From: Bacteroidales bacterium | GTDB taxonomy: Bacteria > Bacteroidota > Bacteroidia > Bacteroidales > Bacteroidaceae | Reading direction: 5' to 3' | NCBI GenBank assembly: GCA_022772475.1 | Contig: JALEZQ010000039.1 | Coordinates: forward strand, 1 to 46,867 | Length of the DNA stretch: 46,867 nucleotides | In this document: positions 1 to 46,867 of the stretch, in pieces | How the letters are laid out: each line of letters begins with the position of its first letter | How positions within the stretch are numbered: the stretch's first letter is position 1 | Position numbers and translations under genes: made by a program | Notes under the pieces: generated by a model | Databases searched by the model: none | What the model was told of the DNA's origin: nothing | Seen by the model: the letters and a program-made list of their open reading frames with translations, nothing else

Positions 1-381
1 CAGTTACAGCACATTCGCTTTCGAGTTCGGGCCTAAAAAACCATGCCCGCGGGTTTTCGTTTTCGTCGTCAACATGGGGAGGATGCAGTCCCTCGTTCAC
101 TAAGAGGGGACGTTGACAAGGGCAAAGGTAATGAAAAAAAAACTAATAACTTATCCTGTGATGATAAAAAAACAATCGGCTTTGTTGTTTTGGTTGTCCT
201 TTGGTTGTCCTTGTTGTCGTCAAAATAATAAGACACGACAACGGAAACAACTTGTACAACCTTGCGTTGTATGGGTTGTCTGTGTTGTCGTCAACAAGAA
301 AAAGCCCCGGACCGCGCTTCGTGGGGAAGGCGCGGGCCGGGGCATGAATGTATGGGATGCTCTGTGATGGAGCGGCGGGAC
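1..381. other. Intergenic left edge, GTTGTC-rich
   Basis: No convincing gene is visible here; short open frames lack any recognisable protein. The stretch from about 185 to 300 is unusually rich in GTTGTC and TTGTCGTC words on the + strand with matching ACGACAAC on the other, so several small stems can form. The right end holds the terminator of the beta-galactosidase gene. What lies upstream of base 1 is unknown. Confidence 0.5.
296..343 (-). terminator. Rho-independent terminator of the beta-galactosidase gene
   Basis: A GC-rich inverted repeat (arms 304-317 and 330-343, 13 of 14 positions paired, 12-nt loop) lies just past the leftward beta-galactosidase stop. Read on the minus strand it is followed by TTTTTC, the classic intrinsic-terminator tail. 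Confidence 0.85.
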
Positions 382-3621
<3,240 letters not shown>

Positions 3622-3632
3622 TTAGAAGCGAG

Positions 3633-4265
3633 TTATGGCTGCTCGTCGGCGGGATGGAGCAGAGCGTCGGCCACCTCGCAGAGTTCGTCGTACCACGCCT
3701 GGCCGAAGCGGCGTATCAGGGGGTCGCGAAGAAAGCGGTAGAGCGGCAGACCCAGTTCACGGCCCTTGCTGACGGCCTGCCGGCAGACGCTCCAACGGTG
3801 GTAGTTGAGGCCGACAAGGTCGGGGCCGAGGCGTTTCTCGCGCAGAGGATAGAGGTAGCACGAGATGGGCTTGCACCAGGCGGTGCGTCCCTCGCGGAAA
3901 GCCTTTTCGGTGGCACAGAGGCAGGTGCCGTGGTCGTCGTAGCAGGTGAAGACGCAGTCCTTGCCGCCGACGATGGAGGTGACGAGGTCGCCTTCTTCAT
4001 CGACATAGGCCACGCCCTGGCGGTCGATGACGCTCTGTGCGCTGGCGCTGAGGTGGGGCCATACGGTGTCGAGGACGTCCTCCAGACTGGCCACCTCGTC
4101 CTGACGCAGGGGGGCGCCGGCATCGCCCTCGATGCAGCAGGCACCGCCGCAGGCGTCGAGGTCACAGCAGAAGGGCTCGGTGAAGATTTCGGTGGTGAGG
4201 ATGACATCGCCCACCTGGATGATAGGGGGAAGATTCACGGTCGTTGCAATGGTTGTGTTTTTCAT
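3633..4265 (-). CDS. DUF3109 family Cys-cluster protein
   Basis: A 210-aa soluble protein matching the DUF3109 family common in Bacteroidetes, related to the YkgJ-type zinc/iron-chelating Cys-cluster proteins. The N-terminal part has the metal-binding signature FCCDLDACGGACC at residues 32-44, and further cysteines follow (C105, C109, C115, C117, C131, C136, C161). No signal peptide or membrane segment is visible. The biochemical role is not established. It lies 38 bp downstream of ung and 32 bp upstream of the beta-galactosidase gene, so it is probably cotranscribed. The ATG at 4265 gives the family-typical N terminus with a long beta-strand before the Cys cluster. Confidence 0.85.
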   Translation of the reverse strand: MKNTTIATTVNLPPIIQVGDVILTTEIFTEPFCCDLDACGGACCIEGDAGAPLRQDEVASLEDVLDTVWPHLSASAQSVIDRQGVAYVDEEGDLVTSIVGGKDCVFTCYDDHGTCLCATEKAFREGRTAWCKPISCYLYPLREKRLGPDLVGLNYHRWSVCRQAVSKGRELGLPLYRFLRDPLIRRFGQAWYDELCEVADALLHPADEQP

Positions 4266-4303
4266 TCAATAAAAAAGCCACCGCCGCGCCACGCTCACGC
4301 CAC

Positions 4304-4966
4304 TTACCACACGACGGGCTGCTGCCCATGGGCGGTGAGGTAGGCGTTGGCGAGCGAGAAGTGGTGGTTGCCGAAGAAGCCGCGGTAGGCGGAGAGGGGC
4401 GAGGGATGGGGCGAGGCGAGGACGAGATGGCGCTGCCGATCGACCAGGGCGCCCTTGCGCTGGGCATGGCTGCCCCAGAGGATGAACACCAGATGGTCGC
4501 GTCCGTTGGCCAGGCGGCTCACCACGGCGTCGGTAAACTGCTCCCATCCGTGGCCGGCATGTGAGGCGGCGGCATGGGCGCGGACGGTGAGCGTGGCGTT
4601 GAGCAGCAGGACGCCCTGACCGGCCCAGCGGCGCAGGCTGCCACTGGTGGGGATGGGGGCGCCGGTGTCGTCGGCCACCTCCTTGAAGATATTCTGGAGC
4701 GAAGGGGGGAAGGGCACGCCGTCGGCCACGGAGAAGCAGAGACCCTCAGCCTGGCCGGGCTCGTGGTAGGGGTCCTGACCGAGGATGACGACCTTGACGC
4801 GGTCGAAGGGGCAGAGGTTGAAGGCGTTGAAGATGGCGGCGGCAGGGGGATAGCAGGGGCCCTGACGGTACTCCTGGTGGACGAAGCGGGCGAGGTCGGC
4901 AAAGTAGGGGGCGTCAAACTCGCCCTGAAGGACCTGCTGCCACGTGGGGTCTATCTTGACGTTCAT
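4304..4966 (-). CDS. ung: Uracil-DNA glycosylase (family 1)
   Basis: A 220-aa family 1 uracil-DNA glycosylase that removes uracil from DNA at the start of base excision repair. The water-activating motif GQDPYH (about residues 64-69) and the DNA-intercalating motif HPSPLS (about 187-192) are both intact, and length is normal. The open frame extends 32 codons further upstream, but that stretch lies inside the end of hflX and has no Ung similarity; the ATG at 4966 (MNVKID) matches family starts. The start is directly preceded by nine C residues (mRNA sense) and no Shine-Dalgarno, only 13 bp past the hflX stop, so translation may depend on coupling to hflX. Confidence 0.96.
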   Translation of the reverse strand: MNVKIDPTWQQVLQGEFDAPYFADLARFVHQEYRQGPCYPPAAAIFNAFNLCPFDRVKVVILGQDPYHEPGQAEGLCFSVADGVPFPPSLQNIFKEVADDTGAPIPTSGSLRRWAGQGVLLLNATLTVRAHAAASHAGHGWEQFTDAVVSRLANGRDHLVFILWGSHAQRKGALVDRQRHLVLASPHPSPLSAYRGFFGNHHFSLANAYLTAHGQQPVVW

Positions 4967-4979
4967 GGGGGGGGGAGGG

Positions 4980-6245
4980 TTACTGCGGCTGACCGTTCTC
5001 GTCGTAGGTCTGGAACAGGAAGTCGTTGTAGGGGTATTTCTGAACGTGGAGCTCGCGCACACGGCTGTACACCAGTTCCTTGAGTGCCTCGATGTTCTGC
5101 TTCTCGCGGGCGGAGATGAAGATGCAGTCGTCGCCCATGCGTGCCATCCATGTGCGCTGCAGGTCGGCGAGCGAGAGGTTGGCTTTGGTGGCGGGCGTCA
5201 GGTCGTCGGGGTCCTTCTCTTCCCAGGTGTAGGCATCGACCTTGTTGAAGACGAGGAGCGAGGGCTTGTCGGCGCAGCCCAGGTCGAGGAGGGTCTTGTT
5301 GACCACGTCGATCTGCTCGCTGAAGTCGGGGTGGGACACATCGACGACGTGGACCAGGAGATCGGCCTCGCGCACCTCGTCGAGGGTGCTCTTGAACGAC
5401 TCGACCAGATCGGTGGGCAGTTTGCGGATGAAGCCGACGGTGTCGGCCAAGAGGAAGGGCAGGTTGTCGATGATGACCTTGCGCACGGTGGTATCGAGCG
5501 TGGCGAAGAGTTTGTTTTCGGCGAATACCTCGCTCTTGGCCAGGAGGTTGAGTAGGGTGCTCTTACCGACGTTGGTATAGCCGACGAGGGCCACGCGGAT
5601 AAGGCGGCCGCGGTTTTTGCGCTGCGTGTTCTTCTGGCGCTCGATGTCGGCCAGACGCTGCTTGAGCAGGGCCATGCGGTTGAGGATGATGCGGCGGTCC
5701 ATCTCGAGCTGCGTCTCGCCCGGTCCGCGCAGTCCGACGGAGCCTTTGCCGCCACCGCCGCCTGAGCCGCCGCCCTGGCGCTCGAGGTGGGTCCAGAGGC
5801 GCTGGAGGCGCGGCAGCATGTAGCGGTACTGCGCCAGTTCGACCTGTGTCTTGGCGTTGGCGGTCTGGGCGCGCATGGCGAAGATGTCGAGGATGAGCGA
5901 CGTGCGGTCCAGGATTTTCACCTTCAGTTCGCGCTCGATGTTGCGCAACTGCTTGGCCGAAAGTTCGTCGTCGAAGATGACCATGCCCACCTCGCGCTCG
6001 GCCTCTTCCTCGGCCTCGATGTAGCGGCGTATCTCTTCCAACTTGCCTTTGCCCAGATAGGTGACGGCGCTGGGCCCGTCCATGCGCTGGGTGAAGCGCT
6101 TGACGGTGACGGCGCCGGCGGTCTCGGCCAGGAAGGCCAGTTCGTCCAGGTATTCGTTGGTCTTGCGCTCATCCTGCGTCTTGGTCACGAGGGCCACGAG
6201 GATGGCGGTTTCGGTTTTGGCTTCTGTCTGTATAAATTCTTTCAT
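4980..6245 (-). CDS. hflX: GTPase HflX (ribosome-splitting)
   Basis: A 421-aa HflX-family GTPase. Known members split stalled or hibernating 70S ribosomes under heat or antibiotic stress. The HflX N-terminal domain is followed by a coiled-coil region and the family signature GPGETQLEMDRR, preceded by a Gly/Ser-rich linker (GGGSGGGGG). The G domain shows G1 GYTNVGKST, G3 DTVGFI and G4 NKVD. The open frame continues about 160 codons upstream but that part is antisense to the neighbouring gene; the ATG at 6245 (MKEFIQ) gives the family-typical start. It sits in a leftward run with ung (13 bp gap) and the outer-membrane-type protein gene (29 bp gap). Confidence 0.96.
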   Translation of the reverse strand: MKEFIQTEAKTETAILVALVTKTQDERKTNEYLDELAFLAETAGAVTVKRFTQRMDGPSAVTYLGKGKLEEIRRYIEAEEEAEREVGMVIFDDELSAKQLRNIERELKVKILDRTSLILDIFAMRAQTANAKTQVELAQYRYMLPRLQRLWTHLERQGGGSGGGGGKGSVGLRGPGETQLEMDRRIILNRMALLKQRLADIERQKNTQRKNRGRLIRVALVGYTNVGKSTLLNLLAKSEVFAENKLFATLDTTVRKVIIDNLPFLLADTVGFIRKLPTDLVESFKSTLDEVREADLLVHVVDVSHPDFSEQIDVVNKTLLDLGCADKPSLLVFNKVDAYTWEEKDPDDLTPATKANLSLADLQRTWMARMGDDCIFISAREKQNIEALKELVYSRVRELHVQKYPYNDFLFQTYDENGQPQ

Positions 6246-6274
6246 GCAGGGAGTGGGTGTGGGGAGTGTGGGGT

Positions 6275-7162
6275 TCAGAAGATGTCCCAGCGTATGCCGG
6301 CGCAGAGCGAGAGGATGTCGATCAGGCCGACGCGCCGGTTGGGGATGGCGGAGACGACGTAGAGGTCGCAGGTGCTCAGTTCGTAGTAGAACGAGACGCT
6401 GCGGTGTATGCGTTGCAGGCGGCGCGGGATGTGGTATTCCCAGCGCTGTCCGACGAAGACGTGGAAGCGCACGGAGGTGCCGAAGCCGTAGTAGCCCTTG
6501 GTGTAGCGGCTGGGCTCTGATTTCCAGAAGCCTTCGCCATAGATATAGTTGACGAAGGCGCCTGTGGTGAGGGGCGAGAAGGACCAGCGGCGGTGGTTGC
6601 CGAGGTAGATTTCCCAGGGGATGAAGCGCTGCTTGATGGTCAGCGTCTGGTGGTTTTCGCTGCCATGCTTCTTGGGCACATAGCCCCAGAGCAGGTCGGT
6701 CTCCCACTGTTCGCGACTGCCGTAATGCCATCCCACGCCGAGGGAGTAGAGGCCGATGCTGCCGGCAAACTGTACGGAGAACTGCCGGGGCACGAGGTGC
6801 GTCCAGAAGCGGTTGTAGCGGCGGGTGCGCTCGCGGTAGATGGAGTCGGGGCCGGCGGGCACGTCGGCCGCAGTCCGGCTGGCCAGCGTCCGGTTGAGGC
6901 GGCCTATGCTGTCGCGCAGGGCGGCGATGACGGCGTCGGCACCGGCGGTGTCGGCGGTGCAGGGCGCCATACTGTCGGCGGCAAGGGGGCGCGGCATGAG
7001 GCTGTCGGCGGGGGTTGTACCGAAAGCGGAGGCGCTGTCGGCGGCAAGGCCGGCGACGCTACTGTCGGGGCCGGCGGCAGTGGCGACGGGATGGACCGTG
7101 ACCAGCGCCAGAAGGGTGAGGAGGACTTTAGTAGTCCACCACTTCGCAGTGTTTGTCTCCAT
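6275..7162 (-). CDS. Outer-membrane-type beta-barrel protein
   Basis: A 295-aa exported protein. Residues 1-30 form a signal peptide (KVLLTLLALVTV, then AATAAG-like cleavage region). It continues into a low-complexity Ala/Asp/Ser segment (about 30-105), a plausible periplasmic linker, and then a C-terminal half of alternating aromatic and polar residues (about 120-295) ending in the aromatic-terminal strand IRWDIF, typical of outer-membrane barrels. The exact family was not recognised; it resembles Bacteroidetes outer-membrane proteins of the DUF3575 or OMP_b-brl kind. The start codon lies 35 bp inside the preceding phosphoesterase gene, which points to translational coupling. Function is unknown. 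Confidence 0.7.
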   Translation of the reverse strand: METNTAKWWTTKVLLTLLALVTVHPVATAAGPDSSVAGLAADSASAFGTTPADSLMPRPLAADSMAPCTADTAGADAVIAALRDSIGRLNRTLASRTAADVPAGPDSIYRERTRRYNRFWTHLVPRQFSVQFAGSIGLYSLGVGWHYGSREQWETDLLWGYVPKKHGSENHQTLTIKQRFIPWEIYLGNHRRWSFSPLTTGAFVNYIYGEGFWKSEPSRYTKGYYGFGTSVRFHVFVGQRWEYHIPRRLQRIHRSVSFYYELSTCDLYVVSAIPNRRVGLIDILSLCAGIRWDIF

Positions 7163-7997
7163 GGCTGGTCAGGGTGAAGATGAGATACTGGCGGCTTTTG
7201 GCGGCGCCGCATTGATAATAGTCGATGCCATCCTCGAAGGGCTGCATCACGACCGTGCGGTGGTTGTGTCCGCAGAGGCAGAACTGCAGGGCGGGGTACT
7301 GCCGCAGGCGCTCCTGGAAGATGTCGGCCACATTGTCGTTAAACTGGTCGGTGAAGGGCATGGCGTGCATGGCCACGACGGTGCGGCGCACGGTGGGGGC
7401 CAGGGCGGCCCGGTCGTCGCCGATGAAGGCGAAGTTGGGGATGGGCACGGAGTAGTCGTTCTCCAGAGCGTTGGTGTTGAGGGCGACGAAATGGGTGTCG
7501 CCGGCGTCGAAGGCGAAGTCTTCGGGCCCGAACATGGAGCGGAAGACGAAGACGCCGTTACCCAGATGGTCGTGGTTGCCGATGAGGCAAACGTAGGGGG
7601 CCTCGAGACCCTGCAGTTCGTCGCGCATGAGTTCAAACTCCTTCGTCGCACCGAAGTCGGTGAGGTCGCCGCAGTGGATGACGAAATCGACGCCGCGGGC
7701 GTTGATGCTGCGGACGGCGTCGTGGGTCTCGTCGTACCAGCGCTGGGTGTCGCTCAGCACGGCGAAGGTCATGCTGTCGCGGCCGGCCATGGCGCTCTGT
7801 ATGCGCTGAATGTTCTTTTCGTTGACCTGCCCTACCCCATGATAGTCGGTATAGTAGGGATGGACGTCGATGAGGTCGCAGCCCTGTAGGCCGACCATGA
7901 CGGCAGCCAGGGCCATGGCGGCCCGCAGGCGCTTCAGGACGCGGCGCAGGGGGTGTGCGGCAGGGCGGCAGAGGCCGTGCGTGGAGGTAGGGGACAT
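7128..7997 (-). CDS. Lipoprotein metallophosphoesterase
   Basis: A 289-aa calcineurin-like phosphoesterase. The five metal-binding blocks are present in order: D of LSDTQRW, GDLTD, GNHDH, MHAMPF and GHNHR. An Arg-rich stretch and hydrophobic segment end at a lipobox-like LQGC with C40, so it is probably a lipoprotein facing the periplasm. The N terminus before about residue 25 looks like poor coding sequence; a start at an internal Met is possible but would leave a very short n-region. The C-terminal codons overlap the next gene by 35 bp. Substrate cannot be told; members of this family hydrolyse phosphomonoesters, diesters or cyclic nucleotides. Confidence 0.88.
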   Translation of the reverse strand: MSPTSTHGLCRPAAHPLRRVLKRLRAAMALAAVMVGLQGCDLIDVHPYYTDYHGVGQVNEKNIQRIQSAMAGRDSMTFAVLSDTQRWYDETHDAVRSINARGVDFVIHCGDLTDFGATKEFELMRDELQGLEAPYVCLIGNHDHLGNGVFVFRSMFGPEDFAFDAGDTHFVALNTNALENDYSVPIPNFAFIGDDRAALAPTVRRTVVAMHAMPFTDQFNDNVADIFQERLRQYPALQFCLCGHNHRTVVMQPFEDGIDYYQCGAAKSRQYLIFTLTSHGDKHCEVVDY

Positions 7998-8052
7998 GGG
8001 AGTTAGGGGAATGATGGGGAGGGGTGAAACAGGCGCGCCGTCCGTGGGCAGT

Positions 8053-8727
8053 TTACCAGCCCTCGTTGATGGTGCTGCTGCGCCAAACGCCCTTGAGCTC
8101 GATGGTGTAGATGAGCATGGACGAGGCGCGGACGTAGGACGAGGTGGTGCCGTAGGCCAGTTCGGAGGGGACGTAGATGCGCCACTGGTCGCCGGTGCGC
8201 ATGTGCTGCAGGGCGGTGCTGACGCCCTCGATGTTGTTGCTCACCCTATACTTGGCGGGGCTGCAATAGTTGGGACTGAAAATGTTGGCGCTGTCCTTGC
8301 TCACGCCGCTGTAGGCGAAGACCTCGCCGCGGGTGCGGGCCTCCTCGTCGGTGCTCAGGACGTTGGGGATGTAGCGGCCCAGGAAGTTCATGCGTATCGA
8401 GTCGGTGGCGATGGGCGTCATGCGGCCCGTACCTTCGCGCTGCACATAGACGGCGATAGAGTCGGTGGGCTTGGCCTTGACGGTATCGACCATGGCGTAG
8501 GTGCGGAACACGCGCCAGGGGCAGTGGGCGGTCCAATCGTCGCCATACCGGGCCCGGGCGGCGGCCACGGCGGTGCGGGCCTGCGCCAGGGTGGCGAGGA
8601 ACACCTGGTCGTTGCGCTCGGCCCAGTTGGTGTACTCTACATCGGTGAGTTCCTCGGTCTCGTCGCACGAGGTCAGGAGGACGGGCAGCGTGAGCAGCAG
8701 GGTGGCGTAAAATAACAGACGCTTCAT
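8053..8727 (-). CDS. FKBP-type peptidyl-prolyl isomerase lipoprotein
   Basis: A 224-aa FKBP-like peptidyl-prolyl cis-trans isomerase. The start MKRLLFYATLL leads to a lipobox LLTSC (C20), followed by the acidic run DETEE, which in Bacteroidetes favours export of lipoproteins to the cell surface. The C-terminal 100 residues hold the FKBP core, with GVSTALQHMRTGDQWRIYVPSELAYG (written here only to locate it; residues about 172-197) and the closing strand MLIYTIEL. The reading frame is open 84 codons further upstream but that part has no similarity to the family. It is likely to help fold exported proteins. The gap to the upstream glyS gene is 125 bp, to the downstream phosphoesterase 55 bp. Confidence 0.9.
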   Translation of the reverse strand: MKRLLFYATLLLTLPVLLTSCDETEELTDVEYTNWAERNDQVFLATLAQARTAVAAARARYGDDWTAHCPWRVFRTYAMVDTVKAKPTDSIAVYVQREGTGRMTPIATDSIRMNFLGRYIPNVLSTDEEARTRGEVFAYSGVSKDSANIFSPNYCSPAKYRVSNNIEGVSTALQHMRTGDQWRIYVPSELAYGTTSSYVRASSMLIYTIELKGVWRSSTINEGW

Positions 8728-8852
8728 GAGAGGGGCTGGGGGGTGGAGGGGCTGGGGGATATACTTATATATAATAAGGTGTATGGGGCCGCGGGCTGAC
8801 CGTTTGCCGCAAGGCTGTTGCTGCGGCAGACGGCCGGCCCGCGGCCTGAGTA

Positions 8853-10403
8853 TCAGAGGGCGTCGTGCAGGCGCTTGAGCAGACCGGTGAGCGACACCTT
8901 GTCTTCGAGCAGGGCGGGCAGGTCGGCGATGGCCACGCGCTCCTGCTTCATCGTGTCGCGGTCGCGCAGGGTGACGCAACCGTCGTTGAGGGTGTCGTGG
9001 TCAACGGTGATGCAGTAGGGCGTACCGATGGCGTCCTGACGGCGGTAGCGCTTGCCGATGGAGTCTTTCTCCTCGTACATGCAGTTGAAGCGGAACTTGA
9101 GGCTGTTCATGATCTCGTAGGCCTTCTCGGGCAGTCCGTCCTTCTTGACGAGGGGCAGGATGGCCAGTTTGACGGGGGCCAGCGCTGCGGGCAGTTTGAG
9201 CACCACGCGGGTCTCGCCGTTCTCAAGTTTCTCTTCCTGATAGCTGTGGCACATCACGCTGAGGAACATGCGGTCCACGCCGATGGAGGTCTCGATGACA
9301 TACGGCGTGTAGCTTTCGTTGGTCTCAGGGTCGAAGTATTCTATCTTGCGGCCGGAGTACTTGGCATGCTGCGAGAGGTCGAAGTTGGTGCGCGAGTGGA
9401 TGCCCTCTACCTCCTTGAAGCCGAAGGGCATGCGGAACTCGATGTCGCTGGCGGCGTTGGCATAGTGGGCCAGTTTCTCATGGTCGTGGAAGCGGTAGTT
9501 CTCGTCGCCGAAGCCCAGGTTCTTGTGCCAGGCCAGACGCGTCTCCTTCCAGCGGCGGAACCAGTCGAGCTCGGTGCCGGGCTTGACGAAGAACTGCATC
9601 TCCATCTGCTCAAACTCGCGCATACGGAAGATAAACTGTCGGGCCACAATCTCGTTGCGGAAGGCCTTACCGATCTGCGCAATGCCGAAGGGCAGTTTCA
9701 TGCGGCCGGTCTTCTGCACGTTGAGGTAGTTGACGAAGATGCCCTGTGCCGTTTCGGGGCGCAGGTAGATGGTCGAGGCGCCGTCGGCGGTGCTGCCCAC
9801 CTCGGTCTTGAACATGAGGTTGAACTGGCGCACGTCGGTCCAGTTGCGCGTGCCGGAGATGGGGCATACAATCTCCTCGTCCAGGATAATCTGCTTGAGG
9901 GCGTCCAGGTCCATGGCGTTCATGGCCACGCTGTAGCGCTCGTGCAGAGCGTCGCGCTTGGCTATCTGCTCCATGACGCGGGCGTTGGTGCTCTTAAACT
10001 GTGCCTCGTCAAAGGCGTCGCCAAAGCGCTTGCGGGCCTTGGCCACCTCCTTCTCGATCTTCTCGTCGTACTTGGCAATCTGGTCTTCGATGAGCACGTC
10101 GGCGCGATAGCGCTTCTTCGAGTCGCGGTTGTCGATGAGGGGGTCGTTGAAGGCATCGACATGGCCCGACGCCTTCCATACCGTGGGGTGCATGAAGATG
10201 GCGGCGTCAATGCCCACGATGTTGTCGTGGAGCAACACCATCGACTGCCACCAGTACTGCTTGATATTATTCTTCAGTTCCACACCGTTCTGTCCATAGT
10301 CGTACACCGCGCCGAGGCCATCGTAGATGTCGCTCGAGGGGAACACGAAACCATACTCCTTGCAGTGGGAAACAATCTTCTTGAAAACGTCTTCTTGTGC
10401 CAT
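8853..10403 (-). CDS. glyS: Glycyl-tRNA synthetase (alpha2 type)
   Basis: A 516-aa class II glycyl-tRNA synthetase of the homodimeric, archaeal/eukaryotic-like type used by Bacteroidetes; it charges tRNA-Gly. Class II motif 2 is seen in FRNEIVARQFIFRMREFEQ, the RPETAQG signature lies before it, and the C-terminal anticodon-binding domain is present (LAPVKLAILPLV onward). An upstream in-frame ATG nine codons earlier exists, but MAQEDVFKK at 10403 is the start usually seen in the family. A -7 promoter box lies about 185 bp upstream, leaving a long leader that carries a 22-bp tandem repeat. Confidence 0.96.
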   Translation of the reverse strand: MAQEDVFKKIVSHCKEYGFVFPSSDIYDGLGAVYDYGQNGVELKNNIKQYWWQSMVLLHDNIVGIDAAIFMHPTVWKASGHVDAFNDPLIDNRDSKKRYRADVLIEDQIAKYDEKIEKEVAKARKRFGDAFDEAQFKSTNARVMEQIAKRDALHERYSVAMNAMDLDALKQIILDEEIVCPISGTRNWTDVRQFNLMFKTEVGSTADGASTIYLRPETAQGIFVNYLNVQKTGRMKLPFGIAQIGKAFRNEIVARQFIFRMREFEQMEMQFFVKPGTELDWFRRWKETRLAWHKNLGFGDENYRFHDHEKLAHYANAASDIEFRMPFGFKEVEGIHSRTNFDLSQHAKYSGRKIEYFDPETNESYTPYVIETSIGVDRMFLSVMCHSYQEEKLENGETRVVLKLPAALAPVKLAILPLVKKDGLPEKAYEIMNSLKFRFNCMYEEKDSIGKRYRRQDAIGTPYCITVDHDTLNDGCVTLRDRDTMKQERVAIADLPALLEDKVSLTGLLKRLHDAL

Positions 10404-10596
10404 TATCGTAATGCTTTGGTTATTATTCAATGTTTTAGGGGGTATCTCCCCGCCGCGCGGACGCTGTTCCTATGCCGTGCGGACGCAGCTCTTATGTCCC
10501 GGGGCATGAGCCCTTTTATCTCTCAGGCCATGCGTCCTGTTGCCATAGAGCCGGCGCCCCACCCTTTCGGGCATACGGGCGCAGGCTGCAAAGTTA
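10404..10596 (-). promoter_or_regulatory. glyS promoter and long leader with tandem repeat
   Basis: On the minus strand a consensus TAACTTTGC (-7 box, complement of 10588-10596) lies about 185 nt upstream of the glyS ATG. The leader in between contains two adjacent imperfect 22-bp copies (10452-10473 and 10474-10495), each GC-rich and of the form GCCG(C/T)GCGGACGC. No T-box or known riboswitch was recognised. Confidence 0.6.
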
Positions 10597-11077
10597 CACA
10601 TTTTTTTGCAAAGCACACGCCGTCAGCGCCCCGGCCCGCCCGCTTTTAGTTTTTTTATGGAAGCTATGGAAGCGTCCATACCCGACAAGCGGGGACTTTG
10701 CGGGACGGCACCGCTAACCCAACTTCAACGCCGACTACTATTTTTCAATCTCAATTCAGCCTGATTGGCCCACGCTCATATGTACAATACATTGAGCAAC
10801 AATGCCCACTCTCTGCATAGTCCTTGTCAATTGCCTTTGTAATACCCAGAGAAGTGGAATGTATGTTTTACCTTCGCGCCGAGGAAGAAACCTCATCGTT
10901 CTCAGAGCGAAGGTGCGAGGGTGTGTTAAAATGTAAATTTTGACGCACACGCGAAGGTGCGTCAGAATGGTTAAGATGCAAGGCGCTGAGGATGAGGGCG
11001 CCGGGAGTGTACTGAAGTACATGACCAAGCCCGAAGACGATAGCAACGTAGCAGATTGGCCATTATGACACACCGTC
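10597..11077. other. Intergenic, hairpin-rich, no gene seen
   Basis: No protein-coding signal. It carries an inverted repeat TATGGA-agcg-TCCATA (10665-10680), an ACCTTCGC...GCGAAGGT inverted pair (about 10875-10912), and a perfect 8-bp stem TGACGCAC / GTGCGTCA with an 8-nt loop at 10941-10964. The words AACCCAACTTCAACGCC (about 10716-10732) and the ACCTTCGC pair recur in the same order and at nearly the same distance around the insertion sequence at 40.27-41.82 kb. Confidence 0.6.
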
Positions 11078-11790
11078 TACTATGCGGCCTCAGACGCAAC
11101 GCCTTGGTTTAAGACTTGGTATCGTGGCGGGCGCCAATAGTAGAGCCATGTCCATTGACGTGGCTCTCAGTGCTTGTTGCGACGTCAGGAGCAACGCCTA
11201 TTAAAACGCCTACAAAAAAAGGTATCGTGGCTGGGCACCACGATGAAGTTCTGAGTACCACGTCAATGGACGTGGCACTACTATGCGGCCTCAGACGCAA
11301 CGCCTTGGTTTAAGACTTGGTATCGTGGCGGGCACCAATAGTAGAGCCATGTCCATTGACATGGCTCTCAGTGCTTGTTGCGACGAAAGGCGCAACGCCT
11401 ATAAAAAAGCGGGATTGTGGCGCCAATAGTAGAGCCATGTCCATTGACGTGGCTCTCAGTACGTGTTGCGACGATAGGCGCAACGCCTATTAAAACGCCT
11501 ACAAAAAAAGGTATCGTGGCCGACGCCACGATGAAGTTCTGAGTACCACGTCAATGGACGTGGCACTACTATGCGGCCTCAGACGCAACGCCTTGGTTTA
11601 AGACTTGGTATCGTGGCGGGCGCCAATAGTAGAGCCATGTCCATTGACATGGCTATCAGTACGTGTTGCGACGTCAGGAGCAACGCCTATTAAAACGCCT
11701 ACAAAATAGGTATCGTGGCTGGGCACCACGATGAAGTTCTGAGTACCACGTCAATGGACGTGGTACTACTATGCGGCGCAGACGCCTATT
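11078..11790. repeat. 200-bp tandem array of paired palindromes
   Basis: Three nearly identical units start at 11078, 11279 and 11567 (201, 288 and 200 bp), with a partial fourth from 11767. Each unit holds a hairpin AGAGCCATGTC-CATT-GAC(G/A)TGGCTCT and, about 115 bp later, its reverse-complement relative CCACGTC-AATG-GACGTGG. Unit 2 has an extra internal copy of the first hairpin about 88 bp on. A smaller stem GTTGCG...CGCAAC lies between them. No coding capacity is visible. A lone related hairpin occurs at 24026-24049. Confidence 0.9.
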
Positions 11791-11856
11791 CGTAAAAATA
11801 GGAAACGCTTGCTTGCCGACGCACGGCTTTGCGGAGAAGCAGCGGAAAAGGGCGAT

Positions 11857-11927
11857 TTGCATTTCGGCACAATTCGTATTAACTTTGCAGAAGCGAATGT
11901 AAAGGGCTCCCTCGGGGGCCCTTTTTT
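11857..11927 (+). ncRNA. Tiny promoter-terminator unit, copy 1
   Basis: A full Bacteroidetes promoter is present: TTG at 11857-11859, 20-nt spacer, TAACTTTGC at 11880-11888. Predicted start is near 11893. Only about 8 nt later begins a strong stem (AAAGGGC...GCCCTTT, 11901-11924, inner part also paired) followed by TTTTTT. The expected product is a transcript of about 35 nt, or an attenuated leader for the repeat array just downstream. The same layout recurs at 23658-23732. Whether an RNA accumulates is inference. Confidence 0.55.
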
Positions 11928-11948
11928 CGTGGCCCAAAGGCGGGTTTA

Positions 11949-12068
11949 CGGTTTGGGCGACCGTAAAAACTGTCGCCCAAACCGTATTTCCTGTCGCCCA
12001 AAGCGTGATTGCCGTCGCCCATAGTGCGTGTTCGGACGCCCCAAAGCCCCCTTCTATCGCCCACAGAC
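11949..12068. repeat. 21-bp phased GTTTGGGCGAC repeat array, locus 1
   Basis: The core GTTTGGGCGAC lies at 11951, and its reverse complement or degraded forms at 11972, 11993, 12014, 12035 and 12056, all exactly 21 bp apart. The first two form a hairpin of 15 bp with a 10-nt loop. Later units decay progressively. Because 21 bp is seven codons, one minus-strand frame reads through as a heptapeptide repeat (such as TVWATVF, TVAQTVN); translation is unproven and the frame has no recognisable domain. Confidence 0.85.
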
Positions 12069-12516
12069 CGTTAATCTTTCCTAAACTTTTCTTCGGCAAA
12101 ACGGGCGACGATAGAAAACGCGTGCGCACAACGTCAAGTGCGCCCTGTCTCTCAGCCAAGGGGAAAGTAGGCCGCGGGCCATGCTCGCGGGCGGCCTTCG
12201 GGCAAACGACCGGCCCGGCTCTTCGAGGCGGGTATGGAACGGGCGGCCATGGCCTGCCGGGGAGCGGCTATGGACACGTGGTGTCATTATTTCTGCAATA
12301 ACAAAAAATATGCCACCAATAAAGAGTAAAAATCTCAAAATTTTGTCGTATATTTGCCTTGTCGCCATCCTTTTTAGTGGCCATCGTTCATACCTTAAAG
12401 TTTAGTAGCATTTCCGGCGTAGTTGAATCCCTGACAACTTTTTGTCAACCAGATATTTGCAAACGCAGTACTGTGAAAACACTGCGGAATTTAGGTTAAT
12501 CTAATACTTTTGAGCC
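12069..12516. other. Intergenic upstream of the lipoprotein pair
   Basis: No gene is seen. A GC-rich stretch (12100-12290) gives way to an AT-rich promoter region. TATATTTGC at 12349-12357 fits a -7 box on the + strand and TACTTTTG at 12505-12512 a second one next to the start codon. A small perfect stem TGACAA-cttt-TTGTCA lies at 12432-12447 between them. Confidence 0.5.
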
Positions 12517-12517
12517 A
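12505..12517 (+). promoter_or_regulatory. -7 box abutting the lipoprotein start codon
   Basis: TACTTTTG (12505-12512) matches TAnnTTTG and ends only 4 nt before the ATG at 12517. If used, the transcript would be leaderless or nearly so. A second TAnnTTTGC box at 12349-12357 would give a leader of about 155 nt. Confidence 0.5.
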
Positions 12518-14433
12518 TGAACAAGACAGCTAAAAACCTCGCGCACGGCTTTTATCTATGGTTAGTCGTCCTCATCGCCTCCCCGCTCCTCTTCATATCC
12601 TGCGATGATGACGATGATAAGGGCGATGTCATCGAACTGGGGGACGCCGTGCTGATTGACGAAGACGTGGACTATCCGCCCGCCAACGACGAACTGAAAG
12701 TCAAGAGCAGCCAACGGGCCTACGTGGTGCCCGGCGACTACCACTATAGCGGGCAGGCGCTCGTCAACCGCCTGCAAAACCGCGCTTTCACGGCAGACGC
12801 CGACGTCCGGACCTTCATCCTGAGCAACAGCAGCGTGGCCAACCTCACGGAATGGGATTACCGGGCGATGGCCACCGTCCTGGCCCGCGGCGGAAGCCTG
12901 GTCATCTGCCAGCCCACGCGGCAGGGACTGCAGGCGCTGAACATGCAGTTGAGGGAAGTGGCGCTGGCCATGTACGAAAACGGAGAACTGGAAATCAACG
13001 AGGTGGGCTATCAGGCTATGCGTCGCCTGCTGAACCTGCAGAGCAACAGCGACTTCCCGCCGGTTATGGTAGATAATACCGACAGCAACGGCATCCTCTT
13101 TGACGTCCTGGCCTTCCGGGGCGACCTGCGCTACGCCGTGACCGATGTGGCCGAACTGGCCGGGGAAAATGCCGACGACCAGCCTACAGACTATTTCTGC
13201 GGTATGCTGGCGGACGAAGCGGCAGAGTGGCTCGACCGTCCGGACAACACGGAAGCCCGTCTGGCCAAAGGCCGCCAAGTGCTGGCTGAGCAGACCAACG
13301 GCTCTGAAACCGTTTACGACAATCTCAGCACGACAGACCAGTTTCAATACACCATGACGGCCAGAACCGGACACAAGAAAGCCCTCATGACGCTGCTCTA
13401 CGACGTCTGGGCCGTCAACGACACCAAGGGCGAGGACTATTATCTCATCAAGCAGGAGATACGCTGCGCGAACGACCAGTTCAACTGCGGTAAGAACAAC
13501 AAGAAGGAGTGGGTTTCCTATAAAGTCAGGGAAGCCATGCTGGACAGTCTGACCTACGCCACAAAGCCCAGCAATCCTATCTACGCCTACTGGCCCTACA
13601 TGAAAAGCCTGTCCACGAACGTGAAATTCTCCGACTCGAGCGCAAGCATCAAGGATATTTCGCCCACGCAGATTGACAAGGGCAGCACGACCTACACCCA
13701 GAGCACCCACATGTCGCTCAGCATAGGCTTCCTGAAGCCGGACATCAAGGGGCAGCTCGACATGACGCAATCTGTCACCCGCTCAATCCCCGACCTCATC
13801 ACCGACTTCAACTTGGGCAGCGACATGATCAGTCCGCGGTGGTCTTATACCATCAGCCAGGTGCCCAAGATCCTCCCGCAGGGCTGGAACCACGTCTGGC
13901 ATCATGAAGTGGCTCTGCCATCCTACTATGCCACGTTCATCGTTGGCCACAGCTGGATATGGAAAGTCAAGCACAATGACAAGACCTTCAGTTTCGACAC
14001 CCATGTCCTGCTGAACATGCAGGCCCTATGGTACGACAAAGAGTATAGAAAGAGCGGCTACTACACCTTCCCCAACCGCATCGACGTCACCTCGCAACTC
14101 ACACCGCCGTCGCGCTACGAGCAAATCTGGCTGATGCAGATGGAGGAGCACAGCGACTCCGCCTTCAACTACCTCAAACAGTACATCCGAAACTTCGAGC
14201 CGAATTTCTCGCTCTACACCGTGACGAAAGACGACCGCATCGAAGTGAACCGACGCATCGACGAGATTGTCAAGAACCTCACCACGCATAAGGACATCTT
14301 CAAGCCGCAGATAAAGAAAGCGTTCAAGCTGAAATTTATCCCCAACGACCAGTCGCAAGCCTATCGGGTGTACAGTGTCGATTTCAGTCAGTCCACTCCC
14401 GTCACGCTGGTCACCAACGCCCAAAAGCCCTGA
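12517..14433 (+). CDS. Large surface lipoprotein of unknown function
   Basis: A 638-aa lipoprotein. The signal peptide ends in the lipobox LLFISC (C29), followed directly by five Asp, an acidic tether of the kind that sends Bacteroidetes lipoproteins to the cell surface. The N-terminal third (about 60-300) is alpha/beta-looking and includes VRTFILSNSSVANL and GGSLVICQP. The middle and C-terminal part (about 370-560) is rich in Ser/Thr and aromatic residues in alternating patterns, including a Ser/Thr stretch at about 375-430 that could form an amphipathic beta-hairpin, and PSYYATFIVGHSWIWKV. I do not recognise the family. A distant likeness to leukocidin-type beta pore-forming proteins is possible but weak. 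It is followed 64 bp later by the amidase lipoprotein on the same strand, so the two are probably expressed together. Confidence 0.8.
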   Translation: MNKTAKNLAHGFYLWLVVLIASPLLFISCDDDDDKGDVIELGDAVLIDEDVDYPPANDELKVKSSQRAYVVPGDYHYSGQALVNRLQNRAFTADADVRTFILSNSSVANLTEWDYRAMATVLARGGSLVICQPTRQGLQALNMQLREVALAMYENGELEINEVGYQAMRRLLNLQSNSDFPPVMVDNTDSNGILFDVLAFRGDLRYAVTDVAELAGENADDQPTDYFCGMLADEAAEWLDRPDNTEARLAKGRQVLAEQTNGSETVYDNLSTTDQFQYTMTARTGHKKALMTLLYDVWAVNDTKGEDYYLIKQEIRCANDQFNCGKNNKKEWVSYKVREAMLDSLTYATKPSNPIYAYWPYMKSLSTNVKFSDSSASIKDISPTQIDKGSTTYTQSTHMSLSIGFLKPDIKGQLDMTQSVTRSIPDLITDFNLGSDMISPRWSYTISQVPKILPQGWNHVWHHEVALPSYYATFIVGHSWIWKVKHNDKTFSFDTHVLLNMQALWYDKEYRKSGYYTFPNRIDVTSQLTPPSRYEQIWLMQMEEHSDSAFNYLKQYIRNFEPNFSLYTVTKDDRIEVNRRIDEIVKNLTTHKDIFKPQIKKAFKLKFIPNDQSQAYRVYSVDFSQSTPVTLVTNAQKP

Positions 14434-14497
14434 ACGCTCACACGTTTTTTAAGACCATAACACAAATGGCTCTGGAACGCAACAAACCGATAGCACC

Positions 14498-15754
14498 ATG
14501 AAAAAGATCCGCTTTCCGATGCTGGCCCTGCTCGGCACAGCCGCCATCACCACCGCCTTCATAGTGTCCTGCTCGGACGATGACAACCCGAACCCGCAGC
14601 CGATCATCGACCCCGTCCCCGGGGCAACGACCCAAAACCCCGCCCGCTTCCTGAAGGACAAAGAGAAACTGGCCACCATCTACACCATGAAAGACCTGGA
14701 CGGGACAGGGCGCCTTTATGAAGTGAACTACACCGCCGACTATAAGCTCGACGAAGCCCTCAATGCCAACATATCCAGCACGATGGGGCTCTTGGGCTTC
14801 GTGCAGCAGCACCTCTACGACAGTGTGCCCGAACCGCCGACCAACAGCAAGGCGTCCATCCTGCCCGGATGCAGTGCCTTCGCGGTGCCCGACCCGCAGG
14901 GGAGCTCGTATCAGATGGGGCGCAACTACGACTTCCTGCACCGCATAAAAATCAGCGGCACCGACCAGTATGCCTACGTCCCCATCTCGGCCTTCATCGT
15001 CCGCACGGCTCCCGCCGGCAAGAAGAAGTCCATCTCCTTCGTGGACGGTCTGAACTTCGGCTACAACCAGGGCGCCTGCAACAACGACACCACCGACCTG
15101 TCCTTGCTCATTGGCCTGCCATACGCTGCCCTCGACGGCATCAATGAAGACGGGTTCGCCATCGGCGTACTCTCGCTCAACGAAGCACCGACCATGCAGG
15201 ACGACCCCGCCAAGAAGAATATCAACACGACGGTGGCCATACGCCTGCTGCTCGACAACGCCTCCACGGTGGACGATGCCATCGCCCTGCTCAAACAGTA
15301 CAACATGCGGATGTACAACACCGACAACAAGCACAACTACCACTACCTGATGGCCGACGCAAAGGGCAACTATGCCATCGTAGAGTACACGCGCGACCCG
15401 AGCAACCCCGACGAGGAGTTCCCGACACGGATGGAGGTGCTGCGCCACAACGACACCTTGCGCTGCGTCACCAACTTCTACGTCTCTCCCACCATGGCCG
15501 GCACCAACGACGGTTGGGGCTCTCAGCACGGCTTGACCCGCTACCGGGACTTGCGCTCTACCCTAAAGAACCACAACTACGCCTTGACTTCCGAAGGGGC
15601 TATGTCTCTGCTCAGCCTGGTGTCGCAAGAGCGTAAGGACGACGACCCGACATCCTTCACCCAATGGTCGGCACTGTATAACCTGACCAACAAGTCCGTA
15701 CGTCTTGCCCTCCTCCGCAACTACGCCAAGTTCTTCGATTTCAAGGTAGAATAA
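14498..15754 (+). CDS. Lipoprotein Ntn amidase (linear amide C-N hydrolase)
   Basis: A 418-aa member of the Ntn-hydrolase group that includes choloylglycine (bile salt) hydrolases, penicillin V acylases and C45 acyltransferases. The putative nucleophile is C125 in ILPGCSAFAV, followed by the family-typical GRNYDF (141-146), and a conserved NEDGFAIGV segment later. Unlike cytoplasmic bile salt hydrolases the cysteine is internal, so a self-cleavage to free Cys125 is expected, as in the C45 family. The N terminus is a lipoprotein signal (C25 in FIVSC, then SDDD), placing it outside the inner membrane, probably at the surface. Length is about 70 residues longer than typical, owing to the signal and linker. 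Substrate cannot be inferred; bile salts, N-acyl amides or peptides are all possible. Confidence 0.85.
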   Translation: MKKIRFPMLALLGTAAITTAFIVSCSDDDNPNPQPIIDPVPGATTQNPARFLKDKEKLATIYTMKDLDGTGRLYEVNYTADYKLDEALNANISSTMGLLGFVQQHLYDSVPEPPTNSKASILPGCSAFAVPDPQGSSYQMGRNYDFLHRIKISGTDQYAYVPISAFIVRTAPAGKKKSISFVDGLNFGYNQGACNNDTTDLSLLIGLPYAALDGINEDGFAIGVLSLNEAPTMQDDPAKKNINTTVAIRLLLDNASTVDDAIALLKQYNMRMYNTDNKHNYHYLMADAKGNYAIVEYTRDPSNPDEEFPTRMEVLRHNDTLRCVTNFYVSPTMAGTNDGWGSQHGLTRYRDLRSTLKNHNYALTSEGAMSLLSLVSQERKDDDPTSFTQWSALYNLTNKSVRLALLRNYAKFFDFKVE

Positions 15755-15763
15755 GTAGAATAA

Positions 15764-15859
15764 AAGGCCGAGGCTCTAAGCCCCGGCCTTGACAATTTGC
15801 CGTCATTCTGAGCGGACACGCGCGGTGCGCGGCGCCTGCTCAGAATGACAATTTTTTTT
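15764..15859 (+). terminator. Two tandem hairpins, second with a T8 tail
   Basis: The first stem (15764-15775 / 15779-15790, loop CTA) is GC-rich but has no T run. The second has perfect 12-bp arms GTCATTCTGAGC (15802-15813) and GCTCAGAATGAC (15838-15849) and is followed by AATTTTTTTT, a strong intrinsic terminator for the + strand. It separates the lipoprotein pair from the convergent ATPase gene. Confidence 0.9.
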
Positions 15860-15885
15860 GTGCGCGTAGAGTTAGCGTGCAATGA

Positions 15886-17211
15886 CTACATATCTTCTAT
15901 GGAAAGCCCTCGGTAAACGATGTCGTAGCCCTTGAACGTGCCGACGGCTTTGAAGAACTGTTCAGACTTGGCTTTCAGCACATCTTCGTCATAGTTTCCG
16001 GCTTGGCGCTTGACCTCTATAAATTCGAGCCTGTTTTCCAACTCGTCCTCGGCCACGATGTCTATCTCGTTCTCGCCCTTGCGGTCGTGCCAATAGCCCA
16101 GACGGGTGTATGCCCCCGATTCTTTCAGCACTTCGGTGAAGTAACTTTCGAGAGACTTTCCGCTCACTGTGGCGAAATCGCGCTCTGCTATCGCCCGCAA
16201 CCGGTCATTGCCACCGGCCTCGATGACGTGCATATATTTGTAGATGAATCGGAACCAGAATCGCAGAAACTGGTCGTTGATGGCGTAGTGCACATTCTTG
16301 TTGGACGACGTCACGTAAACAGGTTGCATCTTACTTATCAGTCCATACTCTTCGCTCAGATTCTTCAGATAGCCGGAAAGCTCTTTGATATTGAGCGTGC
16401 TTTCCAGTTCGGAACGTGTGTTCTTGCCTTGGGCGATGAGGGTCAGGATAGAAAAATAGATGCCGTAATCTTTGCCAAACTCATCGACGAGCATATTCTT
16501 TCCCTCGGGCAGGAAGTAGGAATCGCGCTCGAAGAACATGTCAAGCATCTTCTTCTCGGTAAACTTTTTCTTGTCGATGAAGAGCTCTACATATTTTGCC
16601 ACGCCGCCCGTCAGCGTATATAGAGCCAAGAGGTCTGCCTTTTTATAGTTTGGGCAGTAGGCCGACATGATTTCTTTCAGCACAGAAGGCCTGAAGGGAC
16701 GGACGTGTATGGCATCCGTTTGTCGGCCAAACAGGGGCTGCTTCTTGTCCTTGAATATCTTATTCATCAGCGTGTTGACCGAGCCGGCCACAATCAGGTT
16801 GATGTGGGCCTTGCCCTTATAGGCATCCCAAATATGCTGCATCTCAGAATAGACGGAGGGATTGACCCTATAGAAATCCTGAAACTCATCGATGAAGAGG
16901 TTGACGTGCTGTGTCTGCGACAGTTCCATGACGAACTTGAAGACTGCCGCAAAAGACAGCCCTTTGCTGTCAAGCATGGGCAGGTTGAGCTTGGTACGAA
17001 TCTCGTCGATGAATGTATCGCACAGGTCAGTTTCAGCCTTACGGGCCACAAAGAAGTAGAGCAAGGTACGGCCCTCGAAAAACTTGTTGACCATCTCCGT
17101 CTTGCCAATGCGGCGCCTGCCGGTGATGATGGTAAACCGGGCCACTTCGTGAGACAAAGTCTCTATTTCTCTGAGTTTTTCAAACTCTTGTTCTCTGTCA
17201 AAGAATCGCAT
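15886..17211 (-). CDS. AAA family ATPase with DUF234 domain
   Basis: A 441-aa protein of the archaeal/bacterial AAA plus DUF234 family. The Walker A motif is GRRRIGKT (31-38) and a Walker B-like strand LFIDEFQDF lies near residue 105-113. A winged-helix segment follows (about 240-300), and the C-terminal DUF234 part carries ENEIDIVA and EVKR, which resemble the active-site strands of the restriction-endonuclease-like fold. The biological role is not known. The gene is more AT-rich than its neighbours, suggesting transfer. It stands alone, with its own promoter and a striking set of palindromes between promoter and start, which suggests tight regulation. Confidence 0.88.
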   Translation of the reverse strand: MRFFDREQEFEKLREIETLSHEVARFTIITGRRRIGKTEMVNKFFEGRTLLYFFVARKAETDLCDTFIDEIRTKLNLPMLDSKGLSFAAVFKFVMELSQTQHVNLFIDEFQDFYRVNPSVYSEMQHIWDAYKGKAHINLIVAGSVNTLMNKIFKDKKQPLFGRQTDAIHVRPFRPSVLKEIMSAYCPNYKKADLLALYTLTGGVAKYVELFIDKKKFTEKKMLDMFFERDSYFLPEGKNMLVDEFGKDYGIYFSILTLIAQGKNTRSELESTLNIKELSGYLKNLSEEYGLISKMQPVYVTSSNKNVHYAINDQFLRFWFRFIYKYMHVIEAGGNDRLRAIAERDFATVSGKSLESYFTEVLKESGAYTRLGYWHDRKGENEIDIVAEDELENRLEFIEVKRQAGNYDEDVLKAKSEQFFKAVGTFKGYDIVYRGLSIEDM

Positions 17212-17272
17212 AATCTACAGGATTTATCGTAATGGTCATTACCGTAACAGCGGTTACGATACCGCAAATGTA
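17212..17272 (-). promoter_or_regulatory. ATPase promoter with nested palindromic operator
   Basis: On the minus strand TACATTTGC (complement of 17264-17272) fits the -7 box. Just downstream of it, 17226-17260 holds nested symmetric sites: ATCGTAA (17226-17232) pairs with TTACGAT (17254-17260); TAATG-GT-CATTA at 17230-17241; CGTAAC-AGCG-GTTACG at 17243-17258. The position between the start site and the gene suits a repressor operator. The regulator is not identified. Confidence 0.65.
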
Positions 17273-17393
17273 CGAAGAAACTGCGACTCTTGAACGCACG
17301 CCGGGCTTTTTATGAAGATTGACGTGCACGCGCATCTGCCCCGCATACTGCACGACGAGTGGCTGCGGGCGACGGCAGTTCGCAAAAAATGCG

Positions 17394-17402
17394 TAAATTT
17401 GC
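17394..17402 (+). promoter_or_regulatory. -7 box of the antiporter gene
   Basis: TAAATTTGC fits TAnnTTTGC and ends 4 nt before the ATG at 17407. This argues against the upstream in-frame starts at 17359 (GTG) and 17389 (ATG) and suggests a leaderless transcript. Confidence 0.55.
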
Positions 17403-17406
17403 AGGC

Positions 17407-19479
17407 ATGTTAGCCAGCATTGCGACATACCTGCCCATCACCGACCCGACGTGGATATTCTTCGTCGTGCTCAGCATCATCCTCTTTGCGCCGATGATGC
17501 TCGAGAGGCTGCGCATACCCTCTATCGTCGGACTGATAGCGGCGGGCGTGCTCATCGGGCCGCATGGCTTCCATGTGCTCTCGCGCGACAGCAGTTTCGA
17601 ACTCTTCGGCAAGGTGGGGCTCTACTACATCATGTTCCTCGCCTCGCTGGAGATGAACCTGCAGGACGTGCAGAAAATCAAGGGGCGGGCGCTGACGCTG
17701 GGTCTGCTCAGTTTTGCGCTGCCGATGCTCATGGGCTATGTGGCCAACCGCTGGCTTCTGGGTCAGGGCCTTGCCGCCTCGGTGCTGATGGCGGCGATGT
17801 ATGCCTCGCACACCCTCATCGCCTACCCCATCGTGCTGCGCTACGGTCTGTCGCGCCGCATGGGCGTGAGCATCGCCGTGGGCGGCACCATCGTGGCCGA
17901 CACGCTGACGCTGCTGGTGCTGGCCGTGGTGGGCGGCACATTCAAGGAGAACGTCGATGGGCTCTACTGGATTTGGCTCATGGTCAAGGTGGTGCTCATC
18001 AGCCTGTTTATCATCGTGACGTTTCCCGCCCTGGCGCGGTGGTTCTTCCGCCGCTATGACGAGGGCGTGATGCAGTATATTTTTGTCCTCTCGCTGGTGT
18101 TCCTCGGCGCCGGTCTGATGGAGATTGTGGGTATGGAAGGCATCCTGGGCGCCTTCCTCGTGGGCATCGTGCTCAACCGCTCCATCCCGCCGTCGTCGCC
18201 GCTGATGAACCACCTGGAGTTTGTGGGCAATGCCCTCTTCATCCCCTACTTCCTTATCGGCGTGGGTATGTTGCTCAACGTGCAGGCCTTCGTTCAGGGC
18301 CAGACGGTCTTCGTCATGGCCGCCGTGATGATAGGCGTGGGTCTGTCGTCGAAGTGGCTGGCCGCCCTGGCCACGCAGAAGATATTCCGCATGACGGGGC
18401 GCGACCGCACGCTGATGTTCGGCCTGACCAACTCGCGCGCCGCCGCCACGCTGGCCGTGGTACTGGTGGGCTACGGCATCCTGCTGCCCGACGGTAGCCA
18501 CCTGCTCAGCGAAGACGTGCTCAACGGCGCGATGATGTTTATCCTTGTGACCTGCGTAGTCAGTTCGTTCGTCACCGAGACCGTGGCGCGGCGCATCGCC
18601 GAGAGCGGTACGCCCGACGAGAGTCTGCCCACCACCGCCCCCGACCGCATCCTGATGGCGCTGTCCAACCCCGACACCGTGGCGCCGCTGGTGTCGCTCG
18701 GCCTGATGATGCGCACGCAGGGGTCGGCCACGCCGTTAGTGGCGCTCAACGTGGTGCTGGACGACAGTCCCGACACGCGCGACAGGGGCCTCAAGCAGTT
18801 GGACCGTGCCGGGCGCATCGCCTCGGCGGCCAACGTCCGTCTGGTGCTACGCCAGCGGTGGTCGGTGAACGTGGTGAGCGGCATCGCCCATACGGCCAAG
18901 GAGACGGAGGCATCGGACGTGGTGGTGGGTCTGCACCAGAAGTCGCGCCTGAGCGACACCTACTTTGGTAAGTTGACGGCCGACCTGCTGGGCGCTATCG
19001 ACCGCCAAGTGGTCATCTTCCGCCCGGGCGTCCCTCTGGCCACGGTGGGCCGCATGCACATTGTGGTGCCCCGCAAGGCCGAGTTTGAACCCGGATTTGC
19101 CGGATGGCTGCGCCGCGTGGCCATGCTGGCCTCGCAGTTGAGCTGCCGCATCGACCTCTACGGCGGGCGCGGCACGCTGGCCGCCATGCACCACGGATGG
19201 GAGGAGAACCGCCTGAACGTGCAGGCCGACGACCACGTCTATAACGAGTGGCACGACTTTATCACCATTGCCCACAACTCGCGACAGGACCACCTCATCG
19301 TCTTCGTCGTTGCCCGCAAGGGCACCCTGTCGCACCACAACTATATGGAGCGCCTGCCCGAGCAGATGGAGCGCTATTTCTCGCAGCGCAACCTGCTCAT
19401 CATCTATCCCTCGCAGCCCGCCACGCACCACATCGGCACGGCGCTGCGCTCGGGTGTGCCCGTACAAATGCGCGAATAG
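17407..19479 (+). CDS. Kef/CPA2-type cation:proton antiporter
   Basis: A 690-aa inner-membrane monovalent cation:proton antiporter of the CPA2 group. Residues 1-400 hold about 12 hydrophobic segments with the Na_H_Exchanger features, including IPSIVGLIAAGVLIGP near residue 33-48, SHTLIAYP, and a conserved acidic pair region GTIVADTLT. The C-terminal 280 residues are cytoplasmic and resemble two universal-stress-protein-like halves rather than a TrkA-N/RCK domain, as is common for Bacteroidetes members. The ATG at 17407 was chosen because a promoter box overlaps the region of the upstream candidates. It is followed 87 bp later by priA on the same strand. Confidence 0.9.
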   Translation: MLASIATYLPITDPTWIFFVVLSIILFAPMMLERLRIPSIVGLIAAGVLIGPHGFHVLSRDSSFELFGKVGLYYIMFLASLEMNLQDVQKIKGRALTLGLLSFALPMLMGYVANRWLLGQGLAASVLMAAMYASHTLIAYPIVLRYGLSRRMGVSIAVGGTIVADTLTLLVLAVVGGTFKENVDGLYWIWLMVKVVLISLFIIVTFPALARWFFRRYDEGVMQYIFVLSLVFLGAGLMEIVGMEGILGAFLVGIVLNRSIPPSSPLMNHLEFVGNALFIPYFLIGVGMLLNVQAFVQGQTVFVMAAVMIGVGLSSKWLAALATQKIFRMTGRDRTLMFGLTNSRAAATLAVVLVGYGILLPDGSHLLSEDVLNGAMMFILVTCVVSSFVTETVARRIAESGTPDESLPTTAPDRILMALSNPDTVAPLVSLGLMMRTQGSATPLVALNVVLDDSPDTRDRGLKQLDRAGRIASAANVRLVLRQRWSVNVVSGIAHTAKETEASDVVVGLHQKSRLSDTYFGKLTADLLGAIDRQVVIFRPGVPLATVGRMHIVVPRKAEFEPGFAGWLRRVAMLASQLSCRIDLYGGRGTLAAMHHGWEENRLNVQADDHVYNEWHDFITIAHNSRQDHLIVFVVARKGTLSHHNYMERLPEQMERYFSQRNLLIIYPSQPATHHIGTALRSGVPVQMRE

Positions 19480-19566
19480 CCGCTTCGGCCTTCTTCCCTC
19501 TTTCTTTCCACCCCTCTCGCGCCTTTCTCCTCCCCCCCTCCCCCACCCCTCCTCTTTCGTCTGCAC
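19480..19566 (+). other. Polypyrimidine tract between antiporter and priA
   Basis: Most of the 87-bp gap is C and T on the + strand (19490-19560), including the run CTCCCCCCCTCCCCCACCCC at about 19530-19549. No Shine-Dalgarno sequence is seen before the priA ATG. Confidence 0.6.
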
Positions 19567-22014
19567 ATGTCCACCCCTCTTGTTGACGTATTGCTCCCTC
19601 TGGCCGTCCCCGGCGCCTACACCTATGCGGTGCCGGCATCGCTGGAGGGCCGCCTCGGCGTGGGCTCGCATGTGGTGGTGCCACTGGGGAAGAACAAGCG
19701 CTACTCGGGCATCGTCGTGCGCTGTCCGGGCACGCCGCCGGCAGAGGGCATCACGCTCAAGGAGGTGGAGGAACTGGTCAGCGACCGCCCCGTGCTGCTG
19801 CCGTCGCAGGTGGACATGTGGCGATGGATGGCGTATTATTATATGTGTACGCCGGGCGAGGTGATGAAGGCTGCGCTACCTGCCGGTCTGCGGTTGGAGA
19901 GCGAGACGCACCTCGTGGCCGCGCCAGACTATGACGCCGACGACCTGCCGCCCATTGCCCGCACCATCCTGGCGCACCTCCGGGGCGACAAGGGCATGTG
20001 CATCAATGACCTGCAGAAAGCGATGAAGGGTCTGCGCGGTATGCTCGGCATACTGAACGGCCTGATACGCCACGGTGCGGTGACGGTCAGCGAGAAAGTC
20101 AGCATGGGCTACCGGCCGCGCACGGAGCAGTATGTCGTGCCGGGGCCGGCCTGCGCCACGGAGGCGGCGGCCCATGCGGCGCTCGACAGTCTGCAGCGCA
20201 GTCCGCGGCAGACGGCGCTGCTCCTCGACCTGCTGTCGCTGCCGTCCGGCGAACGTATCGCCCGCAGCCGCCTGATGAAGATGCACCCCGGAGCCGAGAG
20301 CGCCCTGGCTGCCCTGGTGAAGAAGGAGATGGCGACGGTCATCGACTGCGAGGTGTCGCGTCTGACCACCGACGGGACAATGGCAGAGCCCGCGCCGCTG
20401 AGCCCGGCCCAACAGCGCGCCCACGACGACATCCACAGCCGGTGGGCGACGCATGACGTCTGCCTGCTGCACGGCGTGACGTCGAGCGGCAAGACGGAGA
20501 TATACACGCACCTCATCCACGAGGTCATCGCGGCGGGCGGCCAGGTGCTCTACCTCGTGCCGGAGATTGCGCTGACCACGCAGTTGACGGACCGTCTGGC
20601 CCGCGTCTTCGGTCCGCAGATGGGGGTTTACCACTCGCGCTACCCGGACGCCCTGCGCGCCGAACTGTGGCTGCGGCAGTTGTCCGACCGCCCGCTGCCG
20701 TTGGTGCTGGGGGCACGGTCGGCGCTGTTCCTGCCCTTCCGGCGCCTCGGTCTGATCATCGTGGACGAGGAGCACGAAACGAGTTACAAGCAGCAGGAGC
20801 CGGCGCCCTGCTACCATGCCCGCGACGTGGCCATCATGCTGGCACGCCAGGCAGGGGCCAAGGTACTGCTGGGCACGGCCACACCATCTATCGAGACCTA
20901 CCACAACGCCACGGACAAGGGGCGCTACGGCCTCGTGACGCTCACCGAGCGCTACGGCCGGGTGCAGTTGCCCGAGGTGGAGGTGGTCGATGTGAAAGAA
21001 CTGCGCCGCAAGAAGCTGATGCCCACGCCTTTCTCGCCCCGTCTCATCACGGAGGTGAAGCAGGCGTTGGCCGACGGGCAGCAGGCCATCCTCTTCCTCA
21101 ACCGCCGCGGCTATGCGCCCGTCCTGGAGTGCCGGGCGTGCGGCTGGGTGCCCCACTGCACGGCCTGCGACGTCCCCCTGACACTGCACCAAAGTACGGG
21201 GCGCCTGGTTTGCCACTACTGCGGCGCATCATACGCTGTGCCGACGGCCTGTCCGCAGTGTGAGGGCACGGACCTGCGCGATATGGGCTGCGGCACGGAG
21301 AAGATTGAGGAGGCGGTGCAGACGTGTTTCCCCGAGGCCCGCGTGGCCCGTATGGACCAGGACACCACGCGCTCACGACGGGCTTACGACCGCCTGATCA
21401 GCGACTTCCGCGACGGCCAGACCAACCTGCTCATCGGCACGCAGATGGTCACCAAGGGGCTCGACTTTGAACGCGTCCGCATCGTGGGCATACTGGATGC
21501 CGACCAGATGCTGCGGCAGCCGGACTTCCGCGCCTTCGAGCGGGCCTACCAGATGATGTCGCAGGTGGCGGGACGCGCCGGACGACGCCAGACGCGCGGA
21601 AGGGTGCTGCTGCAGACGCGGCAGCCGGACCTGGAGGTGGTACAGCAGGTGGTGCGTTCTGACTACGGCGCGCTCTATCTCAGCCAGTTGGCTGAACGCC
21701 GCGAGTATCTGTTCCCGCCCTTCTGCCGCCTCATCGAGATACGCCTGCGGCATCGCGACGAACCGCTCTGCGCCCATGCCGCGCAGCAACTGGCGGCCCT
21801 GCTGCGGCCGTATTTCGGCGACTATCTGCTGGGGCCGGACCGACCGCTGGTAGCCCGCGTGCAGAACCAGCACCTGCGGCAGATGTTGCTCAAGGTGCTG
21901 CCGGCATGGTCGCCACAGCAGGTGCGCCAGACGCTGCTGCAGGCAGCAGCCACGCTGCACGCCAGCCCCACCTACCGCGCCGTGACGCTGCTCTTCAATG
22001 TGGACCCCCAGTGA
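19567..22014 (+). CDS. priA: Primosomal helicase PriA
   Basis: An 815-aa superfamily 2 helicase that reloads the replisome at stalled forks. The N-terminal 3'-DNA-end-binding domain (VDVLLPLAVPGAYTYAVP) is present. Walker A is GVTSSGKTE (about residue 300), the DEEH box lies in IIVDEEHE, and two zinc-binding clusters are seen in CRACGWVPHCTAC and CHYCGASY...CPQC. The C-terminal helicase motifs (GTQMVTKGLDF and QVAGRAGR) are intact. Length is normal for the family. It is followed by dnaA 158 bp later on the same strand. Confidence 0.97.
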   Translation: MSTPLVDVLLPLAVPGAYTYAVPASLEGRLGVGSHVVVPLGKNKRYSGIVVRCPGTPPAEGITLKEVEELVSDRPVLLPSQVDMWRWMAYYYMCTPGEVMKAALPAGLRLESETHLVAAPDYDADDLPPIARTILAHLRGDKGMCINDLQKAMKGLRGMLGILNGLIRHGAVTVSEKVSMGYRPRTEQYVVPGPACATEAAAHAALDSLQRSPRQTALLLDLLSLPSGERIARSRLMKMHPGAESALAALVKKEMATVIDCEVSRLTTDGTMAEPAPLSPAQQRAHDDIHSRWATHDVCLLHGVTSSGKTEIYTHLIHEVIAAGGQVLYLVPEIALTTQLTDRLARVFGPQMGVYHSRYPDALRAELWLRQLSDRPLPLVLGARSALFLPFRRLGLIIVDEEHETSYKQQEPAPCYHARDVAIMLARQAGAKVLLGTATPSIETYHNATDKGRYGLVTLTERYGRVQLPEVEVVDVKELRRKKLMPTPFSPRLITEVKQALADGQQAILFLNRRGYAPVLECRACGWVPHCTACDVPLTLHQSTGRLVCHYCGASYAVPTACPQCEGTDLRDMGCGTEKIEEAVQTCFPEARVARMDQDTTRSRRAYDRLISDFRDGQTNLLIGTQMVTKGLDFERVRIVGILDADQMLRQPDFRAFERAYQMMSQVAGRAGRRQTRGRVLLQTRQPDLEVVQQVVRSDYGALYLSQLAERREYLFPPFCRLIEIRLRHRDEPLCAHAAQQLAALLRPYFGDYLLGPDRPLVARVQNQHLRQMLLKVLPAWSPQQVRQTLLQAAATLHASPTYRAVTLLFNVDPQ

Positions 22015-22172
22015 ACCGGTCCCCGAGCCCGCCCTTAGCAAAAAAAACTAAATGGCCAACAACGGCGGCCCTTGTATTCCTCAAAAAAAAAGCCCACCTT
22101 TGCACGACGTAGGCGCCACAGCCCCGCACAGACGGCGGGGCATGATGCGCACGACCATTCCCAAGCACCGAC

Positions 22173-23540
22173 ATGATGGAAAGCACACCGGCAGACAGGT
22201 GGAAAGCCTGTCTGGACTACATCCGAGAGCACATACCGCCCACCGAATACACGCGGTGGTTCGAGCCGCTCGCCCTGGCCGAATGCCGGGACGGGCGCGT
22301 CGTGGTGAGCATTCCGACGAAGTATGTGGGCGAGTACATCCGCGAAAACCACCGCCAGGTGGTGGCCGAGGCCCTGGCCCTGACCTTCGGGCAGCAGGCC
22401 ACCCTCATGTGGCGCGACGAAGAGGCCGTGGCGCAGTGGCGCAAGGAGCAGGAGGAGAAAAAGCGCCTCGATGCACCCATCCAAGAAGGACCCATGCGGG
22501 CGCCCAAAAGGCCGCGGCTGGACCCCAACCTCAACCCCAGCCTCAACTTCGACGCCTTCATCGAGGGCGAAAGCAACCGCCTGGCACGCGCCGTGGCCCT
22601 CTCCATCGCTGAAAAGCCGGGACAGATCACGTTCAACCCCTTCTTCCTCTACGGTCCCTCGGGCGTCGGCAAGACGCATCTGGTCAGCGCCATCGGCCTG
22701 CGCCTGGCCGAACTCCACCCGGAGATGCGCATCCTCTTCGTGTCGGCCCACTTGTTCAAAACGCAGTATGCCGACGCCGTCATACACAACACGACGAACG
22801 AGTTTTTGAACTTCTACCAGTCAGTCGAAGTGCTCATCATCGACGACATCCAGGAGATTACCACGGCCAAGACGCAGATGGTCTTCTTCCACATCTTCAA
22901 CCACCTGCAGCAGAACCGCCGCCAGCTCATCATCACCTGCGACCGCCCGCCATCGCTCTTCGAGGGCATCGAGGAGCGTATGCTCACCCGCTTCAAGTGG
23001 GGCATGGTGGCCGAACTGGAACGGCCGGACATCCAGCTTCGCCGCGACATCCTCACATCGAAGATTCAGCGCGACGGCCTGTCGTTCCCCCCCGAGGTCA
23101 TCACCTACATCGCCACGACCGTAGAGAGCAGCGTGCGCGAACTGGAGGGCATCATCAACGGCATCATGGCCTACTCCGTCGTGGACAACTGCGACATCGA
23201 CCTGGCCCTGACCCAGCGCATCGTGGCCCGCATCGTCAACCTGGAGAAGAAGGAACTGACCATCGACGACATCACCGTCGCCGTAGGCAAGCACTACGGC
23301 ATCAAGGTGCGCGACATCTGCTCGAAAGGCCGCAAGGCGCAGCAGGTGCAGGCCCGTCAGGTGGCCATGTACCTCTGCCACAAATACACGGGCCTCTCCT
23401 ACGCCCAGATAGGCCGCGCCTTCGGCAAGCGCGACCATACCACGGTGATGCACAGCTGCCAGCAAGTATCGCGCCGCATGAGCACGGAGAAAGACTTCCG
23501 CAAAGACGTCGAAGCCTTCGAGGCCACACTGAAAAAGTAG
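22173..23540 (+). CDS. dnaA: Chromosomal replication initiator DnaA
   Basis: A 455-aa DnaA, which binds DnaA boxes and opens the origin. Domain I (DRWKACLDYIREH) is followed by a basic, Pro-rich linker and the AAA+ core, with Walker A GPSGVGKT (161-168) and Walker B VLIIDDIQE. The C-terminal helix-turn-helix that reads DnaA boxes is seen in SYAQIGRAFGKRDHTTVMHS. Two ATGs stand side by side at 22173 and 22176; either may be used. A weak -7-like CACCTTTGC lies at 22092-22100. No cluster of TTATCCACA boxes is visible in the flanking intergenic DNA, so oriC is probably elsewhere; dnaN is not adjacent. Confidence 0.97.
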   Translation: MMESTPADRWKACLDYIREHIPPTEYTRWFEPLALAECRDGRVVVSIPTKYVGEYIRENHRQVVAEALALTFGQQATLMWRDEEAVAQWRKEQEEKKRLDAPIQEGPMRAPKRPRLDPNLNPSLNFDAFIEGESNRLARAVALSIAEKPGQITFNPFFLYGPSGVGKTHLVSAIGLRLAELHPEMRILFVSAHLFKTQYADAVIHNTTNEFLNFYQSVEVLIIDDIQEITTAKTQMVFFHIFNHLQQNRRQLIITCDRPPSLFEGIEERMLTRFKWGMVAELERPDIQLRRDILTSKIQRDGLSFPPEVITYIATTVESSVRELEGIINGIMAYSVVDNCDIDLALTQRIVARIVNLEKKELTIDDITVAVGKHYGIKVRDICSKGRKAQQVQARQVAMYLCHKYTGLSYAQIGRAFGKRDHTTVMHSCQQVSRRMSTEKDFRKDVEAFEATLKK

Positions 23541-23656
23541 CGGCGGCGATTTCTATATAAAGAGGTGGCACAACTTTTGGTGAAAATGCCATCGCCACTT
23601 GCCCGGGCCATTTTCCTTTTTTACGGATTTGGCCACGCTATGCTCGCCGGAGCCGA

Positions 23657-23732
23657 TTTGCTTTTCGCCGCGTTTTGTTGTATATTTGCAGTGCAAATAA
23701 GGATAGGGCCCGCTACGGGGCCCTATTTTTTT
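23657..23732 (+). ncRNA. Tiny promoter-terminator unit, copy 2
   Basis: TTTG at 23657-23660 and TATATTTGC at 23681-23689 form a promoter with the same 20-nt spacing as copy 1. The upstream box context CGATTTGC(A/T)TTTCG is shared by both. A perfect 9-bp stem ATAGGGCCC / GGGCCCTAT (23703-23726, 6-nt loop) follows, then TTTTTTT. The predicted transcript is about 38 nt. The stem sequence differs from copy 1 while the layout is kept. Confidence 0.6.
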
Positions 23733-23750
23733 GTCCTAAAGGGTGTTCCA

Positions 23751-23870
23751 CTGTTTGGGCGACAGATTTTTCTGTCGCCCAAACAGTAAAAACGGTCGCC
23801 CAAACCGTGTCTTCAGATTGGGCGACCGTGAAATCTGTGCGCGAAACGGACAATTTTGCTGCCCAATCCG
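23751..23870. repeat. 21-bp phased GTTTGGGCGAC repeat array, locus 2
   Basis: Cores start at 23753 (forward), 23774 (reverse), 23795 (reverse), 23816 (forward), 23837 (degenerate reverse) and 23858 (reverse), every step 21 bp irrespective of orientation. The first pair makes a perfect 16-bp stem ACTGTTTGGGCGACAG with a 6-nt loop. One + frame reads as heptads such as TVWATDF, SVAQTVK, TVAQTVS and SDWATVK. Confidence 0.85.
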
Positions 23871-24025
23871 TTAAACTTTTATAAAAGTGAATTTGTCGAA
23901 ATGTCGGTTGCGATGAAGGGCCGCCTATGCGGGGCGGCCCTTTGCTTTACCTTGTAACTCGTCCTTAGCGCTTACGAAAAAGGAATACTGCGGTATTTGG
24001 AATTTTTAGTACCATATCCACCCGC

Positions 24026-24049
24026 GTGGCACGTCAATGGACATGCCAC
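24026..24049. repeat. Lone palindrome related to the 11-kb array
   Basis: GTGGCACGTC-AATG-GACATGCCAC, a 10-bp stem with one mismatch and the same AATG loop and GTC/GAC loop-closing pairs as the palindromes at 11258-11275, 11546-11563 and 11746-11763. It lies 10 bp past the porin stop and could act as a terminator stem, although no T run follows. Confidence 0.75.
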
Positions 24050-24059
24050 TACGACGACA

Positions 24060-26279
24060 TCAGTTGTCGAAGTTCCACGAGAGGCCCATGCGGATGACCA
24101 TCTGGTTGAGGGGATAGTGGGGCAGACTGAAGGGGTCGCCCTTGCCACTGCTGTAGTTAACGTGCGAAGCCATGAGGTAGAAGCGGGTACGCTTGAGGTG
24201 GAAATTGATATAGGCGTTGACGACGGGATAGCCGCCTTTCTCCACTGCCAGGGCTTCGTCCTGCATGACATACTGGCCGACAATGGGCGAATAGGTCGGC
24301 ACGCGATACTTGGTATAGAAGCGTGCATCGGCGCCTATCTCTGTGCGCAGCACGCGGGCTATGCGGAAGAGAATGTACATGTTGCTGTAGCCGAAGAATG
24401 ATGGCAGGGGCATGACCTGCTCGTCGGAGGTGTATTGCAGATGGAGCTCGTTCTCCCAATGCAGGATACCCCAGACGAAGTCCTGACCGAGCATGAGGCG
24501 GGCCACCTGTACGGGGGAATCGGAGGTGCGGAGCTGTACGCCGTAGAGCGCCAGCGGGATGTTGGACGAAGAGGTATAGGGCGTCTGCACTTCGGAGAGG
24601 TAGGCTTGCTTGCGGATGGTCTCGATGTCGAAAGCTAAGCGCGAGCGCTTCCATGAGAGTCCGATGCCGGCACGTGCTGTGAAGGTCTTGTCCAAATCGG
24701 TGTCCCACCAGGCATTGCGGCCATGGTAGTGGCGGAGATAGAAGGAGGGAAGTTCGTTGCGCACCTGACCGTGCACGTTCATACGCAGACTGTCTTTGGC
24801 CAAGGGCAGACAGAGCGTGGCGTCAAGGGCGGCATTAAACTCGCCCCAGGCACTGCCTGTATTCCGCAGTTCGCCGACGGCGTCGTACCGGAACATCTTG
24901 CCCTTGTGGCGGAAGAGCGAGGCGCCGACGGTAAACTGGTTTTCGTTGTAGCCCACAGCCAGACGCTCTTCGTTGGGGAGCGTGTAGTGGTGGTAGTCGT
25001 GGCGGACATAGAGGCGCAGACCGGAGGCAGCCCAGCGGGCAAAGCCCTCGGACACTTCCAGGGCCAGGAGGTTTTGCAGGTGGTAGTGCTGAGTGAAGTC
25101 GTTGGCAGAGTCGCCGGGCAGATAGAAGTCGCGGAAATAGGTGGCGTTACGTGCATTCTCCCGAAGGTTCGAGAGGAAGCGACGGTTGTTGTGGTCGAAC
25201 TTGAGCGTGTGGATGATGCCCATAACGGGAACGAAATCGCCGCGTGCGGTGTCGTTCTCTTCAGCCTCCACGGCGGTGGTCATGGCGGTGGTATCGGCCG
25301 GCACCGAAGCGGTCCTGACGGAATCGGCAGAGACGAAGGAGGCCAACAGTCCTTTGCGTTTGAATTGGCCTGCGTTGCCCTTTCCATCATTTCCATTACC
25401 CCCTTTATAGAAGCCGAGATTATAGCGGTGGGTGATGAACAGCGTATTGACATTGAGTTTGTTCCACGTCTTCGACAACCGCGTCGGCATATCGGCGGCG
25501 CCATATTTCTGGGGGAATATCTCGGGGCGCATCAGATAGTCGTCGCTCTCGATACCGCCATTCTCGGCCGCCTTGAGGTGGTTGGCCATATAGGCGGCAT
25601 GGATGGCATAGCGCTCACCACGGTAGGAGGCAAAGAGGGTCGCACCGAAGTGGGCCGTCTGCTGACTTTGGTAATAGCCTCGGCCATAGAGGTAGTCGAG
25701 ACGGAAGCCGAGACCGAAATCTTTGTTGACATTGGTGGAGAACAACGCCCGGATGCGGTCCTCGCCGTTCTGCTTGTTGCCACACTCGTGGTAGGTGATG
25801 TTGGTAAACGGCGACTTGGTATTGGTGAAGAGCAACTGGGAGGGCTGGCGGAGGAAAAAGTCGTAGGGCGCGGCAAAGATAAAGGCTGAGCCGAAGTTGG
25901 GGGTATAGGCGTCGGGGCGGATAAGGCTGCTGCGCGCACTGCCGAGGTTGCCCAAGGTAAGGTAGTGACCGGTAGGACCTTCGGTAAAGTTGTCGTTCTG
26001 AAAGCGATGAGGCAAGGTGTCGTAAGGGGTCGGCGAAACTTGCCCGAAGCGTTCATCCACCGTCCAGGCATAGATGCCGCGTGGGATGTTTTCGGTGCGG
26101 ACAGAGTCGGTATCGGTATCGTTCCAATGGCTTTCTCCCATACCATTTCCGACACCACCCGGGTTGCCGCTCAGTTTGCGGAAGTTGGTGTCGCGCGAAA
26201 TCTGTGCCAAGACATTGGACGGAGCCAGAAGCAGGACGAGTATAGAGGAAAGGAGGAGGCGTCGGTACGTGATGGACAT
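24060..26279 (-). CDS. Putative porin (Porin_10-like)
   Basis: A 739-aa outer-membrane protein. A signal peptide (residues 1-25, ending NVLAQ) is followed by a region with the conserved Bacteroidetes porin phrasing (GIYAWTVDERFGQ, YDTLPHRFQN, YLTLGNLGS) and then many alternating aromatic/polar strands up to the last strand MGLSWNFDN. This matches the putative porin family found across Bacteroidales (Porin_10). It likely forms a barrel for passage of small solutes; selectivity is unknown. A Gly/Asn/Lys-rich loop with Ala/Thr-rich continuation lies at about 290-345. It is 42 bp downstream of the PAP2 gene and may be the last gene of the long Bat transcript. Confidence 0.88.
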   Translation of the reverse strand: MSITYRRLLLSSILVLLLAPSNVLAQISRDTNFRKLSGNPGGVGNGMGESHWNDTDTDSVRTENIPRGIYAWTVDERFGQVSPTPYDTLPHRFQNDNFTEGPTGHYLTLGNLGSARSSLIRPDAYTPNFGSAFIFAAPYDFFLRQPSQLLFTNTKSPFTNITYHECGNKQNGEDRIRALFSTNVNKDFGLGFRLDYLYGRGYYQSQQTAHFGATLFASYRGERYAIHAAYMANHLKAAENGGIESDDYLMRPEIFPQKYGAADMPTRLSKTWNKLNVNTLFITHRYNLGFYKGGNGNDGKGNAGQFKRKGLLASFVSADSVRTASVPADTTAMTTAVEAEENDTARGDFVPVMGIIHTLKFDHNNRRFLSNLRENARNATYFRDFYLPGDSANDFTQHYHLQNLLALEVSEGFARWAASGLRLYVRHDYHHYTLPNEERLAVGYNENQFTVGASLFRHKGKMFRYDAVGELRNTGSAWGEFNAALDATLCLPLAKDSLRMNVHGQVRNELPSFYLRHYHGRNAWWDTDLDKTFTARAGIGLSWKRSRLAFDIETIRKQAYLSEVQTPYTSSSNIPLALYGVQLRTSDSPVQVARLMLGQDFVWGILHWENELHLQYTSDEQVMPLPSFFGYSNMYILFRIARVLRTEIGADARFYTKYRVPTYSPIVGQYVMQDEALAVEKGGYPVVNAYINFHLKRTRFYLMASHVNYSSGKGDPFSLPHYPLNQMVIRMGLSWNFDN

Positions 26280-26321
26280 AGGAGAAGATGGGAAGGGGTC
26301 AGAGAATGGAGGTTGGGCAGA

Positions 26322-27014
26322 TTACATGGCAAACAGCACGCCACGGAAGGCCGCCCAGAGGTAAAGCAGGGCAAGGGTCAAGGCCAGCAGACGGGCATCG
26401 CCATCGAGGAAGCCGGAGAGCGTGCGGACACGCATGCCCGGCGGGTCGTTGCGGAGCACTAAGGGGACGAAACGGCGGAAGAGCCAATAAACGCCGAAGC
26501 CCACCAGCACGCCGTAGGCAAAGCCCACCATGACGTCGCCAAAATAGTGGACGCCAAGGTAGATGCGCGACCAGCCATTGAGAAGCGACCACGACAGCAT
26601 CACCCACGTGAGCAGGCGGTGGCGTATGAGCAGGGCGGCAAAGACGGCGACAGACATGGTGTTGGCCGCATGGCTGGAAAAGAAGCCATACTGCCCGCCG
26701 CGGTAGTCGTTGACGACATCGACCATAGTCATCAGCACCGGGTCGTGCGTAGGGCGTGGCCGCGCCACAAGGGGCTTGAACAGCCCCGAGGCGGTTTGGT
26801 CGGCGATGAGTATGCAGAGGCCCAGGGCAAGGATGGTCAGCAGTATCTCACGCATCTCGCCATGACGGATGATGACATAGAGCAGCACCAAGGCGGCGGG
26901 AATCCATGTCATGGTTGAAGTGATGGACAGGGCAAAGCCATCGAGCCACAGATTGTCACTGCCGTTAATCCAGAGCGTAATCTGTTGGTCCAAGCCTATC
27001 AGTTCGTTCCACAT
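26322..27014 (-). CDS. PAP2 family membrane phosphatase
   Basis: A 230-aa membrane phosphatase of the PAP2/acid phosphatase superfamily. The three catalytic motifs are intact: KX6RP at K80-P88 (KPLVARPRP), the SSH version of PSGH at 113-115, and SRX5HX3D at S149-D160 (SRIYLGVHYFGD). Six hydrophobic segments are visible. Family members dephosphorylate undecaprenyl pyrophosphate, phosphatidylglycerophosphate or lipid A; which of these applies is not shown. It sits between batE (59 bp gap) and the porin gene, so it may be part of the same envelope-related transcript. Confidence 0.92.
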   Translation of the reverse strand: MWNELIGLDQQITLWINGSDNLWLDGFALSITSTMTWIPAALVLLYVIIRHGEMREILLTILALGLCILIADQTASGLFKPLVARPRPTHDPVLMTMVDVVNDYRGGQYGFFSSHAANTMSVAVFAALLIRHRLLTWVMLSWSLLNGWSRIYLGVHYFGDVMVGFAYGVLVGFGVYWLFRRFVPLVLRNDPPGMRVRTLSGFLDGDARLLALTLALLYLWAAFRGVLFAM

Positions 27015-27073
27015 ACTATATGCTTTTTGTTTGGGGTTGGGGTTGAGGGTGAGTATGAACGCTTTCTATCGTA

Positions 27074-27865
27074 TTATATCTCCTCCAAGTCTTGGGCATT
27101 CACCCAGCCTTTGAGGGAGATATTCTCGTTCTCCACCAGCCACTGCCCGGAAGGCGATTTGTCGAGGACCTCAAGGGTGTAACCGGCGGCCAGAACGGAG
27201 ATTTGCGCCCCGCCACTCTCGTTTCTCACGGGCGTATCTTTCATCACGACGGCCATGGTCGTGTGATTGAAGTGGTGATAGGTGGTGGCGGCGGCCACGA
27301 TGCAGAAGATGCAGGCCATCACGGCCGGACAGAACAGCACGGCGGCCATCTTGCGCATCCATAGGCGCGGCAACCGGCGGCAGCACACCAGAAGAAGCAT
27401 GGACAAGGCCAGGGTGAAGAGCACCCGGTAAGCCCAGCCATCGACGCTCTGTGAGGCCAGCGTGCGATGCCACCACGACACGAGAAACATCTGCTGCCCG
27501 TTGTCCGCGCGTACCATGGCCCGCGAACGGCAGACGGAGAGATTGTATTGCGCGTCCTCGTCGGAGGGGTCGAACCGCAGGGCCCGTTCGTACCAAAGGA
27601 TGGCTTCGGGATAGCGCTTCATCTTGAAGCAGGTGTTGCCTATATTATAGTAAAGATGGGGGTCAATGCCCGCTTTGGCAAGCGCGGTGTAGCTTTGGTA
27701 AGCCTCCTCATAATGGTGCTGAAGGTAGGCGCTATCGGCCGCAGCCCGCAGTTGCTCTTGATGGACGGGGCGCAAGGTGTCTGCCTGCTCAGCGTTTTGC
27801 GCAATGGCGACGCAGATACTCAGCAGCATAAGGATTGCAGACGAAAGTGTTCTATATATAGTCAT
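27074..27865 (-). CDS. batE: BatE: TPR and SH3-like protein
   Basis: A 263-aa membrane protein that closes the Bat cluster. It has a signal peptide (1-22), about two TPR repeats (DPHLYYNIGNTCFKMKRYPEA and following), two transmembrane segments near residues 145-160 and 175-195, and a C-terminal bacterial SH3-like domain ending SLKGWVNAQDLEEI. This is the usual BatE layout. Bat proteins are linked to oxygen tolerance in Bacteroides fragilis and to virulence in other bacteria, but the molecular mechanism is unknown. It is separated from batD by 52 bp. Confidence 0.88.
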   Translation of the reverse strand: MTIYRTLSSAILMLLSICVAIAQNAEQADTLRPVHQEQLRAAADSAYLQHHYEEAYQSYTALAKAGIDPHLYYNIGNTCFKMKRYPEAILWYERALRFDPSDEDAQYNLSVCRSRAMVRADNGQQMFLVSWWHRTLASQSVDGWAYRVLFTLALSMLLLVCCRRLPRLWMRKMAAVLFCPAVMACIFCIVAAATTYHHFNHTTMAVVMKDTPVRNESGGAQISVLAAGYTLEVLDKSPSGQWLVENENISLKGWVNAQDLEEI

Positions 27866-27917
27866 GGGCTATTCTGTCTTTAGTGCTCTACGCGATTGGT
27901 TCTTTCACACCGGACGA

Positions 27918-29756
27918 TTATTTCCAGGCTTTATCCATCTTTTTCAGCAGGTCGATGGCCATCTGAGCATCGTCTTCCATACTGCCATCGGCCGATACGG
28001 GGGCGAACTTCACCCACTCGCATTTATCCAGCAACTTTAAGAAGTGCTCCTGCACTTCGGCGTCAATGCCATGGGTTTGCAGTAGGCCGGGCCACTGTGC
28101 TTTGGTAATCTCCGTGGGTACAGTCTTGGCCTTGGTGGCGGCATAGGAAGTCAGCGCAGCGGCCATCTGTCCATAACATTCGGCCTTGTCTTTCGTCGCG
28201 CTGTCTTTCTGAGCGTGCTGAATGGCTTTTATGGCCTGACGCAGGGCTTTGCCGCCACGTGGCTGGCTCAACTGCTCGCGATGGGCGTTGACAAAGTGTG
28301 TCAGGACAAAGATGCCTATGGTCAGGGCGATGATGAGGGCAATGGCCAGATAGTAGCCCCAGGTGTTCCAAAAGAAGTAGGCCGACTTGGCGTCGCAGAA
28401 AGCCAGCTTGCCCTGATAGAGGGGACGGATGTCGCTCTCGAGCAATGCCCGCTCCTTGGCCACCTCTTCCTGCGAACGCTCGCCCTCCTCGATGTGCATG
28501 TGGATGGCGGCGATGCTGTCCGTACGATATTGGCCCGTGAATGGGTCAAAACTGATGAACGGGGGTATTTGGATGACGGCATCCCCCGTTTGCCGAGGCA
28601 CGAAGGTGTAGTCGAAGGTCACGCTGCCGTCCATACCCTCGGCGGTCACTGTGGTATGCGGCGTGGTCTTGGGCGTATAGGCATCGCAATGGGATGGCAG
28701 TTCTATCTTCGGCGCGGTGAGCAACTGGAGATTTCCCTTTCCCGACACACTTATTCGCAGCGTGGCCGTTTCGTTGGTGCGTACATTCGGCGTCACCAAA
28801 TAGGCACGCGTTTCCATCTGTCCCACGGCTCCCGAGAACCCCTCGGGACGTGGCGTGGGCAGCGGTTTTACCTTAATCTTGCAGGGGTTTGTGGTACGGC
28901 TTACGCTCACGGCCAAACTGCCGCCGGAATTGAAAAAGACGTCCAGCGGATTGAGTGTGGCATCGCGCTGAAGCACGACGCAGTTGAAGGTCATGCGCGG
29001 CACTGTCACCTCGCCTGCCTGCTGCGGGAAGAGCAGGTAGCGCTTGACCACGGCCTTGCGCATGAGTTGTCCGTTGCGCCGCTCCACATCCCATTGAATG
29101 TCTTTGAGGTCAAGTTCCTGCGACACCATCCCCTTGAAGTCGGGCTGCTGATTGAGGGATATATTATTCAGTCCGACACCGGGTTTCTCGTAAACCACAT
29201 AGGTTAGGGGCAGTGCCTCTTGCTCGTACACCGTTTCCTTGGCCAGATTGGCGGTAATGACGAGTTCGTCGTTTCCCACCTTACTTCCTGCCTCGCGCAA
29301 CTCCTCTGCGCCGGCACTTTTTGCGTCGGCGGCCTTGCCGCTGTTGGTCACCTTAACCTGTGCCTTACCGGACGTATAGGTCTTTCCGCCTACCGTCACC
29401 TTGGCTGCGGGCAGCGTATAGGTTCCGGGGCCTTCGGCGGCAAAGGTATAGGTAAAGGTAGTGGCAACGTTGGATTTGGTCTTTCCGTTGATATTTACGG
29501 TCTCGCTGAAGAAGGAGCGGGCCGGACCTGCCAGACGACGTAGGCCGCTGACGGCAGGAAGCGAGATGTTGCCTTCTACGTTGGCCTCGATGGTATATTT
29601 TACCTGAAAATACTTGTCCGCCATATCCACGCTCGATGGTGCGGACACCTCAAGGCGGAGTTGTGCCCAAGCCTGCGGAGCGATGCTTATGATGAGAAGC
29701 AGGATGAGGCACAGGCGGCGGTTAAGATGTGTAAGGATGGCTATCTGTTTGTTCAT
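27918..29756 (-). CDS. batD: BatD family protein
   Basis: A 612-aa exported membrane protein of the BatD (oxygen tolerance) family. Residues 1-31 are a signal peptide ending APQAWAQ; several Ig-like beta domains follow (about 35-440), with LRLEVSAPSSVDMADKYF as the family-typical opening. One transmembrane helix near residue 480-500 leads to a cytoplasmic tail rich in helices. Ig-like ectodomains are thought to bind partners of the BatA/BatB von Willebrand proteins; this is inference. It lies 22 bp after batC. Confidence 0.92.
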   Translation of the reverse strand: MNKQIAILTHLNRRLCLILLLIISIAPQAWAQLRLEVSAPSSVDMADKYFQVKYTIEANVEGNISLPAVSGLRRLAGPARSFFSETVNINGKTKSNVATTFTYTFAAEGPGTYTLPAAKVTVGGKTYTSGKAQVKVTNSGKAADAKSAGAEELREAGSKVGNDELVITANLAKETVYEQEALPLTYVVYEKPGVGLNNISLNQQPDFKGMVSQELDLKDIQWDVERRNGQLMRKAVVKRYLLFPQQAGEVTVPRMTFNCVVLQRDATLNPLDVFFNSGGSLAVSVSRTTNPCKIKVKPLPTPRPEGFSGAVGQMETRAYLVTPNVRTNETATLRISVSGKGNLQLLTAPKIELPSHCDAYTPKTTPHTTVTAEGMDGSVTFDYTFVPRQTGDAVIQIPPFISFDPFTGQYRTDSIAAIHMHIEEGERSQEEVAKERALLESDIRPLYQGKLAFCDAKSAYFFWNTWGYYLAIALIIALTIGIFVLTHFVNAHREQLSQPRGGKALRQAIKAIQHAQKDSATKDKAECYGQMAAALTSYAATKAKTVPTEITKAQWPGLLQTHGIDAEVQEHFLKLLDKCEWVKFAPVSADGSMEDDAQMAIDLLKKMDKAWK

Positions 29757-29778
29757 GTGTGATGAAAGGGAGAGAGCG

Positions 29779-30429
29779 TTACCAGTTTTTCCGCAATGCG
29801 CGTTGCGGCTGGCGCTGCTGCATTCGCTGCCGCGTCTGCTGCTCGGCCTGTCGGGAGTAGTTGATGAGGGGTTGTTGCTGCGACTTCTGGGGTTGGGGCT
29901 GTGGCTGCGGCTTAGGTTCCGGCGATTGCTGCCGGTTATCGTCCTTTTGGTCCTTCAGCTGCTTCTGACAGAGCACCATATTGTATCGCGCAGCCTCAAG
30001 CGCAGGGTTGTCGCGCAGGGCTTTCTTATATTGTTCTATGGCTTGGCGCAGCAATTGGTTCTTCGCCCCTACTTCCTGCGCACCGCTGGCCTGTCTCTGA
30101 AAGATGGTACCCATATTGTGGCGGGCAGCGGCGCGGTAGAGAGGGCGTGCGTCGTCGGTGGCAGCCTTCTCCAACTCCTTTAGCGCGGCACTGTCTTGGC
30201 GTGTGGCCATCAGCGCATTGCCTTTGTTAAACTGTGCGCCATGATTGTGCGGGTTGATGGACAGGGCCTTTTCGTAGCACGACAGGGCGGTTTGGTACAT
30301 GCCTTGCCTAAAGGCACGGTTGCCGTCGTGCACGAGTTTCCACGACTCGTTCTGTGCCTGTGCCGTCAGGGACCATAGCAAGCAGCAGGCCAACCAGGCC
30401 GTCCGGCGTATGAGGAGAGTGTACTTCAT
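29779..30429 (-). CDS. batC: BatC: TPR protein
   Basis: A 216-aa periplasmic TPR protein. A signal peptide (1-25, LTAQAQ) is followed by about three TPR units (ESWKLVHDGNRAFRQGMYQTALSCYEKAL and onward) and a Gln/Pro/Lys-rich C-terminal tail (about 165-216) that is low-complexity. The start overlaps the batB stop by 4 bp (ATGA), a sign of translational coupling. Confidence 0.9.
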   Translation of the reverse strand: MKYTLLIRRTAWLACCLLWSLTAQAQNESWKLVHDGNRAFRQGMYQTALSCYEKALSINPHNHGAQFNKGNALMATRQDSAALKELEKAATDDARPLYRAAARHNMGTIFQRQASGAQEVGAKNQLLRQAIEQYKKALRDNPALEAARYNMVLCQKQLKDQKDDNRQQSPEPKPQPQPQPQKSQQQPLINYSRQAEQQTRQRMQQRQPQRALRKNW

Positions 30430-31442
30430 TTTCTCACAATTTGAATGCGTTTCATCATACGGTTCTTGACTTCACGGATGATGTACTCGGCGACCAGCAG
30501 CAGCAGAGCGATGAGGGCTACGCCGACAAACTGCTCGCCGGGCTCGTCGAACGATGCCGACGACTCCGACTGCTTCATATTGTCCAGATGCACCATCAAC
30601 TGCTGGCCGGCGGTATCGCTGTTGTCCACGCGGAAGTATTTGCCGCCGCCGGCTTCGGCAATCTGCTTGGCCACGGCTTCGTTGATGGTGGTGCGCACCA
30701 CTTCGCCGTTCTCGTCGGTGAGCAGCGAACCGTCGGCCATGCGTATGGTGGCACCTTCGGTGGTGCCGACGCCCAGCACGAACACCTGCCGGCCGTTCTT
30801 ACGGGCTTCCTGTGCGGCTTCGATAGCCCCTTCTTCGTGGTCTTCGCTGTCGGTGATGAGCACGATGGCCTTGCCTACATCGGGAGTATCGGTAAAGGAG
30901 TGGTCGGCCAGACGTATGGCGGCGGCCATGTTCGTGCCTTGCAGCGTCACCATGCCGGGCTGCATGTTGTCCAGGAACATGTGTGCGGCGGCGTAATCGT
31001 TGGTGATGGGCATCTGCGGGTAGGCTTCGCCGGCAAAGACGCAAAGCGCCACCTTGTTGTTCGTACCATGGTCGATTAGGCTTGACACGAGGAGTTTGGC
31101 GCGGTCAAGACGGTTGGGCAGCACATCGTCGGCCAGCATGGAGTTGGACACGTCCATGGCAATGACCACCTCGATGCCTTTCTTATCGGTCTGCGAATGG
31201 CTGGTGCCAAACTGCGGACGGGCCAAAGCGAGCAGGATGCAGGCTACGGCGCCTATGCAAAGGCCCATCTTGATGTGCCGGCGTGGGGCGGAGGCCGAAG
31301 CGGCAAGCACTTCCCACAGTTGGGGGTCGGCCACACGCTGGCGCCGACGACGGTCAATCCATACCGTCAGCAGATAGAGGGCCACCAGCACGGGGATGAA
31401 GGCCAGCATATAGAGATAGAAAGGTTCTGCAAATCTGAACAT
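30426..31442 (-). CDS. batB: BatB: von Willebrand factor A membrane protein
   Basis: A 338-aa protein with two N-terminal transmembrane helices, a von Willebrand A domain and a C-terminal helix. The metal-ion-dependent adhesion site is intact as DVSNS in VIAMDVSNSML, with the conserved TDSED later. It is paralogous to batA upstream (both have N-terminal helices, vWA domain, terminal helix). The pair is expected to sit in the inner membrane with the vWA domain in the periplasm or cytoplasm depending on the model. Confidence 0.94.
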   Translation of the reverse strand: MFRFAEPFYLYMLAFIPVLVALYLLTVWIDRRRRQRVADPQLWEVLAASASAPRRHIKMGLCIGAVACILLALARPQFGTSHSQTDKKGIEVVIAMDVSNSMLADDVLPNRLDRAKLLVSSLIDHGTNNKVALCVFAGEAYPQMPITNDYAAAHMFLDNMQPGMVTLQGTNMAAAIRLADHSFTDTPDVGKAIVLITDSEDHEEGAIEAAQEARKNGRQVFVLGVGTTEGATIRMADGSLLTDENGEVVRTTINEAVAKQIAEAGGGKYFRVDNSDTAGQQLMVHLDNMKQSESSASFDEPGEQFVGVALIALLLLVAEYIIREVKNRMMKRIQIVRK

Positions 31443-31528
31443 GATTGTGAGGGGTGTGGAATAACGATAAAGGAAGGCCTGCCACAGCAGCGCGGGAACC
31501 GCGTGTTAACCTGCCACATGGCATCTCG

Positions 31529-32536
31529 CTACGGGATGCGTCGCAGCAGCGTCAGGCGCAGCAGTATCTCGAGCACCAGAGCGCACAAGGCGGCCAGAGC
31601 GAAGGGGGCATACGCCTCGTAGCGGCGGTCGTAGTGGAGGACCTTAAACTTCGTCTTTTCCAGTTTGTCAATATCTCGGTAAATTTCCTGTAGTTTCTTG
31701 TTGCTCTCGGCTTGGTAGAACACGCCGCCCGTGGTCTGGGCTATCATCTTGAGGGTTTCGGGGTCGGAGGTGTTTTCCACATCGGCCACATACTCTTCGC
31801 CATCGGGCAGGGTGGCTACGGTCTGCGCACTTTTGCCACTGGCGGCGCCCACAGCGATGGTATAGACGCAGACGCCCTGCTCGCGGGCAATCTCGGCCGC
31901 GGTCATGGGGGAAATCTCGCCGGTGTTGTTCACGCCGTCGGTGAGCAGGATGACCACTTTACTCTTCGACTTGCTGTGTTCCAAGTGTGACAAAGCATTG
32001 GTCAGTCCCATACCGATGGCGGTGCCCGGGGCGATGAGACTCTGCGCGGCCCATGCACAAGTGATCTGCGGCCACATTGAGAGCAATGCGGTATGGTCGG
32101 TGGTCAGGGGGCATAGTGTAAAGGCTTCGCCGCCAAAGAGGGTGATGCCGATATTGTCGTTGGGACGTTGCGACACGAAGTCGAGGGCCACGTCCTTGGC
32201 GGCATCTATGCGCGAGGGATGGAGGTCGCGCGTGAGCATACTGGTCGAGATGTCCATGGCCAGCACGATGTCGATGCCCTCTGTCTCCTTTTCCGACACG
32301 GCATTACGGGTCTGCGGACGCGCCATGACGACAATGAGCATGGCGACGGCGAACCACCGCAGCAGGTAGGGCAGGTGTATCAGCTGGTTGCGGAGCGTGC
32401 GCACGGGCCGGCGGAACGGCTCTGTGGTGGGCAGCAGCAGTGTGGCTTCGCCGCGACGCTTCTTCACAAAGTGCCAGAAGATGGCGGGCACCAGCAGCAG
32501 GAGCAGATATAATACTTCACTATTGACGAAGGTCAT
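31529..32536 (-). CDS. batA: BatA: von Willebrand factor A membrane protein
   Basis: A 335-aa paralogue of BatB with the same layout: two N-terminal hydrophobic helices, vWA domain with intact MIDAS DISTS (VLAMDISTSML), LLTDGVNNTG strand, and a C-terminal transmembrane helix. It is part of the leftward Bat cluster, 86 bp upstream of batB and 28 bp downstream of the unnamed membrane protein. Confidence 0.94.
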   Translation of the reverse strand: MTFVNSEVLYLLLLLVPAIFWHFVKKRRGEATLLLPTTEPFRRPVRTLRNQLIHLPYLLRWFAVAMLIVVMARPQTRNAVSEKETEGIDIVLAMDISTSMLTRDLHPSRIDAAKDVALDFVSQRPNDNIGITLFGGEAFTLCPLTTDHTALLSMWPQITCAWAAQSLIAPGTAIGMGLTNALSHLEHSKSKSKVVILLTDGVNNTGEISPMTAAEIAREQGVCVYTIAVGAASGKSAQTVATLPDGEEYVADVENTSDPETLKMIAQTTGGVFYQAESNKKLQEIYRDIDKLEKTKFKVLHYDRRYEAYAPFALAALCALVLEILLRLTLLRRIP

Positions 32537-32564
32537 AGGCTAAGGGAAAGGTTTGGAGACTGTA

Positions 32565-33731
32565 CTACACAAGGTAAGTAAACAGCATATATAGGGTGTA
32601 GGCTACCAAGCCCACCGCAGTAAGTACACATACCACAACGGCGCCGGCTATCGTCATGCGGATGATGCGCTGGCCGCGGTCGCCATAGGCCTCATAGCGG
32701 ACGATGGTCTGCGGGTGCTCCTGCACGTCGTCGAGGGTTTTCTCCACGATGGTCAGTACGGCAGCATAGTGGCGTTCGCGGATGGCCTGCGAGGGGCAGT
32801 AGCGGGCAAACTTCACACTGTCGGCGGTGCGGAGCACTTCGGCCGTCAGGCGCATCTCCTCGGCGGGGAGGTCCTCGCTCAGGCAGCCCAGCACTTCTTC
32901 AGTGGTGCGGTCGGTAAAGTCGTGGCCATAGCGGCGGGACAGGTAGCGGCGCAAGGTGTCGGCCAAGGCCACATAGAGGGCTTTGATGGTCTGCGAACTC
33001 TCTGCGCCTACGCCGTGCTCCCAGTCTTTCAGGGCCTCGCGGGCCTCACGGGCGGGGGGCGTCTTGGGCTTGATGACCACTTTATGGCGCATGGGGCGGG
33101 CCTGTGTCAGACGGACAAGGAGGAGCAAGGCCACGATGAGGGGCAACCAGGCTCCCAGGGCGCAGAGCAGGATGTCGGCCTGCCACACAAAGGGGCTTTC
33201 CATCACGCCAAAGGGCGGGTAATACTGATCGACGTGGACCGTATCTACGGGGATGCTCGACACCTTCAGTCCCAGTTTGCTGCGTGAGGGGTACGGCTTG
33301 CCATCAACGCTGACCTCTATGGGGCGCAGGGCATAGATGGCGCTGTCGAACGAGGTCAGCACATAGTCGCGCTGCAGCATGATGCGGCCTTTGGCCGGCG
33401 AAGGGAGGGTGTCGCAACTGCCGCTACGGACCACCTCGACGCCGGCCATCAAGGTGTCGGCTTCGTTATACTGCGGCCACACCACGCGTGCACCTTCGTT
33501 GGCTTTTACCGTCACGGACAGGCGGCACTGTTCGCCCACCAGTATCTCGGCACGGTCGAGTGACGACTCGACGACGACGTCCTGCGCTCTTGCTGCCAAG
33601 GGCATAAGGACGGCCGTCAGCAGAAGCAGGACCACGTGGCGCAACAGGCGCGGCGCAGACGCTGTCCTGTTCCTGCGGTGGGGGCCTGCCGGGTGTGGGT
33701 GTGGTGCGTTATTGTTGTTCATTATTACCAT
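32565..33731 (-). CDS. Membrane protein between DUF58 and batA
   Basis: A 388-aa protein (or 385 aa if it starts at the in-frame ATG 33722). A signal or anchor segment (about 30-50) is followed by a BatD-like Ig-type ectodomain (VVVESSLDRAEILVGEQCRLSV), a transmembrane helix near residues 190-210, a cytoplasmic helical region with Arg/Lys and RRYLSRRYGHDF, and a second helix near the C terminus. Its place is the usual one for a conserved but unnamed member of the Bacteroidales Bat operon. The exact role is unknown; it probably links the MoxR/DUF58 half with BatA and BatB at the membrane. Confidence 0.8.
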   Translation of the reverse strand: MVIMNNNNAPHPHPAGPHRRNRTASAPRLLRHVVLLLLTAVLMPLAARAQDVVVESSLDRAEILVGEQCRLSVTVKANEGARVVWPQYNEADTLMAGVEVVRSGSCDTLPSPAKGRIMLQRDYVLTSFDSAIYALRPIEVSVDGKPYPSRSKLGLKVSSIPVDTVHVDQYYPPFGVMESPFVWQADILLCALGAWLPLIVALLLLVRLTQARPMRHKVVIKPKTPPAREAREALKDWEHGVGAESSQTIKALYVALADTLRRYLSRRYGHDFTDRTTEEVLGCLSEDLPAEEMRLTAEVLRTADSVKFARYCPSQAIRERHYAAVLTIVEKTLDDVQEHPQTIVRYEAYGDRGQRIIRMTIAGAVVVCVLTAVGLVAYTLYMLFTYLV

Positions 33732-33744
33732 TAGTGTTTCTTCG

Positions 33745-34626
33745 TTATCCGCGTAGGCGCCCCTTCATGGCAAAGAGGGCTTTGAGGGGCTTGATGTAAT
33801 CGCCATCGGTGCGTATGCGCTGTGCGGCACAGCCTGCCGATTTGAAGGTGGTGGCCAGGCGTTCGCTCTCCTGCACCATCCATGCGGCATAGGCTTGGCG
33901 GACGCGCTTGGACGAGGTGTTGACATACTCTTCGTGCCCGGTCTCGGCATCCTCCACGCGCCACAGTCCGGCGCGGGGCAACTGCTCCATCAGCGGGTCG
34001 CACAGGCGGATGGCCATCACGTCGTGGCGATGGGCGGCAATGCGCAGGGGGGTGTCGAAGGGGGGCACGGCGCAGAAATCGCTCATGAGGAACACGACGG
34101 CCCGACGGCGCTGCACGCGCATCAGAAACTCCAGCGCTTTGCCTACGTCGGTGCGTCGCCCTTGGGGCTGCAGCGACAGCAGGGTGCGCACGATGCCCAG
34201 AATATGTTGCTTGCCTTTGCGCGGCGGCAGGTAGGCTTCGATGCGGTCGGAGAAGAAGATGACGCCGGTTTTGTCGCCGGCATCGAGGGCGGAGAAGGCC
34301 AGCGTGGCGGCCAGTTCGGCGGCCATATCGCGCATGGTCTGGTGACGGGTGCCGAACTTCAGACTGCCGGACACATCGACGAGCAGCATGACGCAGAGTT
34401 CGCGCTCTTCTTCAAACACCTTCACATGGGGCTTACTCGTGCGGGCAGTGACGTTCCAGTCGATGTCGCGCACGTCATCGCCTTCGCGATACTCGCGCAC
34501 TTCGGCGAACGACATACCGCGTCCTTTGAAGGCGGAGTGGTAGTCGCCGGCAAAGTTGCTTTGCGTCAAGGCTTTCGTCTTGATTTCTATGCGTTGTATG
34601 CGTTTGAGGAGTTCGGCGGTATCCAT
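33745..34626 (-). CDS. DUF58 domain protein
   Basis: A 293-aa cytoplasmic protein of the DUF58 family, which pairs with MoxR ATPases. The family signature FKGRGMSFAEVREYREGDDVRDIDW is seen near residues 34-58 (given here by its start and end; key residues are REY and DIDW), and a vWA-like MIDAS DVSGS follows. The product is probably a substrate or cofactor that MoxR helps assemble. It is 13 bp upstream of the next gene. Confidence 0.93.
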   Translation of the reverse strand: MDTAELLKRIQRIEIKTKALTQSNFAGDYHSAFKGRGMSFAEVREYREGDDVRDIDWNVTARTSKPHVKVFEEERELCVMLLVDVSGSLKFGTRHQTMRDMAAELAATLAFSALDAGDKTGVIFFSDRIEAYLPPRKGKQHILGIVRTLLSLQPQGRRTDVGKALEFLMRVQRRRAVVFLMSDFCAVPPFDTPLRIAAHRHDVMAIRLCDPLMEQLPRAGLWRVEDAETGHEEYVNTSSKRVRQAYAAWMVQESERLATTFKSAGCAAQRIRTDGDYIKPLKALFAMKGRLRG

Positions 34627-34752
34627 GATATGGGGGTTAGTAGGATAGACTGGAAAGGGAGGTTCTGTGCGGCTATGAGCATACCACTATGACCGTGCGG
34701 CTATGAGCGTGCTGCCATGCGTATGGCAACGGCATTTGCGCGGCGACGGCAT

Positions 34753-35742
34753 TTACGGCAGGGGCACTGCGGCAATGATTTGGGCCACCACGTCGTCGGC
34801 GGTCATCTGCTCGGCTTCGGCTTCGTAGGTCAGGGCCACACGGTGACGGAGCACCTCGGGGGCCATGTCGCGGACGTCTTCAGGCACAACGTAGCCACGC
34901 TGACGGATGAGCGCCAGAGCACGGGCGGCGAGCACCAGGTTGATGGTGGCACGGGGCGAGGCTCCGCAACTTATCATGGGCTCCAGCGCGGCCTGTCCGT
35001 ATTCGGCGGGGAAACGGGTAGCGCGCACAAGGTCGGCGGCATACTGCGTAATGCGCTCATCCACGTAAATCTGCTTGACGGCGTCGCGGGCGGCCAGGAT
35101 ATGGGCCACGTCGGTAATCGGTTGCACGGGAGCGGCAATGCTGCCGTCGAGGTGGCGACGGGCTATGGCGCGCTCTTCTTCGAGCGTGGGATAGTCAACG
35201 AGGATTTTCAGCATGAAACGGTCGGTCTGGGCTTCGGGCAGCGCATACGTTCCTTCCTGGTCGATGGGGTTTTGGGTGGCCATGACGAAGAAGGGGTTGG
35301 GCAGGGGCATGGTGTTTTCACCGATGGTCACCTGATGCTCCTGCATGGCTTCGAGCAGGGCGCTCTGCACCTTGGCGGGCGCACGGTTTATTTCGTCCGC
35401 CAGCACGAAGTGGGCAAAGATGGGGCCGTGCTTCACCGAGAACGTTTCCGACCGCTGGCTATAGACGAGCGTACCCACCACGTCGGCGGGCAGCAGGTCG
35501 GGGGTAAACTGTATGCGGTTGAAATCGGCATTGACGAGCGAAGCCAGGGTCTTGATGGCCAGCGTCTTGGCCAAACCGGGCACGCCCTCGAGCAACACGT
35601 GGCCGTCGGCAAGGAGGGCTACCAATAACGACTCCACCAAGTGGCTCTGACCCACAATGATTTGGTTCATGCCCTTGGTGAGATTTTGAATGAGGGCCGA
35701 CTGGCTTTCTGCCAGTTCGCTGAGTTGACGCATATCTGTCAT
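34753..35742 (-). CDS. MoxR-type AAA+ ATPase
   Basis: A 329-aa MoxR-family AAA+ ATPase. Walker A is GVPGLAKT (about 51-58), Walker B lies in VLADEINRAP, sensor 1 is in VMATQNPIDQEG and the C-terminal lid domain is present. MoxR proteins act as chaperones that insert metal or cofactors in vWA/DUF58 partners, which here are encoded directly downstream. The ATG at 35742 was chosen because upstream in-frame codons (to 35829) are Arg-rich and lack family similarity. A 126-bp gap containing a repeated GTGCGGCTATGAGC separates it from the DUF58 gene. Confidence 0.93.
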   Translation of the reverse strand: MTDMRQLSELAESQSALIQNLTKGMNQIIVGQSHLVESLLVALLADGHVLLEGVPGLAKTLAIKTLASLVNADFNRIQFTPDLLPADVVGTLVYSQRSETFSVKHGPIFAHFVLADEINRAPAKVQSALLEAMQEHQVTIGENTMPLPNPFFVMATQNPIDQEGTYALPEAQTDRFMLKILVDYPTLEEERAIARRHLDGSIAAPVQPITDVAHILAARDAVKQIYVDERITQYAADLVRATRFPAEYGQAALEPMISCGASPRATINLVLAARALALIRQRGYVVPEDVRDMAPEVLRHRVALTYEAEAEQMTADDVVAQIIAAVPLP

Positions 35743-36152
35743 AGACAATAAATGATGGTTTGCGTGGTAGGGTTGAGGGGCCTGCCCCACCCTGTCACGG
35801 CTATACCGGCGCTGCCGGCGCATGGGCAACCGGGGGCGTCGATACAGGGATGGGGCGAAGGGGCTGTGGCCTTTTTGGATGCAAAAGTACGGCTTTTATT
35901 GCTAATGGCGTTATAAAATTCTATAAAGATTGAGGGGGAACGACGTCGCATTGCTCTACGCTCAGCCTTACCGTCCTTGCTCATTCACGAACAGCATCTG
36001 CCGTGGCGTGGGCGTGGCGTGGGCTTCACAAACTTCCTCAAAAATTTTCCATCTCGGAATAATGTTGTACCTTTGCACCATCGTTCGCCGGGCAAACAGC
36101 CCGTTCGTGGCGAACCGAGTGCTTGCCTAACCTCGTAAAAAACAAGTTTTAT
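35743..36152. promoter_or_regulatory. Divergent promoter region: Bat operon and queuosine cluster
   Basis: Leftward, TACTTTTGC (complement of 35881-35889) is a consensus -7 box for the MoxR/Bat run, with a leader of about 135 nt. Rightward, TACCTTTGC at 36068-36076 is the -7 box for the transporter/queC/queF run, with a leader of about 72 nt. No queuosine (preQ1) riboswitch was recognised in that leader. No gene is seen in the gap. Confidence 0.65.
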
Positions 36153-36839
36153 ATGTCTCAACGTCCTACGTTCAGTCTGCCCTTCGCGCTGGCAGGCATC
36201 GTTTTCTGCATCTGTCTTATCGCCTCAAACCTTCTGGCCATCAAGCAGGTGATGGTTGGTCCGTTAGTCATGACGGGTGCCCTCATTGTCTTCCCCATCT
36301 CGTATATCATCAACGACTGCATCGTCGAGGTATGGGGCTACCGCCGTGCCCGCCTGCTCATCTGGACCGGCTTTGTCATGAATTTCCTTTTCGCCGTCTT
36401 CGGTATGCTGGCCGACGCGCTGCCGGCTGCTCCGTTCTGGGATGGTCAGGAGGGTTTCCACGCCATCTTCGGCCTGGCACCGCGTATTGCCTGCGCTTCG
36501 TTCCTGGCGTTCCTCGTGGGCTCGTTCCTCAACGCTTATGTCATGAGCCGCATGAAACTGCGTGACGGCAACCGCCGCTTCTCGCTGCGCGCCATCGCCT
36601 CGACGCTGGTGGGCGAGTCGGCCGACTCGCTCGTGTTCTTCCCCATCGCCCTGGGGGGCATCATGCCGTGGGACCAGATGCCGGTGATGATGCTCACGCA
36701 GATTGGTCTCAAGACAATCTACGAGATTATCGCCCTGCCGGTCACCATCCGCGTGGTACGCGCCATGAAGCGCATGGAGGGGCAGGAGGTTTATGACAAC
36801 AATATCTCTTATAGTATATGGAAGATTTCCGAGATTTAA
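36153..36839 (+). CDS. Queuosine precursor transporter (YhhQ/VUT family)
   Basis: A 228-aa inner-membrane protein with about six hydrophobic segments, of the VUT/ECF-like family whose E. coli member YhhQ takes up preQ0/preQ1. Family-typical parts are [26 protein letters not shown] and the late segment [18 protein letters not shown]. The ATG at 36153 (MSQRPTFS) was chosen over a TTG ten codons upstream. The last 22 bp overlap queC. The neighbours support a role in salvaging queuosine precursors. Confidence 0.92.
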
Positions 36840-37516
36840 CCTTCCCTCACCACGAGGGGGCTCTGGTTGTCCTGAGCGGTGGTCAGGACAGTACGACGTG
36901 CCTGTTTTGGGCTTTGAAGCGCTTTAGCCACGTGCGGGCCATCTGTTTCCGCTATGGCCAAAAGCATGTGGAGGAGGTAGATCTGGCTGAGGGCATTGCC
37001 CGCGAGGCGGGTGTGCCCATCACGGTCCTCGACGCGGGCCTCATCGGCCAACTGTCGCACAATGCGCTCACCGACTCTTCCATCGCCATGGACAGCGAAA
37101 AACCGGCGGATGCCCTGCCCAATACTTTCGTGCCGGGGCGCAACCTCTTCTTTCTGAGCATCGCGGCGGTGCACGCCCGCGAGCATGGCCTGCGCCACCT
37201 CGTCACGGGGGTGTCGCAGACGGACTTCTCGGGCTATCCCGACTGCCGCGACGCCTTTATCCGCTCGCTGAACGTCACGCTCAATCTGGCCATGGACGAT
37301 CAGTTTGTCATCCATACGCCGCTGATGTGGCTCGACAAATGCCAGACGTGGGCGCTGGCGGACAGCCTGGGTGTCCTCGATCTGGTGCGCCACCGCACGC
37401 TGACGTGCTACAACGGCATCGTCGGTGACGGCTGTGGCCACTGCCCGGCGTGCCGGTTGCGCCGCCGCGGGCTGGAGCAGTATCTGGCAGCAAAAGCATC
37501 TGAGGATGAGCAATAA
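36818..37516 (+). CDS. queC: 7-cyano-7-deazaguanine (preQ0) synthase QueC
   Basis: A 232-aa enzyme that makes preQ0 from 7-carboxy-7-deazaguanine and ammonia using ATP. The PP-loop SGGQDST is at residues 20-26, and the zinc-binding cluster is present near the C terminus as C-x8-C-x2-C-x2-C (around DGCGHCPAC). Start codon overlap with the transporter gene by 22 bp implies coupling. It is followed by queF after 45 bp. QueD and QueE, the earlier steps, are not in the window. Confidence 0.96.
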
Positions 37517-37561
37517 ACTGAGAACACGTTGACCAATTAATAGAACACCTCTACATTTAAT

Positions 37562-38020
37562 ATGAACCGCACCGACGACAACCTCAAACAACTTGGCGGC
37601 AAGACGGTCTATCGCGACGACTACGCCCCCGAAGTGCTCGAGACCTTCATCAACAAGCACCCCGATAACGACTACTGGGTACAGTTCAACTGCCCGGAGT
37701 TTACCAGCCTATGCCCCATCACGGGCCAGCCCGACTTTGCCGAAATCCGCATCATGTACCTGCCCGACCAGCGCATGGTGGAGAGCAAGAGCCTCAAACT
37801 CTATCTGTTCAGTTTCCGCAACCACGGCGACTTCCACGAGGACTGTGTCAACATCATCATGAAGGACCTCATCCGCCTGATGGACCCCAAATACATCGAG
37901 GTGACTGGCATCTTCACGCCCCGCGGCGGCATCAGCATCTACCCCTATGCCAACTACGGCCGCCCGGGAACCAAGTACGAACAACTGGCTGGCGAGCGTC
38001 TGGCACGCCATGGCATGTGA
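37562..38020 (+). CDS. queF: preQ0 reductase QueF
   Basis: A 152-aa NADPH-dependent 7-cyano-7-deazaguanine reductase, of the short single-domain type. The nucleophilic Cys is C51 in [11 protein letters not shown] with the conserved Asp D58, and the QueF motif [14 protein letters not shown] (74-87) and E93 follow. It converts preQ0 to preQ1 for queuosine in tRNA. It is the last gene of the queuosine run. Confidence 0.96.
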
Positions 38021-38389
38021 GGTTTCACATACCGTGTGCAATCGCGCCTTTCACATTCGTTAACCTCGAGAATGCCCGCGAAACCCACCACCCTCTCACG
38101 CGGTCGGAAATAACGCCGGCATGGCGCGCTTCAATTTGCCATATTCTGGCAAAGTCTTGAAAGGCCGCCCTGCTACAAGTTAATTCTCTTGAAATTTTTG
38201 TATCATAAGGCCGAAAAGCCCCCTCGCTGACCCGCCGAAGGGCAAGCGTTTTCGGAGATACGGTTTGGGCGACAGGAAATTCTGTCGCCCAAACCGTAAT
38301 TTCTATCGCCCAATCTGTGGAGGCCGGATGCACTTTTCGCCCATCGCCACGCTTTTCCGCTTCTATTTTTAGCGCACAGGCCCTTCACG
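38021..38389. other. Intergenic repeat region after queF
   Basis: No gene is supported. It contains an inverted arm pair CCGAAAA (about 38212) / TTTTCGG (about 38250), and the third 21-bp repeat locus. An open minus frame (38025-38333) results largely from the repeats. Confidence 0.5.
38261..38316. repeat. 21-bp phased GTTTGGGCGAC repeat array, locus 3
   Basis: Cores start at 38263 (forward), 38284 (reverse) and 38305 (reverse), each 21 bp apart. The first pair makes a perfect 16-bp stem ACGGTTTGGGCGACAG with a 6-nt loop. Compared with locus 2, the stem differs by a matched pair of changes (ACGG/CCGT versus ACTG/CAGT), so the palindrome is kept. The clear promoter-terminator unit of loci 1 and 2 is not seen here. 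Confidence 0.85.
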
Positions 38390-39237
38390 TTGTCGGCACA
38401 AAAACTCACGTTATTGGCAGGGTGTGCAATGCTTCATACGGCCCTTTCCGCGATCTACAGCAGCGCCGCTCCAAGTTTGCGGGGTCGACTACGAATGCCG
38501 GATATTATACACTCTATTCCAACTATTCTGGCTCAAAGTGGCTCTATGACAACGGTGGTCAGACAAGCCCCGTTGTGGACCGAAACGGTAGTTATGCTGC
38601 CAACAACTGCGACTGGACCATCGAGGAGGTAACGTGGCTCCCCGTCAAGATTAACGAAACTTACCGCTACAGCACGTTCACCTCGCCGCTCAATCTGACT
38701 CAGGACAATAGCCGCCTGAAGTTTTATACGGGCAAGATGAACAACGGCTATCTGGAACTGACGCAATATACGCAGGCCATCCCCGCCGGCACGCCGTTCA
38801 TGATTGAATATATCGAAGATGGCCAAGTATCGCAAGGCAGCAGTTTCCTGCAAGTGGCCGGCAGCGCCCCCGCCTTCTCCGGCTCCACCGACCTCGTCGG
38901 CACGTTGGAGACCATCGCCAAACCGACGAATCAGGGTACCATCTACACCCTGCAGCCCGCATGGGACGAGAATGCCGCAAACCTCAACTCGGCCAGTGAG
39001 GTAGCCTTCCGCCAGTTCGATGGCTCTAACATCCGCGGCTTCAGCGCCTATCTGCCCGTAGCCGCCGGGACGCAGGTGGCCGGTATGCGCTTCATCACGG
39101 ACGAGGTAACGGTCATCGAGGGCATCAGCGCCGACCAGCAGCACAAGGTGGAAGCCTACGACCTGAGCGGACGCCGCGTACAGCAAGCCAAGAAGGGCCT
39201 CTACATCATCAACGGCAAGAAGGTCATCATTCGCTAA
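38390..39237 (+). pseudogene. Decayed secreted surface-protein gene
   Basis: The frame that ends at 39237 encodes a Bacteroidetes-style exported protein: its last part reads VEAYDLSGRRVQQAKKGLYI then INGKKVIIR, the C-terminal segment typical of Prevotella secreted proteins (an LSGR...KGLYIINGKKV motif). The main body (about 38470-39237) has no recognised catalytic domain. Its 5' end is not normal: the first codons of the open frame look non-coding, while a signal-peptide-like stretch (KLTLLAGCAMLHTALSA, from about 38402) lies in another frame and begins without an ATG. A frameshift near 38450-38480 and loss of the start, or truncation of a longer protein, would explain this. It could still be an intact gene with an unusual start. 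Confidence 0.5.
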
Positions 39238-39294
39238 CCTCACTGCCCAACAACACCGCATCATCATCTTATCTATCAAACACAGACACACATC

Positions 39295-39471
39295 ATGAAA
39301 AAGACCTATATCGTCCCCGCCACCACGCGCTTTGACGTAAAACTGCAGGGCATGATTGCCGCCAGCAATCCTCGCATCGACACTGCCCCCTACCACGCTG
39401 GCAGCAGCAACTTCTCCAACAAAGGCAGCGAAGACATGTGGGGCAACAAAAACGGCGGCATCTGGCAGTAA
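39295..39471 (+). CDS. 58-aa peptide of MKKxYIxP type
   Basis: A short gene not part of a longer frame. It starts MKKTYIVPATTRFDVKLQG, continues MIAASNPRIDTAP and ends NKNGGIWQ. Short proteins beginning MKKxYIxP with a hydrophobic middle and a Gly/Ser/Asn-rich tail are frequent in Prevotella and Bacteroides, often beside secreted-protein genes; no function is known. There is no clear lipobox or double-glycine cleavage site. It lies 57 bp after the decayed surface-protein gene, and a hairpin terminator follows 28 bp later, which supports it as a real last gene of that transcript. Confidence 0.65.
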   Translation: MKKTYIVPATTRFDVKLQGMIAASNPRIDTAPYHAGSSNFSNKGSEDMWGNKNGGIWQ

Positions 39472-39498
39472 TGCCCGTAACCCCATCCCCTAACCTCA

Positions 39499-39540
39499 GC
39501 CATCCTCCGACAGACGTACCACGCGTTCTCGGAGGATGGC
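39499..39540 (+). terminator. Hairpin after the small peptide gene
   Basis: Perfect 12-bp arms GCCATCCTCCGA (39499-39510) and TCGGAGGATGGC (39529-39540) around an 18-nt loop, followed by a second direct copy of GGAGGATGGC. No long T run follows, so termination strength is uncertain. Confidence 0.65.
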
Positions 39541-39582
39541 GGAGGATGGCGTATTTATAGGGGGGGATATTTCTGTATTTTC

Positions 39583-39614
39583 TTGGAGATTAACTATAAA
39601 TAAGCTACTTTTGC
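39583..39614 (+). promoter_or_regulatory. Promoter of the small outer-membrane protein
   Basis: TTG at 39583-39585 and TACTTTTGC at 39606-39614 with a 20-nt spacer, a full consensus Bacteroidetes promoter. The ATG at 39646 lies about 27 nt past the expected start. Confidence 0.7.
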
Positions 39615-39645
39615 AACAGACAAATCAGGTTAAATCATAATAACA

Positions 39646-40269
39646 ATGAATTGTATGAAGAACTTTCAGAATTATGCAGTGTTGCGCAAACTATTTTTGA
39701 CCCTGAGCTTTCTGTTGATAGTATGTGAGGCCGCCAATGCCCAAGTATATATCGGTAGTACGTTCGGGTTTACCTCTCGTAAAGATGCCGGTGGGGTTTC
39801 GAAAAAAGATTTCAAGTTTGTTCCGGAAATCGGCTACCAACTGAATGAGAAGGTTTATGTTGGTACCAACTTAGGGTATCGGCGTATAGGAGACGCCACG
39901 AATAGTGGCTTCACCTATGCTTGTGACAAGTATATTTCTTTCGGCATTGCCCCATACATCAGATACAACCTTTATCAAAATGAGAAGGTTAGATTATTTG
40001 CAGATGGCGTGGTCAGTGTATGGCATGCAAAATACAAAGGGTTGCAGAATGCGGGAGAACAGACAGGAAAGAATATTGATGGGAATCGCTGGACTGCCGG
40101 CATTAGACCCGGTATTGCCTACGATGCCACACTGCACTTTTCATTCATGGCTAAAATAGGATGGTTGGGGTATTCATCTACCAAATTGAAAGGTTATAAG
40201 GCCACAAGTACATGGAATACGGATGTGGATACTGATAATTTATCCATAGGCTTTTTGTACCATTTTTAA
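39646..40269 (+). CDS. Small outer-membrane beta-barrel protein
   Basis: A 207-aa exported protein (204 aa if it starts at the ATG at 39655). A signal peptide (about 1-32, ending EAANAQ) leads to an eight-stranded-looking barrel with alternating pattern and a final strand LSIGFLYHF ending in Phe, as in the OMP_b-brl group (OmpA-like barrels). The gene is distinctly more AT-rich than most of the window, like the insertion sequence that follows, which suggests recent transfer. Function unknown. Confidence 0.82.
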   Translation: MNCMKNFQNYAVLRKLFLTLSFLLIVCEAANAQVYIGSTFGFTSRKDAGGVSKKDFKFVPEIGYQLNEKVYVGTNLGYRRIGDATNSGFTYACDKYISFGIAPYIRYNLYQNEKVRLFADGVVSVWHAKYKGLQNAGEQTGKNIDGNRWTAGIRPGIAYDATLHFSFMAKIGWLGYSSTKLKGYKATSTWNTDVDTDNLSIGFLYHF

Positions 40270-40289
40270 CCCGACTTCAACGCCAAACA

Positions 40290-41646
40290 CGTATTTCTCA
40301 ATAGTGTCCTAAATAAAAAGTGAAGGAGGTAGTTTTCCACTACGGGAAAGATGTACCTTAGTGGTTGCAAAAAAAACGAGCCTCCTTCATGGCAAAGATA
40401 ACACTTTTCGCTCAGGTCATTCAGATGTTGCCGAAAGATTTGATAAAATCTTTGGTAAGAAAGCACGGGACGGACAAACATGCAAAGGGCTTCAACACAT
40501 GGAGTCATTTGGTAAGCATGATTTTCTGTCAGTTTGCAGATTGCGTCTCGCTCCGCGAAATTAGCAATGGTCTGCACTCCGCCAATGGCAACCTAAACCA
40601 CCTAGGTATCCCTCGCGCCCCTTCAAAGTCCAACCTGTCGTATCAGAATGAAAAACGTTCCTGCGGGTTCTTCCGTGATTGCTATTATACCTTGCTGAAT
40701 TATTTTGGACAGCAAGTGAGGTTCACAGGACGCAAATTTCGCTTCAAGAACGCAGTTCATGCTCTAGACTCAACAACCATCACACTTTGTGCCAAAGTAT
40801 TTGACTGGGCCAGATATACGCATTCAAAGGGCGCGGTCAAGTTGCATACGCTTCTCAATTTTGAAACACTTCTCCCTGATTTCGTGCACATTACAGATGG
40901 AAAGACCACGGATAGCAAGGCTGCTTTCAGCGTAGTTGTGAAACCTGGCAGCATCGTGGTGTGCGACCGTGGCTACTTCGACACGGCGCTGATGAATTAT
41001 TGGGACAGCATCAAGGCGTTCTTCGTGGTCAGAACGAGGAAAAATGTGCTCTACAATCGGATTAAAGAGCGTGACTTGCCCGAAAAGGCGCATCCCGAAG
41101 TGCTGATTGATGAAATAGTACGCCTCACAGGCAAAGGCCCATCAAGGCAATATGCCAAGCCCATACGGAGAATAGCCGTTTACAACGCAGAGCATGGCTA
41201 TACGTTTGAACTTCTGACGAACAACATGAAACTCGCAGCAGGAACGATTGCGGACCTATATAAAGCCAGATGGGATATCGAAACCTTCTTTCGTATCCTC
41301 AAGCAGAACTTCCACATCAAGAGTTTCATCGGCACGTCAAGCAATGCCGTAGAGATACAGATATGGACCGCGCTGATTACCATTCTGCTTTTGGCCGCAA
41401 TAAAACAACAGGCTAAATACAAATGGCATTTCTCCAATCTGGTATCGTCGCTACGCCTTAATACATTTACGAAAATCGACCTCTACGTGTGGATAAATGA
41501 ACCTTTCACGCCACCGCCGGAAGAGATTTTGCAGACATAGGGGTATCCTCAATCTACAAAGATGGGAAATGCGTCAAGATAGCCAGTCTTGATGCGGATT
41601 GTCGTGAGTTCAAAGAAATTTATTTAGGACACTATTGCGTATTTCT
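40290..41646 (+). mobile_element. Complete IS4-family insertion sequence with target duplication
   Basis: The element spans 40299-41637 (1339 bp). Terminal inverted repeats are perfect over 19 bp: CAATAGTGTCCTAAATAAA at 40299-40317 and its reverse complement at 41619-41637. A direct 9-bp duplication CGTATTTCT flanks it (40290-40298 and 41638-41646). The transposase gene inside is intact. The perfect ends and duplication suggest a recent insertion. Confidence 0.95.
40389..41540 (+). CDS. IS4-family transposase
   Basis: A 383-aa DDE transposase. Catalytic acids are D127 (ALDSTT), D193 (VVCDRGYFD) and E298 within the IS4-family YREK signature Y291-R294-E298-K305 (YKARWDIETFFRILK), with exactly the canonical 2-3-6 spacing. 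An N-terminal domain of about 100 residues binds the inverted repeats. The ATG at 40389 was chosen over a TTG eight codons upstream. Length is normal and no frameshift is seen, so the element may be active. Confidence 0.95.
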   Translation: MAKITLFAQVIQMLPKDLIKSLVRKHGTDKHAKGFNTWSHLVSMIFCQFADCVSLREISNGLHSANGNLNHLGIPRAPSKSNLSYQNEKRSCGFFRDCYYTLLNYFGQQVRFTGRKFRFKNAVHALDSTTITLCAKVFDWARYTHSKGAVKLHTLLNFETLLPDFVHITDGKTTDSKAAFSVVVKPGSIVVCDRGYFDTALMNYWDSIKAFFVVRTRKNVLYNRIKERDLPEKAHPEVLIDEIVRLTGKGPSRQYAKPIRRIAVYNAEHGYTFELLTNNMKLAAGTIADLYKARWDIETFFRILKQNFHIKSFIGTSSNAVEIQIWTALITILLLAAIKQQAKYKWHFSNLVSSLRLNTFTKIDLYVWINEPFTPPPEEILQT

Positions 41647-42087
41647 ATAATATAATCGGGCAGATTCACGCACACTCCCCCGGCACAACATATTTAGTCT
41701 CAACAAAGATATTCAGACCTGCGCTTAACGGAAATGATTGCAACGCCCACACAAACGAGAAATAATATGTACCTTCGCTTAGGGCCAAAGTATAATGCCT
41801 TCAGAGCGAAGGTGAGGAAGGCTGAAGGCCTTCCCAAACCCGACGAAGGCGGGTTTGTCCATAGCCCACGGGCAAGCGACCGTAGGGAGCGGCGCCCTGG
41901 GTAGGGCCGCCATAGCCCACGTCGCGCTGTAAGTGCAAAAGTATTAGTAGAGGGCAGCGCCCTCGCTAAGCGAAATGTCGCCGTACTACATCGCCCACCG
42001 GGGGCGTTGCCCCCTTTTCAAACTTTTGCACTTACAGCGCGATGCGAGCGGGCCCCTTCGCTCAAACATCTTCATTTTGACACCCCG
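41647..42087. repeat. Hairpin-rich region with 20-bp inverted repeat
   Basis: No gene is visible. In order: an ACCTTCGC...GCGAAGGT pair (about 41771-41808), GGAAGGC-tgaag-GCCTTCC (about 41816-41834), AAACCCG-acgaagg-CGGGTTT (41836-41856), a 20-bp perfect inverted repeat CGCGCTGTAAGTGCAAAAGT at 41923-41942 with its complement at 42022-42041, and inside that GGGGGC-gtt-GCCCCC. The left arm also carries a minus-strand TACTTTTGC box (41935-41943). It looks like a small non-autonomous element or a cluster of REP-like sequences. Confidence 0.7.
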
Positions 42088-42134
42088 CAAAAAGCCCCGT
42101 AGCCCAAACCGGTCAAACGGTTTGGGCTACGGGG
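42088..42134 (-). terminator. xpt terminator built from a 21-bp phased pair
   Basis: Perfect 17-bp arms CCCCGTAGCCCAAACCG (42095-42111) and CGGTTTGGGCTACGGGG (42118-42134), loop GTCAAA. On the minus strand TTTTTGCGG follows, a good intrinsic terminator for xpt. The cores GTAGCCCAAAC (42099) and GTTTGGGCTAC (42120) are 21 bp apart, like the repeats at 11.95, 23.75 and 38.26 kb. Confidence 0.85.
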
Positions 42135-42175
42135 ATGAGGGTCGAAGACGGTTGAGGGACGCGGCGGGGGAGGGG

Positions 42176-42769
42176 TCAGTCGCGGCTTTCCCGGGGACGG
42201 AAGGTGACGGTCTGCGTGCGCCAGTCCATGGCATCGACGATGGCCACCGACTCGAGGCGATAGCCCTCCTGACGGAGCAGACGACCACCCTGCTGCCAAC
42301 CCTTTTCGATGGCGATACCTATGCCCACCACCTGTCCGCCGGCCTGACGCACCAGGTCGATGAGGGCGTGGGCGGCCTGCCCGTCGGCCAAAAAGTCGTC
42401 CACGATGAGGACGCGATCGTCGGCTGTGAGATAGGGCCGCGAGACAAAGACGCTGTTGTGGCGGCGGTGGGTGAAGGAGTAGGCCTGGGCAACGTATTTG
42501 TCGTCGGTGCAGTTGGCCGTCTCGCTCTTCTTGGCAAAGACCACGGGCACGTCGAGCAGATGGCCCAGCAGGGTGGCGATGGCGATGCCGCTGGCTTCGA
42601 TGGTGAGGACCTTGTTGACCCCGGCGTCGCTGAAGGCGCGCATGAAGTGGTCGGCAATGCCGCGCATGACGGCCATGTCGATGCGGTGGTTCAGAAAACT
42701 GTCCACCTTGAGCACATTGCCCTCCTTGACGACGCCGTCAGTGAGAATCTTTTCTTCCAGGAAATTCAT
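42176..42769 (-). CDS. xpt: Xanthine phosphoribosyltransferase
   Basis: A 197-aa purine salvage enzyme converting xanthine and PRPP to XMP. The PRPP-binding motif VLIVDDFLADGQA is at residues 120-132, and EASGIAIATLLGHLL (58-72) matches the PPi-binding region. The start MNFLEEKILTDG is the family form. It lies 66 bp downstream of purT and may be read from the same promoter, so one transcript would serve purine synthesis and salvage. No purine riboswitch was recognised. Confidence 0.95.
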   Translation of the reverse strand: MNFLEEKILTDGVVKEGNVLKVDSFLNHRIDMAVMRGIADHFMRAFSDAGVNKVLTIEASGIAIATLLGHLLDVPVVFAKKSETANCTDDKYVAQAYSFTHRRHNSVFVSRPYLTADDRVLIVDDFLADGQAAHALIDLVRQAGGQVVGIGIAIEKGWQQGGRLLRQEGYRLESVAIVDAMDWRTQTVTFRPRESRD

Positions 42770-42835
42770 GGCATAGGGATGGGGAAGCGTGGTGTGCCAG
42801 GCGCGCCGGCCTCACGATACCGCCCGCTGTGCGGG

Positions 42836-43999
42836 TCAATAGACCTCTACATAGGAGGCCAGACGCTTGGCCTTGTCGCGCAGGGCATCGAGGTCGGCGT
42901 CGAGGGGACCGTTGCACACGACGACGCCCATGCGGCGGCCGACGCGTGTGGTGGGTTTGCCGAAGATGCGGATGTCGGCGTCCTCTTCGCAGGTCTGCTC
43001 GATGCCGCGGTAGCGGGGCTGCTCGGTGCTGGCGATGGGCGAGAGGATGACGGCGCTGGCGCCGATACGCAGGGACTTGATGCAAGGGATGGGCATGCCC
43101 AGGACGGCGCGGGCGTGGAGTTCAAACTCGCTGAAGTTTTGCGTGCCGGCCAGAGTGACCATGCCGGTGTCGTGCGGACGCGGCGAGAGTTCGGAGAAAT
43201 AGACGCCGTTCTCGTGGCTCAGAAAGAACTCTACGCCCCAAATGCCGGCGCCGGTGAGCGCTTCGGTGACCTTAGCAGCCATGCGCTGGGCCTCGGCGAG
43301 GTGCTCGGGAGCGATGTGGGCGGGCTGGAAACTCTCGCGGTAGTCGCCGCCTTTCTGCACGTGGCCGATGGGGGCGCAGAAGAGCGTGGGACCGTTCTGC
43401 TGCGTCACGGTGAGCAGGGTGATTTCGCTGTCGAAATGGATGAACTCCTCGATGATGAGTTCGTGGATGTCGCCGCGACTGCCTTCGTTGCCATACTTCC
43501 AGGCGTGGGGCAGGTCTTCGGCCGAGCGCACGAGCGACTGTCCCTTGCCCGACGACGACATGAGGGGCTTGACCACACAGGGGAAACCAATCTGCTCGGC
43601 GGCCTGACAGAGTTCGTCGTAACTCTTGGCATAGAAATAGCGGGCGGTCTTGAGGCCGAGTTCCTTGGCGGCGAGGTCGCGGATGGCCTTGCGGTTCATC
43701 GTGTAGTTGACGGCACGTGCCGAGGGCACCACCCGGATGCCCTGCGCTTCGTAGTCGTAGAGGCGCTCGGTGCGGATGGCCTCAATTTCGGGCACGATGA
43801 GGTCCGGCTGGTGACGGCTGACGACGGCATCGAGGGCATCGCCGTCGAGCATGGAAAACACTTCGCAGGCATCGGCCACCTGCATGGCAGGGGCACCGGC
43901 GTAGGAGTCGCAGGCCACGACGTAGTGGCCCAGACGCTTGGCGGCGATGACAAACTCCTTGCCCAGTTCGCCGGAACCTAACAGCAATATCTTCTTCAT
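42836..43999 (-). CDS. purT: Formate-dependent GAR transformylase PurT
   Basis: A 387-aa ATP-grasp enzyme that makes formyl-GAR from GAR, formate and ATP in purine synthesis. The opening [15 protein letters not shown] is the nucleotide-binding part of the N-terminal domain. The ATP-grasp core includes [14 protein letters not shown] and [20 protein letters not shown] (near residues 270-289, ending in the conserved PRPHDTG). Length is normal. It is the first gene of the purT-xpt pair. Confidence 0.96.
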
Positions 44000-44071
44000 G
44001 TATTGAGGTTTTTGACGGGCATTGCGGCTGCTGTGCCGCAGCGTGCCGTCATGATATTATTTTCTGTGTCT

Positions 44072-44080
44072 GCAAAGTTA
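44072..44080 (-). promoter_or_regulatory. -7 box of purT
   Basis: TAACTTTGC on the minus strand, an exact TAnnTTTGC match 73 nt upstream of the purT ATG. The gap between purT and the phosphoesterase gene holds this promoter and one terminator only. Confidence 0.65.
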
Positions 44081-44182
44081 CAGATACGCCGCCGAAGGGC
44101 CAAACGATTTGGCGGGCGATTTGCCAAGCAATGACGTGAGAGGCGCGGAAGAAAGGGTAAGCGCGTCATCTTCGGCAAAAGG

Positions 44183-44225
44183 GGAGAGGCCGGCACAAGA
44201 CTGTGCGTCTCGTGCCGGCCTCTCC
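44183..44225 (-). terminator. Terminator of the secreted phosphoesterase gene
   Basis: Perfect 14-bp arms GGAGAGGCCGGCAC (44183-44196) and GTGCCGGCCTCTCC (44212-44225) around a 15-nt loop. On the minus strand it is followed by CCTTTTGCC. It lies 36 bp past the leftward stop. Confidence 0.8.
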
Positions 44226-44260
44226 GGTTTTCTGTTGTTGCCTTATGCAGCGGAAGCCCG

Positions 44261-45451
44261 TCAGAGGGTCTTCTCAAAGACCGTTTCACCGTTGGCATTG
44301 ACGGCCTTGACGCGCATCACCTTGCCGCGCTTCTCGACGACGGTCATCGTGGCACTCTTCAGCGAGGGGCCGCCGCCAATGACCGTAGGATAGAGGTTGC
44401 CCTGCTGTCCGGGCTCGTAATACTCGAAGCGATGGGTGTGGCCGTTGATGCCAAGATCGACCTTGGCCTTGGTCAGCACGTCGGTCCACAGGGCGCGGCA
44501 GAAGCGGCTGGCGCCACCCGGGTCTTTCTCTTCATTGCTGAACCACAGGGGGATGTGGTGCACGACGATGTGGCGCTTGGCCTTGCGGTATTCGCGCGTG
44601 GCGATGGTCTTTTCCAAAAAGTCGGCCTGCGCCTTGCGGAAGGCATTGAAGTCGTTCAGACCGTAATAGACCCACGTGTTGTCGGGCTTGTCCTCGCCGC
44701 AGTCGAGCATGACGAGGTAGGTGTCGCCCCAGCGGATGGTGTGGTAGGTTTCGCCGTCGGTGCCATAGTCGAAGAGAGTGGGCATGCCGGAGGAGTAGGC
44801 ATTGCGAATCTCGTGGTTGCCACGCATGAAGACGCAAGGGTTCTGACCGGCATCGAAGCGACGCACCAGGTTCTGGATGTTGGCGATAGCCTCCTGACGG
44901 TCGCGGGGCTCAGGCAGGCAGTCGCCGTTGAAGATGACGAGGTCGTGCGGCGTCTGTGCGGCCAGACGGGCCATGGCGTCCATGACCTGAGGCTGGCAGT
45001 GCATATCGTTGAAGACCAGCAGGGTGAAGTGAGTGGCGGTATCGGTGGGCAGGGTGAAGCGGCGGAAGGGCGTGCGCTCGGTGCGGCCGAACACTTTCTT
45101 ATAAGCCTGGTTCAGCTCAATCTTCTGCGTACACACGCGGTAGTAGTAGGTGGCGCCGGGGGTGAGACCGTTGAGGCGGATGCGATGCTCGGCATCGTGC
45201 ACCACCTCCTGACCGCAGAACAACTGGCGCACGGTATCGACGTGGAGCGAGTCGCGGCCCACTTCTACCCAGGAGTGGACGCTGCACGTCGATTGGAACA
45301 TCACACTGACGCCATCGGGCGTCATGTTTTGCAGATAGGGCATGCCGCAAATCAGGGTGCGGGCGCTGTCGCCGGGAAAGGGCTGCTGGGCATAACCCAC
45401 GGCTGTTGCGCCCACGAGAGCGGCAACGGCGAGGAACAGTTTTCTAAACAT
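44261..45451 (-). CDS. Secreted metallophosphoesterase with fibronectin-like N domain
   Basis: A 396-aa exported phosphoesterase of the purple-acid-phosphatase-like layout. A signal peptide (1-21, ending VGYAQ) is followed by a fibronectin III-like domain (about 30-130, with HRIRLNGLTPGATYYYRV) and the calcineurin-like core with metal-binding blocks FNDMHC, FNGDCLP, GNHEIR, HHIPLW and GHTHRFE. The first block has Asp-Met-His, as in the superfamily. It is probably periplasmic or surface-located; substrate unknown. It stands alone between a terminator and the DUF772 gene. Confidence 0.9.
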   Translation of the reverse strand: MFRKLFLAVAALVGATAVGYAQQPFPGDSARTLICGMPYLQNMTPDGVSVMFQSTCSVHSWVEVGRDSLHVDTVRQLFCGQEVVHDAEHRIRLNGLTPGATYYYRVCTQKIELNQAYKKVFGRTERTPFRRFTLPTDTATHFTLLVFNDMHCQPQVMDAMARLAAQTPHDLVIFNGDCLPEPRDRQEAIANIQNLVRRFDAGQNPCVFMRGNHEIRNAYSSGMPTLFDYGTDGETYHTIRWGDTYLVMLDCGEDKPDNTWVYYGLNDFNAFRKAQADFLEKTIATREYRKAKRHIVVHHIPLWFSNEEKDPGGASRFCRALWTDVLTKAKVDLGINGHTHRFEYYEPGQQGNLYPTVIGGGPSLKSATMTVVEKRGKVMRVKAVNANGETVFEKTL

Positions 45452-45532
45452 GGGAATTGTGGAGAGTTTGGAAAATAGTAAGGTAAGGAAGAATAGTTAT
45501 CAGGCTTTGTCGTATCCGCACGGGCGTCTGCA

Positions 45533-46012
45533 TTACTCGGCAGTCTGTTGGGCCGGGGTCTCCTGCCGGTCCGCCGCTGCGGCTTTGCGCTGACGGTAGT
45601 AGGATCGGGCGCGTGCCCGGCGCTTGGCGCGCTCGACGAGCAGGTGTATCTCGTCCTCGCTGATGCGCTCGTGCAGACTGGTGAGCAGCGAGGGCGAGAA
45701 GATGCGTCGGGACGTAAAGTCGCTCAGCCCGCAGAAGTACTGCATGTAGGGGTTCTCCTGGATGAGGGCGACGGTCTCTCCGGCCGTCAGCCGCAGTTTG
45801 CGCTTGATGATGCAGGCGGCGACGACCATGCGGGCGGGCTTGTTGTCGGCCCCGCGGTGGCGGTTGCGCAGTCGAGCGTTATACTCCAGTTCGATGTAGC
45901 GCCAGGGCAGGCGTCTGGCCAACTTGACCCAGCGGTTGGCGGGGTCGAGGTCGTCGAAGAGCGAGGGGAACAGCCCGAGGGTATTGCCCTTAAACTGCGA
46001 GTAGTACTTCAT
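45533..46012 (-). CDS. Solo DUF772-type transposase N-terminal domain protein
   Basis: A 159-aa protein resembling the DNA-binding N-terminal domain (DUF772) of IS5/IS1182-type transposases: the opening MKYYSQFKG, DDLDPANRWVKLARRLPW, PARMVVAACIIKRKL and ENPYMQYFCGL are the family hallmarks. The DDE catalytic domain that should follow is absent; instead the protein ends in a basic helix (RAKRRARARSYYRQ) and an Ala/Gln-rich tail before a stop. No inverted repeats were noticed around it. It is either a decayed transposase remnant or a stand-alone DNA-binding protein. It lies 72 bp downstream of murF on the same strand. Confidence 0.75.
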   Translation of the reverse strand: MKYYSQFKGNTLGLFPSLFDDLDPANRWVKLARRLPWRYIELEYNARLRNRHRGADNKPARMVVAACIIKRKLRLTAGETVALIQENPYMQYFCGLSDFTSRRIFSPSLLTSLHERISEDEIHLLVERAKRRARARSYYRQRKAAAADRQETPAQQTAE

Positions 46013-46084
46013 CGTATGGACAGATTGAAGGAAACAAGGCTGCGGACTGAGGCTCCGGCCCGCACAGAGAGAGGGGGGAGGGCG

Positions 46085-46867
46085 CTACAGCATGTCGGGC
46101 AGGGTGTAGAGGCGGGTGCCGTTACTGCCCTTGATGAGCACAAGGCTGTGGCTGAGGGGATGAGCGGCGAGGTGGGCCCTGACGGCTTCGACGTCGGCAA
46201 AGTAGCGGCAGCCGGCGGCATAGGGGGCAAAGCAGGGGCCCACAAGCCACACCTCGCTGCAGCCGCACTGAAGGGCTTTCTCCGCCACTTCGGCGTGGGC
46301 CTGTGACGAGGCGTCGCCCAACTCGCGCATCTCGCCGAGGATGGCCACCTTGTGCGAATGGTTTATCTGCCTGAAATTGTCGAGCGCGGCGCGCATACTG
46401 GTAAGGTTGGCGTTGTAGGCATCGACGATGAGGGTGTTGGTGGCCGTGCGCTTCAGTTCGGAGCGGTTGTTGGTGGGGACATAGGCTTCGAGGGCAGCAT
46501 TGGCCTCAGCCTCGTCCACGCCATAGTGCAGGCCGACGGCCAGGGCGGCCAGAGCATTGGGCAGGTTGTAACTGCCGATGAGGCGGGTGGAGGTTTCGTG
46601 CCACGGTCCCTGACGATAGCGCCACCGCAGGCACAGGAAAGGCGAGCAGGCGGTCACCTTGCCCTCCACGTCGAAGCCCTGCCCCGTGGCCCCGTAGGTC
46701 ACGGCGGGAAGTCCCTGCGCCATGGTGCTGAGGTCGGCATCGTCGGCGTGGAGGAAGACGAAGGTGCCGGGTCGTCGGCGCAGGTCGTCATAGAGTTCGC
46801 CCTTGGTGCGCTTCACGCCCTCGAACGAGCCGAAGCCCTCGAGGTGGGCCATGCCGACGTTGGTAAT
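46085..46867 (-). CDS. murF: MurF (UDP-MurNAc-tripeptide D-Ala-D-Ala ligase), 5' end cut
   Basis: The C-terminal 260 residues of MurF, which adds D-Ala-D-Ala to the peptidoglycan precursor. The frame runs off the right edge of the window, so the N-terminal domain and ATP-binding loop are missing from view. Visible family parts are ITNVGMAHLEGFGS followed by KGELY, the NLPNALAALAVG helix, and DAYNANLTSMRAALDNF (the usual YNANP has Leu in place of Pro). The final Rossmann-like domain ends at GSNGTRLYTLPDML. Confidence 0.94.
   Translation of the reverse strand: MTNVGMAHLEGFGSFEGVKRTKGELYDDLRRRPGTFVFLHADDADLSTMAQGLPAVTYGATGQGFDVEGKVTACSPFLCLRWRYRQGPWHETSTRLIGSYNLPNALAALAVGLHYGVDEAEANAALEAYVPTNNRSELKRTATNTLIVDAYNANLTSMRAALDNFRQINHSHKVAILGEMRELGDASSQAHAEVAEKALQCGCSEVWLVGPCFAPYAAGCRYFADVEAVRAHLAAHPLSHSLVLIKGSNGTRLYTLPDML

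Follow-up and report, generated by a model that had tools for sequence, protein, structure and literature searches.

Several families of small interspersed repeats offer parallels to the locus analysed in this study. Correia elements of Neisseria are defined by inverted ends, and the BrickBuilt MITE resides in Porphyromonas gingivalis, a member of the Bacteroidales. The unit size of BOX elements differs from that of the present repeat. In the accessible part of PMC3049150, BOX of Streptococcus pneumoniae and S. suis is described as modular, its internal units varying in number between end modules, and as intergenic, foldable and thought to be mobile; the boxB modules of S. suis can stand between either of two different end pairs, A/C or E/F. 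The same part describes SPRITE of S. pneumoniae as an interspersed repeat with a hairpin resembling a rho-independent terminator. Correia elements, as far as the available text of PMC10969869 goes, are small, interspersed and promoter-carrying, their promoters serving neighbouring genes. BrickBuilt, according to the portion of PMC4596501 at hand, consists of a leader, tandem short units and a tail and is found in 19 intergenic copies; promoter activity and restriction to its species are reported, the units are 23-bp direct repeats without spacer, and the ends are IS5-like terminal inverted repeats.

The locus described here is probably a copy of a modular, non-autonomous and mobile intergenic repeat made of a promoter-terminator cassette, a 21-bp array and a tail. 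Its core would comprise a promoter of the Bacteroidetes primary-sigma type, an intrinsic terminator about 40 nt downstream, an array of 21-bp pitch that opens with a dyad of units 1 and 2, and a tail of the form GTTAA..TAAA; differing end modules enclose this core (class A), and at least one unrelated element (class B) encloses the same array word. With BOX the repeat shares modularity, intergenic position, foldability and presumed mobility, and classes A and B around one array resemble the S. suis end pairs. Unlike in class A, no built-in promoter with an immediate terminator is noted for BOX in that part of PMC3049150, the likeness being one of layout, and for SPRITE, which shares the interspersed terminator-like hairpin, it notes neither promoter nor array. 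Correia elements are likewise small, interspersed and promoter-carrying, but here the predicted terminator would close the transcript at once. BrickBuilt has the same order of leader, units and tail, with its intergenic copies, its reported promoter activity, beside a predicted promoter here, and its species restriction as further likenesses; the present repeat differs in its 21-bp units, one inverted first unit, direct end repeats and promoter-terminator cassette, and no terminal inverted repeats were found in the window copies. By analogy, it would work most like BOX or BrickBuilt, with a closed promoter-terminator cassette added. This layout is described in no title or abstract opening within the open-access literature searched, and the repeat adds an abundant family, undescribed in that literature, to an uncultured Bacteroidales genus.

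The window, the whole stretch of 46,867 nt that was analysed, is contig 88 of a 2.38-Mb assembly of 104 contigs (genome G000). Two class A copies and one class B element were located in it as follows.

11797..11855, + strand, copy 1 left end module, type A2, beginning AATAGGAAACGC
11856..11890, + strand, copy 1 promoter by pattern match: TTTG, 20 nt, TAACTTTG (11880-11887), CAG
11893..11927, + strand, copy 1 predicted RNA of about 35 nt, with terminator stem 11901-11910/11915-11924 and T-run 11922-11927
11947..12065, + strand, copy 1 array: forward word at 11952, reverse words at 11972, 11993, 12014, 12035 and 12056
12070..12085, + strand, copy 1 conserved tail GTTAATCTTTCCTAAA
12110..12140, + strand, copy 1 right end module, A2: GATAGAAAACGCGTGCGCACAACGTCAAGTG, the left end motif again in the same direction
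23609..23656, + strand, copy 2 left end module, type A1 (CATTTTCCTTTTTTACGG...GGAGCCGA), flanks read by eye
23657..23691, + strand, copy 2 promoter by pattern match: TTTG at 23657-23660, 20 nt, TATATTTG at 23681-23688, CAG
23694..23732, + strand, copy 2 predicted RNA of about 39 nt, start placed from the promoter position
23703-23711/23718-23726 (stem) and 23726-23732 (T-run), + strand, copy 2 terminator by folding and arm pairing
23750..23787, + strand, copy 2 first array dyad, a perfect 17-bp inverted pair with a 4-nt loop, by repeat search and folding
23788..23869, + strand, copy 2 further units, decaying: reverse word 23795-23804, forward word 23817-23826 (1 mismatch)
23870..23885, + strand, copy 2 conserved tail GTTAAACTTTTATAAA
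23886..23919, + strand, copy 2 right end module (A1), limit set by the profile match 23619-23919
38034..38430, + strand, class B element: array word 38264-38293, GTGTGCAAT at both ends in the same direction, without the class A cassette

The promoter, the hairpin with its T-run and the array were found at both class A loci in the order that an earlier note on this DNA had proposed from the letters. The array word is TTTGGGCGAC and, allowing one mismatch, occurs in copy 1 at 11952 (+), 11972, 11993 and 12014 (all -) and in copy 2 at 23754 (+), 23774 and 23795 (both -) and 23817 (+). Consecutive reverse words are exactly 21 apart at the window loci by both word scan and repeat search; the pitch of copy 1 is exactly 21, with one mismatch in the word at 12014 and two each at 12035 and 12056. 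The A1 left module of copy 2 is common to nine copies in this genome, as read by eye from printed flanks, and two more end at contig ends. Tandem palindrome repeats (ACCACGTCAATGGACGTGG) lie directly before copy 1 (11500-11790), and stretches like CACGTCAATGGACATGGCAC stand upstream of several other copies. At the end of copy 2 a strong terminator-like hairpin is found in the same direction (23914-23944).

The palindromic word pair occurs 40 times in the genome, whereas its reversed control has 0 matches; the single word occurs 83+81 times and its control 3+4 times, an excess well above what chance would give. Profile searches, for which the class A profile was built from 31 sequences of the family, yielded at least 35 copies of class A at 130 bits or more and at least 27 of class B at 140 bits or more; these are lower bounds, because only the stretches around matches were searched and some were cut by contig ends. 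In the sister species G070 the number of class A copies is similar. The cassette belongs to class A, and class B has other flanks, the array being the only common feature. At least three left-end types, distinguished by eye, precede one class A core; together with the two classes around one word and the mixed units of G049, this gives a modularity of the BOX kind. Type A2 copies of G070 begin with GATAGAAAACTC and end with GATAGAAAACTCGTG..AACGTGAAGTG, which is a direct repeat. One class B copy of that species (L344) has a mixed array in which the species' own word comes first. A 93-base repeat of the GTGTGTCAAAATGCAAATTTTGACGCGCACTC type was also listed at 25 places in G000, with 92-100% identity. 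In many contigs of G000 and G070 a class A copy lies no more than a few hundred bases from one of the contig ends, and thus the repeats probably break assemblies and the copy numbers are underestimates.

Among the 58 genomes of the genus, only this one (40 times) and G070 (10 times) carry the TTTGGGCGAC pair. A model, R1, was built from 38 sequences; because RNAalifold gave no consensus base pair in the 38-sequence alignment, R1 is a sequence-only model. At E up to 0.1 it matched all 58 genomes, mostly weakly and few times, with at least 79 places each in G018 and G006, 58 in G070, 45 in this genome and 31 in G068. At E up to 0.001 the numbers were 73 in G006, 21 in G049, 19 in G003, 18 in G056, 15 in G001, 9 in G014, 7 in G050 and 5 in G060. 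By eye, the same order of parts was recognized in 11 genomes (this one, G070, G018, G068, G003, G001, G050, G006, G049 and, thinly, G014 and G056), with a common plan of Bacteroidetes-type promoter, hairpin and T-run closing a predicted RNA of about 39 nt, array and GTTAA...TAAA tail. The three readable R1 matches of G060 are gene promoters without hairpin or array, and a locus from one further genome (L129) also shows the module. According to the earlier note, its idea of a conserved unit would fall if the promoter-hairpin part were conserved nowhere else; that part is conserved in other species of the genus, and the idea survives. When the search was extended to 197 genomes of the order beyond this genus, 11 had one to four weak matches (E up to 0.001, at most 27.7 bits). 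A wider contig pattern scan gave 19 stretches, of which 9 belong to the sister MAG and 10 to other phyla or groups; in a search of these 10 with the two profiles, one had weak array matches among the matches listed. Three of the 10 (L100, L102 and L108), all of one Anaerolineae MAG (MO53), hold the palindromic word pair.

Eight copies occupy the same place in both sister species, and a further two (L103 and L272) are split by an insert in G070. The flanks of 12 G070 copies were sought in this genome and 11 had a counterpart locus that was compared; both flanks aligned for three, and two more were read from one flank. At all five of these inspected sites, six further one-flank cases lying outside them, class A is absent here, and one of the three two-flank sites holds a class B element. 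In four G070 loci (L244, L248, L251 and L264) a flank aligns with class A loci of this genome that have a different word or a divergent array; these may be replaced arrays or separate insertions. Counting against the mobile-repeat reading, terminal inverted repeats of the MITE kind were absent from the three window copies by repeat search, other end types being judged by eye. A target-site duplication was not found at the two two-sided empty sites, where 139 and 196 bp differ around the site and the exact insertion junction is therefore not readable. In the proposed mechanism the promoter would fire and transcription would stop at once, so that a new copy would bring along a transcription start yet neither drive nor silence adjacent genes, and the array would grow or shrink by duplication of 21-bp units and be copied along with the element. 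Gene-adjacent promoter and terminator pairs in these genomes may represent a mobile repeat and not gene regulation.

Compared between the two species, the eight shared copies differ at 4 of 512 sites in array units 1-3 against 165 of 4224 in the pooled flanks (p 4e-5; p 0.006 against the downstream flank), and no segment other than the array clearly diverges more slowly than both flanks. The 5' RNA part with the terminator differs at 4 of 310 sites (p 0.018 against the pooled flank, 0.18 against the downstream flank alone). The promoter, with 8 of 296 sites (p 0.35), is not clearly below the flanks and thus gives no sign of selection. For the array tail the count is 22 of 518, 12 of the 22 coming from L046/L118, a pair in which the G070 contig continues as other sequence. 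Badly aligned segments were left out of the pooling, namely the upstream flanks of L050/L105 and L041/L096 and the downstream segments of L046/L118. The homogeneity of the array could partly reflect gene conversion.

The array words of the other species are TCCGATGTTGT in G018, CCCCGTATTCG in G006, GTGCCGAATA or TTACTAA in G003, GCGCATCC and TTTGCCTTCCTCTA units in G049, and CTTGGGCGAC or GTCCCTGGGAC in G070. In self-matches over the 150 bases after the terminator, 21 came out highest among the 40 lags for 9 of the 10 species groups (G001 and G050 forming one group; groups may include gene-promoter rows without an array, as in G060) and ranked third in G056, which has 4 rows. The pitch is less certain for G003, G006 and G014, since their upstream controls (3-5 sequences each) also peak weakly at 21 (0.31-0.32) and G014 contributes just 3 rows. 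In the first dyad, complementarity between units 1 and 2 over their outer seven bases is 0.937 in this genome, against 0.820 when swapped between copies (maximum 0.866, n=34), and 0.975 against 0.783 in G070 (maximum 0.853, n=34). Units 2 and 3 are identical to only 0.835 here and 0.805 in G070, and as the complementarity of units 1 and 2 exceeds this identity, duplication of units does not suffice to explain how well the dyad is kept. The family separates conserved spacing from changing sequence, two properties that bacterial repeats usually confound. One tentative reading, possible though hardly favoured, is that selection keeps the format and not the sequence, with a pitch of two helical turns and one dyad held genus-wide while the word is replaced across each genome and serves two unrelated element classes, as in a species-specific address system. 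Were this true, there would be a trans-acting reader, protein or RNA, with a fast-changing target word, and the closed cassette would be the switch or loading site of that reader instead of part of a passive repeat.

It is unlikely that the copies are chromosome-architecture sites, at which a nucleoid- or partition-type protein would sit on the phased array while the cassette keeps the site open or supercoiled. The pitch of two helical turns is kept while words change, array units are the slowest to diverge, one word serves both class A and class B, and in the two best-sampled species 30 of 32 and 42 of 43 close pairs show A/T tracts with a phase of 20-22.5 bp, all of which would suit such sites. 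Against them, the remaining eight groups do not exceed the shuffled range in A/T phasing, positions turn over between the sister species, and different words within one genome (G049, G003) are hard to fit to one sequence-specific binder.

The pattern TTTG-N20-TAnnTTTGCAG matches without mismatch at 11856-11890 (+) and 23657-23691 (+); a third exact match, at 44070-44104 (-), precedes a gene and has no array. With up to two mismatches there are four matches in the window against 0.76 expected, a number reached in none of 100 shuffles. TTTG at -33 and TAnnTTTG at -7 identify a predicted promoter of the Bacteroidetes primary-sigma type, for which the consensus is quoted in the accessible part of PMC7366714. 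The -7 box and start region of copy 2 (23684-23700) form a short palindrome, TTTGCA-N-TGCAAA, also seen in other copies; in G018 it reads TTTGTA-N-TACAAA, both arms changing together between species.

Hairpins followed by six or seven T's were found at 11901-11927 and 23703-23732, and as RNA they fold with -18.3 and -21.4 kcal/mol (z -2.9 and -5.0). A GC-rich hairpin with a T-run and conserved pairing is what an intrinsic terminator has, and yet a general terminator scan of the window listed the terminator of neither copy on the + strand, probably since, under its definition of a stem, the first T's are taken up in pairs with the leading A's. Pairing was examined by taking the seven bases before the T-run and seeking their best complement in the upstream part. 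Own arms scored 0.881 against 0.796 for swapped arms in this genome (swapped maximum 0.829, n=33), 0.859 against 0.805 in G070 (n=39) and 0.877 against 0.836 in G018 (n=11), and in each of the three 0 of 500 shuffles reached the own-arm value; G068 (n=7) was uninformative. An earlier windowing, in which the search window cut into the 5' arm, gave 0.599 against 0.589 here and 0.608 against 0.596 in G070, and another calculation was biased because the arms had been picked by pairing, which leaves the 7-base version as the fair one. The covariation of the stem that the earlier note had proposed to look for is thus present here and in the sister species (own arms better in 500 of 500 shuffles), and the terminator hairpin co-varies as the array dyad does. 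The conserved unit proposed by that note is supported, with the promoter conserved and the stem varying in sequence while its place and pairing are kept.

With the start sites of the earlier note, the predicted RNAs of copies 1 and 2 are 35 and 39 nt long. The predicted length is nearly fixed within a species, being, under a separate counting rule, 39-43 nt in 34 of 36 rows of this genome (the other two are misassigned hairpins), 38-40 nt in G018 and 49-51 nt in G068. If such transcripts exist, each genome would hold dozens of near-minimal transcription units. A multi-copy family of tiny RNAs of 35-51 nt, a short 5' tail and the terminator hairpin acting in trans with array and ends as chromosomal baggage, seems improbable as an explanation. 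The fixed length, the maintained terminator pairing and the few differences in the 5' part and terminator relative to the pooled flank, although not to the downstream flank, are consistent with it, and transcripts as short as 20 nt are reported for B. thetaiotaomicron in the accessible part of PMC7366714. The stem sequence, on the other hand, is free to vary, and there is little room for a seed. Rfam gave no match at the gathering score and seven sub-threshold ones at E up to 1, and a known RNA family was rejected.

A mobile modular repeat with a closed transcription cassette fits the features examined. Among 47 copies of the two species with a called gene on both sides, 15 lie between convergent genes, 11 between divergent genes, and 14 and 7 in the two tandem arrangements; genes were called by a home-made hexamer caller and a few of the 47 are the same copy counted in both species. 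This mixed orientation and the absence at all five inspected sister sites argue for a mobile repeat and not for an attenuator of a neighbour. The earlier note had also considered an attenuator whose read-through would cover the array, and while its conserved promoter-terminator unit stands, attenuation of a downstream gene was rejected. Promoter, terminator and downstream hairpin do follow in the classical order, but a downstream gene is on the same strand in only 18 of the 47 copies, window copy 2 faces a convergent gene, and copies are gained or lost between the sister species, which makes attenuation very unlikely. A fixed role behind dnaA was rejected as well, the module lying there at only one of the 30 dnaA loci of the genus examined, that of the window itself; some of these loci were cut by contig ends, and the 3' end of the sister's dnaA, located on a different contig, falls outside this count.

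An origin as REP/BIME-like palindromes, with a RAYT (Y1) transposase spreading them, would account for many intergenic copies with species-specific palindromic words, and roughly 1 kb separates one Y1 gene (G000:C45:1624-1965) from a class A copy, but this origin is highly improbable, as the exact array word stands on one side only of that gene, the module-rich G070 and G006 show no Y1, and Y1 occurs in 5 of 11 grouped array carriers against 23 of 47 other genomes (several genomes incomplete, the array status of the 47 not classified one by one), an absence of association on which RAYT mobilisation was rejected. A CRISPR array was rejected because the whole 21-bp unit recurs at 67-81% with its spacer included, the spacers repeating along with the words. 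Other inserted sequences were observed at copies of G070. Inserts with GGTGTGTCA...TGACACACC ends interrupt two of them (L103:3100-3257 and L272) and a third adjoins a copy in L101 (about 4284-4472), as though these inserts favoured the module as a target. Five further G070 copies (L118, L246, L253, L257 and L258) break at the tail, near a contig end, into a common sequence starting GTAACTACTCAGCTAT, which is probably another mobile element sitting in the GTTAA tail.
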